Source: Asanoa sp. WMMD1127
Lineage (GTDB): Bacteria; Actinomycetota; Actinomycetes; Mycobacteriales; Micromonosporaceae
Direction of reading: 5' to 3'
DNA: 64,000 nt
NCBI RefSeq assembly: GCF_029626225.1
Contig: NZ_JARUBP010000001.1
Coordinates: 1,550,001-1,614,000, forward strand
This document shows, piece by piece, positions 1 to 64,000 of the stretch (positions within the stretch are counted from its first letter, which is position 1; each line of letters starts with the position of its first letter). The notes under the pieces are model-generated. The model saw only the letters and a list, made by a program, of their open reading frames with translations. It did not search any database and was not told the origin of the DNA. The position numbers and the translations under genes are program-made.

Positions 1-1
1 G

Positions 2-88
2 TGGGCGCGAGCAGTCGAAATCGCCACCGACGTGGGCCACCCGGGAGTGCCTGAGCTGCTGGCCCGGCTGCGCTCACTACGCTCCTGA
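2..88 (+). CDS. C-terminal end of an unidentified protein (5' truncated by window edge)
   Basis: An open frame enters from the left edge and ends at TGA 86-88, giving 28 visible codons. The peptide is a plausible helical C-terminus (ends LLARLRSLRS) with actinobacterial codon use. There is too little sequence to name a family. It could be a short chance frame, since only 87 bases are visible. Confidence 0.3.
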   Translation, partial: WARAVEIATDVGHPGVPELLARLRSLRS

Positions 89-186
89 ACGTCTCCTGTC
101 ATCGTGTTCTGTCGACGTATTGGCTGGTCAGCTCCGGTCCGCACAAGGGCGGTATCCGAGCATGATGGTCGGGCCTACGGGGGCTG

Positions 187-247
187 GTCAGTTGCGCAGG
201 CTCCATTGCTGGTTCGTGCCGCCGTTGCAGGACCAGAGGATGAGCTT
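187..247 (-). repeat. 61-bp inverted exact copy of the 3' end of the CBM13 gene at 7533-7593
   Basis: Read on the minus strand, these 61 bases are identical to 7533-7593, the last 19 codons, stop codon and one further base of the beta-helix/lectin gene. Both flanks diverge at once. The copy is therefore a recombined fragment and not a conserved protein domain. It abuts the LacI tail fragment that starts at 250, which marks a rearrangement junction. Confidence 0.85.
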
Positions 248-249
248 CT

Positions 250-357
250 GACCTGCGTGCGTTGTTGCGCCTGATCGCGGGCGCGCCGCTCGACGCGCAC
301 CCCGTGGAGCTGGCTACCACGCTGGTCATCCGCGAGTCGGCCGCCCCACCGAGCTAG
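250..357 (+). pseudogene. C-terminal remnant of a LacI-family regulator
   Basis: The 35 codons ending at TAG 355-357 read as the end of a LacI/GalR repressor, with the family's closing pattern VELATTLVIRESAA. The intact LacI protein encoded convergently on the other strand (354-1409) ends with a closely similar HVELATELIVRGSTAA. Nothing upstream continues the gene: the frame meets the inverted lectin copy at 247-250. The two lacI stop codons overlap in a CTAG. Best read as the surviving tail of a regulator destroyed by recombination. Confidence 0.6.
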
Positions 358-1409
358 CGGGCCGCGGTCGAGCCGCGGACGATCAGCTCGGTGGCCAGTT
401 CCACGTGGTGCGAGTCCAGTTTCTCGCCGGCCGCCACCCGAAGTGCGGTGCGCAGGGCGACGCCGCCCATCTCGCGCAACGGTTGCCTCACCGTGGTCAA
501 CGGCGGCGAGAAGAGGCGGGCGACCTCGGTGTCGTCGAAGCCCACCACGCTCAGGTCGTCGGGCACTCGCAGCCCGCGGGCCCGGGCCGCCTCGATCACG
601 CCCGCCGCCATCTCGTCGCTGCTCGCGAACACGGCGGTTGGCCGCTTGGGTAGGTCGAGCTGCGCGGCGCCGCCCGCGATCCCGTCCTGGTAGCGGAAGT
701 CGCCCGTCTGCCGGTGGTCGTCGGGCACGGGCACGCCGGCCGCCTCGAGCGCCGCCCGATAGCCGTGCATCCGGGCCTGGTTGCACGCCGACCGGCTTGA
801 GTCGCCGACGTAGCCGATCCGACGGTGGCCGAGGGCGAGCAGGTGCTGTGCCGCGGCCATGCCGCCCGCGAAGTTGGTGGAGCCTACGCTGGCCGCTCGC
901 TGCCGCTGCAGGTTGAGCGGGTCGATGACGACCAGCGGCAGGTGCGCGCGGGAGAGCGCGGCCAGGTCGGTGGAGGTGAGGTCGTCGAGAACCGCGATCA
1001 CCGCGCGGCGACCCGCGGCGGCCAGGTCGCGCGCCCAACCAATGGGATGGCTGGCGTCGGCGCCGGCCGCGGTGCGCGGCCGGGTGCTGATCGCCACCGC
1101 GATGCTGGCCGCGCCGCTGGCGTCGAGGACACCCTGGATGATCTCGGTGGAGTACGCGTTGAGGTCGCACGTGAGCACCAGCTCGATCTGGGCCGTGGCT
1201 GGGTTGCCCCTGGCCGCGCGCGACCGCCGGCCGATGTAGTCGTGCTGCTCCAGCAGCGACTCCACCAGCGCGCGGGTCTCGGCGCCGACGTCGCAGCGTC
1301 CGTTGACCACTTTGGATACGGTGGTCACCGAGACGCCGGCTAACCTGGCGACGGTGGCCAGCGTCGCGCGGCCGATGGCTATCTCCTTCGTGGAGTGTGG
1401 ATCGGTCAC
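354..1409 (-). CDS. LacI/GalR-family transcriptional repressor
   Basis: 351-residue DNA-binding repressor, normal length for the family. Residues about 14-60 form the LacI helix-turn-helix and hinge (ATVARLAGVSVTTVSKVVNG). The rest is a periplasmic-binding-protein-like sugar sensor ending in a typical VELATELIVRGST strand. Its position beside secreted arabinoxylan-type hydrolases that start at 1987 suggests it represses them until an oligosaccharide binds; the ligand cannot be read from sequence. A perfect 8+1+8 palindrome 28 bases upstream of the start fits an autoregulatory LacI operator. The start at 1409 leaves a normal short N-terminal extension before the HTH. Confidence 0.9.
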   Translation of the reverse strand: MTDPHSTKEIAIGRATLATVARLAGVSVTTVSKVVNGRCDVGAETRALVESLLEQHDYIGRRSRAARGNPATAQIELVLTCDLNAYSTEIIQGVLDASGAASIAVAISTRPRTAAGADASHPIGWARDLAAAGRRAVIAVLDDLTSTDLAALSRAHLPLVVIDPLNLQRQRAASVGSTNFAGGMAAAQHLLALGHRRIGYVGDSSRSACNQARMHGYRAALEAAGVPVPDDHRQTGDFRYQDGIAGGAAQLDLPKRPTAVFASSDEMAAGVIEAARARGLRVPDDLSVVGFDDTEVARLFSPPLTTVRQPLREMGGVALRTALRVAAGEKLDSHHVELATELIVRGSTAAR

Positions 1410-1436
1410 AGGTACAGACGACCGAGTCGGCGATCG

Positions 1437-1453
1437 TCATCGGTGACCGATGA
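1437..1453. promoter_or_regulatory. 17-bp palindrome, probable LacI-family operator
   Basis: Arms TCATCGGT and ACCGATGA are perfect inverted repeats around a single G. The site lies in the upstream region of the lacI gene, 28 bases from its start, where an autoregulatory operator is expected. A second partly symmetric sequence with the LacI-like core GGAAACGATCCC occurs at 1686-1697, towards the hydrolase genes. Function is inferred from symmetry and position. Confidence 0.5.
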
Positions 1454-1789
1454 CAAATTGGGGCTTCGCGGTCGTCAGTACGGTTGCGAGGACCACTGCG
1501 CCCCGGACGGCTGGCCGGCGGTAGACATCGCCGACTCCTCGGGCGGCATCAGCACCTCATTGCGTGGATACGAGCTCCCGGCAGCCGGCCGGTGGCCCGC
1601 CTCCCAGCGTCAAGCGAGCCCGTCGATCTGTTCGATGACTATTAGAAAATCGACGTGAGCAAATTGCTAACGGAAAATGTGTTATGGAAACGATCCCTTA
1701 AAGGTCGCATTGACATGCTGCGATTCCCCGCCGCATGCTGACCAAGCAGACCACGGGACGGCTCGCATCTGAAATGACGCTGCGACGCC

Positions 1790-4830
<3,041 letters not shown>

Positions 4831-4849
4831 AGACCGCTTGACAAGGCCG

Positions 4850-4871
4850 GCCCGCGGCAACCGCAGCGGGC
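4850..4871. terminator. Small GC hairpin after the esterase gene
   Basis: GCCCGC at 4850-4855 pairs with GCGGGC at 4866-4871. The hairpin sits in the 74-base gap between the esterase and the beta-helix gene. There is no U-tract, so at most it is a weak terminator or an RNA-processing hairpin inside an operon. Confidence 0.25.
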
Positions 4872-4904
4872 GTCTGTTCGGCGGCACGTGAAAGGAGCAA
4901 GCAC

Positions 4905-7592
4905 GTGAAGGCAGCCGGTTCCACCATCGGAGGTTCGCTGCTGGCAAGCGTGGTGGTCGTCGCCGCCGCGTTGACGGCCGGTCTCGTAGACCAGACGCCG
5001 GCCGTGGCCGCGACCCAGGCGACCTACTACGTCGCCCCCGACGGCAACGACACCAACCCAGGAACGATCGGCTCGCCATTCCGCACCGTGCAGCGTGCGC
5101 GGGACGTCGTACGCGGGGTGAACACCAACATGACCGGCGATATCTACGTCTACCTGCGCGGCGGACGGTACCCGGTGTCCAGCACGATCGAGTTCGGGGC
5201 GGCCGACTCGGGGACCAACGGTTTCCGGGTCATCTATGCCGCGTACCAGAACGAGATGCCGGTCCTCGACGGCGGTGTCCAGGTAACCGGATGGACGCAG
5301 CACAGCGGCAACATCTGGAAGGCCCCGCTCGACCGCGCCAACAAGCTGCGCACGCTCTACGTCAACGACAAGCGCGCCTTCATGGCTTCGAAAACGATCA
5401 ACTCCGCGGGATGCCACGGGACCTACACCATCACGGCCGGGCAGGCCGCATGGGCGTGGGAATCGGGATCGCAGTGCGACGGTGCCCGATACAGCACTGC
5501 TGACTTCCCTGCGATCGCCCGGAACCAGGACGATATCGAGATCGAGACGGCGACGACCTGGACCACGGCCATCGTCGGGGTCCGCCAGGTGACCACCGAC
5601 GGCACGAGCCGGGTGGCGCTGTTCCAGCAGCCGGGCGCCGCCATCGCGCAGGGCGCGTTCAACGGCAACGCCCAGGTCGGCGGCAGCCACAAGGTCATGA
5701 ACGCGTACGAGTTCCTCGACGCGCCCGGCGAGTTCCACTTCGACAAGACCAGCCGGACGCTGTACTACTACAAGGCCAGCTCCGAGAACATGGCGACCGC
5801 CACGGTCTTCGCGCCGAACAATGTGACGACCCTGCTGCGGGTCGCCGGCACCTCGACGGGCAGCCACGCGCGGAACATCACGTTCTCGGGCCTCACCCTG
5901 CAGCACTCCGACTGGAACCTGTTCAACGTGGCCGGCTCCTCCTTCAAGCAGGCGCAACAGGGCAACCTGGGCGCGCAGGCGTACGCGAAGGGCAACTTCC
6001 ACGTCTACTACTACCGCAACGTCGACGTCACTCCCGGCATCGTCCAGGTCGACAACGCCGACGGGATCCTCTTTCAGCGCAACCGGATCCAGCACACCGG
6101 CGCCGACGGGATCAGCATCGTCAACGACGTGCAGAACTCACAGCTGATCGGTAACCACACCAACGACATCGCCGGATCGGCCATCTCCGTGGGTCATCCG
6201 CAGCACGTCTACGTCGGCGACCACACGTCGACCAACCGCGAGAAGTATTCCCCGCAGGTGGAAGGCCTTCCCCGGATCATCGACGTCAAGAACAACTACC
6301 TTTACGACAGCGCCGTTCTGTTCAACGGCCACAGTCCAATCTCGGCATACTTCGCCGACACCCTGGCGATCCAGCGCAACCGGATCGAGAAGACTCCGTG
6401 GTCGGGCATCACGCTCGGCTGGGGGTGGTGGAACTTCGACGGGTCAGCGGGCTCGATCGCGCCCAACCGGCCGACCACCACGGCGAGGAACAACACCATC
6501 AGCCACAACCACATCATCGACACGGTGCAGCGCTTAAGCGACACGGCTCCCATATACACCCTGGGAAGCCAGCCGGGAACCACGGTCACCAACAACTACC
6601 TGCAGGGCGTTCCGGCCGGACACAAGTACGGGCTCCACCCGGACGAGGGCTCGGCGTTCATCGCGTTCCGCGACAACGTCCTGAGCGTCGACACGAATAT
6701 CACGTGGCTCGTCAACTCTGACGACTTCGGCCGCAAGCACGACTTGAGCATCACGCAGACCTATGGCCCGATAAACAAGGTCTCCAACAAGAACCTGCCT
6801 AACAGCACGATCGAGGACATCCTGGTCTCCTCCGACTACGTGTGGCCCGCGGCCGCCTACGGCATCGCCGTCAACTCCGGCCTTGAGGACGCATTCCGCG
6901 GCATCATTCCGCCGAGCACCATGTCCCTGCCGGACTACGTGCTGCCGGCCAGCACGTTCGTCGGCAGCGGAACCTCGTCCATTCCCATCCGCAGCGCCGG
7001 CGACGCGACCAGGTCCGTCTGGCTGGCGCCCGCCGGCACGACCACGTTCGCCGCCGGCCCGACGATGACCAGGGCGGACGGCGTCGCCACCTCTATCGCG
7101 GTGCCGACGTCCGCGGGCAGCTACCGGCTTTACGTCCTCGATGCGCAGGGAAATCGGTCGGCCGAGTCCAGGTCGCTCGTCAGGCGGCAGGGCAGCGGCG
7201 GCCAGGGCGCGCAGATCGTGGGCGGTCAGTCGGGACGCTGCGTCGACGTTCCCAACTCCACGACCAGCAACGGCACCCAGGTGCAACTGTGGGACTGTGG
7301 CGCCGCAGCCGGCCAGCGCTGGACCTACACGTCAGGCAAGCAACTAACCGGAAACGGCAACAAATGCCTCGACGCGAACGGTGCGGGCACGACCAACGGC
7401 ACCACGGTCATCATCTGGGACTGCCACGGCGGCACGAACCAACAGTGGAACGTCAACGCCAACGGCACCATCTCCAACGTCCTATCCGGACTTTGCCTGG
7501 ACGCCAACGGCGCCGCCACCACCAACGGCACAAAGCTCATCCTCTGGTCCTGCAACGGCGGCACGAACCAGCAATGGAGCCTGCGCAACTGA
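4905..7592 (+). CDS. Secreted right-handed beta-helix carbohydrate-active enzyme with C-terminal CBM13
   Basis: 895 residues with a signal peptide (about 1-37, ending AVAA). The N-terminus YYVAPDGNDTNPGT...PFRTVQRARDVV, then YLRGGRYPVSSTIEFG and DSGTNGFRVIYAAY, is the opening of the parallel beta-helix glycosidase group that includes GH141-like and GH120-like enzymes. Successive beta-helix coils with NNYL, HNHI and RNRI turns run to about residue 650. A beta-sandwich-like segment follows (about 680-765), then a CBM13 lectin from about 768 to the end, very close in DNA to the lectin of the GH54 gene. By context it acts on arabinoxylan or a related plant polysaccharide; the exact bond is unknown. 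GAAAGGAGC gives a good ribosome site. Its last 61 bases are duplicated in inverse orientation at 187-247. Confidence 0.75.
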   Translation: MKAAGSTIGGSLLASVVVVAAALTAGLVDQTPAVAATQATYYVAPDGNDTNPGTIGSPFRTVQRARDVVRGVNTNMTGDIYVYLRGGRYPVSSTIEFGAADSGTNGFRVIYAAYQNEMPVLDGGVQVTGWTQHSGNIWKAPLDRANKLRTLYVNDKRAFMASKTINSAGCHGTYTITAGQAAWAWESGSQCDGARYSTADFPAIARNQDDIEIETATTWTTAIVGVRQVTTDGTSRVALFQQPGAAIAQGAFNGNAQVGGSHKVMNAYEFLDAPGEFHFDKTSRTLYYYKASSENMATATVFAPNNVTTLLRVAGTSTGSHARNITFSGLTLQHSDWNLFNVAGSSFKQAQQGNLGAQAYAKGNFHVYYYRNVDVTPGIVQVDNADGILFQRNRIQHTGADGISIVNDVQNSQLIGNHTNDIAGSAISVGHPQHVYVGDHTSTNREKYSPQVEGLPRIIDVKNNYLYDSAVLFNGHSPISAYFADTLAIQRNRIEKTPWSGITLGWGWWNFDGSAGSIAPNRPTTTARNNTISHNHIIDTVQRLSDTAPIYTLGSQPGTTVTNNYLQGVPAGHKYGLHPDEGSAFIAFRDNVLSVDTNITWLVNSDDFGRKHDLSITQTYGPINKVSNKNLPNSTIEDILVSSDYVWPAAAYGIAVNSGLEDAFRGIIPPSTMSLPDYVLPASTFVGSGTSSIPIRSAGDATRSVWLAPAGTTTFAAGPTMTRADGVATSIAVPTSAGSYRLYVLDAQGNRSAESRSLVRRQGSGGQGAQIVGGQSGRCVDVPNSTTSNGTQVQLWDCGAAAGQRWTYTSGKQLTGNGNKCLDANGAGTTNGTTVIIWDCHGGTNQQWNVNANGTISNVLSGLCLDANGAATTNGTKLILWSCNGGTNQQWSLRN

Positions 7593-7598
7593 CGGTGA

Positions 7599-7619
7599 CC
7601 CTGGCGCCCGCATCCAGGG
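7599..7619. terminator. Hairpin after the three-gene hydrolase cluster
   Basis: CCCTGG at 7599-7604 pairs with CCAGGG at 7614-7619 around a 9-base loop, 7 bases after the stop of the beta-helix gene. Position fits the end of the hydrolase transcript. The stem is short and there is no strong U-run. Confidence 0.35.
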
Positions 7620-7727
7620 CTCCGAGAATCCGCGTTCGGCCGATAAGCCGCGAGCCCGCGTCCTTTACTGGACAAGATGCGCACCCTTCTCGGGGGCACT
7701 GTGCTGACAGTCGGGATCGGAGACCAC

Positions 7728-8786
7728 ATGGCCGGCGAATATGGTGTCGGACTCATCGGCGTGAACGCGAGTCGTGGCTGGGCCCGGGCATCGCACGTGC
7801 CGGCCATCCAAGGGTTGCGGGGGCTACGTCTGGCCGCAGTGGCCACCCGGTCGCAGGACAGCGCCGACGCCGCGGCCAGGGCCTTCGGCGTCGAGCGGGC
7901 CTATGGTGACGCTGCGGCGCTCATCGCGGATCAGACGGTCGACGTCGTGGCCGTCGCCACGTCGGTGCCGGCCCATCACGACCTGATCACCGCAGCGGTC
8001 CACGCCGGCAAGCACGTTCTCACCGAATGGCCCGTCGGCGTCGACTCCGCGCAGGTTGCGCAGATCAAGCAGGTCACGGCCAGCACGTCGGCACACGTGG
8101 CAGTGGGATTACAGGCGCGATTGAATCCGGCGGTGTCCCGGTTGCGTCGGCTGATGGAAAGGTCGGCCATCGGCCCTGTCCGGAACGCCACGATCTATTC
8201 GTCCACCGCGGCCTTCGGCTCCCGGCTGTCGCCGAGCGAGGTCGCGCTCGAAGACCCCGCAGCAGGGATGAACCTGGTGACCATCCAACTGGCGCACACC
8301 GTCGACCTCGTCGAAGTCCTGCTCGGCCAGCTCGGGGACATCACCGCCGAGTTCCGCACGCAGTACCCACGGCCGCACGTCGACGGCACAGACCAGCGGC
8401 TGCAACGCAGCCTGCCGGACCACGTCCTCCTACAGGGAAGAGCCGGCGGGACGCCCGTCGCCGTCGAAGTGGTCGGCGGCCGTCCGCCTGACGACTGCCC
8501 GTTCCGCCTGGAACTGCACGGCGAAGAAGGCAGGCTCGATCTGCGGGGCGGACATGCGCGAGGATTCCAGGCTGGCTCAATGCGGCTGGCACGCAACGGC
8601 CACCCCGTCGACATCGAGGGTGGCGAGACCACCGACCTCCCCGAATCGGCAGTCAACACCGCGGGGGTGTACGCCGCCCTGCGCGACGACATCGACTCCG
8701 GCACCGAGACGGCACCGTCGCTCAACGAGGCGGCACGGCTCACCCGCCTGCTCGACGCCGTGCGGGATGCCGCGAACGGTTCCTGA
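7728..8786 (+). CDS. Gfo/Idh/MocA-family protein, Gal80-like (lacks the usual catalytic Lys)
   Basis: 352 residues from ATG 7728, chosen because GGAG lies just upstream; an ATG at 7677 in frame has no such site. Residues 1-120 form an NAD(P)-binding Rossmann fold (GVGLIGVNASRGWARASHV). The remainder is the Gfo/Idh/MocA C-terminal domain. Enzymes of this superfamily normally show E-K-P at the end of the Rossmann region, with Lys in catalysis. Here the motif is TEWPVG with Trp101 in that place, as in Gal80p and its fungal/bacterial relatives, which sense NAD(P) and act as regulators. It may therefore be a non-catalytic sensor or an atypical dehydrogenase. It sits directly after the hydrolase cluster. 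Confidence 0.8.
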   Translation: MAGEYGVGLIGVNASRGWARASHVPAIQGLRGLRLAAVATRSQDSADAAARAFGVERAYGDAAALIADQTVDVVAVATSVPAHHDLITAAVHAGKHVLTEWPVGVDSAQVAQIKQVTASTSAHVAVGLQARLNPAVSRLRRLMERSAIGPVRNATIYSSTAAFGSRLSPSEVALEDPAAGMNLVTIQLAHTVDLVEVLLGQLGDITAEFRTQYPRPHVDGTDQRLQRSLPDHVLLQGRAGGTPVAVEVVGGRPPDDCPFRLELHGEEGRLDLRGGHARGFQAGSMRLARNGHPVDIEGGETTDLPESAVNTAGVYAALRDDIDSGTETAPSLNEAARLTRLLDAVRDAANGS

Positions 8787-9331
8787 CGCTACCCGAACGC
8801 GTTGGATCCGAGCCGGCTTCAGCCCGGCGACGCGGCGAGACGGAGACGCGTACGCCAGTGATGAAGGGCGTGTTCAGCGACACCGAGCCCGCCGCGGGCA
8901 GCACCCAGAGCTACACCCGCGACCCCAATGGCGACCTCAGCCTGCGCACCCAGAGCAACGCCGTAGGCACCACCCCGCGATCAACGCCGCGGCCCACCAC
9001 GACAGCGCGGGAATCAGCAACAGCGCGAAGAAGGCGAGGGGGGACAAAGATAAGGAGTCCAGGAGGGCGTGGTCTGCTGACCACCGGCGCACACGCGAAG
9101 GCGATAGAGCAACCGCACCGACCAGCAGGCCGTAAACGAGGAAGGCAAACGCGCCCAACACCCGTCCGCGACGGTCGGTGAGGGCGCCGCCCGCTAAGGC
9201 GGCCAACAGCACAGCTCGACCGCGCGCGCGGCCCTTCCAAGAACCTGGCGAGGCGTTCGACGTCGTTTCTCGCTCGACGTGCCAACTATAGACGACTCCG
9301 TCCGGATCCAGCGGACGGCATGGTTACGGAG
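8787..9331. other. Degenerate accessory stretch without an intact gene
   Basis: About 545 bases. On the plus strand 8859-8970 reads GSTQSYTRDPNGDLSLRT, which loosely resembles a YD/RHS repeat, and then dissolves into low-complexity sequence. On the minus strand 8937-9212 holds a hydrophobic fragment described separately. No promoter, RNA or complete gene is recognisable. It looks like a junction of gene fragments at the edge of an accessory segment. Confidence 0.4.
8937..9212 (-). pseudogene. Fragment of a membrane protein
   Basis: A 91-residue minus-strand frame with two or three strongly hydrophobic segments (AFAFLVYGLLVGAVAL and LAFFALLLIPALSWWAAAL), separated by charged turns. The frame is open further upstream without a credible start, and the C-terminus becomes cysteine-rich and abnormal after the last hydrophobic segment. 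No family is recognised. It could be a small intact membrane protein starting at GTG 9212, but the surroundings suggest a remnant. Confidence 0.3.
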
Positions 9332-10054
9332 CTACCGGGGAGAACTGTCATCGCGAGGAGCCAGCACTTCGCCTTCCGGCGGCTCTACCGGCATGATTTC
9401 GACGATAGTTGTGCCTGTTTGGTTGACGGTTCGGCCGACTCGAAAGAACCCATCGAGGGATGCATTGACGTATCTGACCTGGTCGTAGCCGAGGTAACTG
9501 GCTGAGCCCTTTAGGAGAACGAGGCGCAGGATAATGCAGTCCCATCCTGGATCTTGCTCTTCACAGTGCGAGTTTAGTTCGATACCAGCCAGACCCGTTT
9601 CTCCCTCTGTCAAAGAAACCTTCACGTTTTTACCACCAGAAGCCGGGACGAAGTTTAACTTGAGCTTCACTACCTGAGCCGGATGCTGGTTGAAAAAGCT
9701 GCGAATTTCCTCGATCTCCTCCATCCAGGCTTTGTCCACCGGTCCGTCCCTCGCAACTTCGATCTCGCCCAACTGACCTGATGGATCCTCTACCTCGCGC
9801 ACTAGCGCTGGCGTCGCGGGCTGCGGATTTTCCGTTGTCGGAGCAATTGAGGGACGCATCGAGGTGTCGACGTTATTTCTCTCGTCTGGAATAACAGCGA
9901 GCCCGACCGTCAGCACCATTACGATGCCGACTGTGGCGAACAGTCGACGGTTGGTGAGCCACCTTGGGCGCCGGATGAAGTTAGCGAGGACGCTTCCCGC
10001 GAAAGCGACGACGAACGCTATCGCGGCGATGATCACCTTCGCCTCAAGCGACAC
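9332..10054 (-). CDS. Hypothetical membrane-anchored protein
   Basis: 240 residues from GTG 10054; the frame stays open to 10192, but that extra part is Arg/Ser-rich and contains a likely -10 (TATGAC). Two N-terminal membrane helices (VIIAAIAFVVAFAGSVL and FATVGIVMVLTVGLAVI) are followed by a Pro/Thr-rich linker and an acidic extracytoplasmic domain of about 150 residues (for example EEIRSFFNQHPAQVVKL). The gene is visibly AT-richer than its neighbours and uses rarer codons, so it was probably acquired. I recognise no family. It stands alone, convergent with the scarred region to its left. Confidence 0.6.
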   Translation of the reverse strand: MSLEAKVIIAAIAFVVAFAGSVLANFIRRPRWLTNRRLFATVGIVMVLTVGLAVIPDERNNVDTSMRPSIAPTTENPQPATPALVREVEDPSGQLGEIEVARDGPVDKAWMEEIEEIRSFFNQHPAQVVKLKLNFVPASGGKNVKVSLTEGETGLAGIELNSHCEEQDPGWDCIILRLVLLKGSASYLGYDQVRYVNASLDGFFRVGRTVNQTGTTIVEIMPVEPPEGEVLAPRDDSSPR

Positions 10055-10192
10055 GCAGCAGATTGTGTCATAGCTCGAATGATCATCATCTTTCGAGATC
10101 GACTCATCGGCAAATGCGCTTCGGCTTGGCCGAACTAAATGGGCCGCCCGCGGCGACCGCCACGGCGCTACTCGTGGCTGCGGTCGGGTCAT

Positions 10193-10797
10193 GGGCCGTT
10201 TCAGGTCCGACCCGGCGCGACCTCACTTAGCGAGAGGCATGCCCGCGGCGATGATCGAAGTCTCAGTGGCGTCGCTACGGTCATCGCGGCGATGAAACGC
10301 TGTTTGGGCCCTAGCTTGGCAGCACAGGACCGCCGCCGGCCGGGACGGGCTAGGCAGGTGTGGTGGCTCTCCATAGCCGCTGTGGTTCAAGGACCAAGGG
10401 CGGTCTCAAGGGCGGCCGATCCCGGTACCAACGGTCTACCTTGTACAGCAGCTTCACCAGGTCTAGCTCGGCGGATTGCTGAGCCGCCGGGCTTTTGGCC
10501 ATAGGCCCACGTGCCGAAGGACGCTGAATATGCACCGGCCTGGCCCTGCCGCCTGCGGGGCCGAGCCCGTTCGGTATAACAATTAAGCCGACACCATAAG
10601 GACTCTAATGTGCCAACGTCGTGCTTGTTGGTACCAACGATCTGGTAGGTGCGGGACTCGCTGGCCGACGAGCTAAAGTCCGCCTTAACGTGTCGGCAAG
10701 ACCGGACCGATCCCGTTCGACGAGCGGCGGGCGGCCAGCGCGAACAAGCACGACCTGTGAGCGTCACCAAATCCTCGTACTCGTGGAGAGCTTGACG
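10193..10797. other. About 600 bases with no supported gene
   Basis: Short frames exist on both strands but have no domain pattern, no ribosome site and poor third-position GC bias. The composition is mixed and AT-richer than the core genome. It probably contains the promoter of the LRR gene at 10798 and otherwise decayed sequence. Confidence 0.4.
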
Positions 10798-11635
10798 ATG
10801 ACTGACGGATCGGGACTACGCACGCCTGGCCGAGTGGCTGCGTGACAACCCGGGCGTCACGTTGCGGGTGTACGGGGCAGCTGGCTCGGCTCTCGAGGAT
10901 CTCGACTTTCTGCGATGGTTCCCGAGCTTAACTCGCCTCTCGATAGACCTTCCGGGCCTTGGCGATCTGGGGTTCCTGGAGAAGTTCAGCGGGAACCTTG
11001 AGTACCTGAACATCGATCGCACCGTCACTCGTATCGATCTGGCGCGGATCCCGGCCCGTGGGTTGCGGGGACTTCGCCTGGTCAACCACGAGCGCGGCCT
11101 GCAATCGCTGCTTCAGGCAAACCAGTCACTGCGGAGTCTGGCGCTCTGGAAATACCGTGCTGCCCTGGCGCTCACCCTCGGTTCTGTGCGGGACCGGTCG
11201 GCGCTGGGTGATTTCGAGCGTCTGAGGCTGCTGGTGCTGCGGGGCGTCCGCGGGTTCGAAGAGCTGGACTTCCTTCCGCGGCTCAAGGTGCTGGAATGGC
11301 TGTGGGTGGAGACCGTCAAACTTCACACCCTTCCGAGCCTCCGCAAGCACCGATCCCTTGTCAGGGTCGACCTGGACGGCATCCGGACCCTGCGGCCCGA
11401 CATGATCGTCGCGGTGAGCGAGGCGCCGAACCTGACCGAGCTTGTGGTCAACGGCGGCAGGCTCACGCCAGCCGATTTTGGGATCCTGACTGGCCATCCC
11501 ACACTCTTGGCCACCCGGATCTCGCTGGGATCGCTCCGACGAAACGACGAACTCGCGCGGCTACTCCCCAACCAGCAGCAGCCGCGCACCCACTCCGACT
11601 TCGCCAGATCGAGCGGGATTGAGCTGGCGATCTAG
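10798..11635 (+). CDS. Leucine-rich-repeat protein, apparent +1 frameshift near its start
   Basis: From 10802 onward the frame encodes about 277 residues of leucine-rich repeats (FPSLTRLSIDLPGLGDLGFL, LEYLNIDRTVTRIDLARI, PRLKVLEWLWVETV), with no signal peptide or membrane segment. The only credible start, ATG 10798 preceded by GTGGAGAG, is one base out of frame: dropping one G at 10807-10808 gives MTDDRDYARLAEWLRDNPGV and joins the repeats smoothly. Either the gene is broken, or the base is a sequence error, or a non-ATG start (CTG 10802, TTG 10862) is used. Likely a cytoplasmic protein-interaction scaffold of unknown role. Confidence 0.55.
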
Positions 11636-11803
11636 GACGTTCTCATTACCCACCAGTAGTTCGGAAGGCTTATGTTCAGCACAATTGTCCTTGATCCGAC
11701 ATCGGTTGACTTGCCCGCTTCCGATTCGACGACTGGTGGATCACGTTGGTAGCTCGCGCAGCCGCGGCGTCGCGGCTGGCGGCCGTCCCGGCCACGACGC
11801 CGG

Positions 11804-12838
11804 TCAAGGCTTCACGGGCATGAGCAGAGAGTAGGCGCGGTCGTCGGCGGGGCGGCGGATGGCCAGCGGGCGGATCGGGCCGTCGAGCTCGAGCACCAGC
11901 TGGCCGTCGCCGCCGGCCGCCAGCGCCTGGAGGAGGAACTCGCGGTTGACGGCGATGGCGCCGGCTTCCCACTCCTGCTCGCCGCCGACGTCGATCCCGC
12001 CCTCGGCGCCGATGGTCAGCACGACGAGCTCGTGGTCGTGACGGATGACGGGCGGCGTGGTGGTCAGGGCCGCGCGGAGTTCTGCCGGGTCGACCCGGGT
12101 CCGGCGGGGTTGGCCGCCGGCGGTGCGGGACTCGACGGCGCGGCGCCAGTCGGTGTAGTCGTACGGCAGCGGCTTGTCCTTGATCGTCCAGCCGTTGCCG
12201 GTTGCCTCGATGGCCGTGTCGGTCACGGTCAGGGTGATCGGGGCGTCGCCGTGCTGGGTGCTGAGTCGGTCGATCCAGGCGAGCGGCGCGATCGCGCGGA
12301 CCGGTAGGCCGTCGACGGCGGCCGGCTCGCGGTGGATCGCCATGCGGTAGCGGTCGGTGGCGACGAAGGTGACCGCATCGGAATCGACGTCGAGGAGGAC
12401 GCCGGCGAGCATCGGGAGCTCGGTGTCGGTGGTCGCGCCGGCGGCGAAGCGGACCGCTCGGACGGCGGAGGCCAGGCCGGTCTGTGCGAGCGTCACGGTG
12501 GTCATGGGGGTCTCCTGCGTGTCGAGAAGGGCGTGTACGCGGGAGAGCTCACGGCGGGCGTCGGCGAGACCGGTTTCGAGGCGGTGCAGGTGGCGGTCGA
12601 GCAGTCGGTGCGCGTCGTCCCGGTCACCGGCGAGCACCTCCGCGATCTCGGCGACCGGGAGCCCGACCCGGCGCAGGCCGGCCACCAACCGGGCCTGGTG
12701 GATCTGGCGGTCGGCGTACCACCTGTAGCCGTTCTCGGGGTCGACCAGCGCGGGCACGAGCACGCCGGCGCCGTCGTAGAAGCGCAGTGCGCTCACGCTC
12801 AGGCCACTGGCCCGGGCGGTCTCGCCGATGCTGTGCAT
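11804..12838 (-). CDS. MerR-family regulator fused to a DNA polymerase III beta-clamp-like domain
   Basis: 344 residues from ATG 12838, which has GGAG six bases upstream. Residues 1-70 are a MerR winged HTH (IGETARASGLSVSALRFYD, then GYRWYADRQIHQARLV). A helical linker (about 75-112) follows. Residues about 115-344 resemble the DnaN sliding clamp: LPMLAGVLLDVDSDAVTFVATDRYRMA is the clamp's L-x-G-V-L...ATDxYR signature, and the C-terminus RAYSLLMPVKP matches the clamp ending YLLMPVR. Normal MerR proteins carry a ligand or metal sensor here. The clamp part is about 230 residues, shorter than full DnaN (about 370), so it may hold two of the three subdomains. A classic MerR operator lies immediately upstream. 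The longer frame to 12922 is rejected because it would run across that operator. Confidence 0.8.
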   Translation of the reverse strand: MHSIGETARASGLSVSALRFYDGAGVLVPALVDPENGYRWYADRQIHQARLVAGLRRVGLPVAEIAEVLAGDRDDAHRLLDRHLHRLETGLADARRELSRVHALLDTQETPMTTVTLAQTGLASAVRAVRFAAGATTDTELPMLAGVLLDVDSDAVTFVATDRYRMAIHREPAAVDGLPVRAIAPLAWIDRLSTQHGDAPITLTVTDTAIEATGNGWTIKDKPLPYDYTDWRRAVESRTAGGQPRRTRVDPAELRAALTTTPPVIRHDHELVVLTIGAEGGIDVGGEQEWEAGAIAVNREFLLQALAAGGDGQLVLELDGPIRPLAIRRPADDRAYSLLMPVKP

Positions 12839-12861
12839 GTCGCTCTCCACGGTTGTGCACC

Positions 12862-12889
12862 CTGGTGCCTCGACCAGGTCGAGGGTCAA
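12862..12889 (-). promoter_or_regulatory. MerR-type promoter/operator for the MerR-clamp gene
   Basis: Reading the minus strand, a -35 TTGACC (12889-12884) runs into the dyad CTCGACCTGGTCGAG (12883-12869), followed by a -10-like CAGGGT (12866-12861 region). Overlap of the -35 with a 7-7 dyad and a long 18-19 bp spacer is the hallmark of MerR-activated promoters in actinomycetes. It lies 25 bases before the merR start and 40 bases before the divergent LLM oxidoreductase, so both may be controlled. Confidence 0.7.
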
Positions 12890-12927
12890 CGTCTCTTTTT
12901 GTCGGAGGCCCCTGATATCCATGACCC

Positions 12928-13743
12928 ATGAGGTACGGGGTGATTCTGCCCGGCGGTCCGGCCGGTGAGCAGGTCGACCAGGCTGTCCTGGCCGAGCGCG
13001 CCGGCTGGGACGCGGTGTTCGTCTGGGAGGCGGCCTACGGAGTCGATGCCTGGTCGCTGCTGGCCGCGATGGCGGTGGCGACGACTCGGGTGCGCTTGGG
13101 CACGATGCTGACCCCGCTGCCGTGGCGCCGCCCGTGGAAGGTGGCGAGTCAGGTCGCGACCCTCGACCAGCTGTCCGGCGGGCGAGCGGTGCTGACCGTC
13201 GGCCTGGGCGCGATCGCCACCGACCTGCCCGACACCGGGGAGGTGATCGACCGGCGCGGCCGGGCCCTACGCCTCGACGACGGCATCGACCTGATCCGTG
13301 CGTTGTGGGGTGGCGCCACCAGCTACCACGGTGCGCACTACCACTACGAGTGCGCGCGCTCCGATCTCACCGAGGCCGTGCAGCCGGTGCAGGAACGCAT
13401 CCCGATCTGGGTCGTGGCGCGCTTCGGGCGTCCGCGCTCGATGCGCCGGGCGTTGCGCTGCGACGGCGTCGTGCCGGAGTTCACCGGTGACGCGGCCGGT
13501 CCGGCCGGGGTGCGGGAGCTGCGGGCGTGGCTGGCGGAGCGTGGTGTGGCGGCGGACTACGACGTGATCGCCGAGGGTGAGACGCCGGTCGCTGACCCGG
13601 CCGCCGCGGCGGCGGTCGTGGCGCCCTGGGCGGCGGCCGGGGCGACGTGGTGGTTGGAGTCGCGCTGGGAGATGCCACACCACACTCCGGAACGCATGAC
13701 CCAGATCCGCGACCGGATCGCCGCCGGCCCACCGAGTGCCTAA
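12928..13743 (+). CDS. LLM-class (luciferase-like, probably F420-dependent) oxidoreductase
   Basis: 271 residues forming a bacterial-luciferase-like TIM barrel: GWDAVFVWEA, then RVRLGTMLTPLPWRRPWKVA, LDQLSGGRAVLTVGLG, and RGRALRLDDGIDLIRALW are standard family blocks. No signal peptide. Such proteins use F420 or FMN to oxidise or reduce varied small molecules; the substrate is not readable. It is divergent from the MerR-clamp regulator with a shared 90-base promoter region, so is likely a regulated target. It is shorter than many LLM enzymes (300+) but complete. Confidence 0.85.
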   Translation: MRYGVILPGGPAGEQVDQAVLAERAGWDAVFVWEAAYGVDAWSLLAAMAVATTRVRLGTMLTPLPWRRPWKVASQVATLDQLSGGRAVLTVGLGAIATDLPDTGEVIDRRGRALRLDDGIDLIRALWGGATSYHGAHYHYECARSDLTEAVQPVQERIPIWVVARFGRPRSMRRALRCDGVVPEFTGDAAGPAGVRELRAWLAERGVAADYDVIAEGETPVADPAAAAAVVAPWAAAGATWWLESRWEMPHHTPERMTQIRDRIAAGPPSA

Positions 13744-14747
13744 GGCCGTGGCAGGCGGGCCTCGTGCGGGCGGCGGTCCGGGCGCAGGCCGCGCCAGGCC
13801 GGGTGGCGCAGGCGCCCGTCCGGGGTGACCGAGCGGAAGACCACCTCGCCGACCACCTCGGGGCGGACCCAGCGCACCCCGCGCCGGTCGGCCGTCGGGA
13901 TCTGGTGTGCCAGCGGGGACCGGTCGGTCTCCAACGGGGTCAGCAGGGAAAGCAGCTCGTCGAGCATGTCGTCGGTGAAGCCCGTGCCGACGCCGCCGCA
14001 GTAGGTCAGTTCGTCCTGCTCGGAATAGGCGCCCAGGGTCAGCGACCCGATCGTGCCCGCGCGCCGGCCGCCGCCGGGTTTCCAGCCGACGACCACCACC
14101 TCGGTGGTCTGGATGAAGGGAGTCTTGAGCCAGACCGGAGACCGCCGGCCCGGGTGATAGGTGCCGTCGACGCGCTTGGAGACCACGCCCTCCAGGCCGC
14201 GCTCCCGCGCCGTGGCCATCACGGCGTCCGGGTCGCTGTCGAAGTACGGGGCGACCAGCACGGGCTGCTCGTCGATGCCCAGGTCGTCGAGCACGGCACG
14301 CCGCTCGTGCCACGGCCGGCCGGTCAGCGGCTCGTCGAGGAAGAGCACGTCAAACACGCCGTAGACGACGGGTGTGCCGGTGATCAGTGCCCGGCTCGGG
14401 TTGACGACGTGCATGCGGCGCTGCAACGACGAGAACGACGAGACGCCGCGCTGGTCGAACGTGACGATCTCGCCGTCGAGCACGATCCGCCGGCGACCGA
14501 CCAGGTCGGCCACCACGCCGAGCTCCGGATAGCTCGCCGTGACGTCGAGGTCGTTGCGCGACATGAGCCGGATGCCGCCGCGACCGTCGGTGTAGGCGAC
14601 GGTGCGGACGCCGTCCCACTTGAACTCGTAGACCCAGCCGGCGGCGTGGGGGATCTCGCCCGGCACCGCCAACATCGGCTCGATGACCGCCGGCCACCCG
14701 AGCCCCGGCGGCTTCCGCCGCGCGGCCGGGCTCATCGCCGCGCCCAT
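13740..14747 (-). CDS. ATP-dependent DNA ligase (LigC/LigD ligase-domain type)
   Basis: 335 residues. Nucleotidyltransferase motif I is EFKWDGVR with adenylated Lys43. Later motifs are VLDGEIVTFD, VFDVLFLD, EGVVSKRVDGTY and the OB-fold part with VWLKTP, TEVVVVGWKPGGGRR and GSLTLGAY. This is the stand-alone ligase unit of bacterial NHEJ; no Ku or polymerase domain is seen nearby. The stop overlaps the tail of the convergent LLM gene by four bases. Start uncertain: ATG 14747 or ATG 14735 fit equally. It lies downstream of the MMPL gene on the same strand. Confidence 0.88.
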   Translation of the reverse strand: MGAAMSPAARRKPPGLGWPAVIEPMLAVPGEIPHAAGWVYEFKWDGVRTVAYTDGRGGIRLMSRNDLDVTASYPELGVVADLVGRRRIVLDGEIVTFDQRGVSSFSSLQRRMHVVNPSRALITGTPVVYGVFDVLFLDEPLTGRPWHERRAVLDDLGIDEQPVLVAPYFDSDPDAVMATARERGLEGVVSKRVDGTYHPGRRSPVWLKTPFIQTTEVVVVGWKPGGGRRAGTIGSLTLGAYSEQDELTYCGGVGTGFTDDMLDELLSLLTPLETDRSPLAHQIPTADRRGVRWVRPEVVGEVVFRSVTPDGRLRHPAWRGLRPDRRPHEARLPRP

Positions 14748-14959
14748 TCCAGCTCAGCGATCAACGGCTCCTCGCGCGCGAGGTTGGGACGCGGAGGCGT
14801 GCGAAGCTCGGGCGGGCTCAAGGCCGCGTCTTGCAACTCGCGCTTTGACAGACGCTGACCTCGTGCGGGGCGGCGTTGGTTCGCGGGCTGATCCACGCGC
14901 CGTCTCCCAGCTCCGGCCGATCGGAGATGCGGCGGCGTGCGGAGCGCGACCCGGATCAT
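14732..14959 (-). CDS. Possible small translationally coupled ORF (75 aa), unknown
   Basis: Its ATG overlaps the MMPL stop in an ATGA arrangement and its end overlaps the ligase start, so translational coupling is possible. The product is Arg/Pro-rich with a helical C-terminus (LAREEPLIAELEWAR) and has no recognised domain. Equally likely to be a chance frame in a high-GC spacer of about 200 bases. Confidence 0.25.
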   Translation of the reverse strand: MIRVALRTPPHLRSAGAGRRRVDQPANQRRPARGQRLSKRELQDAALSPPELRTPPRPNLAREEPLIAELEWARR

Positions 14960-17262
14960 CGCCGCGCCCCCTGCAGCTCGGGCTTCGGTGGTGGCTGGTC
15001 GCCCTCGATGTCGAGGCGCGGCAGGATGCGGTCGAGCCACCGCGGGATCCACCACGCGCGGTCGCCGAGGATGGCCAGGATCGCCGGCACGAGAATCATG
15101 CGGACGATGCTGGCGTCCAGCAGCACCGAGACCGCCATGCCGACCGCCAGCATCTTGATCGTCGGATCCGGGTCGGCGACGAAGCTGATGAAGACCACGA
15201 TCATGATCAGGGCAGCCGTGGTGATCACCCGGGCGGTGGCGCCGATGCCGAGCGCCACGCTGCGCCGGGTGTCGCGGGTATGCAGGTACGCCTCGTGCAC
15301 TCGGGACATCAGGAAGACCTCGTAGTCCATCGAAAGCCCGAACACCACCGCGAACATGATCATTGGTACGTACGCCGGGATCGGTAGGTGCATGTCGACC
15401 CCGATCAATGACGATGCCCATCCCCATTGGAACACGGCGACGATCACCCCGTAGGCGGCGCCGACCGAGAGCAGGTTCATCAGCGCGGCCTGGATGCCGA
15501 TCACCAGCGAGCGGAAGGCGGTGGTCAACAGCAGCAGCGACAGCACCACGACCGCGAAGATCAGCCAGGGCAGCCGCTCGACCGTGCGGGCGGTGAAGTC
15601 GTCGTACCCGGCTGTCTGCCCGGTCACGTACGTCGGCGCCGCCACGGTCGGCAGCACGTCGTCGCGGATCCGGTGCAGCAGGTCGGTCGTCGCGTCCTCG
15701 CGCGGGCCGGTGGTCGGCACGACGTTGATGATCGCGGCGCTCCCCGACGGGTCGACCAGCGGCTGCGTCACCGACGCGACGCCGGGCTGCTGCTCGAGCG
15801 CAAGCTGCGCGCTGGTCAACACCGTCGTGGGATCGCTGCCCGCCGGCAGCTGCACCACCACGGTCAGCGGCCCGTTGGCCCCAGGACCGAAACCTTCGGC
15901 GATCAGGTCATACGCGCGGCGGTCGCTGTCACTGGTCGGGTCGGTGCCGGGATCGAGCTGCCCGAAGTCGATCCAGAGCAACGGAATGGTGATCACCAGC
16001 AACGCGACCACGGCCGCGACGGCCCAGGGCCACGGCCGCCGACTGACATACCGCCCCCACCGCGCGAACGCCCCATTCTCATGAGCGGGATGGGTGATCG
16101 GATCCGCCCGCCCGCCCGGCGGCCGAGGCTCGGGTGGCGCGAAGCCGTCTGGCGCCGCTCCCAGATTCGACTGCCCCGCTGACGTTCCGTTCCGCCGTGG
16201 GTGCGGTGGTGCGGGCGGCGCGCCGACGCCCCCCGAAGACCGGCGCCGGAAGCGCATCGCCCGGACAGTCCGCCCGGCCAACCCGAGAAAGGCCGGAATC
16301 AACGTCAACGCCGCCAGCATCGTCATCGCCACGCCGAGCGCCGCCGACACGCCGAGGGCGCTGATGAACGGCAGCCCGGCGATGTACAGCCCCAGCATCG
16401 CGATGATCACCGTGCTGCCGGCTACCAGGATCGCCATGCCGGAGTGGCTGTTGGCGACCGCCGCGGACGCCGTGTAATCATCACCGTCCGCGAGGTCCTC
16501 GCGGTGCCGGGCCACCTGGAACAGCCCGTAGTCGATGGCCACGCCGAGGCCAAGCAGCGTCGCCAGCGTCGGCCCCGTCGTCGGGAACGTCACCACCGCC
16601 GCCAGCAGCCCGATGATCGACAGAGCGCCGAGCACCGAGAACACCGCCGACACCAGCGGGATCAGGGCGGCCACGACCGAGAAGAAGATGAAGAACAGCA
16701 GCACGAAGGCCACCACGATGCCGACCACTTCGGACGGTAGGTCGCTCGTGCCCTTACCGATCTGACCCGTGGCCGCGCCGTAGTCGACCGTGAGACCGGC
16801 CGCCCGCGCGGGCGCCACCGCCGAGTCGAGCTGGTCCAGGTAGGACTGTCCCAACGTGTCGGTGGAGATGTCGTAGTCGACGGTGGCGTACGCGATGGTG
16901 CCGTCTGGCGACACCGTCGGCGGGTTCGTCGCGAACGGGCTCGTCGCGCTCACCACATGCGGCAACCGCCCCGTGTTGGCGACCGCCTCGTCGACCGCGC
17001 TCTGCCGCTCCGCCACCGTCGAGCCGGCCGGCGACTGGAACACCAGCTGTCCGACGTACGTGCTCTGGCCGGGAAACGAGGAAGCGATGATCTGTGTGCC
17101 CTGGTCCGACTGGCTGCCCGGCACCGTGTAGTTGTTGAGGTAGTCGCCGCCCCACCGGTTGTTGCCGACCGCCAAGCCGACGACCAGCACGAGCCAGGCG
17201 CCGATGACGACCCAGTGGTGGCGGGCGCAGGTGCGGCCGAGCCGGGCCAGGAACGCGTGCAT
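14956..17262 (-). CDS. MMPL/RND-family membrane transporter
   Basis: 768 residues from ATG 17262, with GGAGGG upstream. One N-terminal helix (HHWVVIGAWLVLVVGLAV), a large extracytoplasmic loop, five helices (VVGIVVAFVLLFFIFFSVV, GLGVAIDYGLF and so on), a cytoplasmic Pro-rich insert, then a second copy of the same layout with the family motif FGLSMDYEVFLMSRVHEAY. This is the MmpL duplicated RND topology used to export lipids, siderophores or polyketides by proton motive force. The upstream acyl-CoA synthetase on the same strand, 67 bases away, suggests a lipid substrate, but that is inference. Confidence 0.9.
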   Translation of the reverse strand: MHAFLARLGRTCARHHWVVIGAWLVLVVGLAVGNNRWGGDYLNNYTVPGSQSDQGTQIIASSFPGQSTYVGQLVFQSPAGSTVAERQSAVDEAVANTGRLPHVVSATSPFATNPPTVSPDGTIAYATVDYDISTDTLGQSYLDQLDSAVAPARAAGLTVDYGAATGQIGKGTSDLPSEVVGIVVAFVLLFFIFFSVVAALIPLVSAVFSVLGALSIIGLLAAVVTFPTTGPTLATLLGLGVAIDYGLFQVARHREDLADGDDYTASAAVANSHSGMAILVAGSTVIIAMLGLYIAGLPFISALGVSAALGVAMTMLAALTLIPAFLGLAGRTVRAMRFRRRSSGGVGAPPAPPHPRRNGTSAGQSNLGAAPDGFAPPEPRPPGGRADPITHPAHENGAFARWGRYVSRRPWPWAVAAVVALLVITIPLLWIDFGQLDPGTDPTSDSDRRAYDLIAEGFGPGANGPLTVVVQLPAGSDPTTVLTSAQLALEQQPGVASVTQPLVDPSGSAAIINVVPTTGPREDATTDLLHRIRDDVLPTVAAPTYVTGQTAGYDDFTARTVERLPWLIFAVVVLSLLLLTTAFRSLVIGIQAALMNLLSVGAAYGVIVAVFQWGWASSLIGVDMHLPIPAYVPMIMFAVVFGLSMDYEVFLMSRVHEAYLHTRDTRRSVALGIGATARVITTAALIMIVVFISFVADPDPTIKMLAVGMAVSVLLDASIVRMILVPAILAILGDRAWWIPRWLDRILPRLDIEGDQPPPKPELQGARR

Positions 17263-17329
17263 GCCGAGGTCCCTCCGGGCGGCCCAGGCTCTCGGGCGGT
17301 CCAGGGACCGGAAATTCAGCTTAAATCGG

Positions 17330-19015
17330 TCAGGTCGACCGGGTGTCCTCCTCGCGGAACTCGGCGGCCGGGCGACCGCCGGACGCATAGGCCGAGTGGT
17401 CCCCGGTCCGGAGCTCGACCCGGCGGATCTTCCCGGAGAGCGTCTTCGGCAGCGCGCCGAACTCGATCCGGCGCACCCGCTTGAACGGCGCCAGGTGCTC
17501 GCGGCAGTGCGCGAAGATCGCGGCCGCGGTGTCCGCGGACGGCGCCCACCCCTCGGCCAGCACCACGAACGCCTTGGGCACGGCCAGCCGCACCGGGTCC
17601 GGCGACGGCACCACCGCCGCCTCCGCGACGGCCGGGTGTTCGATCAGGACGCTCTCGAGCTCGAACGGCGAGATCCGGTAGTCGGACGCCTTGAACACGT
17701 CGTCCATGCGTCCGACGTAGGTGATGTAGCCGTCCGCGTCGCGGGAACCGACGTCACCGGTGTGGTAGTAGTCGCCGGCCATCGCCGAGGAGTTGCGCTC
17801 CGGGTCGCCTTGATAGCCGACCATGAGCCCCAACGGCCGAGCGGTCAGCGGCAGGCAGATCTCGCCGTCGTCGCCCGCGCGGCCGGAGACCGGGTCGACC
17901 AGCGCCACCGCATAGCCCGGCAGCGGCCGCCCCATCGAGCCCGGCTTCACCGGCTGGCCGGGCGTGTTGGCGATCATCACAGTCGTCTCGGTCTGCCCGA
18001 AGCCGTCGCGGATCGTCAGCCCCCACGCCCGGCGTACCTGCTCGATGATCTCCGGGTTGAGGGGTTCGCCCGCGGCCACCGCCTCCCGCGGCGGCGTGCG
18101 CAGCGTGCGCAGGTCGGCCTGCACCAGCATCCGCCAGACGGTCGGCGGCGCGCAGAACGTGGTGACCCCGCACCGGTCCATCTGCGCCATCAGCGCGCCC
18201 GCGTCGAACCGCTGGTAGTTGTAGAGGAACACGCACGCCCCCGCGTTCCACGGCGCGAAGACGTTGCTCCAGGCGTGCTTGGCCCACCCCGGCGACGAGA
18301 TGTTGAGGTGCACGTCGCCGGGCCGCAACCCGATCCAATACATGGTCGACAGATGACCCACGGGGTACGACGCGTGCGTGTGCTCCACCAGCTTCGGCAG
18401 CGCGGTCGTGCCGGACGTGAAGTAGAGCAAGAGCGGGTCGTTCGCCGAGGTGGGCCCGTCGGGCGCGAACTCCTCCGAGGAGCCCGCGCTGGCGGCATAG
18501 TGACGCCAACCCGGCACGTCGCCGCCGACCACGATCCGGCTGTAGTCACCGGCCACCTCAGCCAGCTTCGGCGTCGCCGCGACAGTGGTGATCACGTGCC
18601 GCGCGCCGCCGCGGTCGAGCCGGTCCCGCAGGTCCGCCGGCCCGAGCAACGGCGTCGCGGGGATGATCACCGCGCCGAGCTTGGCGCACGCGAGGATCGT
18701 CTCCCAGAGCTCGACCTGGTTGCCCAGCATGACGATCACCCGATCGCCGCGCCGCACCCCCTCGTCGCGCAGCCAGTTGGCCACCTGGTTGGACCGCGCG
18801 GACAGCTCCTGGAACGACCGCCTGGTCTCGGCGCCGTCCTCCTCGACGATCCACAGCGCCGGGTCGGCGTTGCCCTCGGCCATCGGGTCGAACCAGTCCA
18901 GCGCCCAGTTGAACTGGTCGAGCGCGGGCCAGCGGAACTCGGCGTACGCCCGGTCGTAGTCGTCTCCGACCTCGAGGAGATAGTCCCGGGCCGTCCGAAA
19001 CGCTTCTCGGCTCAC
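17330..19015 (-). CDS. AMP-binding acyl-CoA synthetase (medium-chain/ACSM-like)
   Basis: 561 residues from GTG 19015 (VSREAFRTARDYLLEV). ANL-superfamily motifs in order: YFTSGTTALPKLVEH (P-loop), GFGQTET, GEICLPL, YYHTGDV, YVGRMDDVFKASDYRI and the terminal PKTLSGKIRR with the catalytic Lys. The overall pattern follows ACSM/benzoate-CoA-ligase-like enzymes rather than long-chain FadD. It activates a carboxylic acid to its CoA thioester via an acyl-AMP. It lies upstream of the MMPL exporter and divergent from the YciI gene. A longer open frame to 19315 runs antisense over that gene and is not used. Confidence 0.88.
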   Translation of the reverse strand: MSREAFRTARDYLLEVGDDYDRAYAEFRWPALDQFNWALDWFDPMAEGNADPALWIVEEDGAETRRSFQELSARSNQVANWLRDEGVRRGDRVIVMLGNQVELWETILACAKLGAVIIPATPLLGPADLRDRLDRGGARHVITTVAATPKLAEVAGDYSRIVVGGDVPGWRHYAASAGSSEEFAPDGPTSANDPLLLYFTSGTTALPKLVEHTHASYPVGHLSTMYWIGLRPGDVHLNISSPGWAKHAWSNVFAPWNAGACVFLYNYQRFDAGALMAQMDRCGVTTFCAPPTVWRMLVQADLRTLRTPPREAVAAGEPLNPEIIEQVRRAWGLTIRDGFGQTETTVMIANTPGQPVKPGSMGRPLPGYAVALVDPVSGRAGDDGEICLPLTARPLGLMVGYQGDPERNSSAMAGDYYHTGDVGSRDADGYITYVGRMDDVFKASDYRISPFELESVLIEHPAVAEAAVVPSPDPVRLAVPKAFVVLAEGWAPSADTAAAIFAHCREHLAPFKRVRRIEFGALPKTLSGKIRRVELRTGDHSAYASGGRPAAEFREEDTRST

Positions 19016-19063
19016 CGCACCAGTCTGCTCCCGATCATCGCGAACCGCGCGAGACTGAGGGGC

Positions 19064-19435
19064 ATGAAATATCTGATCATGGTGTACGGGAACCCCCGGT
19101 CCCGCGCCGTCTGGGACAGCTTCACCGACGAGCAGCGCGCGGCCGGCATGGCCGAGCACCTGGCCCTGGGCGAGGCGATGACCGCGGCGGGCGAACTGGT
19201 CCTGTCCGAGCGCCTCGCCGACCCGTCGACGGGCACCCGGATACCCGCCCAACCGGCCGCCCTGGCCGCACTGGGCCTGCCCACCGACGGGCCGTTCGCC
19301 GAGTCCAAGGAGCACCTCGCCGGCTTCTACCTCGTCGACTGCCCGTCGGAGGAGCGCGCCCGCGAGTGGGCGGCCAAGATCCCCGAGTCCGTGCTGGGCC
19401 TGGTCGAGGTCCGCCCTGTGTGGACGGGTGACTAG
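19064..19435 (+). CDS. YciI-like / DGPF-domain protein
   Basis: 123 residues. MKYLIMVYGNPRS opens a ferredoxin-like fold, and the family motif TDGPFAESKEHLAGFYLVDC is intact. These DGPF proteins commonly occur beside ECF sigma factors (SigJ type) in actinobacteria; none is adjacent here, where the neighbour is the divergent acyl-CoA synthetase. Function unknown, possibly hydrolase-like. ATG 19064 follows GAGGGGC, a good ribosome site. Confidence 0.85.
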   Translation: MKYLIMVYGNPRSRAVWDSFTDEQRAAGMAEHLALGEAMTAAGELVLSERLADPSTGTRIPAQPAALAALGLPTDGPFAESKEHLAGFYLVDCPSEERAREWAAKIPESVLGLVEVRPVWTGD

Positions 19436-19516
19436 TCCCGCCGACGGGAGCGACCGCGATTACTACGACCGATTTGGCGATACGCGTCTATGGTCCACGT
19501 CGGATAGAGTCCGGTC

Positions 19517-20362
19517 ATGTCCCGCCCAGGTTCGTCCCGGTGTCGGGCCCTTAGCGCAGCCGCCGCATTCGGATTCGCGATCGCTCCCGTTCCGACCCCC
19601 ACTCCAACCCAGCTCGACGACGGTTCCCTGGTCTTTTGTCTCGATCATCAAGACGACCTCGTACGCGCCGCGATTGCGCTCGACCGCGGCACGCCGGCGG
19701 AACAGCCGGAACTGATCCGCGTCGGATCCCGCGACCTCCAGGTCGACGAATGGCGGCGACTTTATCCCGCTGATTTCACGCGCAGTTGTCAGGCACTCCG
19801 CATCGCCGGCCCGCGGCCCAGCCCGGCGCCCGCCGTCGCCGAACGCCCCAACAGCACCCCGCATCCGCTGATCGCGCCGATCACCACGCTGACCGCCACC
19901 GTCGTCGGAGGCGTGCTCACGTTCCTGCTCACGAGGTCACGCGACCAGGTGGCGCTGCGCCGCCAGGAGGCGCAGGACCTGCAGGGCGCCGCACAAAGCT
20001 TCGAATCGGTGGTGCGCCGCTATGTGTACGGTTGGCTGGAGAAGAAAAAGACCAAAGACTCGCCGAGCGAACCACAGGTCATCGAGCGGAGCGTCGAGCT
20101 CGCCACCAAGCTGCGCCGCGTCCAGAATGCCCGGCCGACCTGGGACGAGCCCACGGACCTGCTGAACCAGCTGGAGAACGAACCGCTCGGCCGATTTCTC
20201 ATCGACACCGAGGCATGGGCGCCACTTGATCAAGCGGATCGCCAGCGACGGGCGGACCTAATCTTCAGCTCCCTTGCCAATCTCGCGCGCGATGCCGACC
20301 ATATTGCTTACCTCCACCAGCGCCCACGGCAACGGAAACCCGCCACCTCGGAGACCGGATGA
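19517..20362 (+). CDS. Hypothetical membrane protein, first gene of a three-gene ATPase operon
   Basis: 281 residues. An N-terminal hydrophobic stretch (about 10-25) with a PTPTPTQ linker, a small domain with CLDHQDDLVRAAIAL and a Cys at the end (DFTRSCQAL), then one clear membrane helix (TLTATVVGGVLTFLLT, about 118-135), followed by a long charged cytoplasmic helix-rich region with KKKTKDS. The final codons overlap the next ATG (ATGA). No family is recognised. It probably anchors or regulates the two downstream P-loop ATPases. Confidence 0.7.
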   Translation: MSRPGSSRCRALSAAAAFGFAIAPVPTPTPTQLDDGSLVFCLDHQDDLVRAAIALDRGTPAEQPELIRVGSRDLQVDEWRRLYPADFTRSCQALRIAGPRPSPAPAVAERPNSTPHPLIAPITTLTATVVGGVLTFLLTRSRDQVALRRQEAQDLQGAAQSFESVVRRYVYGWLEKKKTKDSPSEPQVIERSVELATKLRRVQNARPTWDEPTDLLNQLENEPLGRFLIDTEAWAPLDQADRQRRADLIFSSLANLARDADHIAYLHQRPRQRKPATSETG

Positions 20363-21279
20363 ACCCGTTTCTCGTTCTCGGTTGCGCCGACGCGCGGACT
20401 CCGCTCAATCCAGGTGTGCACGGGTCCCACGAGGATTACGCCGACGTCGACCACACGAAGGAACAGTTCGAGGTCTTCAAGAACGAGTTCGGCACCGGTG
20501 AGGGCGTGCTGCGCACCGGCCGGCTCGTGGTGGCCAGCGGGCCCGCCGGCAGCGGCAAGACCTCGCTGGTCAACCGCTGTGTGAAGCACTTCCTGGCCAA
20601 GGCCCGGGAGTGTGGGCGCCATCCGATGGTCATCGACCTCCGCCGCGACCGGCTCGACCGCGGCGAGACCGCGGAGCGGATGCGGCTGCTGAGCGAACGG
20701 CTGGTCGACGAGCTGACCGTCCACGATATGATCAATGCGGACGGCGCGACGGCGCAGCGCTCCACCGACCCCGACCGGATGTTTCCGCTGCTGAGCAAGG
20801 AGTTGGGCGAGAACACGATCGTGGCGGTCCTGCTGCCGCCGTCCGGGGACCTGATCGCCGAACTGATCGAGTACGCGCGGTTCGCCCGCGGCAAGCTGAT
20901 GTTCTTCGCGGAGACTTCGTTCTACCGGCGACTGCGCGACCAGCGGGCCGAGTTCCACTCGGCCGGCGGCACAGCACCGCTCTTCCTGGAGCTGGGTCCC
21001 CTCAACGAGACCGACGGCGACCTCTTCCTCGTGCACCGGCTGACCCGGCACCGCGACGAGGGCGGCGGCTGGCCCGACGGCGCCGAGCCACCGAACCCGG
21101 CGACCGGCAAGCTGGAGAAGTTGGTCAGCGAACGCCCCATGTCGATCGGCGAGCTCCAACTGCTCCTGCACGAGATCTACGACCTGCTCCTGACCGAGGT
21201 GCCGCAGCCGGAGCTGTCCGACGAGCTGTTCCTGCGCGCCGTCCTGCGACTGTCGGCGCCCGGGAGTGGTGAGTCATGA
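20359..21279 (+). CDS. P-loop ATPase (AAA/STAND-like), small subunit
   Basis: 306 residues, starting in a 4-base overlap with the upstream gene. Walker A GPAGSGKTSL at about 61-70 follows a short N-terminal region with LGCADARTPLNPGVHGSHEDY. A second strand carries MVIDLRRDRL; a clear Walker B acidic pair is not obvious (TIVAVLLPPSGDL is the candidate). The C-terminal part is helical (PMSIGELQLLLHEIYDLL). Its stop overlaps the next start, so the two ATPases are made together and probably work as a pair. Family not recognised. Confidence 0.72.
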   Translation: MNPFLVLGCADARTPLNPGVHGSHEDYADVDHTKEQFEVFKNEFGTGEGVLRTGRLVVASGPAGSGKTSLVNRCVKHFLAKARECGRHPMVIDLRRDRLDRGETAERMRLLSERLVDELTVHDMINADGATAQRSTDPDRMFPLLSKELGENTIVAVLLPPSGDLIAELIEYARFARGKLMFFAETSFYRRLRDQRAEFHSAGGTAPLFLELGPLNETDGDLFLVHRLTRHRDEGGGWPDGAEPPNPATGKLEKLVSERPMSIGELQLLLHEIYDLLLTEVPQPELSDELFLRAVLRLSAPGSGES

Positions 21280-23498
21280 CCTTCGCCAACCCGTTTCCCT
21301 CGATCACCGCCTCGGGCCAGCCGGTCGACCCTGACCTGGCCGTACGCACGGCCGCCCTGACCACCGCCACCCAGCTCTTCGACGCCTTCCTCCAGGGGGC
21401 GCAGCAGGGCGGCGTGCTCGCCGTGATCGGCGGGGCGGGCACCGGCAAGACGTTCCTCTCGGGCGTGCTGCGCGGCATGGCCGACCGGGCCGACCCACCG
21501 GTGCAATCGTTCTACGCGCAGGTCAGCGCCACCTCGTTCCGCGAGGTCCTCGGCTCCTTCGTCCGGGCCGTCAAGCGTGACGACGGCGCCGTCCAGTCCG
21601 GGGTGCGCCACCTCTACGCCGAGGTGGTCGCCGACGCCCTCGAAGGGTCCGACCTCGGCCGGCAGCTCGGCGTGCGGCTGCGCGACGGCCGTCTCGACGC
21701 GGTCACCCTGGTGCAGCGCCTGCGCCTCGACCGCAGCGCCTACCTCGAGACACTGACCCAGCGTCTGGAGGAGCTGACCGACCACCCGGGCATCGCGACC
21801 GCCCTGACGCTGTTGCTGCGCCCCGGCTTCGACGACGCCGTCTGGACCTGGCTCGCCGGCGCCGAGCCGGCCGGTGTGCTCCGGGACCGGCGGATCACCG
21901 CCGCGCTGGCCAGCGACGCCGACGCGCTGCGGGCCATGGGCGCCCTCGTCCGCGTGGTCTGCGCGCCGGGCCGCAAGCTGCTGCTGACGTTCGACGAGCT
22001 GGAGCGCGCGTTCGGCGCCGACCGGCCCGTCACCGAGGAGACGGCGACCGCGCTGCGGCGGTTCCTGGCCGGCTCGGCCAGCGCCGGGGCGTTCGTCGTG
22101 CTCTCCGGGTTCGCGTCGTTCCTGGAGAACCTGCCCGAGGACGTACGCGACCGGATCGGTTCGACGATCCAGACCTCGCCGTTCGAGCCGGAGGACATCC
22201 AGCAGCTGGTCACCACCAGCCGGGCGGCGGTGGGTGGCCCGGCCGCGCCGCCACCGTTCAGTCCGAGCGTGGTCGAGCACCTGGCCGACCTGACGGCCGG
22301 CGTACCCCGATTGATCGTCGATCTGTCGCACCGCCTCGTCCGGGCGACGCCGGCGACGGCGGCGACCATCGACGACACCGCGATCCAGACCGCCGCGCAG
22401 GCCTATGTGGTCGAGCGACACGGGGCGTTCTTCGCCGAGGAGATCCGGCGCACCCTGGTCGAGCGGCGGTGGAAGGTCGAGACCAACCGCTACGTCGGTC
22501 TCAGTTCGGACTCCCATGTGGACTTCTGGGTCGCCGAGTCCGACGGCGGTGAGGGTTGCGCGATCCTGGTCGCCGACAACGTGATCAGCCCGGCTGAGAT
22601 CACGCACCAGCGCGACCGCATCTTCACCGTCAAGGAGGGCCTGCCCACGGGCGAGATCCTGCTGGTCGTCAAGGGCTTCCTCGCCCAGGAGGCGGATCGC
22701 CAGCTGACCGACCTGACCGGCCGGGCGCCACTGGTCGCGCAGCCGGGCCGGGTCGGTCGCGACCTCACCCGGCTGGTCGAGCGCATCCTCGCGTCGTTCA
22801 CCGCGCAGGACGCGGTCGAGCGGGTCGGCAACCGGCTCGACCGGCTGGGCCAGCACCAGGCGACGATGCATCAATATGTGGCCCAGCTCGCGCTGTCGAT
22901 GAACGAGCTGCGGACCGCCAACGAGAAGCAGCTCGCGGAGCTGATGGACCGGCTCGAGGAGCAGCCGCGGGCCGTCGCGGCCGAGGAGACCGCCACGCGG
23001 CTCCCGGAGGCCGTCGAGGCGATGCTGGCCGACGCCCTCTACGTGCTCGACGAGCTGCTCAAACGGGTCGACATGCTGTTCACCGACGCGCTGCACGTCG
23101 CACCCGACCGGGCCCGTGACACCCGGATGTCGCTGCGCGCCCGACTACGCCAGCGCAACACCGCGCCGGCGGCCGGTGTGGTCGCGCTGCTCCAGCGCCT
23201 GATCACCGCGTTCCGCACGGAGCTGCGGCTCTGGTGGGCGCGCGAGGCGGAGAAGCCGCCCTCGACCCGCGACGTCCGCACGCTCGACGCTTTGTGCGTG
23301 ACCTACGCGGTGGCCTGCGAATATCTGCCGCTGTTCCACCTCGACGAGCTGCGCCACGTCACGACCCGCTTCGTCGGCGACCCCGACGACCCGCAGGCCG
23401 ACCGCGCCACCGACGTCCGCGCCTCGGACCTCTTCCCCACCCTCGCCGGCCGGGTCCAGACCGAGCTCAACGCCCCCAGCGCGGTCCGCCGCCGTTAG
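21276..23498 (+). CDS. Large AAA-type ATPase with coiled-coil and C-terminal helical domain
   Basis: 740 residues, translationally coupled (ATGA) to the small ATPase. Walker A AVIGGAGTGKTFL at about 48-60, Walker B KLLLTFDELERAF at about 233-245, sensor-like SGFASF, and a winged-helix-like region to about 390. A beta-rich segment SDSHVDFWVAESDGGEGCAIL (about 410-430) could be a nuclease- or sensor-like fold. A coiled coil (about 525-570, NRLDRLGQHQ...NELRTANEKQLAELM) and a helical C-terminus follow. This resembles the ATPase of a STAND/conflict or regulatory system, but I do not recognise the family. Confidence 0.72.
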   Translation: MTFANPFPSITASGQPVDPDLAVRTAALTTATQLFDAFLQGAQQGGVLAVIGGAGTGKTFLSGVLRGMADRADPPVQSFYAQVSATSFREVLGSFVRAVKRDDGAVQSGVRHLYAEVVADALEGSDLGRQLGVRLRDGRLDAVTLVQRLRLDRSAYLETLTQRLEELTDHPGIATALTLLLRPGFDDAVWTWLAGAEPAGVLRDRRITAALASDADALRAMGALVRVVCAPGRKLLLTFDELERAFGADRPVTEETATALRRFLAGSASAGAFVVLSGFASFLENLPEDVRDRIGSTIQTSPFEPEDIQQLVTTSRAAVGGPAAPPPFSPSVVEHLADLTAGVPRLIVDLSHRLVRATPATAATIDDTAIQTAAQAYVVERHGAFFAEEIRRTLVERRWKVETNRYVGLSSDSHVDFWVAESDGGEGCAILVADNVISPAEITHQRDRIFTVKEGLPTGEILLVVKGFLAQEADRQLTDLTGRAPLVAQPGRVGRDLTRLVERILASFTAQDAVERVGNRLDRLGQHQATMHQYVAQLALSMNELRTANEKQLAELMDRLEEQPRAVAAEETATRLPEAVEAMLADALYVLDELLKRVDMLFTDALHVAPDRARDTRMSLRARLRQRNTAPAAGVVALLQRLITAFRTELRLWWAREAEKPPSTRDVRTLDALCVTYAVACEYLPLFHLDELRHVTTRFVGDPDDPQADRATDVRASDLFPTLAGRVQTELNAPSAVRRR

Positions 23499-24436
23499 AG
23501 ATCGGCCAGCCGGGCGCTCAGCTCGGCGAACCGGTCCTCGACGCTGGCCACATAGGACTGGGTCAGGGTCACGCCGAGCAGCTGGCGGCCGCCGCCCAGC
23601 CAGCGGTTCATCACCACGCCGTCTTCGACGTCGAGCACGACCGACTTCGCGGACCGGCCCAGCACCGGGTAGACCAGCCGGCGCAGGTCGCGCAGGTCGC
23701 CGTCGAGATCGGTGTGGAAGCCCCAGTAGACCCGGCGGAGCCGGGCCGGCGTCGTGTCGCCGTGGGTCTCGAGCTGGGCCAGCCCGCCGAAGCAGTCGAC
23801 CGCGCAGGCCGTGCCATCGCCGCCCTGGTAGAGCACGTATTGCAGGCGTTCGTCGACCGCCGCCCGGCACACCTCGAGGACCTCCGCCGCACCCGTGCCG
23901 GTGATGACCGGCTGACCGGTCGGTGGCCGCAGCTCGACGCCGGCCGGGATGGGCTGGAAGCCGCCCGGGTTCTGGTCTTCTAGCCCGAACAGCTCCCGCG
24001 CCTCCGAGACGAGCCCGGCCAGCGCCCGGTCGGCCTCCTGCACCTCGGGCGCCACCGTGACGGTCGGCTCGGCGGGCTGGTCGCGCAGGCAGAACCCGGC
24101 GAGATAGCCACGACCGGGGATCGCGTAGGCCAGCACGGCGCCGCGCGGTGTCTCGAGAACCAGCCGGATCAGCGCGCCGGTGCGGGCCACCTGGAGCTTG
24201 TCGTGCAGGTCGAGGCAGGAGCCCACGACACCCTGGACGGCGATCCGGGCCTGCCGGCGGCGCACCGGGTCGATCTCGAACTGGTCGATCGAGAACGCCA
24301 GGTCACCGTCGGCGACCAGGCTCAGGTGGGTCACGTTGGGGATCCGCCGCGCGAGCTCGGCCGACGAGAACAGCAGGTCGTGAAAGTCGTCCACCGGAGG
24401 CGGATCGATGTGGACACCCGCGAAGGCCTGCGTCAC
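23495..24436 (-). CDS. Hypothetical protein convergent with the ATPase operon
   Basis: 313 residues without signal peptide or membrane helix. Mixed alpha/beta pattern, with strands VTHLSLVADGDLAFSID, ALIRLVLETPRGAVLAYAI and YVLYQGGDGTACAVDCFGG. The last codons overlap the tail of the large ATPase gene by four bases. It follows the large NB-ARC/TPR gene after 3 bases on the same strand, so the two are surely one operon. No known family is recognised; its job is probably tied to the NB-ARC/TPR protein. Confidence 0.7.
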   Translation of the reverse strand: MTQAFAGVHIDPPPVDDFHDLLFSSAELARRIPNVTHLSLVADGDLAFSIDQFEIDPVRRRQARIAVQGVVGSCLDLHDKLQVARTGALIRLVLETPRGAVLAYAIPGRGYLAGFCLRDQPAEPTVTVAPEVQEADRALAGLVSEARELFGLEDQNPGGFQPIPAGVELRPPTGQPVITGTGAAEVLEVCRAAVDERLQYVLYQGGDGTACAVDCFGGLAQLETHGDTTPARLRRVYWGFHTDLDGDLRDLRRLVYPVLGRSAKSVVLDVEDGVVMNRWLGGGRQLLGVTLTQSYVASVEDRFAELSARLADL

Positions 24437-24439
24437 GCC

Positions 24440-27400
24440 TCACACCTCCGGCACGTCGATGTCGATGAACAGCGTCAGCGGCACCCGGCGCGGGCCGCCG
24501 CTGACATATTCGGCCGCCGCCCGGGTGTAGGGGTGGCCGTTGCCGAGGAACTCCTCGCACAGCCCGAAGCTGTGCAGCGCGGCATCGTCGCGGCCGCCGG
24601 TCATCCCGCCGAGGTTGAGCTGGGCGGCGAGCACCCAGGGATGGACCTCGCCGAGCCGGCCCGCGAGACCCTCGACGGCCTGCTGGGCCTGCGCCCGTGC
24701 CTCGTCGCCGCGCTGCGCGCCCCACAGCGTCACGGCCAGGTTGGCCCGGGCGACCTCGATGAACGGGTGCGCCGCGACCAGCGCCTCGGTGTAGCCGTCG
24801 AGGCACAGCTCCGCGAGGTCCTTGGCCTCTTCGAACTCGCCCAGCCGGAACAGGTCCATGGCGAGGCTGAGGCGGGCGGCCTGCGTACGCGGATGGTTGG
24901 CGCCGAAGGTGTGGCGGTAGCCGTTGACGGCCTCGTTGTCGAGCTGGCGCGCCACCGCGTAACGCCCGAGCCGGCGCTCGGCCACCGCCAGATGTCCCTT
25001 GATCCGCAGCACGTCGGGATGGTTGGCGGACTGGAACTTGCGGACCCGGTCGAGGGCGGCGTAGAGCCGGCGACTGGCCTCGCCGTAGCGACCGAGCTCG
25101 CGCTGGAACCCGGCCGCCGCGGCCATCGACCACCAGGTCAGCGGATCGTCTGGGCCGAAGAGGGCCTCGCGTCGGGTCAGCGTGTCCTGCTCGAAGAAGA
25201 AGGCCCGCTCCGGGTAGCCCGCGAGGAAGCACGAGCTGGCCAGGTTGTGGCTGGCCTGCAGCGTCTGCGGGTGGTCCTCGCCGAAGAGCTCGCGGTAGCG
25301 GTGCCAGGTGCCCTGGTCCTGCGCGAGCGCCTCGGCGAACTGGCCGAGGCCGCGCAGGTCGCCACTCATTCCCCGGCGGGCGTTGAGCACCCGCACGGAG
25401 CGGGAGCTGCGTCCTTTGAGGACACCGTCGAGCAGCCGCTGGTCCTCGGCGAGCGACTCGTGCGGCCGGCCCATCAGCCGCAGCAGGTCGGCCCGGTAGG
25501 TGGCGAGCTGGATGGACAGCGACTCGCGCGGTGACTCGCCGCCCGTCCAGGCGACCAGAGCCGTCTCGGTGAGCGCCAACAGCTGGGCCCGGGCCACCGC
25601 GTCGTCGTCGTCGGAGGTCCAGCGCAGCTGGGCCAGCACCCAGCGCCGGACCGGCCACTCGGTGGAGACCAGCGCGCCGGAGGGCTGCAGGTGCGGCCGC
25701 AGCTCGGCCAGCACCTCGACGTCGCCCAGGCGCCCGGCGGCATAGCCGGCCAGCCCGCGGCATGCCTGCTCGCGGCGGTGCTCCTGCTCCTCGGGCGACA
25801 TCGCGCCCCGGACCATCGCCCGGACCAGCCCGTGCATCCGCAGGTCGGACTCGGCGCCCCAGAACACCGCGAACAGCTCGAGCCGCTGGCCGAGCCAGAT
25901 CACCTGGTCGAGGTCGAACGGCTCGTCGAGCAGGTCGCCGGCGTCGCCGTCGGCGGCCGCCGCCGCGATCTGCTCGACCATCGCCGGCCAGCGCAGCAGC
26001 GACAGGCTCACCCGGGCCGGGTCGAGGAAGCAGCACAGCTCGGCCACCCGCCGGGTGAGCCGGCCGAGCGGATGCCGGTCGAGCTCGGCGAGGGTCAGCG
26101 CCACGATCGCGCTGAACGACGCGCCGCCGGCCTCGGTCAGGCGCTCGCGGACGTCGTCGGCCGCCGCGGAGGCGGCCTCCGAGGCGGAGCTGCCGACGCG
26201 CAGCTCGCGCCCGGCGGCCAGCTGCCGGACCAGCGCGCCGACCAGGTGCAGGCTCAGCGGCGCCCGGCCGGTCGCGCCGATCAGCTTCTCGCCCTCGACA
26301 CCGGGCAGGGCCGGCGCGTAGCCACGCAGGATGGCCACCGCCTCGGCGACCGTCAGTGGTTTGACGACGACGTGCTTGTTGACCGACGCCCACAGGTTGG
26401 GCAACCGGTTGGCGGCCTGTGGCTGCGCGGTGATCACGATGTGGCCGAAGCCCTCGGTGGGCAACAGGGACGCGAGCGTGTCGACGTCGTCGGCGGCGTC
26501 GTAGACCAGCAGCGTGCGCCCGGGCGGCGCCGACCGCAGCGCCTCGAAGGTCGCGGCCACCATGTCGGCCGACGGCTCGACCCCCATCACGTAGCCGAGC
26601 CTGGTCAGGCTGGCCCGGACCGCCTGCTCGTCGCCGGCCGGAATCCACCAGACCACGTCGTAGTCGTAGGCGAAGTTGTGTGCGTAGGCCTGGGCGATCG
26701 CGCTCTTGCCCACGCCGGCCTCACCGGCCAGCACCACCACGCCGACGGTCTCCGACTCGACCAGCGCGGTGCGGATCTCCTCGAGGTAGGCATCGCGGCC
26801 GACCATGCGCGTGCTCGCCCGCGGCACGGAGAAGTGCTTGTCACCGGCGGACGCCTCGGCGAGCGGGAAGCGCTGCCGCGACTCGCGACCCGCGACCTCG
26901 ACCATGCGGTCGCCCATGCCGAACGCGGCCAGCAGCCGTTTGAGGGCGTCGGCCTCGACCGGTGTGGTCAGGTCGACGGTGCGGGCCAGCGGGAACGCGT
27001 CGTGCCGGCTCGGCTCGACGTTGAGCAGCACCGTCTCGAGCGCCTCGGCGCCGGGTGACGCGCGCAGGTGGTCACTGACCTCGGCCGCGACCGGCGCGGC
27101 GGCGAACGCGGACGAGCCGATCAACACGAGCAGAGCCCGGTCGGGGCCGGCCAGCCACTCGCGCTGCTGTTGCCAGGCGCCGACCTCGAAGCCGAGCAGG
27201 CGCAGCTGTTCGCTGACCCAGTCGGCCCAGGGCCGGTCGGCGGGCGCGTAGGCCAGCAGGGCCCGGGTGTTGATATCGCGGGCGTCGCCGGTCAGGCTCC
27301 GCCGGTAGCGTTGCCGCACCGGCGCCGGGATCGGCGGCAGGCTGGGGATCTCGCGGTCGGTGACGAACCAGACCAGGTCGGCGAACGCCTCGAACACGCC

Positions 27401-28165
27401 CGCGGTGCGGGGTGTCGGGGTCGGCTCGTCGAGCAGGATGCTCAGCGCGTCGCCCGCCGCCGCGAGCTCAGGCACCTTGACCACCCGGTCGGCGAAGGCG
27501 GGGCCCAGCCGGCTGAACGCCTGACGGATCTCGCCGATCGTCTGGCTGGCCCGCGGGAGGACCCGGGCGTCGAACGGCACGGCCACGGCGGCCGTGCGGC
27601 GCGGCCGGCTCGCGGCGTCGCGGATGCTCAACGCGGCCTTGACCGCGTCGCGGATCGGCGCGTATTGCGGCTGGAAGCAGATGACGACCGCGTCGGTCAG
27701 GCCCGCGATCAGCGCGGTGTGGGTCTCGGACGCGGCCGGCAGCCCGACGAGGATGACGTCGTAGCGGGTGCGCCGAAGCGCCGCCCGGACCTCGCCGCTG
27801 GGCACCGTTTCCAGGCGGTCGCCGCGGAGCACGGAAAAGGGCCGGCTGGAGCCGAGCAGATCGAGACTCCCGCGCCCGACCGGAAGGATGTATCGGGAGA
27901 GTGACAACGGATTGTCGATGAATTGGCTCACCAGCCGGGCGGCCTCGGCGTCGAGAAGATCATTTGGATCGCTGACGCTCATCAGGAACGGGTCGAGAAA
28001 GCCGCGGACCAGTTCACTGTCGGCGCCCGAGTCGATCACGAGCACTTTCTTGTCGACGTGGCAGAGCGCGACCGCGGTGTTGGCGATCAGCCGCGTGACG
28101 CCGACCTCGGGGCTCGAAGCGGCGAACGTGACGATCGTGGGCGCCGCTGGGCTTCGGTCGGTCAT
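24440..28165 (-). CDS. fxsT: FxSxx-COOH-system-type NLR-like protein: degenerate ParA, TIR-like, NB-ARC, TPR
   Basis: 1241 residues. About 1-265 follows a ParA/MinD-like fold (TIVTFAASSPEVGVTRLIANTAVALC...KVLVIDSG), but the Walker A lacks its lysine (GVTR instead of GKT), so it probably does not hydrolyse ATP. About 300-410 is TIR-like (ALLAYAPADRPWADWVSEQL, LLVLIGSSAF). About 445-700 is NB-ARC with intact Walker A AGEAGVGKSAIA (near 478-489) and Walker B TLLVYDAADD. A winged-helix region and about ten TPR units follow (for example HPRTQAARLSLAMDLFRLGEFEEAKDLAEL). This order matches the tetratricopeptide protein of FxSxx-COOH systems. It begins 16 bases after the precursor-like peptide gene, in one operon. 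It likely senses or uses the modified peptide, as an inference. Confidence 0.8.
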   Translation of the reverse strand: MTDRSPAAPTIVTFAASSPEVGVTRLIANTAVALCHVDKKVLVIDSGADSELVRGFLDPFLMSVSDPNDLLDAEAARLVSQFIDNPLSLSRYILPVGRGSLDLLGSSRPFSVLRGDRLETVPSGEVRAALRRTRYDVILVGLPAASETHTALIAGLTDAVVICFQPQYAPIRDAVKAALSIRDAASRPRRTAAVAVPFDARVLPRASQTIGEIRQAFSRLGPAFADRVVKVPELAAAGDALSILLDEPTPTPRTAGVFEAFADLVWFVTDREIPSLPPIPAPVRQRYRRSLTGDARDINTRALLAYAPADRPWADWVSEQLRLLGFEVGAWQQQREWLAGPDRALLVLIGSSAFAAAPVAAEVSDHLRASPGAEALETVLLNVEPSRHDAFPLARTVDLTTPVEADALKRLLAAFGMGDRMVEVAGRESRQRFPLAEASAGDKHFSVPRASTRMVGRDAYLEEIRTALVESETVGVVVLAGEAGVGKSAIAQAYAHNFAYDYDVVWWIPAGDEQAVRASLTRLGYVMGVEPSADMVAATFEALRSAPPGRTLLVYDAADDVDTLASLLPTEGFGHIVITAQPQAANRLPNLWASVNKHVVVKPLTVAEAVAILRGYAPALPGVEGEKLIGATGRAPLSLHLVGALVRQLAAGRELRVGSSASEAASAAADDVRERLTEAGGASFSAIVALTLAELDRHPLGRLTRRVAELCCFLDPARVSLSLLRWPAMVEQIAAAAADGDAGDLLDEPFDLDQVIWLGQRLELFAVFWGAESDLRMHGLVRAMVRGAMSPEEQEHRREQACRGLAGYAAGRLGDVEVLAELRPHLQPSGALVSTEWPVRRWVLAQLRWTSDDDDAVARAQLLALTETALVAWTGGESPRESLSIQLATYRADLLRLMGRPHESLAEDQRLLDGVLKGRSSRSVRVLNARRGMSGDLRGLGQFAEALAQDQGTWHRYRELFGEDHPQTLQASHNLASSCFLAGYPERAFFFEQDTLTRREALFGPDDPLTWWSMAAAAGFQRELGRYGEASRRLYAALDRVRKFQSANHPDVLRIKGHLAVAERRLGRYAVARQLDNEAVNGYRHTFGANHPRTQAARLSLAMDLFRLGEFEEAKDLAELCLDGYTEALVAAHPFIEVARANLAVTLWGAQRGDEARAQAQQAVEGLAGRLGEVHPWVLAAQLNLGGMTGGRDDAALHSFGLCEEFLGNGHPYTRAAAEYVSGGPRRVPLTLFIDIDVPEV

Positions 28166-28181
28166 CGACTGTCCACCTCGG

Positions 28182-28385
28182 TCAGGAAGCTTCGGGGGAC
28201 TCCATTCTCCCGTCGACCATCATGTTCTGGAACCCATAAAAAGCGGGTGATGCTCCGTCGTTCTCGTGCAGTAGTCGCCGCAACGAAGAGAGCAACGCCG
28301 TTTCCGGCAAATCGTCTAGACCCTCCAGGCCCCTGCCCTGGAGGTCCAAGAGATCCGAGATAAGATCGGCGTCCTCACGACCCAT
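28182..28385 (-). CDS. fxsA: FxsA-like RiPP precursor peptide, variant core
   Basis: 67 residues from ATG 28385. The leader DADLISDLLDLQGRGLEGLD, then LPETALLSSLRRLLHENDG, has the acidic, Leu-spaced pattern of FxsA precursors, which normally end in the core F-x-S-x-x at the C-terminus. Here the corresponding core is F52-Q-N-M-M56: the Ser is Asn, and an 11-residue tail (VDGRMESPEAS) follows, so both defining features are altered. Upstream in-frame starts (to 28463) are rejected because a -10 box lies inside that extension. It is co-directional with the TPR gene 16 bases downstream and divergent from the HExxH gene. The identification rests on leader pattern and context. Confidence 0.7.
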   Translation of the reverse strand: MGREDADLISDLLDLQGRGLEGLDDLPETALLSSLRRLLHENDGASPAFYGFQNMMVDGRMESPEAS

Positions 28386-28430
28386 GCACCGACCACCGCC
28401 TTGGCCTCGCGCGCGATAATGAACCGCGCC

Positions 28431-28457
28431 ATCATAGTCCCTGCGATCTTTCGGCAA
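28431..28457 (-). promoter_or_regulatory. Candidate promoter for the precursor-peptide operon
   Basis: On the minus strand TATGAT (28436-28431) is a near-consensus -10, with TTGCCG (28457-28452) 15 bases upstream as a possible -35. Transcription would start about 40 bases before ATG 28385. The spacer is short, so the -35 is uncertain. The 107-base gap is shared with the divergent HExxH gene. Confidence 0.35.
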
Positions 28458-28492
28458 CCGCACCTAGGACGCATCGCGGAGGCGATTCGGAC

Positions 28493-29785
28493 GTGGCGAT
28501 TCCAGCGACCCATCGCCTGAGCCAGACGACCTTCACCGCACTGTGCGGCGGCGGGGGCGGGCCGGCCACGATCCGCCAACTGCGCGCGGCCCAACGCAGC
28601 AAGACCATTCTGGCGATCGGCGCCGTCGTCGCGCTCGCGGAGGAGACCCGACACCCACATCGGACCCTGACCGCCGACGCGTACGCCCTGCTGCGGGAGC
28701 TGGAGGCCGACCGGCCGGCGGCGGTCGGCGCGGCGCTCGACTACCCGTCCGTCGGTGCCTGGGCGCTGCGCACCGCGCATGCCCTGCACCGCGGCGACCA
28801 CACCGGCGCCGAGCCGGCCTGGCTCGGCGCGGTCGCCGCGACGGCCGCGGTGCGGGCGGGCGCCACCGCCCGGTTGTCCGTCCAACCACGACAGCGCGGT
28901 CACCTGCCACTGCCCTCACTCGGCGTCTGCACCGCGCTCGACCCCGCGGCGCCGGTCGAGTTCGTGTCCGGGAGCGACGGCGCCGAGCTGCGCACCGGGC
29001 ACCGCCGGATCAAGGTCGGCGCCGATCCACAGTGGTCCGCCGTGCCGTGGCTGCGGGCGGCCCACGGCGAGCTGGCCGTCGACCTGCGGTTCGACCACCT
29101 CGACGCCGACGACGCGCCGGCGCCGGCCGGTGCCGACCCGCGCACCGCCGCCGCCTGGGCCGAGCGGGTCAACCCGGCCTGGCAGGTGCTGGTCGACCGG
29201 CACCATCCGGTGGCCGTCGAGTTCGCGGAGGCCATCTCGGTCCTGGCGCCGTTGACGGATCCACCGGCCGGCACGGTCAGCGCCACGGGCCGCCACGCGT
29301 TCGGCGCGATCGCCATGTCGACCCCCGCCTCACCCCGCTCCGTGGCGGTCACCTTCGCCCATGAGCTGCAGCACGCCAAGCTGTCCGCGGTGATGGACCT
29401 GTTCCCGCTGGTCTCGGGCGACCCGGGCGGTCGGCACTACGCGCCCTGGCGGCCCGACCCACGACCGTTGATCGGCCTGGTCCACGGCGTCTACGCCCAC
29501 CTCGCGATCGCCGACTTCTGGCGCCGCGAGCTCCGCACGCCCGACGGCGAGCTGTCGCTGGTCGCCTTCGAGTTCGTCCGCTGGCGCGACGCCGTGCGCG
29601 ACACCGCGGCCCGCCTCGCCGGCAACGACCGCCTGACCGACCTCGGCCGCCGCCTGATCCACGGCGTGCTGGCCGAGGTCGACGGCTGGCAGGCGGAGGT
29701 GCCGGCGGGGGCGGCCGCCCGCGCCCGGGCGGCGGCCGCCGACCACCGCGACCGCTGGGTCCGGGCCCACGGCCCGATCAGCTGA
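28493..29785 (+). CDS. HEXXH-motif peptide-modifying enzyme (aKG-HExxH beta-hydroxylase-like)
   Basis: 430 residues from GTG 28493 with GGAGG upstream. The single recognisable catalytic motif is FAHELQHAKLSAVMDLFPL (HELQH, near residue 290), the signature of the HEXXH domain found fused to, or next to, FxsB radical SAM enzymes. Members of this family have been named alpha-ketoglutarate HExxH-type peptide beta-hydroxylases; the HExxH histidines bind metal. Here it stands alone, with no CxxxCxxC radical SAM cluster in it or nearby. It is divergent from the precursor peptide, so it is the prime candidate modifying enzyme. N-terminal ~200 residues are helical and probably bind the leader. A metalloprotease role is the alternative. 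Confidence 0.75.
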   Translation: MAIPATHRLSQTTFTALCGGGGGPATIRQLRAAQRSKTILAIGAVVALAEETRHPHRTLTADAYALLRELEADRPAAVGAALDYPSVGAWALRTAHALHRGDHTGAEPAWLGAVAATAAVRAGATARLSVQPRQRGHLPLPSLGVCTALDPAAPVEFVSGSDGAELRTGHRRIKVGADPQWSAVPWLRAAHGELAVDLRFDHLDADDAPAPAGADPRTAAAWAERVNPAWQVLVDRHHPVAVEFAEAISVLAPLTDPPAGTVSATGRHAFGAIAMSTPASPRSVAVTFAHELQHAKLSAVMDLFPLVSGDPGGRHYAPWRPDPRPLIGLVHGVYAHLAIADFWRRELRTPDGELSLVAFEFVRWRDAVRDTAARLAGNDRLTDLGRRLIHGVLAEVDGWQAEVPAGAAARARAAAADHRDRWVRAHGPIS

Positions 29786-29837
29786 CACGACGCCGGCGAA
29801 CAGAACTGGTCAACCGGAACTCGTACACACTGCTTCG

Positions 29838-30545
29838 ATGGGGATGGATGAGCGCACCACGCGAGTTCGAGAGGTACGCCACCGGCTCGGGCGCGACGGT
29901 CCGCGGTCGACGCGGCCGCACCAACGGGACTTCGAGACCGTCACGTTGCCCGAGCGGGACTGCGATCTGCTTCGAGACCTGCTGATCTCCGAGCGAGCCG
30001 AGACGGTCATCGAAATCGGGCTCGCATACGCCAGCTCCGCCCTCGCGATCGGGGAGGCGCTCGTCGCGATCGACCCACCACGGCCCCGCCACGTCATCAT
30101 CGATCCCTTCCAAGATCGCGCCTATTCCGACGTTGGTTGGGATCTACTGCAAGCTGCGGGACTCGACTCGATCGCCAGCCTCATCCGGGCCGGGTCCTCC
30201 ACCGCACTTCCCGAACTTCTCACCGAAGGCTTCGTCGCCGACGCGGCGTTCGTGGACGGTAGCCACCGCTTCCACGAGGTCTTCGTGGACCTCTACTTCC
30301 TGCGAAAGATCGTCCGACCGGGCGGGCTGATCGTGCTGGACGACGACTGGACGCTCTCCGTGCGCACTGCGGTGCGGTACTTCGAGCGGAACCTGGGCTG
30401 GACGGCGATCTCCGACCCCTTCACCGGCGGAACCCTGCGCCACATCAACGACGACCCAACCGCCGAGGCGGTGCCTCGCTGCCGCGCCCTCCGGCTTCCC
30501 GACACGTCGGCCGAGCCGCCCTTCGAGCAGTTTCATCCCTTCTAG
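29838..30545 (+). CDS. Class I SAM-dependent methyltransferase
   Basis: 235 residues. The Rossmann-fold SAM motif is VIEIGLAYASSALAIGEAL (motif I), followed by HVIIDPFQD, ADAAFVDGSHRFHEVFVDLYFL and GGLIVLDDDW, the pattern of the Methyltransf_24/O-methyltransferase group. It follows the HExxH gene on the same strand after about 50 bases. It may be part of the peptide-modification locus or an independent small-molecule methyltransferase. ATG 29844 is an alternative start; neither has a strong ribosome site. Confidence 0.78.
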   Translation: MGMDERTTRVREVRHRLGRDGPRSTRPHQRDFETVTLPERDCDLLRDLLISERAETVIEIGLAYASSALAIGEALVAIDPPRPRHVIIDPFQDRAYSDVGWDLLQAAGLDSIASLIRAGSSTALPELLTEGFVADAAFVDGSHRFHEVFVDLYFLRKIVRPGGLIVLDDDWTLSVRTAVRYFERNLGWTAISDPFTGGTLRHINDDPTAEAVPRCRALRLPDTSAEPPFEQFHPF

Positions 30546-30694
30546 CGCACTCCGCAGCTCCCCGCCGCCGCGGCTCATAGGAGGTGAGCCCGCAACTCAA
30601 GGAGGTCGTCCGAGAAGCTTGCCGCGAGGATCGGCAACGCCATCTCCGTCGAGGCGGTCAACCCGCCGATCTTCGCCGCGCTCCGTTGTGCCGG

Positions 30695-31099
30695 CTACTG
30701 CGGTGGCGCGAGGAACGGGGATGGCAGCGCGGTCCGCGGCGCACGACCTTCGTGCTCCTCGTACGCGTCGCGGACCGGCTTGGGGATGGCGCCGCGATCA
30801 CCGACCGCGTCGAGTCCGAGCTGGGCGCCGTACCGCTTGGCCCACGCCCGGATCGCGCGGGTCTGCTCCCGCTGGCTCGCCCCTTGCGGCGAGATCACCG
30901 TCCGGGCCTGGCGGGCGCCGCCGGGCGTGAGGCGGGTGCCGGCGTCGACGAACGGCTGGAGCGCGCGCCGCAGCTTCCCGGCGTTGGCGCTCGACAGATC
31001 GATCTCGAAGGCCGTCCCGTCGAGCGCGAAGCTCACAGTCTCGTTGGCGGTGCTGCCGTCGAGGTCGTCGACGAGCGTCACGATGGTCGACTTTGCCAC
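30695..31099 (-). CDS. lsr2: Lsr2-family nucleoid protein with altered DNA-binding motif
   Basis: 134 residues from GTG 31099. N-terminal dimerisation domain STIVTLVDDLDGSTANETVSFALDG matches Lsr2. The C-terminal domain is SQREQTRAIRAWAKRYGAQL...DRGAIPKPVRDAYEEH. In mycobacterial Lsr2 the AT-rich minor groove is gripped by the RGR motif; here the second Arg is Ala (RGA). It also has a C-terminal extension (GRAPRTALPSPFLAPPQ). Lsr2 silences AT-rich, acquired DNA; this may be a weakened or partner-type paralogue beside the accessory gene block. Between 30546 and 30694 nothing is supported. Confidence 0.88.
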   Translation of the reverse strand: MAKSTIVTLVDDLDGSTANETVSFALDGTAFEIDLSSANAGKLRRALQPFVDAGTRLTPGGARQARTVISPQGASQREQTRAIRAWAKRYGAQLGLDAVGDRGAIPKPVRDAYEEHEGRAPRTALPSPFLAPPQ

Positions 31100-31250
31100 T
31101 TGGACGAACCCCTACCTGGACGAACGATCGTTCATGCTCCCTGCACCGTATCCGATCATCGACCACACGCTGGTCAGCGGACCCATCCACACTCCGACAC
31201 AAGCCCATCCAGCCCAGCGCTGGCATGTTGAGCTCTACCGGCCGGCCGGC

Positions 31251-32765
31251 CTAGGGTGCGGCCGGCGGGGTCAGCCGGACGAGGGCGGCCTTGACCAGGG
31301 CCTCGGCCTCGGCGACCAGCAGCGGCGGCGACTTCTTGCGGCGCCGGACCGCCCAGGTGTGGTTGAGGTCGTCGACGAAGCGTTGCCGTTCGGTGAGAAA
31401 GGCCAGCTCCGGATCGGCGCGCGCCTGGTCCCAGAGCAGCTCCTCGGTGGCGGCCAGCAGCGAGCGGCCCAGGTAGTTCCAGGCGAGCGGCAGGTAGGCC
31501 GCCTTCTCGACCCGCTCCGCGGCGCACGAGTAGAGGCAGGCGATCGCGTAGAGCGTCCGGGCGTCGGCTGCGGCCTTCGGTGGCTGCTCGCGCAGCTCCT
31601 CGGCGGCGATCGCGGTGGCGGCCAGGTCGCCGGAGAGGAGACCGCACTTCAACCGGCGCACGCGGTGCCGCTCGCGCTCGTCGGCCAGCGCCGTCTCGGT
31701 CGTCGAGCCGGCGTTGTCACCAGGGTTGGTGACCAGGCGCTGCTCGGCCTCGCCCCAGCTCTCGGCCGCATCTAGGAACGCCCGGCGCGCCTTGGTCTCG
31801 ACCGTCTCCGCGCGGTAGGCGAAGCCCAGCCGCTCCTGCACGGCGCCCCGGATCGCGGCCGGGCGGTGGTAGGCCCGCAGCGCCGAGCCCACCTGGTCGA
31901 GGTCGTCGAGCGCCTCGGCGCCGAAGGCCAGCGAGTGGTCGGCGTACTCCTTCATCGCGTCGAGCGTCAGGGCCGCGGCCAGCATGCGCTGGAGCTCGAG
32001 CCGGGTGGCTCGGGACCGCCGTTGGGTGAGCCAGGGCGCGCCCAGCGACCGGGCCGGGGTGGCCCGCAACCGACGGGCGACCAGGCGCAGGGCGACCCAG
32101 TGCGCGGCCGGCTCGATCAGCGTCACGAGCCGCTCCTGCCACGACTGCCCGGTCGGGTCGGCGCCGGGCGGCTCCCACAGCGTGGTGGCCGCGATCGGCG
32201 AGCCGTCGAGGTCGTGCAGCTCGATCGCCAGGCCGAGGCGCTGGTTGCCGGCCTCGCCGCGGAGCAGCGGCGCGGTCTGCACCAGGCAGCCGCGCGGGTT
32301 GGGCAGCGCCGAGCTGAGCGCGCCGAGGATGCCGTCGGCCTGGCCGGGCGCGACCGCCCGCAGGCCGTTGGCCACCGTGGCCATCGTGTCCTTGGCGGCC
32401 GACGTGATCGGCTCGGTGTCGTCGGTGATCGCGATCTCGGTGGGCAGCCGGTGCAGCGCGACGTCGCGCTGGAACACGTCGTCGACGATGCCCCGGGCGG
32501 CGGCCGCCTCGTCGGCCAACGCCGCCTGGACCCGTTGCCGCAGCCAGGGTGAGAGCGTCAACGCCTCGCCCTCGCTGCCGGCGATCGCGGCGGGCAGGGG
32601 AGCGGTGTCGTTGATGACCAGCTGTTGCCGCAGCCGGTCGCGGATCGCCCGCGACAAACCGACGAGGATCACCACGACGGCGACCACCGCGGCGGCGGCC
32701 AGCGTCGCCTTGCTGATCGTGTCGGCCAGCGCGCCGACGTCGTCGATGCCGAACGAGACGTTCAT
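31251..32765 (-). CDS. Hypothetical membrane-anchored protein with TPR-like helical C-terminus
   Basis: 504 residues from ATG 32765. One N-terminal membrane helix (AAAAVVAVVVILVGLSRAI, about 20-40), then a long cytoplasmic region: a mixed alpha/beta part with CLVQTAPLLRGEAGN and LGLAIELHDLDGS (about 180-220), and a helical C-terminus (AIACLYSCAAERVEKAAYLPLAWNYL) like tetratricopeptide units. No family is recognised. It is divergent from the papain-like peptidase gene with about 100 bases between the starts. The open frame to 33002 overlaps that gene and is not preferred. Confidence 0.65.
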   Translation of the reverse strand: MNVSFGIDDVGALADTISKATLAAAAVVAVVVILVGLSRAIRDRLRQQLVINDTAPLPAAIAGSEGEALTLSPWLRQRVQAALADEAAAARGIVDDVFQRDVALHRLPTEIAITDDTEPITSAAKDTMATVANGLRAVAPGQADGILGALSSALPNPRGCLVQTAPLLRGEAGNQRLGLAIELHDLDGSPIAATTLWEPPGADPTGQSWQERLVTLIEPAAHWVALRLVARRLRATPARSLGAPWLTQRRSRATRLELQRMLAAALTLDAMKEYADHSLAFGAEALDDLDQVGSALRAYHRPAAIRGAVQERLGFAYRAETVETKARRAFLDAAESWGEAEQRLVTNPGDNAGSTTETALADERERHRVRRLKCGLLSGDLAATAIAAEELREQPPKAAADARTLYAIACLYSCAAERVEKAAYLPLAWNYLGRSLLAATEELLWDQARADPELAFLTERQRFVDDLNHTWAVRRRKKSPPLLVAEAEALVKAALVRLTPPAAP

Positions 32766-32865
32766 CGGACCGCCCGCGCCATTGCGTCTCCAATCGTCCC
32801 GGCTCAATCTAGAGAAGAGCACCGCCGTCGGGCGACCCCTGTGGACGATCGTCGAGGGAGGGAAG

Positions 32866-33561
32866 GTGTCGGATAGCTTCCTACCGTCGCGCCACGGGTT
32901 CACGTTCGACAACGTGTGGCCCGCACAGCCGGCCGTCGTCGTGCCGACGCCGTTCGGTGACGTCCCGTTCGGCAAGGCCAACGGTGGCCTCTGCGGTGGC
33001 ATGGTGTTCGCCGCGCTCGACTACTGGCACGCGGGCAAGCCACCACCGGGCAGTCGGCCGCCGCTGGGCACGCCCCTCTACGCGTTCATCGTGCGCCGGC
33101 TCCTGGAGTCGTGGCGCCTGCCCGGCGGCGTGGCCAAGTACTACGAGTGGATGGGCATGCCCGACAACGACTCCCCGACGTTCCAGCTCTTCGGCCGCCC
33201 GCTGCTGACCCGGCGCGGCATCGCGTTCCGCACCGTCAGCGGCGAATGGCCGAGCATCCGCGCCGAGCTCGACCGGAGCGCACCCGTGCCGATCGGCGTG
33301 ATCACGGTGGCGTCGCGCCAGCCGAAGGACCTCGCGCTCAACCACCAGGTGCTCGCCTACGGCTACACCACCAGCGGGGACACGGTGAGTGTGCGTGTCT
33401 ACGACCCCAACCGCGGCCGCCGGGACGACATCGCGATCACCTTCCGCACGACCCCGGCGGGTCCGACCACCTTCACCCACAACCTCGGCATCGGCGGCCG
33501 GCAGGTGCGCGGGTTCTTCCGCACCGGCTATCGCGCCCAGCGGCTACCGTCCGGCGGCTGA
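32866..33561 (+). CDS. Papain-like/C39-like cysteine peptidase candidate
   Basis: 231 residues from GTG 32866, directly after GAGGGAGGGAAG, a strong ribosome site. NGGLCGGMVFAALDYW places a Cys at the start of a helix, NHQVLAYGY supplies a conserved-looking His, and VYDPNRGRRDD supplies the Asp/Asn, in the C-H-D order of papain/C39-like peptidases. No signal peptide is seen. Role unknown; it could process a peptide or act as a transglutaminase-like effector. It lies about 3 kb beyond the HExxH gene, so a link to the peptide system is possible but not shown. Convergent 18-base overlap with galT. Confidence 0.65.
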   Translation: MSDSFLPSRHGFTFDNVWPAQPAVVVPTPFGDVPFGKANGGLCGGMVFAALDYWHAGKPPPGSRPPLGTPLYAFIVRRLLESWRLPGGVAKYYEWMGMPDNDSPTFQLFGRPLLTRRGIAFRTVSGEWPSIRAELDRSAPVPIGVITVASRQPKDLALNHQVLAYGYTTSGDTVSVRVYDPNRGRRDDIAITFRTTPAGPTTFTHNLGIGGRQVRGFFRTGYRAQRLPSGG

Positions 33562-34530
33562 CACGGCCTTGGCCAGCAGGGGCGCGGTCTCCTCGGGCCG
33601 GCTCGGGTTGACCAGGAGGCCGGTGGCCAGCTCCAAACCGGCGTACGCCGTGGTCCGTGGCTGGATCTCCACGTGCCACTGCCACCAGCGCGCGGCCTCG
33701 CGACCGTCCACATCGGTCGGAGCGGCGTGCACCATGAGGTTGTAGGCCGGATCGTCGAGCACCTCGGCCAGGCCGCGCAGCAGCACCGGCAGTGCCCGGG
33801 CGACCGCCGCCAGGCCCTCGTCGGTCGCGTCCGCGAGGGTGCCCGCACCGTCGCCCGGCACGAGGACGGTCTGGTGGGGCACCGATGCCGCGTACGGCTG
33901 ATAGATCAGCACGCCGTTGTCGGCGACCACCCGCTCACCGGCTTCCCGCTCGGCGGCGGCCAGGTCATCGATCAGCCGGCGGCCCGTGTCGGCGTAGTGG
34001 CCCCGGGCCAGCCGCCAGCGCGCCACCAGCCCCGGCGGTGCCTGGTCGAGGGCCACGAGCTGGCTGTGCGGGTGCCGCAACGAGGCGCCCGCGGCGACCC
34101 CGTAGTTGCGGAAGACCACCACCGCGGCCGGCCGCCGCTCCCGCAGGGCCCGGCACCGCTCGCGCAGCGCCGTCAGCACCTCGAGCGCCTGGTCCGGCGT
34201 GGCCAGCCGCAGGTCCCAGTCGTGGTCCGGCGACTCGACCAGCACCTCGTGATCGCCGGTGGCCGGGAACCGGGGGAGCAGGCCGGTCGCGGTGCTGCCG
34301 TCGGCACCGGCCGGGCTCACGATCGGATATTTGTTGGCGAAGCCCCGGACCCGCCACGGCCCGTCGCCGGCGGGCACCCGGAGGCGCTCCGGCGGGGTCT
34401 GGTCCTCGTGGCCGGGACAGAACGGGCAGCCGGTCGACGCCGGGCGGGCGTCGATGGGTCGCTCCGCCCGCTTAGGTGCGCTCAGCCGCCACTCACCGGT
34501 CTCCGCGTCGACCCGCGTCTGCGTGATCAT
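33544..34530 (-). CDS. galT: Galactose-1-phosphate uridylyltransferase
   Basis: 328 residues from ATG 34530. CPFCPGHEDQTP binds zinc, and the HIT-type active-site motif HPHSQ (about 152-156) contains the uridylylated His. Other family blocks are FANKYPIVSP, HEVLVESPDHDWDL and WHVEIQP. It transfers UMP between UDP-glucose and galactose-1-phosphate in the Leloir pathway. galK and galE are not adjacent. The start nine bases upstream (TTG) is not preferred. It is divergent from the AlkB-like gene across a palindrome at 34560-34579. Confidence 0.9.
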   Translation of the reverse strand: MITQTRVDAETGEWRLSAPKRAERPIDARPASTGCPFCPGHEDQTPPERLRVPAGDGPWRVRGFANKYPIVSPAGADGSTATGLLPRFPATGDHEVLVESPDHDWDLRLATPDQALEVLTALRERCRALRERRPAAVVVFRNYGVAAGASLRHPHSQLVALDQAPPGLVARWRLARGHYADTGRRLIDDLAAAEREAGERVVADNGVLIYQPYAASVPHQTVLVPGDGAGTLADATDEGLAAVARALPVLLRGLAEVLDDPAYNLMVHAAPTDVDGREAARWWQWHVEIQPRTTAYAGLELATGLLVNPSRPEETAPLLAKAVSAAGR

Positions 34531-34559
34531 GCCTATCAAACTAAGGGATCATGCAACCT

Positions 34560-34579
34560 GTTAGCACTCGTGTGCTAAC
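34560..34579. promoter_or_regulatory. 20-bp palindrome between galT and the AlkB-like gene
   Basis: GTTAGCAC and GTGCTAAC are perfect inverted repeats around TCGT. The half-site TTAGCACTC equals the CIRCE half-site bound by HrcA, but the normal 9-base spacer is collapsed, so a different repressor may bind. A -10-like TACGCT (34586-34591) sits just downstream, only six bases before ATG 34598, which suggests a leaderless transcript with the palindrome over its -35 region. Confidence 0.5.
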
Positions 34580-34597
34580 TGGCGCTACGCTGCGGTT

Positions 34598-35236
34598 ATG
34601 CACGGCATCGCACACCAGCCCTCGATGTTCGACCTGGTCGAGGAGCCGACCCTCGGCCCGCTCGACGGGCGCGTCCAGCGCACCACGCTCACCCGGGGCG
34701 CCTGGGTCGACCACCTGCCCGGGTGGATCGACGGCTCCGAGGTCATCCTGGAGCGGCTGCTCGAAGACGACATCGGGTGGCGGGCCGAACGCCGCGAGAT
34801 GTACGAGCGCGAGGTCGACGTGCCCCGCCTGCTCCGGTGGTACGACGGCGACGAGGAGCTGCCCCATCCATTGCTCACGGAGGCCCGCGAGCGGCTGACC
34901 GCCTACTACGCCGACGAGCTTCGGGAGCGGTTCGTCACCGCCGGCATGTGCCTCTACCGCGACGGGCGCGACAGCGTCGCCTGGCACGGCGACACGACCG
35001 GCCGCTCGTCGAGCCAGGACACCCTGGTCGCGATCGTCTCGTTCGGCTCGCCCCGGCCGCTGATGCTGCGCCCCCGCGGCGGTGGCGGCGACAGCCTCAA
35101 GTTTCCGCTCGGCCACGGCGACCTGGTCGTCATGGGCGGCTCGTGCCAACGCACCTGGGAACACGCGATCCCGAAGACCGCCAAGAAGGTCGGTCCCCGG
35201 GTCAGCGTGCAGTTCCGGCCGATCGGCGTCAGTTAG
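34598..35236 (+). CDS. AlkB-family 2-oxoglutarate/Fe(II)-dependent dioxygenase
   Basis: 212 residues. The Fe(II) ligands are WHGDT (His130, Asp132) and WEHAIPK (His189), with the 2OG-binding Arg in RVSVQFR. Substrate-lid region GMCLYRDGRDSVAWHGD is typical of actinobacterial AlkB homologues that repair alkylated bases by oxidative dealkylation. The mRNA may be leaderless (see the upstream palindrome). Its stop overlaps the convergent sigma-factor stop by three bases. Confidence 0.88.
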   Translation: MHGIAHQPSMFDLVEEPTLGPLDGRVQRTTLTRGAWVDHLPGWIDGSEVILERLLEDDIGWRAERREMYEREVDVPRLLRWYDGDEELPHPLLTEARERLTAYYADELRERFVTAGMCLYRDGRDSVAWHGDTTGRSSSQDTLVAIVSFGSPRPLMLRPRGGGGDSLKFPLGHGDLVVMGGSCQRTWEHAIPKTAKKVGPRVSVQFRPIGVS

Positions 35237-36036
35237 CTGAAGCTGCTCTCCGTCAGCTGACCGCGCAGCTTGGTCAGCGCGCGGGCCAGCAGCCGCGAGA
35301 CGTGCATCTGCGAGACGCCGATCTGGTCGGCGATCTGCGACTGCGTGAGGTTGCCGTAGAACCGCAGGGTGAGGATCTTCTGCTCGCGCTCGTCGAGCGT
35401 CGCCAGCGCCGGACCCAACGCCACCCGCAGCTCCGCCAGCTCGAAGGAGGTGTCCTCGGAGCCGAGCAGGTCGCCGAGCTCGGTCCCGCGCTCGCTGTCG
35501 CCCGTCGGGGTCGACAGCGACACCGCGTTGTAGGCCCGCGCCCCTTCGAGACCCTCGAGGACCTCTTCCTCGGTGAGCTTGAGGTGGGCGGCGATGTCGG
35601 CGACCGTCGGGGAGCGGCCGAGCGACTGGAGCAGGGAGCTGTTGGCCTCGGAGATGGCCAGGCGCAGCTCCTGCAGCCGCCGAGGCACCCGGATGTCCCA
35701 GGTGCGGTCCCGGAAGTGCCGCTTGAGCTCGCCGATGATCGTGGGAATCGCGTAGCCGGCGAAGTCGACGCCGCGCGTGGGGTCGAACTTGTCGACGGCC
35801 TTGATGAGGCCGACGGCGGCGGTCTGGAGCAGGTCGTCGGTGGGTTCGCCGCGGCCGCTGTAGCGGTGGGCGAGGTGGTTGGCCAGGGGGAGCCAGGCCT
35901 CGATGGTGCGGTCCCGCAACGCGGCCCGGGACGGATGACCCGCTGGCAGCGCAGCCAGGGCGGTGAGCAGCTCCGTCGCGGTCTCCGTCGGCAGAGCCGT
36001 GTCTGGAGTGGACTCGAAGACTGTCTGCGTCGACAT
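35233..36036 (-). CDS. RNA polymerase sigma factor, SigB/SigF/SigG type
   Basis: 267 residues from ATG 36036, which follows GGGAGG. Region 2 GEPTDDLLQTAAVGLIKAVDKFDPTRGVDFAGYA... and IIGELKRHFRDRTWDIRVPR, region 3 LGRSPTVADIAAHL, and region 4 LDEREQKILTLRFYGNLTQSQIADQIGVSQMHVSRLLAR are all complete. This is the stress/sporulation class (type 3 sigma-70), usually controlled by an anti-sigma kinase; none is adjacent. A matching promoter precedes glsB at 47400 in this window, so the gene is a plausible regulator of it. Confidence 0.93.
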   Translation of the reverse strand: MSTQTVFESTPDTALPTETATELLTALAALPAGHPSRAALRDRTIEAWLPLANHLAHRYSGRGEPTDDLLQTAAVGLIKAVDKFDPTRGVDFAGYAIPTIIGELKRHFRDRTWDIRVPRRLQELRLAISEANSSLLQSLGRSPTVADIAAHLKLTEEEVLEGLEGARAYNAVSLSTPTGDSERGTELGDLLGSEDTSFELAELRVALGPALATLDEREQKILTLRFYGNLTQSQIADQIGVSQMHVSRLLARALTKLRGQLTESSFS

Positions 36037-36188
36037 GGTAGGCCTCCCAGGACGTACCCGATAGCGATCTTTGCTATGGAGCACGGGTTAACCGAACGAC
36101 GCTGACTCTAAGCCGTATGACAACTAAAAGCTAGCCGAAAGTACGAGTCATCTTTTGCCTAAAAAGGACAGATGCCAATAAGAGCCGC

Positions 36189-36674
36189 CTAGAACTTTTG
36201 GTACATCACGTGCAGGCCGACCAAACCGTGCACGCGATGGTCGAACGCTTCGGGGATCGTCGTCATGATCGTGAAGCCAAGCTGCTGCCACAGCCGCACC
36301 GCGACCACGTTGGTCTCGACCACGGCGTTGAACTGCATCCCGACGAAACCCGCGGCGCGCGCCCACTCGACCGCATAGGTGCCGAGCGCCTTGCCGACGC
36401 CGCGTCCCTGATGCGCCGGATCGACCATGAAGCTGGCGGTGGCGATGTGCGATCCCCGCCCGGGCCGGTTGGGCCCCATCTTCGCCGAACCCAGGAGCTG
36501 ACCGTCGGACTCGGCGACGACCGTCAATCCCGGCGGCGCCTCCATCCACCACGACCGCGCCGACTCCAAGGAGTGATCCGGCGGATAGGCATAGGTGGTG
36601 CCCGCATCGGTGATGGCGGCGAAGAACGGATAGATGCGCGGCCAGTCGGCCGGGGTCGCCTCGCGAATCTCCAC
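36189..36674 (-). CDS. GNAT-family N-acetyltransferase
   Basis: 161 residues. MEIREATPADWPRIYPFF opens the fold, and the acetyl-CoA pyrophosphate loop is HQGRGVGKALGTYAV. The C-terminal VVETNVVAVRLWQQLGF is the usual alpha4/beta6 block. Resembles PhnO/phosphinothricin-acetyltransferase-like small-molecule acetylases; substrate unknown. Stand-alone gene between the sigma factor and the divergent GH99 gene. Confidence 0.88.
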   Translation of the reverse strand: MEIREATPADWPRIYPFFAAITDAGTTYAYPPDHSLESARSWWMEAPPGLTVVAESDGQLLGSAKMGPNRPGRGSHIATASFMVDPAHQGRGVGKALGTYAVEWARAAGFVGMQFNAVVETNVVAVRLWQQLGFTIMTTIPEAFDHRVHGLVGLHVMYQKF

Positions 36675-36814
36675 GCCCAGAGGCTAGCAACGCACGAACT
36701 TTCATTGATCCGTAGACTTCTTGCAGACATCAGCGCTAGTCTATGACCCCCAGCGGCATCGGCGAGTCGCAGGGCCCATCCAGCCCGGCCCCAGGCCCGC
36801 AGAGGAGCGCGCCC

Positions 36815-39800
36815 ATGCCTCGCCGTACCCCCATTGCTCTGTTCGTCGCCGTCCTGATGGCCGCGGCGACCGTCCTTGCCGCCACACCCGCCCAGGCCGC
36901 GACGTACGCGGTGCTGGTCTTCTCCAAGACGGCCGGCTTCCGACACGACTCGATCCCTGCCGGCATCACCGCCATCCAGCAGCTCGGCGCCGCCAACGAC
37001 TTCTCGGTGACCGCCACCGAGGACGCGGGCGCGTTCACCGACGCCAACCTCGCGCAGTACGACGCCGTGGTCTGGCTCTCCACCACCGGCGACGTGCTCG
37101 ACGGCAACCAGCAGGCGGCCTTCGAACGCTTCATCCGGGCGGGCGGCGGCTACGCCGGCGTGCATGCCGCGGCCGACACCGAGTACGACTGGGCGTGGTA
37201 CGGCAACCTCGTCGGCGCCTACTTCTCCTCGCACCCCGCCAACCAGACCGCGACCGTCAAGGTCGAGGACCCGGCGCACCCGTCGACCGCCGGCCTGCCG
37301 GCCCGCTGGAGCCGCCTCGACGAGCTCTACAACTACCGCACCAACCCCCGCGGCAGCGCGCACGTGCTGGCCAGCCTCGACGAGACCACCTACCAGCCGG
37401 GCGCCGGCGCGATGGGCGCCGACCACCCGATCGCCTGGTGCAAGACCTACGACGGCGGCCGTTCCTGGTACACGGGCCTCGGCCACACCATCGAGTCCTA
37501 CAGCGACGCCACCTTCCGCACCCATCTGCTGGGCGGGATCCAGACCGCGACCGGCGCGAAGCCCGCCGACTGCGGCGCCAGCCTGACGGCCAACTTCGAG
37601 AAGGTGGCACTCGACACCAACACGCAGAACCCGATGGAGCTGGCGGTCGCGCCGGACGGCCGCGTGTTCTACATCGAGCGCGACGGTCGCGTGCAAATCG
37701 TCAAGCCTGACACCCGGACCACGGTGACGGCCGGCACGATCCCGGTGTTCACCGGCAACGAGGACGGCCTGCTGGGCATCACGCTCGACCCAGGCTTCGC
37801 GACCAACCGCTGGCTTTACGTCTACTACGCGCCCAACAGCGGCGCCGCCCGCAACCAGCTCTCCCGCTTCACGGTCAACGGCGACAGCCTCGACCTGGCC
37901 AGCGAGCGGGTGGTGCTGCAGGTGCCGACGCAGCGCAACACGTGCTGCCACATGGGCGGCTCGATGACCTTCGACGCGGCCGGCAACCTCTACCTGGCGA
38001 CGGGCGACAACACCAATCCGTTCGAGTCGAGCGGCTACACCCCGATCGACGAGCGGGCCGGTCGCGCCGACTTCGACGCCCAGCGCACCTCGGGCAACAC
38101 CAACGATCTGCGCGGCAAGGTGCTGCGGATCAAGCCGACCACCGACGGCGGCTACACGGTGCCGAGCGGCAACCTGTTCGCGCCGAGCACCGCGCAGACC
38201 CGTCCGGAGATCTTCGCGATGGGCTTCCGCAACCCGTTCCGCATCGGGGTCGACAGCAAGACCAACACGTTGTACGTGGCCGACTACGGCCCCGACGCCG
38301 GCCAGGCGAGCGCCGAGCGGGGCCCGGGCAACACGGTCGAGTGGAACATCGTCGGGCAGGCCGGCAACTACGGCTGGCCGTACTGCGTGGGCAACAACTA
38401 CGCCTACCGGGACTACACGTTCCCGAGCGGCCCGAGCGGCGCCGCGTTCAACTGCGCCGCCCCGGTCAACAACTCGCCCAACAACACCGGCCTGACCAAC
38501 CTGCCACCGGCGGTCCCGGCGACGGTCGACTTCGACTACGACGGCAACCCGCGCTTCCCCGAGATCGGCGGCGGTGGAGCACCGATGGGCGGCCCGGTCT
38601 ACCGCTACAACGCCGCGAGCACCTCGACCCGCAAGTGGCCGGCCTACTACGACGGCAAGGCGCTGCTGGGCGAGTGGAACCAGTCGAAGATGTACACGAT
38701 GCAGGTGACGCCGGACGGGCGTTCCCTGGTCGACATCAACCAGCTGCTCACCGGCATGTCGGTGGTCCGGCCCATGGACATGGAGTTCGGCGCCGACGGC
38801 GCGCTCTACCTGATCGAGTGGGGCAGCGGTTTCGGCGGCAACAACGACAACTCGGGCGTCTACCGGGTCGACTACCGCTCCACCGACGTCGACCTCGCCC
38901 CGATCGCGGTCGCCGCGGGCCAGCCGACCAGCGGGGCGGCCCCGCTCACGGTGCAGTTCAGCAGCGCCGGCTCGCGGGACCCGGCCGGACAGCCGATCAC
39001 CTACGCGTGGGCCTTCGGTGACGGCGGCACCTCGACGGCGGCCAACCCGAGCCACACCTACACGGCGACCGGCACCTACACCGCCCAGCTGACTGTGCGG
39101 GATCCGGGTGGGAAGACCGCGGTCGCCAACGTGCCGATCGTCGTCGGCAACACCACGCCGACCGTGCGCCTCACCGCGCCGCCGGAGGGTGGCTTCTTCG
39201 ACTGGGGCAACACGGTCCCGTTCACCGTCAGCGTGACCGACCCCGAGGACGGCACGATCGCCTGCAATCGGGTCACCGTGCGCTACTCGCTCGGCCACGA
39301 CGAGCACGCCCACGAGCTGCAGCAGGTCAACGGCTGCTCGGGCAGCGTGCAGACGTCGCTGGCCACCGGGCACGGCACCGACGCCAACATCTTCGCGGTG
39401 CTGGAGGCGACCTATGTGGACAACGGCGGCCTGACCGGCCGGGCGATCATCGCGCTGCAGCCCAAGCGCAAGCAGGCCGAGTTCTTCACCGCGACCGGCC
39501 GGGTGGCCGGCGGCACCGGCGGCGGCGACCCCGGCGTGGTGCGCGAGGCGACCGGTGACAGCGCCGGCGGCTTCCAGAACATCGGCTTCATCGAAGACGG
39601 CGACTGGTGGTCGTTCGCGCCGACGAACCTCACCAACATCAACCAGATCCGGCTGCGCGGCGCGTCCGGGGCCACCGGCGGACGGGTCGAGATCCGGGCC
39701 GGGTCCGCGACCGGCACGCTGCTGGCCACGGCCACCATCCCGGCGACGGGCAACTGGCAGGGCTACACGGACGTCACGGTGAACGTGCCGGCCAACACCG

Positions 39801-41593
39801 CCACCCAGCCGCTGTTCTTCGTCGCCCGGCCGCCGACGGGCACCGCCAACGGCGGTGGGCTGTTCAACGTCAACTGGGTCGACTTCGTCGGCTCCGGCGT
39901 CGGCGGCACCCCGTCGAACCGGCCGCCGGTCGTGCAGACCCCGGGCGCCAACCCCACCAGCGGCACCGCCCCGCTGCAGGTCAGCTTCACCGGCAGCGCC
40001 AGCGATCCGGACGGCGACGCGCTGACCTACCGCTGGGACTTCGGTGACGGCGGCACGGCGACCACGGCCAACGCCGCGCACACCTATACGACGGCGGGCA
40101 GCTACACCGCCCGGCTCACGGTGACCGACGCCCGCGGCGCCAGCGCGTCCGGCCAGGTCGTGATCACGGTCAACGGCGGCCCGACCCCGGCGCTGTCGAC
40201 CAACGTCCACCTCTTCTACTACCCCTGGTACGGCAGCCCGGCCGTCAACGGCAGCTACCGGCACTGGCAGCAGGGCGGCCACAACCCGCCGAACGACATC
40301 GGCGCCGACTTCTACCCGACCCTCGGCGCCTACGACTCCGGCGATATCAGCGGTGCGGTCAACCAGCACATGCAGTGGGTACGCCGCTCCGGCGCCGGAG
40401 TGATCGTCTACAGCTGGTGGGGTCAGGGCTCCTACGAGGACACCCTCGTCACCCGGGTGATGGACGCCGCCGCGGCGGCCGGCGTCAAGGTGGCCTGGCA
40501 CCTCGAGCCCTACACCGGCCAGACGGCGGCGTCGACGGTCGCCGACATCAACTACATCAACAGCCGCTACGGCAGCCACCCGGCGTTCTACCGGTCGGCG
40601 GAGCACGGCAACAAGGCCGCGTTCTACGTCTTCAACAGCCTCAGCATCACCGACTGGGCCCCGCTGGACGCGGTGACCGGCAGCAACATCGTGCTGGCGC
40701 AGACGACCGATGTCTCCAAGATCGCCCACTTCAGCGGGCTCTACACGTACGACGTGATCGCCGGGGCGACGGCGCCGGGCTGGGAGAGCGCCGGGGAGTA
40801 CGCCAAGGCCAACAACCTGATCTGGTCGCCGTCGGTCGGCCCGGGCTACCTCGACGACCGCGCGGTGCCCGGCAACACGACGCCGACGTTGGCCCGCAAC
40901 AACGGGGCGACCTACGACCAGGAGTGGACCAACGCGCTCGACCCGACCAAGGGTGGCGTGCCGACCTGGGTGTCGATCACCTCGTTCAACGAATGGCACG
41001 AGGGCTCCACGATCGAGCCGGCCCGCAGCAGCCCGCCGGCGGGGTTCAACTACCAGACCTACAACGGCGCGTACGGCACCAGCGGGGCCGCGTCGGAGAC
41101 CGCCTACCTCGACCGCACCGCGTACTGGGCGCGCGAGTTCGAGGCCCGGCGCAACCCGACCCAGCCGACGGTCAACCTGGCGCTCAACAAGCCGGCCACG
41201 GCCGACAGCCAGTGTGCGGCCAACGAGGGCGCGGCCAAGGCGGTCAACGGCACGGTCAATGGTGGCAACAGCGACAAGTGGTGCTCGCTGGGTGGCACGA
41301 AGTGGTGGCAGGTCGACCTTTCCGCGAGCCCGTCGGTCGGGCGGATCGTGCTCCGGCACGCGGGGGCGGGTGGCGAGCAGGCGTCGTACAACACCCGCGA
41401 TTTCGATCTGCAGGTGAGCACCAACGGCACCTCGTGGACGACGGTCGCGCAGGTGCGCGGCAACACCGGCAACGTGTCGACGCACACCTTCACGGCCCGG
41501 GCGGCCCGCTACGTCCGGGTCAACGTCATCACTCCCACGCAGGACGGCAACCAGGCGGCGCGAATATACGAAGTGGAGGTTTACTCCTCATAG
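36815..41593 (+). CDS. Secreted multidomain protein: ThuA, sorbosone dehydrogenase-like, PKD, CBM6, PKD, GH99, CBM32
   Basis: 1592 residues from ATG 36815 (GAGGAG upstream), with a signal peptide ending AQAAT. About 30-245 is ThuA-like (YAVLVFSKTAGFRHDS, GGYAGVHAAADTEYDW). About 255-690 is a glucose/sorbosone-dehydrogenase beta-propeller (MELAVAPDGRVFYIERDG, DGLLGITLDPGF, MGFRNPFRIGVD). A PKD domain (about 695-780) and an Ig-like part follow, then a CBM6-like module (about 885-1030), a second PKD (about 1035-1120), and a GH99 endo-alpha-mannosidase/mannanase domain (about 1128-1450: FYYPWYGSP, WHLEPYTG). Glutamates 1393 and 1396 in FNEWHEGS match the family's ExxE catalytic pair. A CBM32/F5-8C domain ends it. 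A strong terminator follows at 41606. Confidence 0.88.
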   Translation: MPRRTPIALFVAVLMAAATVLAATPAQAATYAVLVFSKTAGFRHDSIPAGITAIQQLGAANDFSVTATEDAGAFTDANLAQYDAVVWLSTTGDVLDGNQQAAFERFIRAGGGYAGVHAAADTEYDWAWYGNLVGAYFSSHPANQTATVKVEDPAHPSTAGLPARWSRLDELYNYRTNPRGSAHVLASLDETTYQPGAGAMGADHPIAWCKTYDGGRSWYTGLGHTIESYSDATFRTHLLGGIQTATGAKPADCGASLTANFEKVALDTNTQNPMELAVAPDGRVFYIERDGRVQIVKPDTRTTVTAGTIPVFTGNEDGLLGITLDPGFATNRWLYVYYAPNSGAARNQLSRFTVNGDSLDLASERVVLQVPTQRNTCCHMGGSMTFDAAGNLYLATGDNTNPFESSGYTPIDERAGRADFDAQRTSGNTNDLRGKVLRIKPTTDGGYTVPSGNLFAPSTAQTRPEIFAMGFRNPFRIGVDSKTNTLYVADYGPDAGQASAERGPGNTVEWNIVGQAGNYGWPYCVGNNYAYRDYTFPSGPSGAAFNCAAPVNNSPNNTGLTNLPPAVPATVDFDYDGNPRFPEIGGGGAPMGGPVYRYNAASTSTRKWPAYYDGKALLGEWNQSKMYTMQVTPDGRSLVDINQLLTGMSVVRPMDMEFGADGALYLIEWGSGFGGNNDNSGVYRVDYRSTDVDLAPIAVAAGQPTSGAAPLTVQFSSAGSRDPAGQPITYAWAFGDGGTSTAANPSHTYTATGTYTAQLTVRDPGGKTAVANVPIVVGNTTPTVRLTAPPEGGFFDWGNTVPFTVSVTDPEDGTIACNRVTVRYSLGHDEHAHELQQVNGCSGSVQTSLATGHGTDANIFAVLEATYVDNGGLTGRAIIALQPKRKQAEFFTATGRVAGGTGGGDPGVVREATGDSAGGFQNIGFIEDGDWWSFAPTNLTNINQIRLRGASGATGGRVEIRAGSATGTLLATATIPATGNWQGYTDVTVNVPANTATQPLFFVARPPTGTANGGGLFNVNWVDFVGSGVGGTPSNRPPVVQTPGANPTSGTAPLQVSFTGSASDPDGDALTYRWDFGDGGTATTANAAHTYTTAGSYTARLTVTDARGASASGQVVITVNGGPTPALSTNVHLFYYPWYGSPAVNGSYRHWQQGGHNPPNDIGADFYPTLGAYDSGDISGAVNQHMQWVRRSGAGVIVYSWWGQGSYEDTLVTRVMDAAAAAGVKVAWHLEPYTGQTAASTVADINYINSRYGSHPAFYRSAEHGNKAAFYVFNSLSITDWAPLDAVTGSNIVLAQTTDVSKIAHFSGLYTYDVIAGATAPGWESAGEYAKANNLIWSPSVGPGYLDDRAVPGNTTPTLARNNGATYDQEWTNALDPTKGGVPTWVSITSFNEWHEGSTIEPARSSPPAGFNYQTYNGAYGTSGAASETAYLDRTAYWAREFEARRNPTQPTVNLALNKPATADSQCAANEGAAKAVNGTVNGGNSDKWCSLGGTKWWQVDLSASPSVGRIVLRHAGAGGEQASYNTRDFDLQVSTNGTSWTTVAQVRGNTGNVSTHTFTARAARYVRVNVITPTQDGNQAARIYEVEVYSS

Positions 41594-41605
41594 CGTTACG
41601 TTGAT

Positions 41606-41636
41606 TGAGGACCCGCGCTCGTCGTGCGGGTCCTCA
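41606..41636. terminator. Rho-independent-like terminator after the GH99 gene
   Basis: TGAGGACCCGC (41606-41616) pairs perfectly with GCGGGTCCTCA (41626-41636), an 11-bp stem with a 9-base loop, 13 bases after the stop codon. U-tract absent, as is common in actinobacteria. Confidence 0.8.
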
Positions 41637-41675
41637 GCCATTCCAGACTGCCCCCCGTGATCCGAGGAGCGGCCA

Positions 41676-43559
41676 GTGGCGATCGACGAGCGCGTCCGTG
41701 ACGACGAAGACCTGCTACCCGAGCTGGAAGCGGCCGGCTGGCTGCACCACAGCGCGTCGTTCGCGGAGACCAGCTTCTGGGCGGTCGCCCGGCGGCTGCC
41801 CGCGATCGTCCGTGAGGCGACCGCGCTGGCCTGGGCCGCCAACCGGCTCGACACCCTCGCCGCGATCGGCTTCAACATCGTGGCCGGCATCGCCACCACC
41901 TTCGGGCTGCTGGCCACCAGCACCGTGCTCACCGAGCTCTTCGCGGCCGGCCCGACGCCGGACCGGATCAGGGCCGCCCTGCCGGCCCTGGCCGCGGCCG
42001 CGATCGCCGTCTCGGCCCGCGGCGCGCTGACCATCGCGGCCGGTTGGGCGCAGGCCCGGATCGCCCCGCAGATCAACTACGAGGTCGAGCTGCGGCTCTT
42101 CGGCGCCACCACGGCGGTCGGGCTGGCGGCGTTCGACGACTCGGGCTTCGCCGAGGAGATGGACCGCGCCAAGGACCGCGGCATGCTCGAAGCGGCGTCG
42201 ATCGTTAACTCCAGTGTGGACCTGTTGACCGGTCTCGTGCGGGTGGCCGCCACCGCCGCCGCGATCGCCGTCATCGAGCCGATCCTGCTGCCCTGCCTGA
42301 TCGTCGCCGCCGTCCCGTCGGCCGTCACGGCCGTGCGGATGGCCCGCCGCGAATATCTCGCGATGCTCGCCTGGATCAGCCGCCGCCGGAAGATGTGGCT
42401 GCTGGGCAGCATCATGGCCAACCGGCACACCGCGGCCGAGGTGCGCAGCTACCAGATGCGCGACTTCCTGCTGGGCCGCTACTCGCGGATCATGCGCAAC
42501 CAGACGGCGGCCGAGATGCGGCTCGTCCGGGCCCAGACGGGCACCCGCACCGTCGGCGCCGCGGTCGGCGGCCTGGCCAGCCTCGCCCTCTACGGCCTGC
42601 TCGGCTGGCTGCTGGTGCACGGCGCCATCCCGCTGGCGGCGGCCGCCACCGCGCTGCTGGCCCTGCAGGCGGCGCAGATGGGCCTCAACACGGCGATCTA
42701 CGCGACCAACCGGCTCTACGAGGACGCGCTCTACTACGGCGACTTCCGGGCGTTCGTCGACAAGGCGTGGGCCCAGGCGCCCGAGCCCGGCGGGGAGCCG
42801 GTCACCGGGTTCGACGAGATCCGGCTCGACCGGGTCAGCCTGCGCTATCCCGACACCGACACGCCGGCCGTCGACGACGTCTCGCTGACCGTCCGCAAAG
42901 GACACGTGATCGCGCTGGTGGGCGAGAACGGGTCGGGCAAGTCGAGCCTGGCCAAGCTGCTGGCCGGTCTCTATCCGCCCACCGCCGGCACGATCACCTG
43001 GAACGGGGTCGACGCCGCCCGGCTCGACCCGGTCAGCCGGGCCGCCCACGTCGCGGTGATCACCCAGGACTGGTGGAAGTTCCCGTTCACGGCGCACCAG
43101 AACATCGCGGTCGGGCGCACGCACCGGGAGGCCGGCCCGACGATCGTCGACGCCGCGACCGCCGCGTCGGCCCACGAGATGATCGAGGAACTGCCCAACG
43201 GGTACGCGACGCTGCTGAACCGGCAGTTCAAGGACGGGCACGACCTGTCCGGCGGCCAGTGGCAGCGGCTGGTGGCGGCCCGCGGCTTCTATCGCGACGC
43301 CAGCCTGCTGATCTGCGACGAGCCGTCGTCGGCCCTGGACGCCCGGGCCGAGCACGCGATGTTCCAGCAGCTGCGCCGTCGCCCCGACCGGACGGTGGTG
43401 CTGATCACACACCGGCTGGCCAACGTGCGGCACGCCGACCAGATCTACGTGCTGCACCACGGGCGCATCGTGCAACACGGGACACACGACGAGTTGATCA
43501 CCGCTGGCGGCCTCTATCAGGAGCTTTTTCATCTTCAGGCGAGCGGCTATCTCGCTTAG
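41676..43559 (+). CDS. ABC transporter, fused permease and ATPase (exporter)
   Basis: 627 residues from GTG 41676 (CCGAGGAGC upstream). An N-terminal ABC transmembrane domain with about six helices (for example FNIVAGIATTFGLLATSTVL and LALYGLLGWLLVHGAIPL), then an ATPase: Walker A VGENGSGKSSLAKLL (about 413-427), Q-loop VITQDWWKFP, signature DLSGGQWQRL (about 523), Walker B LLICDEPSSALD and H-loop VVLITHRL. The EA-type coupling loop and the lone half-transporter layout suggest a homodimeric exporter of peptides, lipids or drugs. Starts 40 bases after the GH99 terminator. Confidence 0.9.
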   Translation: MAIDERVRDDEDLLPELEAAGWLHHSASFAETSFWAVARRLPAIVREATALAWAANRLDTLAAIGFNIVAGIATTFGLLATSTVLTELFAAGPTPDRIRAALPALAAAAIAVSARGALTIAAGWAQARIAPQINYEVELRLFGATTAVGLAAFDDSGFAEEMDRAKDRGMLEAASIVNSSVDLLTGLVRVAATAAAIAVIEPILLPCLIVAAVPSAVTAVRMARREYLAMLAWISRRRKMWLLGSIMANRHTAAEVRSYQMRDFLLGRYSRIMRNQTAAEMRLVRAQTGTRTVGAAVGGLASLALYGLLGWLLVHGAIPLAAAATALLALQAAQMGLNTAIYATNRLYEDALYYGDFRAFVDKAWAQAPEPGGEPVTGFDEIRLDRVSLRYPDTDTPAVDDVSLTVRKGHVIALVGENGSGKSSLAKLLAGLYPPTAGTITWNGVDAARLDPVSRAAHVAVITQDWWKFPFTAHQNIAVGRTHREAGPTIVDAATAASAHEMIEELPNGYATLLNRQFKDGHDLSGGQWQRLVAARGFYRDASLLICDEPSSALDARAEHAMFQQLRRRPDRTVVLITHRLANVRHADQIYVLHHGRIVQHGTHDELITAGGLYQELFHLQASGYLA

Positions 43560-43626
43560 CTGATCTTCAGCGAACCCACAGCGAGTCCGGATAATCTCGG
43601 TTGGTGGATGAAGGCAGTAGTACCGG

Positions 43627-43643
43627 GCCGGTCTCGCACCGGC
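43627..43643 (+). other. 5'-leader hairpin before the first CNNM gene
   Basis: GCCGGT (43627-43632) pairs with ACCGGC (43638-43643) around CTCGC, ten bases before ATG 43654. No Shine-Dalgarno is visible between hairpin and ATG, and TAATCT (43592-43597) may be a -10. It could be a regulatory leader or chance. Confidence 0.25.
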
Positions 43644-43653
43644 TTCCCCAGTC

Positions 43654-44994
43654 ATGTTGATCCTGGCGGGCCTCGCGCTCATCGTCGTGCTGACGTTGGC
43701 GACCGGCTTCTTCGTGGCCCAGGAGTTCGCTTACGTCGCCGTCGACCGCAACAAGCTGCGCGCCGAGGCCGAGGCGGGTGACGCCGCTGCCGAGCGCGCC
43801 TTGCGGGTGACCTCCCGACTCTCGTTCATGTTGTCCGGCGCTCAGCTCGGCATCACGGTCACCGCCCTGCTCGCCGGTTACTTCGCCGAGCCGTACCTCG
43901 GTGAAGGTCTCGCCGACGTGATCGGCCTGACCGGCGCCTCCGAGGCGCTCACCACCACTATCTCGGTGATCATCGCGCTGGTGGTCGCGACCGTCGTGCA
44001 GATGGTGGTCGGCGAGCTCGCGCCGAAGAACTTCGCGATCGCCAAGCCGGACACGCTGGCCCGGGCCCTGTCGCGGTCGACGCTCGCCTACATGACGATC
44101 GCCGGCCCGTTGATCAAGTTCTTCGACGCCACGTCCAACCGGCTGCTCCGCACGGTCGGCATCGAGCCGGTCGAGGAGCTGCCGCAGGGCGCCACCACCG
44201 AAGACCTCGACCGGATCATCGAGAGCTCCCGCCAGTCGGGTGTGCTCGACCCGGACACGTCGCGCCTGCTCGACCACGGCCTCGACTTCCGCACCCGGAC
44301 CGCCGGCGACGCCATGGTGCCGCGGGTCGACGTGGTGACGATCAACGCCGACGACCCGGCCGTACGCGTCGTCGAGCTGCTCGACACCGGTCACACCCGT
44401 TTCCCGGTGCTCGGCACCGCCGTCGACGACGTGCGCGGCATCGTCGCGGTCGCCGACGTGGTTGACGTGGAACCGGCCGACCGCGGCACGGTGACGGTCG
44501 GCTCGCTCGCCGCGCCCGCCGTGCTGGTGCCCGAGACGTTGCCGCTGCCCGCGGTGCTGGAACGGCTGCGCGCCGAGCACCGCCAGCTCGCCTGCGTGAT
44601 CGACGAGTACGGCGGTTTCGCCGGCGTGATCAGCCTCGAAGACGTCGCGGAGGAGCTGGTCGGCGAGATCCACGACGAGGATGACCTGCCGCAGCCGGCC
44701 GTCCGCCGCCGCTCCGACGGCGCCTGGTCGGTGCCGGGCCGTTGGCGGCTCGACGAGGTCGCCGAGGCGAGCGGCGTGGTGCTGCCGTCGGCGCCGACCT
44801 ACGACACGGTCTCCGGCCTGGTGCTGCAGGCCCTCGGCCGGGTGCCTCGACCGGGTGACGAGGTCGTGGTCGAGCTGCCGCCGGTGCTGACCGAGGACGC
44901 GGAACCCGTCTCGCCGGGCCGCGCCCGACTGCGGGTCGACTCCGTGCGCCGGCACGTGCCCGACGAGGTCTCGCTGCAGGTGGTGCCGGCATGA
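43654..44994 (+). CDS. CNNM/HlyC-CorC family membrane protein (DUF21-CBS-CorC)
   Basis: 446 residues. The DUF21 transmembrane domain has about four helices (LILAGLALIVVLTLATGFFVAQEFAYVAV, MLSGAQLGITVTALLAGYF, VVGELAPKNFAIAKP). A CBS pair follows (about 210-330: DAMVPRVDVVTINADD, VVDVEPADR), then the CorC_HlyC domain (about 350-445). Despite the hemolysin name, the family exports or senses Mg2+/Co2+. Its stop overlaps the start of the second paralogue (ATGA), so both are made together. Confidence 0.9.
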   Translation: MLILAGLALIVVLTLATGFFVAQEFAYVAVDRNKLRAEAEAGDAAAERALRVTSRLSFMLSGAQLGITVTALLAGYFAEPYLGEGLADVIGLTGASEALTTTISVIIALVVATVVQMVVGELAPKNFAIAKPDTLARALSRSTLAYMTIAGPLIKFFDATSNRLLRTVGIEPVEELPQGATTEDLDRIIESSRQSGVLDPDTSRLLDHGLDFRTRTAGDAMVPRVDVVTINADDPAVRVVELLDTGHTRFPVLGTAVDDVRGIVAVADVVDVEPADRGTVTVGSLAAPAVLVPETLPLPAVLERLRAEHRQLACVIDEYGGFAGVISLEDVAEELVGEIHDEDDLPQPAVRRRSDGAWSVPGRWRLDEVAEASGVVLPSAPTYDTVSGLVLQALGRVPRPGDEVVVELPPVLTEDAEPVSPGRARLRVDSVRRHVPDEVSLQVVPA

Positions 44995-46046
44995 GCACGA
45001 CCTGGGCCTTAATCATCTCGGTGTTGCTGCTGGTGGCCAACGGTTTCTTCGTGGCCGCGGAGTTCGCGCTGGTCGCGTCGAAGCGGCACCGGCTGGAGCA
45101 GGCCGCCGCCGCCGGCAACCGGTCGGCCCGCTCGGCCATCGCCGGCGTACGCGAGCTGTCGGTCATGCTGGCCGGCGCGCAGCTCGGCATCACCCTGTCG
45201 ACGCTGGGCCTCGGCGCGCTGGCCGAGCCGGCCTTCGACCACCTGCTGCACCCCGTGTTCGACGCGATCGGGTTGCCATCCGGGTTCTCGTACGTCCTCG
45301 CGTTCCTGCTCGCGATCGTGATCGTGAGTTTCCTGCACGTGGTCGTCGGCGAGATGGCGCCGAAGTCGTGGGCCATCAGCCATCCCGAACGGTCGGCGCT
45401 GCTGCTGGCCCGCCCGTTCCGCGCCTTCACCTGGGTGACCCGGCCCGCCCTGCTGGCGCTCAACCGGCTGGCCAACGCCATCCTGCGGCTGTTCCGCGTG
45501 CAGCCGCAGGACGAGCTCGCCCAGGTGCACGGCGCCGACGAGCTGCGGCTGCTGCTCCAGTCGTCGCGCGAGCACGGCACGATCGCGGCCGCCGAGCACG
45601 AGCTGCTGACGGCGATGCTGGCGGTGCAGAACACGACGGTGGCGCAGGTGATGACGCCGCTGGCGGAGGTCGTGTCGGTGCCACCGTCGGCGCCGGCCCG
45701 GGAGGTCGAGCTGACCAGCCGGAGTTCGGGCCGTTCCCGGCTCGCGGTGATCTCGGGTGACGGCGCGGTCCGGGGCTTCGTCCACGTGCGGGAGGCGGTG
45801 CGGGCGACCACGGCCGGCACGTCGATGACGGCGAGCGACCTGATGTCGTCACCGCTGACGCTGGGCGCGGCCCTGCCGGTGGCGGCGGCGGTCCGGATGA
45901 TGCGCGAACACCGGGCCCAGCTGGCCGTCGTCACCTCCGACGACGACGTCGTCGGCGTGGTGGGCCTGGAGGACATGCTCGAGGAGCTGATCGGGGAGTT
46001 CGACGACGAGACGGACCGCATCGTGAGCGCGGCGACCCGGCGCTGA
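44991..46046 (+). CDS. CNNM/HlyC family membrane protein, second paralogue, short form
   Basis: 351 residues. It has the same DUF21 domain (LLLVANGFFVAAEFALVASKRHRLEQ, MLAGAQLGITLSTLGLGAL, VVVGEMAPKSWAISHPERSA) and CBS pair (VMTPLAEVVSVPP, VVTSDDDVVGVVGLEDMLEELIGEF), but ends before a CorC_HlyC domain. The missing domain in this partner, and the overlapping ATGA start, suggest a hetero-oligomer of a long and a short CNNM subunit, a pairing common in actinobacteria. Confidence 0.9.
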   Translation: MSTTWALIISVLLLVANGFFVAAEFALVASKRHRLEQAAAAGNRSARSAIAGVRELSVMLAGAQLGITLSTLGLGALAEPAFDHLLHPVFDAIGLPSGFSYVLAFLLAIVIVSFLHVVVGEMAPKSWAISHPERSALLLARPFRAFTWVTRPALLALNRLANAILRLFRVQPQDELAQVHGADELRLLLQSSREHGTIAAAEHELLTAMLAVQNTTVAQVMTPLAEVVSVPPSAPAREVELTSRSSGRSRLAVISGDGAVRGFVHVREAVRATTAGTSMTASDLMSSPLTLGAALPVAAAVRMMREHRAQLAVVTSDDDVVGVVGLEDMLEELIGEFDDETDRIVSAATRR

Positions 46047-46068
46047 CCGGGCATCTATCGTCGTCAGG

Positions 46069-47001
46069 ATGACGCCTCTGATCGTCGACTGCGATCCGGG
46101 TCACGACGACGCGCTCGCGCTGTTGCTGGCGGTGGGTGATCCCCGGCTGCACGTGCTGGGGGTCACCACCGTCGCGGGAAACCAGACGCTGGCCAAGACG
46201 ACCCGGAACGCGCAGAGGATCCTGGCTCTGGCCGGGGTCACCGACGTCCCGGTCGCGGCCGGCTGCGATCGGCCCCTGGTCGGCGAGCTGCACGTCGCCG
46301 AGGACATCCACGGCGCGTCCGGGCTCGACGGCCCCGACCTCGACCTGCCGGTGGCGCCGCTCGCGGACGAGCACGCCGTCGACCTGATGCGGCGGCTGAT
46401 CGTGGGCTCGGCCGAGCCGGTCACGGTGGTCGCGCTCGGGCCGTTGACGAACGTCGCGCTGCTGCTGCGCCGGCATCCCGAGGTCGCGCCGCGGGTGTCG
46501 CGGATCGTGTTCATGGGCGGGTCGACCGAACGGGGCAACACCACGCCGTACGGCGAGTTCAACATCGTCACCGACCCGGAGGCGGCCGACATCGTGCTGC
46601 GGTCGGGGTTGCCGATCACGATGATCGGGCTGAACGTCACCCATCTGGCCCGGGCCACGCCGGCGATCATCAACTCGTTCCAGGCGCTCGGGACCCGCGT
46701 GGGCGCGGTCTGCGCGGAGCTGATGACCTTCTTCGCGAGCGCCTACCAGCAGGTCTTCGGGTTCGCGGACCCACCGGTGCACGATCCGATCGCCGTGGCC
46801 GCCGTGCTGGAACCGGCGCTCCTCCGGACGGTCGCCGTTCCGGTCACCGTCGAGCTGACCGGCGCGTACACCCGTGGTGCGACCGTCGTGGATCTCCACC
46901 AGCGGTCCGGTCGCGTGCCGAACGCCGATGTCGCGGTCGGGCTGGATGTGGACGCTTTCTGGGGCCTGTTGACGGCGGCGGTTCGGCGGCTGAACGCGTA
47001 G
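46069..47001 (+). CDS. Inosine/uridine-preferring nucleoside hydrolase family protein
   Basis: 310 residues. The family's Ca2+-binding aspartate cluster is VDCDPGHDDALALLLA at the N-terminus. Other blocks are TTVAGNQTLAKTTRNA, ALGPLTNVALLLR, IVFMGGS and PVHDPIAVAAVL with the C-terminal Asp. It hydrolyses ribonucleosides to base and ribose in salvage or catabolism. A TATCGT box only ten bases before the ATG suggests a leaderless transcript. It ends in a strong bidirectional terminator. Confidence 0.92.
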   Translation: MTPLIVDCDPGHDDALALLLAVGDPRLHVLGVTTVAGNQTLAKTTRNAQRILALAGVTDVPVAAGCDRPLVGELHVAEDIHGASGLDGPDLDLPVAPLADEHAVDLMRRLIVGSAEPVTVVALGPLTNVALLLRRHPEVAPRVSRIVFMGGSTERGNTTPYGEFNIVTDPEAADIVLRSGLPITMIGLNVTHLARATPAIINSFQALGTRVGAVCAELMTFFASAYQQVFGFADPPVHDPIAVAAVLEPALLRTVAVPVTVELTGAYTRGATVVDLHQRSGRVPNADVAVGLDVDAFWGLLTAAVRRLNA

Positions 47002-47028
47002 GTGCCCCGGCCGGGCGGCCGGGGCACC
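47001..47028. terminator. Bidirectional terminator between nucleoside hydrolase and glsB
   Basis: GGTGCCCCGGCC (47001-47012) pairs perfectly with GGCCGGGGCACC (47017-47028) around GGGC, a 12-bp stem in the 40-base gap of two convergent genes. A T-rich run follows on the plus strand (GTTGTCGCTTT). Confidence 0.85.
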
Positions 47029-47041
47029 GTTGTCGCTTTGG

Positions 47042-47326
47042 TCAGCGGGTGACGCCGCGGCGGCCGCGGCCCACCAGGCCGACCGTCAGGGCCACACCGA
47101 CAGCGGCCAGGGCGATCTGCAGCAGCAGCTCGCGCCAGTCGATCCAGCCATCGGTGTCGGCGAATCCGCCGGCCCGGGCGATGGCCGAACCGATGAGAGC
47201 GGCCACGACGCCGATGACCAGCGTGAGCCACAACGGGATGTTCTGGCGGCCTGGCACAACCAGACGGCCCAGCGCGCCGATGATCAGACCGATGATCAGC
47301 GCGGTGATGATCCCACCTGCGGTCAT
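47042..47326 (-). CDS. GlsB/YeaQ/YmgE-family stress-response membrane protein
   Basis: 94 residues from ATG 47326, after TAGGAGGAACAACC. Two or three membrane helices with the family's Gly-rich pattern (GIITALIIGLIIGALGRLVVPGRQNIP, TLVIGVVAALIGSAIA) and a C-terminal helix (LLLQIALAAVGVALTVGLVG). Transglycosylase-associated small membrane proteins are induced by stress. A SigF-like promoter at 47400-47375 matches the sigma factor encoded at 35233-36036. Confidence 0.9.
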   Translation of the reverse strand: MTAGGIITALIIGLIIGALGRLVVPGRQNIPLWLTLVIGVVAALIGSAIARAGGFADTDGWIDWRELLLQIALAAVGVALTVGLVGRGRRGVTR

Positions 47327-47374
47327 GGTTGTTCCTCCTAGTCGGGGGTTCGCGTCACGTGGTGACGGCCGTAG

Positions 47375-47400
47375 ATTCCCGACGCCGGGGCGCATCAAAC
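47375..47400 (-). promoter_or_regulatory. SigB/SigF-type promoter for the GlsB gene
   Basis: Minus strand GTTT (47400-47397), 16-base spacer, GGGAAT (47380-47375). This fits the GTTT-N(14-17)-GGGWAW consensus of SigB/SigF-type sigma factors, 49 bases before the start codon. Confidence 0.6.
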
Positions 47401-47512
47401 GCGAGATCGTGGACGTCGGCCTTTCGGCGGCGTGACTCGGGGCACCTACACTGTCGGCGACCACCGGTGACCCGACCTGAGGACACCTGCCGGTGCTCTG
47501 GTGGAGGGGTGC

Positions 47513-47935
47513 ATGAGACGCGAAGCAGGACCGCTGCGGATTCTGGTCGTCGAGGACGACGACGGCGACGCCATGATGATCCGCGAGGCGCTCGAAGGGG
47601 TCACCACACCGGCGACGCTGCACCGCGTCGCCGACGGCGAACAGGCTCTGGAGTTCCTCCGCCAGCCGTCCGACGGGCGCCCCGACATGATCCTGCTGGA
47701 CCTCAACATGCCCCGGATGGACGGGCGCGAGACGCTGGTCGCCCTCAAGCGTGACCCGGACCTCAAGTCGATTCCGGTGATCATCCTGACCACCTCGGAC
47801 GACATCCGCGACGTCGCGGGCATGTACCAGGAACACGCGAACGCGTTCGTGACCAAACCGATGGACTTCGACGCCCTCGAGGCGGTCGTGCAGCAGATCC
47901 GCCGCTTCTACGAGAACGTCGCCGTCCTGCCCTGA
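47513..47935 (+). CDS. Stand-alone response regulator receiver (Rcp1-like)
   Basis: 140 residues from ATG 47513 (GTGGAGGG upstream). A single REC domain: acidic pocket VVEDDDGDA, phospho-acceptor Asp63 in ILLDLNMPRMDG, Thr in ILTTSDD and Lys in FVTKPMD. No output domain. The Rcp1-like spacing suggests partnership with a phytochrome-like or hybrid histidine kinase encoded elsewhere. Terminated by the hairpin at 47943. Confidence 0.92.
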   Translation: MRREAGPLRILVVEDDDGDAMMIREALEGVTTPATLHRVADGEQALEFLRQPSDGRPDMILLDLNMPRMDGRETLVALKRDPDLKSIPVIILTTSDDIRDVAGMYQEHANAFVTKPMDFDALEAVVQQIRRFYENVAVLP

Positions 47936-47942
47936 CGCGAAG

Positions 47943-47974
47943 GTGGCCGACCCCCTTGCCGGGGGGCCGGCCAC
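47943..47974. terminator. Terminator after the response regulator
   Basis: GTGGCCG (47943-47949) pairs with CGGCCAC (47968-47974), and inner CCCCC (47951-47955) pairs with GGGGG (47961-47965). The strong GC stem lies between two convergent genes. Confidence 0.75.
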
Positions 47975-48003
47975 TGCTATGTCGGGAGGCGTCTTGGCTT
48001 GTG

Positions 48004-48831
48004 TCACTGGAACTGGCTGAGTTGTTCGTCGATCTCGTGGTCGAAGCGGTCGAGGGTCCTGGCCAGGGTGGTGTGTTCGGCGGGGGTGCCGATGGCGGAG
48101 CGGTCGCGTATGCCCCGCCAGTAGGTGGCGAGCGCCTGGGCGGCCCACCACGGGTTCGTGCTCCAGGCCGCAGGGATGGCGAAAGGCTCGCTGGTGTCAG
48201 GCAGCTTGACGCCGTGTGGGCGCAGACCGCGGCGACTGACTGACCGGCCGCCGTACACGGGTAGGGCAAGGTTCATACGGCGGTCCGGCCAGCTCGCGTA
48301 TACCGATCTGAAGGCCGTCCATGGCGCGTGCACGCTGCCGAAGAAGCCGGCGGCGGTGACCCCGCTGGGAGTCACGATGACCAGCGGCCGCGGCGCTCCT
48401 CGCCAAAGGAAGACACTGTGGAGGGTCGCGAGGCCGATGACCAGGGCACCGACTGCCGCTATCGCCCAGTCGAGCGCGTCCAGCGCTCCCACCCGCATCC
48501 TCATGATCAGGTGGCCGGCTGGGAAGGCGCTCGCCAGGACCAGGGCGACGGCGCGAGTGGTCGCCCTGGCGGGTAGCAGGAGGAAGGCGTCCCGGTGCAC
48601 GGTGAACGATCGCGGCTGTCGGGCGCCGTCCCGCCAGCTGTAGACCGACGTCCGCCACAGCAACAGGACCCCGATGATCGACGGAACGTAGAGGCCGATG
48701 GCGACCAGGGCGTCCGCGGGTCGTGGGACGGCGACGACACCGGCGACACACGCCAATGTGGCGATGATGGTGGCACTGATGGCCAGTCGGGCGCGCCGCG
48801 CGACCCACACTGGGGACCCGTCCGAGGTCAT
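48004..48831 (-). CDS. Hypothetical membrane protein
   Basis: 275 residues from ATG 48831. Four membrane helices in two pairs (AISATIIATLACVAGVVAV, LYVPSIIGVLLLWRTSVY, ALVLASAFPAGHLIM, DWAIAAVGALVIGLATLHSVFLW) with a PH-like soluble stretch after them (PRPLVIVTPSGVTAAGFFGS, VHAPWTAFRSVYA). The C-terminus has EHTTLARTLDRFDHEIDEQL. This layout is common for actinobacterial orphan proteins; no role known. The open frame to 49011 is Arg-rich and not preferred. Confidence 0.7.
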   Translation of the reverse strand: MTSDGSPVWVARRARLAISATIIATLACVAGVVAVPRPADALVAIGLYVPSIIGVLLLWRTSVYSWRDGARQPRSFTVHRDAFLLLPARATTRAVALVLASAFPAGHLIMRMRVGALDALDWAIAAVGALVIGLATLHSVFLWRGAPRPLVIVTPSGVTAAGFFGSVHAPWTAFRSVYASWPDRRMNLALPVYGGRSVSRRGLRPHGVKLPDTSEPFAIPAAWSTNPWWAAQALATYWRGIRDRSAIGTPAEHTTLARTLDRFDHEIDEQLSQFQ

Positions 48832-48899
48832 CCGTTGATTCTCCCACAATGATGATCGCAATCGATGTTCGAAGTGAGCGCACGACGACGCGATCCGGG

Positions 48900-49091
48900 T
48901 CAGGCCTCGGAGTCGTCGTAGTCGGGGCGATCGACCTGCGGCCGCAGCTGGGCCACCACGATTGCCACGAGGAAAGCGACGCCGAGGATCAGGCACAGCC
49001 AGAGCGGCCACTGCGGGAACACCGCGGTCAGCAGGTACGGAGCCGTCAGCACGGCGAGCGCCAGGACGATGCCGGCGGTCCGGCGGAGCAT
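48900..49091 (-). CDS. Small two-helix membrane protein coupled to the M20 peptidase gene
   Basis: 63 residues. Its ATG is one base beyond the peptidase stop (TGACATG), which suggests translational coupling. Two hydrophobic segments (AGIVLALAVLTAPYLLTAVF and LWLCLILGVAFLVAIVVAQL) are separated by PQWP, with an acidic tail (DRPDYDDSEA). It is unknown but too well-shaped to be chance, and resembles small subunits placed after peptidase or transporter genes. Confidence 0.65.
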   Translation of the reverse strand: MLRRTAGIVLALAVLTAPYLLTAVFPQWPLWLCLILGVAFLVAIVVAQLRPQVDRPDYDDSEA

Positions 49092-49092
49092 G

Positions 49093-50154
49093 TCAGCCTC
49101 CGTTGCCGAGCAGACGGGCCACCAGAGCGGCGAGGAGGGCCGCGCGGTCGGGCATCGCACGCAGGTCGACCCACTCGCCGGCGGCATGTGCGTTGCCGCC
49201 GACCGGACCGAGCCCGTCGAGGGTCGGCACTCCGAGGTGGGCGGTGAGGTTGCCGTCGGAGGCGCCGCCAACGGCGACGGCGGCCGGTGCGGGCAGCCCG
49301 AGGCCTTCGGCCACCTCGACGGCCAACCGGTGCAGGGCGGCGCCGGCCGTGGAGGCGGGCATGGCCGGCCGGTGCACGCCGCCGCGTACCGCCAGGCTCG
49401 TGCCGTCGACCGCGGGCCGCAGGCGATGCACGGCCTGGTGCACCCGGGTGAGCTCGGCGTCGTCGAAGGACCGCACGTCGATCGCGACCCGGGCCGCCGC
49501 CGGGACGCTGTTCTCGCTGGTGCCGGCGGTCAGCATGGTCGGTGTCACGGTGGTCTCGCCGCGGCCGAGGCCGGTGATGGCCAGCACCTGGTGGGCCAGC
49601 TCCACACCGGCGTTGGCGCCCGCGGCCGGGGCGAGCCCGGCGTGTGCCGCCCTGCCGGTGATGGCGAGGTGATAGCGGGCAGCGCCTTTGCGAGCGACCT
49701 TGAGCGCCCCGTCGGCGCTGGGCTCGCACACCAGCGCGGCGTGCGCGGTGCGGGCGTAGTGCTCGATCAGCGTCCGCGAGGTCGGCGAGCCGATCTCCTC
49801 GTCGGCGCTGACGACGACGCTGACACCGTCGAGCGACCGCAGTGTCGCCAACGCGTGGAACAGCTGGACCAGACCCGCCTTCATGTCGAAGCAGCCAGGG
49901 CCGGTGGCCCGGTCGCCGTCGACCTGAAACGGCCAGTGGGCCAGCGTGCCCACCGGCCACACCGTGTCGTGGTGGCCGAGGAGCAGCACCCGGGTCGGGC
50001 CGTGGCTCCAGACCAGATGCGCGCCCGCCCGCTGCGGCGGGGAGCCGAGCAGGCGCGCACCGAGCTGGGCCACCACTGCGGCGCTGACGGCCGTAGCGGC
50101 CGGGTCGCTCGACGGCGACTCCGCAGACACCAGTTCGGCCAAGTCCTCGATCAT
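49093..50154 (-). CDS. M20-family metallopeptidase (carboxypeptidase G2-like)
   Basis: 353 residues from ATG 50154 (GGAGGATCG upstream). Metal-site motifs are LLLGHHDTVWPVG, GPGCFDMKAGLVQLFHAL and VVSADEEIGSPTS, with the catalytic Glu in the DEE pair; the dimerisation domain lies at about 170-270 (GRAAHAGLAPAAGANAG). Enzymes of this group remove C-terminal Glu or deacylate small amides. It is divergent from a GntR repressor and probably controlled by it; the small membrane protein downstream is co-translated. Confidence 0.9.
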   Translation of the reverse strand: MIEDLAELVSAESPSSDPAATAVSAAVVAQLGARLLGSPPQRAGAHLVWSHGPTRVLLLGHHDTVWPVGTLAHWPFQVDGDRATGPGCFDMKAGLVQLFHALATLRSLDGVSVVVSADEEIGSPTSRTLIEHYARTAHAALVCEPSADGALKVARKGAARYHLAITGRAAHAGLAPAAGANAGVELAHQVLAITGLGRGETTVTPTMLTAGTSENSVPAAARVAIDVRSFDDAELTRVHQAVHRLRPAVDGTSLAVRGGVHRPAMPASTAGAALHRLAVEVAEGLGLPAPAAVAVGGASDGNLTAHLGVPTLDGLGPVGGNAHAAGEWVDLRAMPDRAALLAALVARLLGNGG

Positions 50155-50176
50155 TCGATCCTCCGAAGGTTCATAT

Positions 50177-50244
50177 GGTCTAGACAATCAGGCTGGCACG
50201 CCGCCTCGACGCGCGTCAATAGTTCGACTACATTGACTAGACAT
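50177..50244. promoter_or_regulatory. Divergent promoter region with paired CTAGACA boxes (GntR operators)
   Basis: The core CTAGACA occurs at 50180-50186 (in TGGTCTAGACAATC) and again at 50237-50243 (in TTGACTAGACATC), 57 bases apart in the gap between the M20 peptidase and gntR genes. The first is partly palindromic about TCTAGA. GntR regulators usually bind such sites to repress themselves and the divergent gene. Confidence 0.5.
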
Positions 50245-50262
50245 CTGGTGGACGGAGGGGTC

Positions 50263-51036
50263 GTGGCGGCATACCGGGGCGAGGGTGCACCCGCCTATCA
50301 GCGCATCGCAGCCACGTACCGCGACAAGATCATGTCGGGTGAGCTGCGTCCGGGCGACCAGCTGCCGACAGAGGCCGACATCGCCGACCAGTTCCACGTC
50401 GTGCGCCAGACCGTGCGCAACGGCCTCGGCGTCCTGATCACCGACGGGTTGATCGTGGCCCGCCGGCCGCACGGCTATTTCGTGCGCGACCGCGAGCACA
50501 TGGTCTACCGGCCGCAGCAGAAGTCCCGGCCGCAGCCGGCCACGCCCGCGATGGACCGGTTCTCGCAGCAGATCCTCGCGGAGGGCCGCACACCGAGCTA
50601 CGTCATCGAGGTCACGCTGGTCCAGGCCGGCCCCGACCTCGCGGACCGGCTCCACCTCGACCAAGCCGCAACGGTCGTGGCCCGGCGCCGGATCCGCCTG
50701 ATCAACGGCGAGCCGACGAACATCAACGACTCGCACTTCCCGATCGACCTGGTCAAGGACTCGGAGATCATGTCGCCGGCGTACCTGCCGCGCGGCACCG
50801 ACCAGGTCCTGGCGGAGTTGGGTTACCGCCAGGACCACGCGATCGACGAAATCTTCGTACGAATGCCAACCCCCGACGAAACACACCGCCTGCGACTGGG
50901 CCCCGGCACTCCGGTCGCGGTCCACTACGACACGGGCTACACAGCCGCAGGCCTACCGGTCCAGTGCGCCGTCAACGTCCTGCCCGGCGACCGCCACAAA
51001 ATCGTGTTCGAACGTCACTGGCCAACCAACACCTGA
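50263..51036 (+). CDS. GntR-family transcriptional regulator (HutC type)
   Basis: 257 residues from GTG 50263, after GACGGAGGGG. The winged HTH is APAYQRIAATYRDKIMSGELRPGDQLPTEADIADQF...RQTVRNGLGVL. The C-terminal UTRA/chorismate-lyase-like effector domain (about 95-250) contains TVVARRRIRLINGEPTNI and PVAVHYDTGYTAAGLPVQ. It likely senses the substrate of the divergent M20 peptidase. The nearby repeated CTAGACA boxes fit its operators. Confidence 0.92.
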   Translation: MAAYRGEGAPAYQRIAATYRDKIMSGELRPGDQLPTEADIADQFHVVRQTVRNGLGVLITDGLIVARRPHGYFVRDREHMVYRPQQKSRPQPATPAMDRFSQQILAEGRTPSYVIEVTLVQAGPDLADRLHLDQAATVVARRRIRLINGEPTNINDSHFPIDLVKDSEIMSPAYLPRGTDQVLAELGYRQDHAIDEIFVRMPTPDETHRLRLGPGTPVAVHYDTGYTAAGLPVQCAVNVLPGDRHKIVFERHWPTNT

Positions 51037-51249
51037 CCGACTCAGCAGATCGAACGCCGACCGCGTGGCCCACTCCTGGTCGACCAGCACTATGAACTCG
51101 TCCATACGGTCATTCCAACCGTAGGGGCACCTGATCCTCTCCAGCTGCTGTTCCCCAGCTTCCACAACAAGTGCCTGGAAAGCGGTCTGGCGGCCACGCT
51201 CGCGCAGGCAAATCCGCAGTCGTCCACGATGTGGATGTCGCCGACGCAC
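51031..51249 (-). pseudogene. Possible remnant of an unidentified gene
   Basis: The minus strand reads RGRQTAFQALVVEAGEQQLE followed by a Trp/Asp-rich stretch (DRMDEFIVLVDQEW), with natural-looking composition for about 60 codons. The frame then runs into the end of gntR without a plausible stop. No family and no start. Otherwise 51037-51350 holds nothing supported. Confidence 0.25.
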
Positions 51250-51350
51250 GCGATCCGGCCGGACGACGCACGAGCATTTCAGGTGCCCTCAGGACTCTCG
51301 GACACCGGACGCAAAGGACCAACCTGTCGCCGAACGATCACCGACGAATT

Positions 51351-51426
51351 TGGTGGGCCGCCAGGGACTCGAACCCTGAACCTATGGATTAAAAGTCCAC
51401 TGCTCTGCCGGTTGAGCTAGCGGCCC
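51351..51426 (-). tRNA. tRNA-Lys (anticodon TTT)
   Basis: 76 bases including an encoded CCA. The acceptor arms GGGCCGC (51426-51420) and GCGGCCC (51361-51355) pair perfectly. The anticodon loop is CTTTTAA, within the stem GTGGA/TCCAT. The T-arm GGTTCGAGTCC is canonical. The genes to its right (51.4-56.3 kb) are largely broken. Confidence 0.97.
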
Positions 51427-51492
51427 GCGGGGCTCAGGCTACCTGACCTGCGGGAAAACGTGGAGCCAGTTCCGCTGTTCGCCATGGTTCGG

Positions 51493-51831
51493 CTACCGTG
51501 GCGAACGCTCGAGCAACTCTCGAGCACCCACGGGGTTGGCAGCTCGGCAGGTCACGCGGGCCTCGGCCTGATTCGGTGGCGTAGGCACGAGGCGTTGGCC
51601 GTTGATGTGTGCCAGGCCACGTCTGTGCGCCGGGTGGGTGCCGCGTCGGCGGCTGCCCTTGGCGCGGTACTCGTCGACGATCTCCCGCAAGATGCGTCCC
51701 CGGTCGGAGATGTCCTTGCCTTCCTTCTTCGCCCAGGCGCGGATCGCCTTGTTCTGCTCGCGGTCGGCGGCGCCGCCACCCCGGCCCACCTTGGAGCCGG
51801 CCGCCAGGTAGGGCGCGACACCGGCGGCCAT
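51493..51831 (-). pseudogene. Lsr2 C-terminal-domain fragment
   Basis: The frame starting near 51831 reads APYLAAGSKVGRGGGAADRE, then QNKAIRAWAKKEGKDISDRG, RILREIVDEYRAKG: the end of the Lsr2 dimerisation helix plus the whole DNA-binding domain, including an intact RGR motif. The N-terminal half of Lsr2 is missing; in its place is an unrelated protein fragment in another frame. The tail after RAKGS is non-homologous. It is a truncated Lsr2 paralogue and could still make a DNA-binding peptide from ATG 51831. Confidence 0.7.
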
Positions 51832-52290
51832 TGGACGCCGTCGATGCAGTACGCGACGGTGTAGTCGGCGTCGCTGTTCCTGCCCGGCGACACAATTGGC
51901 GGGAGGCCGCGCAGGATCTGCCATGAGCTCGCCCGCAGCCCGCGCAGGTTCGCGAACAGCATCCGGTAACGGTCGTGAAGGGGCTGTCCGTGGCGCCGAT
52001 CGGCCCGAGCCAGCCCTGTTGGTCACCGCGGAGGAGGGCCTGCGTCTGGCGGGTGAGCATCCCTGGCACGTCAGTGTCGATCATCGGCGGCGCATACGAC
52101 GGGACCGGCGCCACCGTCTGACGGTCCACGGGCGCATCCCACGCGAGGCCGACCAGCACCGCGACCACAATGGACCCGCCCACGCCCGCAGCCCACCAGC
52201 AACCGGAGCCCTTGTCGTCGTTGGTGGCGGATCCGTCCTCGGCGCGTCCATCAACGACTCCCTCGATCGCAGTGACGCCGTTCGATCCAC
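51832..52290 (-). pseudogene. Membrane-anchored hypothetical protein, frameshifted and truncated
   Basis: One frame gives a charged N-terminus, then the membrane helix CWWAAGVGGSIVVAVLVGLA and a Pro-rich linker to GWLGPIGATDS. The next frame continues LHDRYRMLFANLRGLRASSW and ends in YTVAYCIDGVQWPP. The join needs one extra base in the run of four at 51980-51983, so this is a single-base deletion. No start codon is evident at the 5' end, and the 3' end fuses into the Lsr2 fragment. The RYRxMFxxLRxL pattern resembles an orphan family common in Micromonosporaceae. Confidence 0.5.
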
Positions 52291-52464
52291 CACGACTGTA
52301 GACGGTGGGTCACGTACGGCGATCCGTTGCGGTTCAGGCGTCGGTGGCGATGCGGGTCGGATGGCGGCGCCCTCGCGCTGGTCGGCGCACGAGAACGCCG
52401 CCGCGGTAGGGGATACGGCATCAGAGCCGGATCAAGTGCCCTCGCCGGGCAGTCGATGGCGGGT

Positions 52465-53256
52465 TCACCAGTCTGGCTGCGGCTGCGGAACGGCGCGGCC
52501 GCCCTGATGGGGGTGCGGTATGTAGCCATCGGCCGGTTTCGGCAGCGCTTCCGCGCAGGTGGTGGAGCAGGCGTTCACCAGCAGCGGCAGCACGTCCGTG
52601 GCAACGCGCAGGGAGATCCACAGCTGCTGGAACGTGGCCGGGTCCACCTGCCCGTCGCAGACACTGCATCCGCGGATGGCCTCGACGCTCCACAGCTGCG
52701 GGTCTAGACCGTCGTGCGCTGGCTGGGCGGCCAGGGCCCCTGCTGGCTGCAGCCTCGGGAACGGCGGTCGGTACTTGAAGTTCCCGTACAAGGCGCGGGT
52801 GCTGACGGTGCTGGAGCGCAAGTTCGGGCATCGGGTCAGCTCGTACGGGAACCAGTGAAGCGAGTACGAGGTGTACGGCTCGAACACCTCGAGGCTGGTC
52901 ATCGCGCCGATCTCCGGCGGGATCCGTACCAGCGGGCTGCCGTAAAGCACGAAATGCCTGACACGGGTCAGCTTCGCGATCGTGGGTGGCAGCGTGACCA
53001 GGTCCGCCCGCTCGCTCGGCGTGAGGTCGACCAGCGGCCGAAACACGTCCCGCCCATCGGCTGCGGCCTCGTCGATCAGCTCGAGCAGCCGCCGCCACCC
53101 AGCCGAGGACGTGTCCTGGCGCTCACCGTGGAACCTGACCCGCGCATTGGGCTGGTGGAAGCATCTCTCCGCGGCTCTTACCGGACTACGCCCGGCCGCG
53201 TCAGCGGCAAAGCGGTTCGGGAGCAGCCGTGGCGTCGGATCGCGCTGGTCGTCCAT
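52465..53256 (-). CDS. Leucine-rich-repeat domain protein
   Basis: 263 residues. Central block SERADLVTLPPTIAKLTRVR, then HFVLYGSPLVRIPPEIGAMTSLEVF, is a short LRR series of the LPxxIxxLxxL type. It is followed by a conserved-looking stretch SYSLHWFPYELTRCPNLRSS and CSVCDGQVDP, a possible Cys-pair metal site. No signal peptide. Similar stand-alone LRR proteins occur in actinomycetes with unknown function. It sits inside the decayed region right of the tRNA but appears intact. Confidence 0.65.
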   Translation of the reverse strand: MDDQRDPTPRLLPNRFAADAAGRSPVRAAERCFHQPNARVRFHGERQDTSSAGWRRLLELIDEAAADGRDVFRPLVDLTPSERADLVTLPPTIAKLTRVRHFVLYGSPLVRIPPEIGAMTSLEVFEPYTSYSLHWFPYELTRCPNLRSSTVSTRALYGNFKYRPPFPRLQPAGALAAQPAHDGLDPQLWSVEAIRGCSVCDGQVDPATFQQLWISLRVATDVLPLLVNACSTTCAEALPKPADGYIPHPHQGGRAVPQPQPDW

Positions 53257-53572
53257 GGCCGCAACCTAACCAGACTCGGCACTGCCCGCAGGCGTCATCG
53301 CCGTGGCTATCATCTATCCACCCATAACGCAGTGACCGGGCTTTAGCGGCCGGTGGCAGCGCCCCGTCGGCAGCCAACCTGACCGGACCTCGCGAAATTC
53401 GACACCGGCCGCTTCCTGGCCGGGGCGAGGGCGAGGTAGCCGGCAGCGCGGGCGAATGGCCGCTCAATTACTGATAGCTGACGGCGGACCGTCTTCCGCA
53501 GCCGGGGGAACCTTTCGGCTGTCCTGTTCGTCGCCAGTATGAAGCCCGCGCGCACAGGATTGGACGGCGTCA
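53257..53572. other. Intergenic region, about 315 bases, no supported gene
   Basis: Only short frames without domains or ribosome sites occur. It should contain the promoters of the LRR gene (leftward) and the ECF sigma gene (rightward); none stands out clearly. Confidence 0.4.
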
Positions 53573-54112
53573 TTGAGCCATCGAGAGCTCATCCGAGATC
53601 TGTACGTCGCCAGCTACCAGCGGCTGGTGTTGCAGCTCTACCCAGTGACCGGCGAACTCGGCGACGCCCAGGACGTTGTGCAGGAGGCGTTCGTCAAGCT
53701 CCTCGCGTCGCCAACCCAGGCGTCCGCGCTCGACAACCCAGAGGCGTGGCTACGGACCGTGGCCGTGAACCTGGCCCGCACCCGACGACGACGTCGAAAC
53801 AGTATGCGGCGGCTGATCGGCCGAGCCGACGCCAGGACTATGGACGTGCCCGGCGCCAGCCCGGACCACGTCGCCTTGATGACAGCAATGCGCACGTTGC
53901 CCTCCGGGCAGCGCGACGCGATCGCCCTGCACTACCTCGCTGACCTACCGATCACCGAGGTCGCCGACCTGCTGAAGGTCTCGGTCGGCACGGTGAAGTC
54001 GCGGCTCTCGCGCGGCCGGACCGCACTGGCACAGCTGCTCGGAGAGACCGCCGAGGACCTCAAACCCGAACCTGTTCGCGTGAGTACATGGAGGAGCGCA
54101 GACCATGTCTGA
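53573..54112 (+). CDS. ECF-type RNA polymerase sigma factor (SigE-like, Micromonosporaceae type)
   Basis: 179 residues from TTG 53573; no ATG is in frame. Sigma-70 region 2 is YVASYQRLVLQLYPVTGELG, DAQDVVQEAFVKL, and region 4 is LPSGQRDAIALHYLADLPIT, EVADLLKVSVGTVKSRLSRG. Region 1 and region 3 are absent, as in all ECF factors. Its last eight bases overlap the start of the Asp-box membrane protein, which likely serves as its anti-sigma or target. Confidence 0.88.
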   Translation: MSHRELIRDLYVASYQRLVLQLYPVTGELGDAQDVVQEAFVKLLASPTQASALDNPEAWLRTVAVNLARTRRRRRNSMRRLIGRADARTMDVPGASPDHVALMTAMRTLPSGQRDAIALHYLADLPITEVADLLKVSVGTVKSRLSRGRTALAQLLGETAEDLKPEPVRVSTWRSADHV

Positions 54113-55358
54113 GGTGCACCAGCGCTACGACCGCACCGCGGTCGCCGACCGGATCACCCAGCCGCCCTTCACCGAACTGGTGGATCGAAGCCGCCGCCGC
54201 ACCCTCCGCACCCGCAATGCCCGCCTTGCCGCTGTGGCGGTGGCGGCCGCGGTGACCCCCGGCCTGCTCCTGGCCGTGCCGGGAGACAACGGACCGGACA
54301 CCTCAGTGGCCCTTCCCACCGCCTCCCCGGCACAGTGGGACGCCTCCGACATCATCGTCGAGTTCTTCAACATCCGTTACGGAGTAGCCCAGTACCCAGG
54401 CCAGTCCTGTGGCGAAGGGTCGCTGTCCGTGACGCGCGACGGCGGAAAGACCTGGAGCTCGCTGCGTCCTCATCCCACAATCTCTGCCGCGTCGACTCAC
54501 CCGAACAGCCACGAGGAGCCGGCCTGCACGCGGGCGGCCGCCGTGGTGGCCGCTCCGGACACACTGGTGATCCCGGCGACGTCCCCGCAGCCCGGCTTGG
54601 CCGAAGCGCCGGCCTTCATCAGCCACGACGACGGTCAAACGTGGCGCGAGTACCAGCCGCGGATCAGGACGGCCGACTCCGTGCCGGACGGGATCGTCCC
54701 GCGATGGCCGTGCGACGAGCGACGGTGCAAGGAGGAAGGGCTCGGCTGGTACGACCCGGAGACCGGCGATTGGATGGTGCTGAAGAACCAACCGCAGGGT
54801 GTCGAGTTCGTCAGCGTGTCGGTCGGGTTCGACGGCAGCCTGTGGGTCAGCGGCTCCGGTCCAGACGGTTCCGGCGACTTCCAACTCGCCGTCAGCCGCG
54901 ACCGGGGCCGTAGCTGGGTGGACCGGACCCCCGCCGAAGACATCGACTGGCTCGCCCCCGCGGGCATGGTCACCGCGTACGACGGCACCACCGCCTATTT
55001 GTCCCCGATGAAAGACACCACAGAACCCGACCCGTTCTCGCTGTACCGCACCACCGACGGCGGTAAGACCTGGGACCCACAACCCGCCGCGCGACAGTTC
55101 AACGACATCGTCTTCGCGTGGACCAACCGCCAGGGCGGACTCAACGTCGCAGACCTGGCACACCACCAGCACCTCTCCACCGACGGCGGCAAAACCTTCG
55201 CACCAACCACATCACCGGTATGGGGTGCGACGCCCATCACCGGCGGCCTCCAGGGATGGCCGATCGACATCGCCGCAGCGGACCCCGTCGACCTTTACCT
55301 CAGCGAAGACGGCCAGACATGGCAGCCCGTCGAAATCCCCTACTACCAGCGGTCCTGA
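54105..55358 (+). CDS. Membrane protein with Asp-box/BNR-type beta-propeller, probable partner of the ECF sigma
   Basis: 417 residues, starting inside the sigma-factor gene. The N-terminal cytoplasmic segment (about 1-45, Arg-rich, VADRITQPPFTELVDRSRRR) is followed by one membrane helix (AAVAVAAAVTPGLLLAV) and an extracellular domain with repeated Asp boxes (VTRDGGKTW, ISHDDGQTW, VSRDRGRSW, RTTDGGKTW, LSEDGQTW) typical of sialidase/sortilin-like beta-propellers. By position and topology it may hold the sigma factor at the membrane; a zinc anti-sigma motif is not seen. It is an inference. Confidence 0.75.
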   Translation: MSEVHQRYDRTAVADRITQPPFTELVDRSRRRTLRTRNARLAAVAVAAAVTPGLLLAVPGDNGPDTSVALPTASPAQWDASDIIVEFFNIRYGVAQYPGQSCGEGSLSVTRDGGKTWSSLRPHPTISAASTHPNSHEEPACTRAAAVVAAPDTLVIPATSPQPGLAEAPAFISHDDGQTWREYQPRIRTADSVPDGIVPRWPCDERRCKEEGLGWYDPETGDWMVLKNQPQGVEFVSVSVGFDGSLWVSGSGPDGSGDFQLAVSRDRGRSWVDRTPAEDIDWLAPAGMVTAYDGTTAYLSPMKDTTEPDPFSLYRTTDGGKTWDPQPAARQFNDIVFAWTNRQGGLNVADLAHHQHLSTDGGKTFAPTTSPVWGATPITGGLQGWPIDIAAADPVDLYLSEDGQTWQPVEIPYYQRS

Positions 55359-55556
55359 CACAGCCTGTCACCAGCGCCGTCGCCGGGTGCCTGCGCACGG
55401 CACCATGTGCTGCCGGAACCCATGTCAGCGGGCAGGCAATCGAAGAAGCCGGGCGATGCTCGGCAGATCGAGAACGCATCGGAGTGTGCTGATCCGCGCC
55501 CGCCCGACCGCGAGGAATCTGACACGCCTAAATCGTCGCGGTTCGTCTTGGTGGTG

Positions 55557-56273
55557 AACCGCTGCGGTCAGCGTCTTCGGGGTCGTCGGCGTGTTCGTCG
55601 CAGAGCAGGACGAACCAGCGAAGCTGTGGAACCTCGCGGTTGTGCTGATCAGCACCGCTCTGATGGCTGCGGCCATCTGGGCGGAACGGACGCCCTTCGC
55701 TCGCAGGCTGCCGCTCGGGCCGCGGTCATCGGCGCGGCTGGTTCCGTTCTGCTCATGACGATCGGGCTGCTCGTGAATCCGTACTACGGGCCACGCGCGA
55801 CTGACTTTCCCAAAGGTGATCAGCGCATGCACGAAATATGGGCGAGCAGCGCTGAGAACGTTGCGTTTCCCATGGGCAAGGGGGACTGGGTAGCAACCGA
55901 TTTCGAGGTGAACCAGGCCTATATTCGGTCCGTCGAGGTGGCGGCCGGCGCGGATGGCCCGGGCAAGCTGCAGCTCGCGATATACGACCTGCATCAGCAG
56001 GAGTTGGCATCAGGTGAGGCCGCGGTGGTCGACTGGCGTGCGAAGTACACGTTCGAGCGGCCGGTAGACGTCCGGGCTCACCTCGGCAAGCGGTTGCTGC
56101 TGGTGGCTCGCAATGTATGGCCGGTGGCGGTGCGCACCTACTTCACGAAGAACGATCGAGTTCCCGCCGCGACAAGTTACCGGTCCTGCGGCAACAATCG
56201 GATCATCGATTGCCCCAGCCGAGAGGCGGGTGACCTGAGCGCGATCGTCGTCGGACGCTGGCACCCGTGGTGA
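55557..56273 (+). pseudogene. Frameshifted membrane protein, unknown family
   Basis: One frame (55557 to about 55720) encodes two membrane helices (VFGVVGVFV and LWNLAVVLISTALMAAAIWAE). The next frame then gives AAVIGAAGSVLLMTIGLLVN and a soluble extracytoplasmic domain of about 165 residues ending VVGRWHPW (TGA 56271-56273). The switch lies near 55715-55722. No start codon is visible upstream. A shorter product from ATG 55755 is possible. 55359-55556 holds nothing supported. Confidence 0.5.
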
Positions 56274-56453
56274 CGGGCGAGTGAAGGATCCGGTCGACCG
56301 GTATGGTGCTTGGATGATTCCAGCGGCCGCCTTCGCGCGCTGGATCACTCCGCCGCTGCCGCTCTACGGCGACGATCACGACCGCGGCGACTTCGCTCCC
56401 TGAGACGGGCCTCGTGCCTGTCTCTTTCCCTTGACCCTTGGGAGCGTCGTCCT

Positions 56454-57659
56454 ATGTCTACTGTCCAATCTGTCCTGCGCGCCCCGCGCGTGCCTACCCT
56501 GCTCGCCGCCAGTCAGGTCGGCCGCCTGCCTCTGGCGGCCGGGCCCTTGGCCCTCCTGCTGTTCGCCCGGGAGTCCGTCAGCCTCGCGCTGGCCGGGCTG
56601 GTCGTCGCGGTCTACACCGCCGGCATGGCGGTCAGCGCGCCGATGCTCGCCCGCTCCGTCGACCGGTGGCGGCAGCCACCCGTCCTGTTCGCTTCGTCGG
56701 CCTTGTCCGCCGCCGGCTTCGTCGCCGTGGCCAGCGGGGGTGGCGACCTCGTGGTCACGCTGGTCGGCGCCGCGTTCGCCGGGCTCGGCACGCCGCCGTT
56801 GGAGGCCTGCCTGCGCGCGCTCTGGCCCGCGCTGGTGCCACCGCCGGCCGTCGCGGCCGCGTACACCGTGGACATCGCCCTTCAGGAAGTGATCTTCGTG
56901 GCCGGGCCGCTGGTGACACTGGCGGCCGTCGGCGTCGCCGGTCCGCCGGCCGGGCTGTTCGCGGCGGCCGCCTGCCAGCTCGCCGGCGCGATCGTGTTCG
57001 CCCTCTCGCCGCCGGTCCGGGCGTGGCGTGGTGAGCCCGCGCCGCGGCACTGGGCCGGTCCGCTGCGGGTGCCGCGGTTCGTCGTCCTGGTTGCGGGCGT
57101 GGTCTGCACGGGCGCGGCGGTCGGCAGCCTGCCGGTCGTCATCACCGGGTACGCGGAGGCGGCCGGCGACCGTGCCCTCAGCGGCTGGCTTCTCGCCGCG
57201 CAGGCCGGGGGCGCACTGGTCGGCGGCCTGCTCTACACCCGGGCGAAGCAAGGCGGACCGGGCCGGCTGCCAGTGCTCGCGGCCTGCTTCGCGGTCGGCT
57301 ACCTGCCGTTGCTGCTGATGCCCGGCCTGGGTGCGATGGCCGTCCTGGTCGCGCTCAGCGGCGTCGCTCTACCGCCGCTGCTGACCGCCGTCTTCCTGAC
57401 CACCGACCGGCTCGCCCCACCCGGCACCGTGGTCGAGGCGTTCGCCTGGATCGTGACGGCGTTCACGGTGGGCAGCGCGACCGGCGCCGCGCTGACCGGT
57501 CCGCTCGCGGCGACCGACCTGCGGGCCGGGTTCGCCCTCGCGCCGGTGGCGGGCCTGCTCGCCGTGGTCGCGATGGCCGCCGTCCACCCATGGCGGAGGG
57601 CCCGCCAGGACGACGCGCGGGCCCTCGACGATCAGGTGGTTCAGACCGGCGACCGGTAG
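56454..57659 (+). CDS. MFS transporter
   Basis: 401 residues from ATG 56454, with GGGAG nine bases upstream. About twelve hydrophobic helices in two halves, including the motif-A-like stretch GMAVSAPMLARSVDRWRQPP between helices 2 and 3 and a central cytoplasmic loop (RAWRGEPAPRHWAGP). Closest in pattern to small actinobacterial drug/metabolite exporters. Substrate unknown. Its tail overlaps the convergent peptidoglycan-binding gene by 19 bases. Confidence 0.88.
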   Translation: MSTVQSVLRAPRVPTLLAASQVGRLPLAAGPLALLLFARESVSLALAGLVVAVYTAGMAVSAPMLARSVDRWRQPPVLFASSALSAAGFVAVASGGGDLVVTLVGAAFAGLGTPPLEACLRALWPALVPPPAVAAAYTVDIALQEVIFVAGPLVTLAAVGVAGPPAGLFAAAACQLAGAIVFALSPPVRAWRGEPAPRHWAGPLRVPRFVVLVAGVVCTGAAVGSLPVVITGYAEAAGDRALSGWLLAAQAGGALVGGLLYTRAKQGGPGRLPVLAACFAVGYLPLLLMPGLGAMAVLVALSGVALPPLLTAVFLTTDRLAPPGTVVEAFAWIVTAFTVGSATGAALTGPLAATDLRAGFALAPVAGLLAVVAMAAVHPWRRARQDDARALDDQVVQTGDR

Positions 57660-58069
57660 CAGATGCCCTGCTGGCCGTTGTGGTGCACCCAGCGCAGCAC
57701 CTTGCGGGTCTGCGGGCCGTAGACGCCGTCGGCGGTGAGGCCGTTCGCCGCCTGGATCCAGGTGATGACGTTCCTGGTCTTGGCGCCGTAGACGCCGTCG
57801 ACGCCGCCGGTGTCCCCGTTGTTGCAGAAGACCAGCGCGGTCTGCAGGACCCGTACGGCCGGTCCCGTGTTGCCCTGGCCCAGCACGCAGTTGACCGATC
57901 CGTTGCGTGCCGGCAGGTCGACGTAGAAGCCCGGCAGCACGCCCGCGTAGCGGCGGACGCTGTCGCAGTTCGGCAGTGGTGCTGCCGCCGCTGGGGAGGC
58001 GGCGAAGAAGACGGCCGGCAGGGCGAGCGCCACCGCGGCGACGAGGGACATCAACATGCGCAGTCTCAT
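57641..58069 (-). CDS. Secreted peptidoglycan-binding-domain protein
   Basis: 142 residues from ATG 58069 (GGAGTGATGGC). A signal peptide (about 1-28, ending AAAAPLP) precedes a mature protein with two PG_binding_1-like repeats: TGPAVRVLQTALVFCNNGDT, GGVDGVYGAKTRNVI and LTADGVYGPQTRKVLRWVHH. Four cysteines (CDS, CVLG, CNNG, CYRSPV) likely form disulfides. No catalytic domain, so probably a cell-wall binding or inhibitor-type protein. Divergent from the HTH/NB-ARC/TPR regulator. Confidence 0.85.
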   Translation of the reverse strand: MRLRMLMSLVAAVALALPAVFFAASPAAAAPLPNCDSVRRYAGVLPGFYVDLPARNGSVNCVLGQGNTGPAVRVLQTALVFCNNGDTGGVDGVYGAKTRNVITWIQAANGLTADGVYGPQTRKVLRWVHHNGQQGICYRSPV

Positions 58070-58198
58070 GCCATCACTCCTGTACGGGGTCGAATCGAAT
58101 ACAGCGACATGTTTAAATCCTTCACAGTTGGGCCACCCGCACCCAGGCCAGCAACCGGCCACCTACCGGCCGTTTCGACCGCGAGACCGGATAGCAGG

Positions 58199-60412
58199 AT
58201 GGTTGACGACCCCGGCACCGCACCGCTCGCGGCGCTGCTGCGCGCGTGGCGGGAGCGGGCGCTGCTCACCCAGGAGCAGCTCGCCGAGCGCACCGGGCTG
58301 GGCGTGCGCACCATCCGCCGCCTGGAGACCAGCCGCCTCCACCAGCCGCACAGCGGTTCCCTCCGGCTGCTGGCCGACGCCCTCGGCCTCAGCGACGAGG
58401 AGCGCACGCTGCTGGCCGTGACGGCCCGGGGTCAGCCGGCCCCGCCGGCGCCGGCCGGCCCGGCCCCGCCCCGCCAGCTGCCACCGGACATCGCCGGGTT
58501 CGCCGGCCGCACGGAGCAGCTCGCCGATCTCGACACGTTGGCCGCCCGGGCCAACACCGTGGTGATCTCCGGAACGGCCGGCGTCGGCAAGACGGCGCTC
58601 GCCCTGCGGTGGGCGCACCGGGTGGCCGAGCGGTTCCCCGACGGCCAGCTCTACGTCAACCTGCGCGGCTTCGATCCGGGTCGGCCGCCGATGCCGCCGT
58701 ACGAGGCGATCCGCGGTTTTCTGGACGCCTTCGCGGTCGCGCCGCAGCGGATCCCGGCGGACGTGGACGCCCGGGCCGCCCTTTATCGCAGCCTGGTGGC
58801 CGGCCGCCGCCTGCTGGTCGTGCTCGACAACGCACGCGACGCCGACCAGGTGCGGCCGTTGCTGCCGGGCAGCCCCGGCTGCCTGGCCGTGGTGACCAGC
58901 CGGCACCGGCTCACCAGCCTGGTCGCCACCCACGACGCCGCGCCGCTCGCGCTCGACCTGCTGACCGTCGCCGAGGCCCGGGACCTGCTGACCCGCCGCC
59001 TGGGCCCGGATCGCGCCACCGGGCCCCTGGATCGGATCATCGACGGCTGCGTACGGCTGCCACTCGCCCTGGCCATCGTCGGCGCGCGGGGCGCCACGCA
59101 TCCCGAGCTCACCCTCGACGCGCTCGCCGCCGAGCTGGCCGACGCCCGCACGGCGCTCGACGCGCTGACCGCCGGCGACGCCGCGACCGACGTACGCGCG
59201 GTGTTCGCCTGCTCCTACCGTGACCTGAGCCCGGCTGCCGCCCGGTTGTTCCGGCTGCTCGCCGTGCAGCCCGGCCCCGACATCGCGCTGCCGGCCGTCG
59301 CGAGCCTGGCGGCTGACCCGGCGCCGCCGGTGGCCGAGCTGACGGCGGCGCACCTGCTCACCGAGTCCGGCTCGGGCCGTTACGCGTTCCACGACCTGCT
59401 GCGCGCCTATGCCGGCGAGCTCGTCGAGACCGACCCGGAGCGGGCGTCGGCGTTGGACCGGCTCCTCGACCACTACCTGCACACCGCACACGCGGCCGCG
59501 TTGACGCTCAACCCGCACCGCCACCCGACCGTGCTGCCACCGGCGCGGTCCGGTGTCGCCCCCGAGCCCATCACCAAACACGACGGCGCGCTGGCCTGGT
59601 TCGCCGCCGAGCACGCGGCATTGGTCGGGGCGATCCGGCAGGCGCCGCTGGGCCCGGTCACCTGGCGACTGGCCTGGACGCTGGTGGACTTCCTCGACCG
59701 CCAGGGCCACTGGCAGGACCAGGTCGTGGCGCAGACCGCCGCCCTGCGGGCCGCGCGCCGGCTCGACGACCATGTCGGGCAGGCGTTCTCCCACCGCGGG
59801 CTCGCGCTCGCTTACGGCCGGCTCGGGCGGGACGTCGAGGCGCACGAGCACTACCGGCATGCGCTGGACGCCTTCGGCGCGGCCGGCGACCTCGTCGGCC
59901 AGGCCCGCACGCACCTGAGCCTGGCGTCGGTGTTCGAGCGGCAGCAGCGCTTTCCCGAGGCGCTCGACCAGACCCAGCGGGCGCTGGCCAACTATCGCGC
60001 GGCGGCCGCGCCGGCGGGCGAGGCCGAGGCGCTCAACGCGGTGGGCTGGTGCCACGCGCTGCTCGGCGACCATCGGCAGGCGCTGCACCATTGCGCCGAG
60101 GCGTTGGCGCTGCTGCGGGAGGTCGGCGACCGGCACGCCGAGGCCAACACCTGGGACAGCCTGGGGTACGCGCACCACCACCTCGGCGACCATCGCGAGG
60201 CGATCCGGTGTTACCGGGAGGCGGTCGAGCTGTTCCGGGAGATCGGCGGCCGCTACTTCGAGGCGGACACCTTGACCCGGCTCGGCGACACCCAACAGGC
60301 GGCCGGCGACCCGGCCGGAGCGCGCGAAACGTGGCAGCACGCGCTGGCCATCCTCGACGACCTCGGCCATGCGGACGCCGACCGGGTGCGCGGCAAACTG
60401 GCCGCCGTCTGA
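58199..60412 (+). CDS. HTH/NB-ARC/TPR transcriptional regulator (STAND ATPase)
   Basis: 737 residues from ATG 58199. Residues about 10-70 are an XRE-type HTH (LTQEQLAERTGLGVRTIRRLE). NB-ARC spans about 95-400: Walker A ISGTAGVGKTALALRW, Walker B RLLVVLDNARD, then RLPLALAIVGAR. A winged-helix part and about seven TPR units close the protein (GLALAYGRLGRDVEAHEHYR, AEALNAVGWCHALLGDHRQAL). Such proteins resemble AfsR/GutR activators that respond to ligand by ATP-driven oligomerisation. It is divergent from the peptidoglycan-binding gene across about 130 bases. An in-frame extension upstream to 57590 overlaps that gene and is rejected. Confidence 0.88.
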   Translation: MVDDPGTAPLAALLRAWRERALLTQEQLAERTGLGVRTIRRLETSRLHQPHSGSLRLLADALGLSDEERTLLAVTARGQPAPPAPAGPAPPRQLPPDIAGFAGRTEQLADLDTLAARANTVVISGTAGVGKTALALRWAHRVAERFPDGQLYVNLRGFDPGRPPMPPYEAIRGFLDAFAVAPQRIPADVDARAALYRSLVAGRRLLVVLDNARDADQVRPLLPGSPGCLAVVTSRHRLTSLVATHDAAPLALDLLTVAEARDLLTRRLGPDRATGPLDRIIDGCVRLPLALAIVGARGATHPELTLDALAAELADARTALDALTAGDAATDVRAVFACSYRDLSPAAARLFRLLAVQPGPDIALPAVASLAADPAPPVAELTAAHLLTESGSGRYAFHDLLRAYAGELVETDPERASALDRLLDHYLHTAHAAALTLNPHRHPTVLPPARSGVAPEPITKHDGALAWFAAEHAALVGAIRQAPLGPVTWRLAWTLVDFLDRQGHWQDQVVAQTAALRAARRLDDHVGQAFSHRGLALAYGRLGRDVEAHEHYRHALDAFGAAGDLVGQARTHLSLASVFERQQRFPEALDQTQRALANYRAAAAPAGEAEALNAVGWCHALLGDHRQALHHCAEALALLREVGDRHAEANTWDSLGYAHHHLGDHREAIRCYREAVELFREIGGRYFEADTLTRLGDTQQAAGDPAGARETWQHALAILDDLGHADADRVRGKLAAV

Positions 60413-60413
60413 C

Positions 60414-60432
60414 TTTTCCGATTAGCGGAAAG
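60414..60432. terminator. Hairpin after the NB-ARC/TPR regulator
   Basis: TTTCCG (60415-60420) pairs with CGGAAA (60426-60431) around ATTAG, immediately after the stop codon. The stem is short but well placed. The remaining 60433-60666 holds no supported gene and presumably the promoter of the next gene. Confidence 0.4.
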
Positions 60433-60666
60433 CCACTCAGGCTGGAGCCCGTACCTCGTTGGGATTAGTGAGATGGGTGGATGGCGGCCGCGATGATCCG
60501 GCAGCGGGTGGCTGTCCGCGTGGCTATCAGTGCAGCTCAAACGCAGTGCAGGTGGCGCTTTTGGGCGTTCACGCAATTGTGTTGTGCACGAATTAAGGGC
60601 TCGACTTCGGCTGTGTCGGCGGCGCAGGCTTAGTCGGCCGGTGACGGGCCGGTCCGGGAGGGCGCA

Positions 60667-61386
60667 ATGGCCACAAGTGCGTTCAACAAATGGGTGCAGG
60701 ATGGACGTTTTTGGCGAGACGCCCGGCCTATCGCGGAAACGAAAGTATTGCTGAAAGCCGCCCATCCCCACACGGTGGTGGGCAGTCCGGCGCTGACCCG
60801 CACGCAGGGCGGCATCCAGACCGACGACAGCCATCTCCACGCGTCCCCACCGTTGGACCACACGCCCTACTCGGCCGACGCGTGGCCCGATCCGTTGCCC
60901 GGCTATGTGGTCTGCGCGATCGACTACATGGACAACACCGGCGGGCTCGACTGTGGAGCGTTGTTCACGCGCTGGCTCGCCGACTGCAAGGCCGGCCGCC
61001 GGCCGTGGACCAAATACCTGATCTGGCAGGGCAAGAGCTACAGCGTCCGCAACGACTGGGTCGCACAGGATGCGGACGGCCATTTCGACCACATCCACGA
61101 GTCGGTGCGCACCGACTGGATCGAGAAAAGCATCGGAAGCTACAACCCGTTCGGCGCCGCTCGCCTACCGGAGGACGACATGAGGCTCATCATCGCCAAG
61201 GAGAAGGGCGACGCGCGGGTGTACGTCGGCAACGGCGTCACCCGACGACACATCGCGAACCAGAACGACCTGAGCAACCTGCAGCACTGGCTGAAGAAGC
61301 GCGGTTACACCGCCGACGAGATCGAGGTGCACGAGTTCAACCCCGGTACTCTCGACGGCGTGCTCGGCGCCCTGCTCCGCGACTAG
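60667..61386 (+). CDS. M15-like metallopeptidase candidate / phage-endolysin-like protein
   Basis: 239 residues, no signal peptide. The N-terminal domain has TVVGSPALTRTQGGIQTDDS then HLHASPPLDHTPYS, followed by CAIDYMD and HFDHIHESVRTDW. This histidine/aspartate order is like the D-Ala-D-Ala-peptidase fold (M15/VanX), where H...D...HxH bind zinc, and similar proteins occur with actinophage lysins. The C-terminal ~70 residues (LIIAKEKGDARVYVGNGVTR) form a separate small domain also seen in such secreted or lytic proteins. It may be a lysin-type domestic enzyme; no other phage genes are nearby. Confidence 0.6.
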   Translation: MATSAFNKWVQDGRFWRDARPIAETKVLLKAAHPHTVVGSPALTRTQGGIQTDDSHLHASPPLDHTPYSADAWPDPLPGYVVCAIDYMDNTGGLDCGALFTRWLADCKAGRRPWTKYLIWQGKSYSVRNDWVAQDADGHFDHIHESVRTDWIEKSIGSYNPFGAARLPEDDMRLIIAKEKGDARVYVGNGVTRRHIANQNDLSNLQHWLKKRGYTADEIEVHEFNPGTLDGVLGALLRD

Positions 61387-61424
61387 CTTTCCCACCGCAC
61401 CGCGGCGGGCCTGGGAACGACCCT

Positions 61425-62438
61425 TCAGCGGCGGCGCCGGGTGACGGCGCGCTGCAGGACGATGAAGACGAACAGGAACAGGCCGATGAAGATCTTCGTC
61501 CACCAGGAGCTGAGGTCGCCCTGGAAGGTGATGATCGTCTGGATGAGGCCGAGCACGAGCACGCCGAGGACCGTGCCCAGCAGATAGCCGGAGCCGCCGG
61601 TGAGCAGCGTGCCGCCGATGACCACGGCGGCGATGGCGTCGAGTTCCATGCCCGAAGCGTGCAGTCCGTAGCCGGAGAGCATGTAGAAGCTCAGCAGCAC
61701 GCCGCCGAGAGCCGAGCAGAGCCCGCTGATCGTGTAGACGGCGATCCGGGTGCGGCCGACCCGCAGGCCCATCAGCATCGCCGACTGTGGGTTGCCGCCG
61801 ACGGCGTAGACATCGCGGCCGAACGTCGTGTAGGCAAGCACGTACGCGGCGATCAGCACGACGGCGAGCGCGACCAGCACGCTGACCGTGATGAACCAGC
61901 CGCCCATCCAGAGCTTGGTGTCGGCGGCCCACGACCAGAACGGGTCGTCGATCCGGATGGACTCGGTGCTGATCACGTAGCAGAGGCCGCGGGCGAGGAA
62001 CATCCCGGCCAGCGTCGCGATGAACGGCTGCACGTCGAAGTAGTGGATCACCAGACCCATGCCGAGCCCGATGGTCGCGCCGATCAGCAGCGCCACGGGC
62101 AGCACGAGGGCGGCCGGCCAGCCGTTCTCCAGCAGCAGCGCGACCACCATCGTGGTCAGCGCGACCACCGCGCCGACCGACAGGTCGATGCCGCCGGTCA
62201 GGATCACGAAGGTCATCCCGACCGCGACCACGAGCAGGAACGCGTTGTCGATGAAGATGTTGAGCACGATCTGCGTGTCGGAGAAGCCGGTGTAGTTGAC
62301 GACGCCGACGCCGTACATCAGGGACAGCAGGATCGCGGTCGCGGTGACCGGCACGTACTTCTGGCGGATCGGGAACCTGCGCAGCCGGCCCGCGGTGGCC
62401 GCCGGCTGCGGGGGCGCCGGGGTCTCGAGGTCGATCAT
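61425..62438 (-). CDS. Sugar ABC transporter permease, YjfF/RbsC type
   Basis: 337 residues from ATG 62438 (GGAGGTATC upstream). About nine to ten membrane helices, with the BPD_transp_2 signature MTFVILTGGIDLSVGAVVALT and the later GGTLLTGGSGYLLGT. It starts inside the stop of the preceding permease (4-base overlap). With the ATPase and the other permease it forms a YtfRT-YjfF-like importer, which in E. coli imports galactofuranose; the substrate here is likely a furanose or ribose-type sugar. Confidence 0.92.
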   Translation of the reverse strand: MIDLETPAPPQPAATAGRLRRFPIRQKYVPVTATAILLSLMYGVGVVNYTGFSDTQIVLNIFIDNAFLLVVAVGMTFVILTGGIDLSVGAVVALTTMVVALLLENGWPAALVLPVALLIGATIGLGMGLVIHYFDVQPFIATLAGMFLARGLCYVISTESIRIDDPFWSWAADTKLWMGGWFITVSVLVALAVVLIAAYVLAYTTFGRDVYAVGGNPQSAMLMGLRVGRTRIAVYTISGLCSALGGVLLSFYMLSGYGLHASGMELDAIAAVVIGGTLLTGGSGYLLGTVLGVLVLGLIQTIITFQGDLSSWWTKIFIGLFLFVFIVLQRAVTRRRR

Positions 62439-63445
62439 GCCGATACCTCCGCGGGCGTGCGACGGGACAGCCGGGCGCGGAACGCGGGTGACTGCACCAG
62501 GCAGAGGATCACCACGACCACCGCCTTGAAGAGCAGCGTGACCTCGGGCGGGATGCCGATCGTGTAGATGGTCGTGTCGAGCGTCTTGATCAGCAGCGCT
62601 CCGACCACGGTGCCGGCGATCGAGAAGCGGCCGCCGAGCAGCGAGGTGCCGCCGATCACCACGGCCAGGATCGCGTCGAGCTCGATCAGCAGGCCGGCGT
62701 TGTTGCCGTCGGCGCTGGACACTGTCGAGCTGACCATCAGGCCGGCCACGCCGGCACAGACCGCGCAGACCACGTACGCGATGATGATCAAGCGGCGGGA
62801 TCGGATGCCGGCCAGCCGGCTGGCGTCGGCGTTTCCGCCGACCGACTCGAGCAGCATGCCGAACGCGCTGCGCCGGGTGACCAGGGCGACCGCGGCGACC
62901 AGGGCCGCGGCGATCACCACCGGCACCGGGATCGCCAGCAGGAAGCCCGTCGCGATGGCCTTGTAGGGCGGCGAGTTGACGTTGATGATCTGGCCGTCGG
63001 TGATCAGCTGGGCGACGCCTCGGCCGGCCACCATCAGGATCAGCGTCGCGATGATCGGTTGGATGCCGATCACGCCGACGAGGAAGCCGTTCCAGAGTCC
63101 GAGGCCGGCGCAGAGCAACAGGGCGAGAGCCACGGCGACCAGGACGCCGCCCACCGCGCCCTGGTCCGCCAGGCCGGCGATCTGCTGGCAGGCCAGCGCG
63201 CCGGAGATCGCCACGACGGCGCCGACCGACAGGTCGATGCCGCCGGTCGCGATGACCAGGGTCATGCCGAGGGCGACCAGCACCAACGGCGCGCCCTGGC
63301 GCAGGATGTCGATCAGGCTGCCGAACAGGTGCCCGTCGCGCACCTCGACGGCGAAGAAGCCGGGCGTGAAGAACAGGTTGCTGAGCAGCAGCACCACCAG
63401 CATCGCGACCGGCCAGAAGAGGCGGTGCCGGACGAGCGTCGTCAT
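62435..63445 (-). CDS. Sugar ABC transporter permease, YtfT/RbsC type
   Basis: 336 residues. Membrane domain with MTLVIATGGIDLSVGAVVAISGALACQ, GVIGIQPIIATLILMVAGRG and ILAVVIGGTSLLGGRF, the paired permease signature. The start overlaps the ATPase stop and its stop overlaps the next permease start, so the three genes are one transcript in the order ATPase, YtfT-like, YjfF-like. No substrate-binding protein is visible and it should lie upstream of the window edge. Confidence 0.92.
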   Translation of the reverse strand: MTTLVRHRLFWPVAMLVVLLLSNLFFTPGFFAVEVRDGHLFGSLIDILRQGAPLVLVALGMTLVIATGGIDLSVGAVVAISGALACQQIAGLADQGAVGGVLVAVALALLLCAGLGLWNGFLVGVIGIQPIIATLILMVAGRGVAQLITDGQIINVNSPPYKAIATGFLLAIPVPVVIAAALVAAVALVTRRSAFGMLLESVGGNADASRLAGIRSRRLIIIAYVVCAVCAGVAGLMVSSTVSSADGNNAGLLIELDAILAVVIGGTSLLGGRFSIAGTVVGALLIKTLDTTIYTIGIPPEVTLLFKAVVVVILCLVQSPAFRARLSRRTPAEVSA

Positions 63446-64000
63446 GCCACGCCTCCACTCGCGATCGCCGCCATGACCCGGTCGGTGTCGAGCCCGTCGG
63501 TGTTCTCGAGCTCGGTGACCAACCGCCGGTCGCGCAGTACGGCGACCTTGTGGCTGAGCCGCAGCACCTCTTCGAGCTCGGCCGAGATGAACAGCACCGC
63601 CATGCCGCCGTCGGACAGCTCGACCACGAGACGCTGGATCTCGGCCTTGGCGCCGACGTCGATGCCCCGCGTCGGCTCGTCGAGGATCATCAGCTTGGGC
63701 TCGGTGATCAACCAGCGGGCCAGCAGCACCTTCTGCTGGTTGCCGCCGCTGAGGTTGCGCACCGGGATTTCCGGGTCGGCCGGGCGGATGTCGAGTGCCT
63801 TGACGTAGCGGGCGACCAGCTCGTCCTGGCGGCCGCGCGGCACCGGCCGGGCCCAGCCGCGGTCGGCCTGCAGCGCCAGGATGATGTTCTCCCGGACGGT
63901 CAGCTCCTCGACGAGCCCGTCGGCCCGCCGGTTCTCCGGGCAGTACGCGATCTTGTGGCGCATCGCCGCCTGCGGTCCCCGGAAGCTGACCGGGCGGCCG
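63442..64000 (-). CDS. Sugar ABC transporter ATP-binding protein, YtfR/RbsA type (5' end outside window)
   Basis: About 186 residues of the C-terminal ATPase domain are seen: IAYCPENRRADGLVEELTVR, the signature VRNLSGGNQQKVLLARWL, Walker B LMILDEPTRGIDVG and ISAELEEVLRLSHKVAVLRD. The double-ATPase RbsA/MglA/YtfR family has a second copy upstream, beyond the edge. It runs off the right end of the window. The permease starts overlap its stop by 4 bases. Confidence 0.92.
   Translation of the reverse strand, partial: GRPVSFRGPQAAMRHKIAYCPENRRADGLVEELTVRENIILALQADRGWARPVPRGRQDELVARYVKALDIRPADPEIPVRNLSGGNQQKVLLARWLITEPKLMILDEPTRGIDVGAKAEIQRLVVELSDGGMAVLFISAELEEVLRLSHKVAVLRDRRLVTELENTDGLDTDRVMAAIASGGVA

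Follow-up and report, generated by a model that had tools for sequence, protein, structure and literature searches.

The window analysed here, a stretch of 64,000 nucleotides from the soil actinomycete Asanoa sp. WMMD1127 (G000:C1:1550001-1614000; genome of 7.97 Mb, 100% complete, in 3 contigs), carries a four-gene peptide-processing set without the radical SAM enzyme FxsB. The set is real and belongs to a known kind of system, of which it represents a variant that has seen little description to date. It comprises an FxsA-like precursor, an FxsT-type protein, a Roadblock-fold protein (p313) and a stand-alone HExxH enzyme. A hydroxylase-only pathway is the likeliest reading of our combined analyses: the set would be a variant of the actinobacterial FxSxx/peptide-processing systems that lacks FxsB, and probably any radical SAM step, and in which the HExxH enzyme alone hydroxylates the F-Q-N core of the precursor. 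We judge this reading to be somewhat better than an even bet.

On the minus strand of the window, the gene for the precursor (67 aa, 28182..28385) is followed 16 bp on by that for FxsT (1241 aa, 24440..28165) and, 3 bp later, by that for p313 (313 aa, 23495..24436). The HExxH gene (430 aa, 28493..29785) lies on the plus strand and diverges from the precursor across a 107-bp intergenic region read from the sequence (28386..28492), whose counterpart in locus L044 is available for comparison. A divergent cassette of a 67-aa FxsA-like ORF, an FxsT-like protein and a stand-alone HExxH protein had been proposed in a first-pass annotation, and NCBIfam matches of 569 bits for FxsT and 160.5 bits for the HExxH protein bear it out; the interval given there, 28182-29785, encloses the precursor and the HExxH gene but leaves out FxsT and the fourth gene. 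The cassette meets two adjoining ATPase ORFs (306 and 740 aa, 20359-23498, plus strand), with AAA/NACHT matches below cut-off, which are convergent with p313. To its right, an Lsr2-type protein is encoded at 30695-31099 on the minus strand (Pfam Lsr2, 90.6 bits); neither this ORF nor the other right-flank ORFs (methyltransferase, 583-aa and GalT-like) have a match in the loci of four relatives, of which approximately 7-10 kb of the right side was covered.

The gene set itself is retained well beyond this genome. In G003, of the same genus, the HExxH protein, FxsT and p313 are 75%, 80% and 76% identical, respectively, and in Rugosimonospora africana (L041, Micromonosporaceae) they are 62%, 57% and 50% identical, with the same gene order in both; the same four genes occur at 29-41% identity in G052 and G040. 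By sequence, the precursor-FxsT-Roadblock operon and the divergent HExxH gene are kept together in related genera. The short ORF, whose conservation in relatives the first-pass annotation had proposed to check, is likewise retained, at 88% identity in G003 (L044), 67% in R. africana and 36-38% in G052 and G040.

The precursor was identified from its ORF translation, the NCBIfam model TIGR04268 (FxSxx-COOH) and its relatives. The TIGR04268 match (E=4.7e-6, 26.7 bits for a 93-aa reading from an upstream start) falls below the curated cut-off of 28, as does the score of 27.3 bits from the genome search. In the translation, a leader (residues 1-48) precedes the core FYGFQNMM (49-56) and the tail VDGRMESPEAS (57-67); core and tail are encoded at 28185..28241 on the minus strand and include, on the evidence of translation and relatives, the conserved motif F52-Q53-N54. 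Instead of a terminal F-x-S-x-x-COOH, the precursor therefore has F52-Q-N-M-M56 followed by an 11-residue tail, V57-S67, and its R60-M-E is not the RxD of another described peptide type (PMC7159879). The altered core and tail reported earlier are thus present, and F-Q-N is conserved, but the exact core and tail vary: five precursors read FQNMMVDGRMESPEAS, FQNMMVAGRMEDPESP, FQNAMVDRRIEPPTPS, FQNYLDAQRYVNP... and WQNYVDVENFVKPAAER, and only [F/W]-Q-N is common to all five. A conserved ARMD-like tail in the window's clade was also considered and is unsupported beyond G000, G003 and, loosely, G025, which belongs to the same family.

FxsT (NF040586, 569 bits against a cut-off of 300) begins with a MinD-like region, recognized by weak matches, in which the P-loop is degenerate (SPEVGV, without Lys). 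This region is accompanied by an NB-ARC domain with an intact P-loop, GEAGVGKS (23.4 bits, cut-off 23.5), a weak TIR-like stretch (TIR_2, 24.4 bits, cut-off 28) and C-terminal TPRs (TPR_12 over cut-off). The fourth protein, p313, is kept after FxsT in four relatives and across the wider subfamily, and was assigned as a tandem Roadblock/LC7-fold protein from its fold model and conservation. The Roadblock/LC7 topology is alpha-beta-beta-alpha-beta-beta-beta-alpha; in the AF2 model (pLDDT 89.2), the first such unit is complete and the second similar. The first Foldseek match is Roadblock3 (9jue; E 4e-4, TM over target 0.74), the second and third are Mon1-Ccz1 chains (TM at most 0.25), and the Roadblock protein 3kye and MglB appear within the first ten. 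Pfam and NCBIfam searches of p313 gave no match over cut-off, and no Pfam Roadblock match at E 1.

Relatives of the window's HExxH type are common in large actinomycetes, with matches in 247 of 354 family genomes (E 1e-20), 38 of 101 relatives and 72 of 394 class genomes, counts obtained at differing E-value limits. Loci were selected by ranked similarity to the window's HExxH protein and annotated with purpose-built profiles, and the fractions below are not population estimates. Out of 148 HExxH rows, 143 were kept: those with a length of 340 or more that lay no closer than 1.5 kb to the end of the fetched stretch, together with L063 as an exception. Removal of 27 without a called precursor left 116. 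The core rule [FW]xS replaced [FWY]xS after a first look at the data (L048 has YAS before WQN; the tail of L042 was cut). Weak precursor calls (E of at least 0.01) were retained for L052, L071, L075, L084, L099, L186, L196, L199, L213 and L221, as was the precursor of L064, which holds an X, and the precursor profile was built partly from the same loci as those counted. A locus was scored as FxsB-bearing when the centre of a profile match lay no more than 3 kb from the HExxH domain, or when the two were fused, and as Roadblock-linked when the p313 profile matched anywhere in the fetched stretch.

FxsB was found nearby or fused in 72 of the 116 loci, of which 53 have an F-x-S core, 9 F-x-N and 10 another core, while the 44 FxsB-less loci divide into 7, 14 and 23, respectively. 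Among Roadblock-linked loci, the 22 with FxsB comprise 20 with F-x-S, one with F-x-N and one other, and the 16 without it comprise 14 with F-x-N, two others and none with F-x-S. FQNMM, set against F-x-S-x-x in the first-pass annotation, is not foreign to FxsB: F-x-N is not diagnostic, because 9 of the 72 FxsB-bearing loci have it (for instance FQNSL in L061 and FQNLAS in L059), and we rejected the idea that replacement of F-x-S by F-x-N strictly marks the loss of FxsB. Seven FxsB-less loci outside the Roadblock subfamily keep F-x-S (L042, L074, L086, L090, L091, L191 and L222); the four of these whose genomes were checked (L074, L086, L090 and L091) have FxsB elsewhere. Nor is the window a unique oddity, an idea we likewise discarded. 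The absence of FxsB had been presented as an exception, a claim weakened because FxsB-less HExxH loci recur and because PMC7159879 had described RxD and acidic types in 2020.

Fisher's test of F-x-S against FxsB, with related loci taken as independent, gives 7e-9 for the Roadblock subfamily, 8e-4 for the remaining loci and 1e-9 for all loci together, values that are too small because the loci are related. When F-x-S and F-x-N are pooled, the difference disappears in the Roadblock subfamily (21/22 versus 14/16, p 0.56) and stays in the rest (1e-6). The local FxsB state changes 9 times on a 101-row HExxH tree (6 changes forced by well-supported branches) and 12 times on a 116-row quick tree. Independent-pair tests on the trees, which have no power, offered 5 supported pairs and no significance, so the link between core and FxsB is an association and not proof of co-evolution.

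The survey also brought out other groups of precursors. FxsB-less loci outside the Roadblock-linked subfamily end, for example, in ITSGYNPQRLD, NLGTGPPGRAD or ISGYNGSFSDRMRP..., and true RxD ends, such as PPGRAD and NPQRLD, occur among them. One RxD-type group ends in GYNPQR[ILV]D (L049, L057, L068 with one more G, L154, L155, L157 and L165) and another in N[LI]G..GPPG(Q)R[AVI]D (L060, L070, L073, L075, L081 and L084); G246, G297 and G051, among the RxD-type members, gave no FxsB in a genome search. A separate group of FxsB-bearing Roadblock-type sets (L130-L148 and L168, leaving aside L134 and L142, which had no called precursor) keeps F-x-S with a short acidic tail, ending in YA[GAD][FW][EQN]S[AV][LI]DG[EDR]D.

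The ends of the FxsB-less precursors bear on an alternative in which the tail is cleaved off oxidatively by the HExxH enzyme at an x-R-phi-[D/E] motif (G59-R-M-E in this precursor), with a C-terminal amide left behind; PosC carries out such a reaction at ARMD. The motif x-R-[AVILMFT]-[D/E] occurs in 20 of the 44 FxsB-less precursors and in only one of the 72 FxsB-bearing ones, where it lies upstream of the core. PosC tolerates GRMD instead of ARMD but then cleaves only partially (PMC12636437), and PesO hydroxylates the Pro preceding R(V/T)DN (PMC12636437, PMC13060819). In the window's own clade, however, the Gly is found only in G000 and G003, G025 has Arg in its place, and the motif is absent in G052 and G040. 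The motif also has few origins: it changes 8 times on the tree, and independent pairs that are informative are too scarce for a test. PMC7159879, moreover, had named the RxD type earlier without assigning it such a role. Overall, we regard tail removal as unlikely.

A different alternative would supply the missing chemistry from elsewhere in the genome. The earlier observation that FxsB is absent from the window extends to the whole genome, in which TIGR04269 finds nothing over its cut-off of 370 bits and scores best, at 78.5 bits, on AmcB. Genome-wide searches also found no FxsB over cut-off in G025, G052, G040 and G051, and none at 1e-60 in G353, G311, G373, G302, G244, G224, G246 and G297, so that 13 genomes have the precursor/HExxH/FxsT set with no FxsB found; this check leaves out G734 (L224), a genome outside the family. 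Other F-x-N members have FxsB elsewhere in the genome (G003, G118, G115, G150 and G283), and the FxsB of G003 has partners of its own, namely another HExxH gene and a precursor with FSSFVS.

All 14 radical SAM loci of the genome (15 Pfam matches) were scanned with family models. Twelve belong to LipA, MqnE, RlmN, CofGH, Rv2578c, MoaA, MqnC, RimO, HpnH, MiaB, HemW and TIGR03960, families among which we know of no peptide maturases; the Rv2578c-family protein (L176:412-2388, plus strand) is matched by an intein-containing NCBIfam model at 874 bits. The remaining two are of RiPP type and lie far from the cassette. AmcB, of a cyclophane-forming family, is encoded approximately 230 kb away (G000:C1:1808374-1809444; L170:851-2110), and the other locus encodes a radical SAM C-methyltransferase (G000:C1:4965218-4967089; L175:719-2590), in which a motif script found no CxxxCxxC in frame.

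Either enzyme might act in trans on the precursor, above all AmcB by cross-linking F-Q-N, and the pathway would then not be free of radical SAM chemistry. Both family matches are strong (526 bits against 425 for NF041718, and 535 against 281.85 for TIGR03975). The AmcA-like ORF directly downstream of AmcB, taken as its precursor, ends in AWNHFENIPTFYNWNNRPR, which suggests that aromatic-x-Asn may be the type of site AmcB uses. Nevertheless, AmcB is over cut-off in 18 of 19 genomes checked, namely all 18 of the window's family, whether FxsB is present or not, and therefore does not track with FxsB-less sets. Moreover, relatives that lack an HExxH match (e.g., G013, G015 and G026) have FxsB-model matches of similar strength, and the AmcA-like and FxsA-like peptides have no similarity (E 0.99). 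An action in trans thus seems quite improbable.

The properties of the HExxH protein itself point to hydroxylation. It matches TIGR04267 at 160.5 bits (cut-off 40) and contains H290-E291-L-Q-H294, P318-W-R320 and R324-P; H290, E291, H294, W319, R320, R324 and Y334 are kept in all 39 FxsB-less rows compared. Among solved chains, the closest in sequence are 22nu (E 3.4e-40) and ChlH (8s5f, E 1.2e-4). A predicted structure (pLDDT 94.3) gave SjiH-Ni (22ob, TM 0.82/0.86) as the best fold match, followed by the ChlH domain (8s5f, E 6.6e-9 to 2.8e-8). Sequence and structure model together show the protein to have the fold of alpha-KG-HExxH hydroxylases and their invariant residues, and a hydroxylase role is predicted.

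Published members show what such enzymes can do. ChlH hydroxylates His and Asp after cyclophane formation (PMC12636437, PMC13060819), and the cyclophane must be installed before it acts (PMC12636437). Co-expression of PosC with its precursor, and with no other enzyme, led to hydroxylation of linear consecutive Gln residues and, in a Q90N variant, of Asn (PMC12636437). The protein could instead act as a metallopeptidase and cut a C-terminal peptide off the precursor, the role that Kaur et al. assumed for their MPTase (PMC7159879), and PflC is described as proteolytic when the leader is absent (PMC12636437). Against this, both sequence and fold place the protein beside SjiH and ChlH, the highest-ranking peptidase among the fold matches, next after ChlH, is a collagenase peptidase domain at only E 0.84, and the characterised HExxH members reported in PMC12636437 and PMC13060819 are 2-oxoglutarate oxygenases, which makes a peptidase role quite doubtful. 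A decaying relic after FxsB loss, to which the TIGR04268 score just under cut-off might point, is highly improbable given that the precursor is under purifying selection (dN 0.072 versus dS 0.49 between G000 and G003), the HExxH invariant residues are kept and the four-gene set is conserved across genera.

In the favoured hydroxylase-only pathway, which the first-pass annotation had raised as a possibility and which we propose by analogy, the leader (DLLDL...SLRRL) would bring the precursor to the HExxH enzyme, which, with Fe(II), O2 and 2-oxoglutarate, would beta-hydroxylate Asn54, or else Gln53, of the linear F-Q-N. An FxsB, if present, would be expected to act at this Asn54 position and join its beta-carbon to the Phe ring. 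The modified peptide would probably stay in the cell rather than be exported, because the conserved set holds no transporter. FxsT, as a STAND NTPase, may sense or carry it via its TPRs, with p313 as a presumed partner of this switch, and the peptide would then serve as a signal or effector inside the cell and not as an antibiotic. Signalling, rather than export, seems the more probable function of the gene set.

Several lines of evidence favour action by the HExxH enzyme alone: the 13 FxsB-less genomes, the kept residues, the SjiH/ChlH fold, the precedent of PosC, the cores of the Roadblock subfamily and the purifying selection. Weighing against it are the cyclophane need of ChlH, F-x-N beside FxsB, the pooled p of 0.56, the non-independent counts, the presence of AmcB and the C-methyltransferase in the genome, and the seven FxsB-less loci with F-x-S. 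A broader proposal, which we offer tentatively and consider rather unlikely, would make the alpha-KG-HExxH enzyme the sole maturase of a family of FxsA-leader peptides; it would hydroxylate the Asn beta-carbon that FxsB would cross-link and trim the tail oxidatively at x-R-phi-[D/E], and the linear product would be an intracellular STAND/Roadblock ligand.

With the cross-linker gone and the precursor, HExxH protein and STAND partner kept, the two modifications appear to be separable. The FxsB-less set can reveal the effect of hydroxylation by itself and whether this is read by the STAND protein, and it provides a one-enzyme, one-peptide system for asking whether HExxH proteins work on linear peptides.

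Our literature search, whose scope left out most subscription journals, returned no paper on an F-x-N, FxsB-less set, and for FxSxx only PMC7159879 (Kaur et al. 2020) was pertinent. That paper describes actinobacterial peptide-processing systems composed of a zincin-like HExxH protein, read as a peptidase, a small precursor and an AP-ATPase with TPRs and TIR, and distinguishes FxSxx, RxD, acidic and FtsH-linked peptide types. It names a radical SAM/SPASM gene to go with FxSxx peptides and another radical SAM enzyme with FtsH-linked ones; its section 24 names none for the RxD and acidic types. The window has each component of the stand-alone form, namely an HExxH protein, a small precursor and an AP-ATPase-TPR protein with the inactive MinD-like domain that also marks that form in the paper. 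Its F-x-N and long tail, in contrast, fit none of the four peptide types as given there, and its set includes p313, while the word "roadblock" is absent from the paper's main text. With the FxSxx-COOH cyclophane RiPPs (FxsA/FxsB; TIGR04268, TIGR04269), the window shares the leader type and the FxsT partner, but it lacks FxsB and the terminal F-x-S-x-x and has an extra tail. The window's enzyme shares its fold, HExxH motif and PWRxDxRP region with SjiH and ChlH (22ob, 8s5f); ChlH, however, is part of a radical SAM fusion and, according to PMC12636437, acts only once a cyclophane is in place, whereas the window's enzyme stands alone without FxsB. In the same paper, PosC and PflC come from Pseudomonas, where their clusters also hold an MNIO-nitroreductase; the likeness drawn here concerns the enzymes, which are of HExxH type and modify a linear peptide without a second enzyme, at Gln and, in a variant, at Asn.
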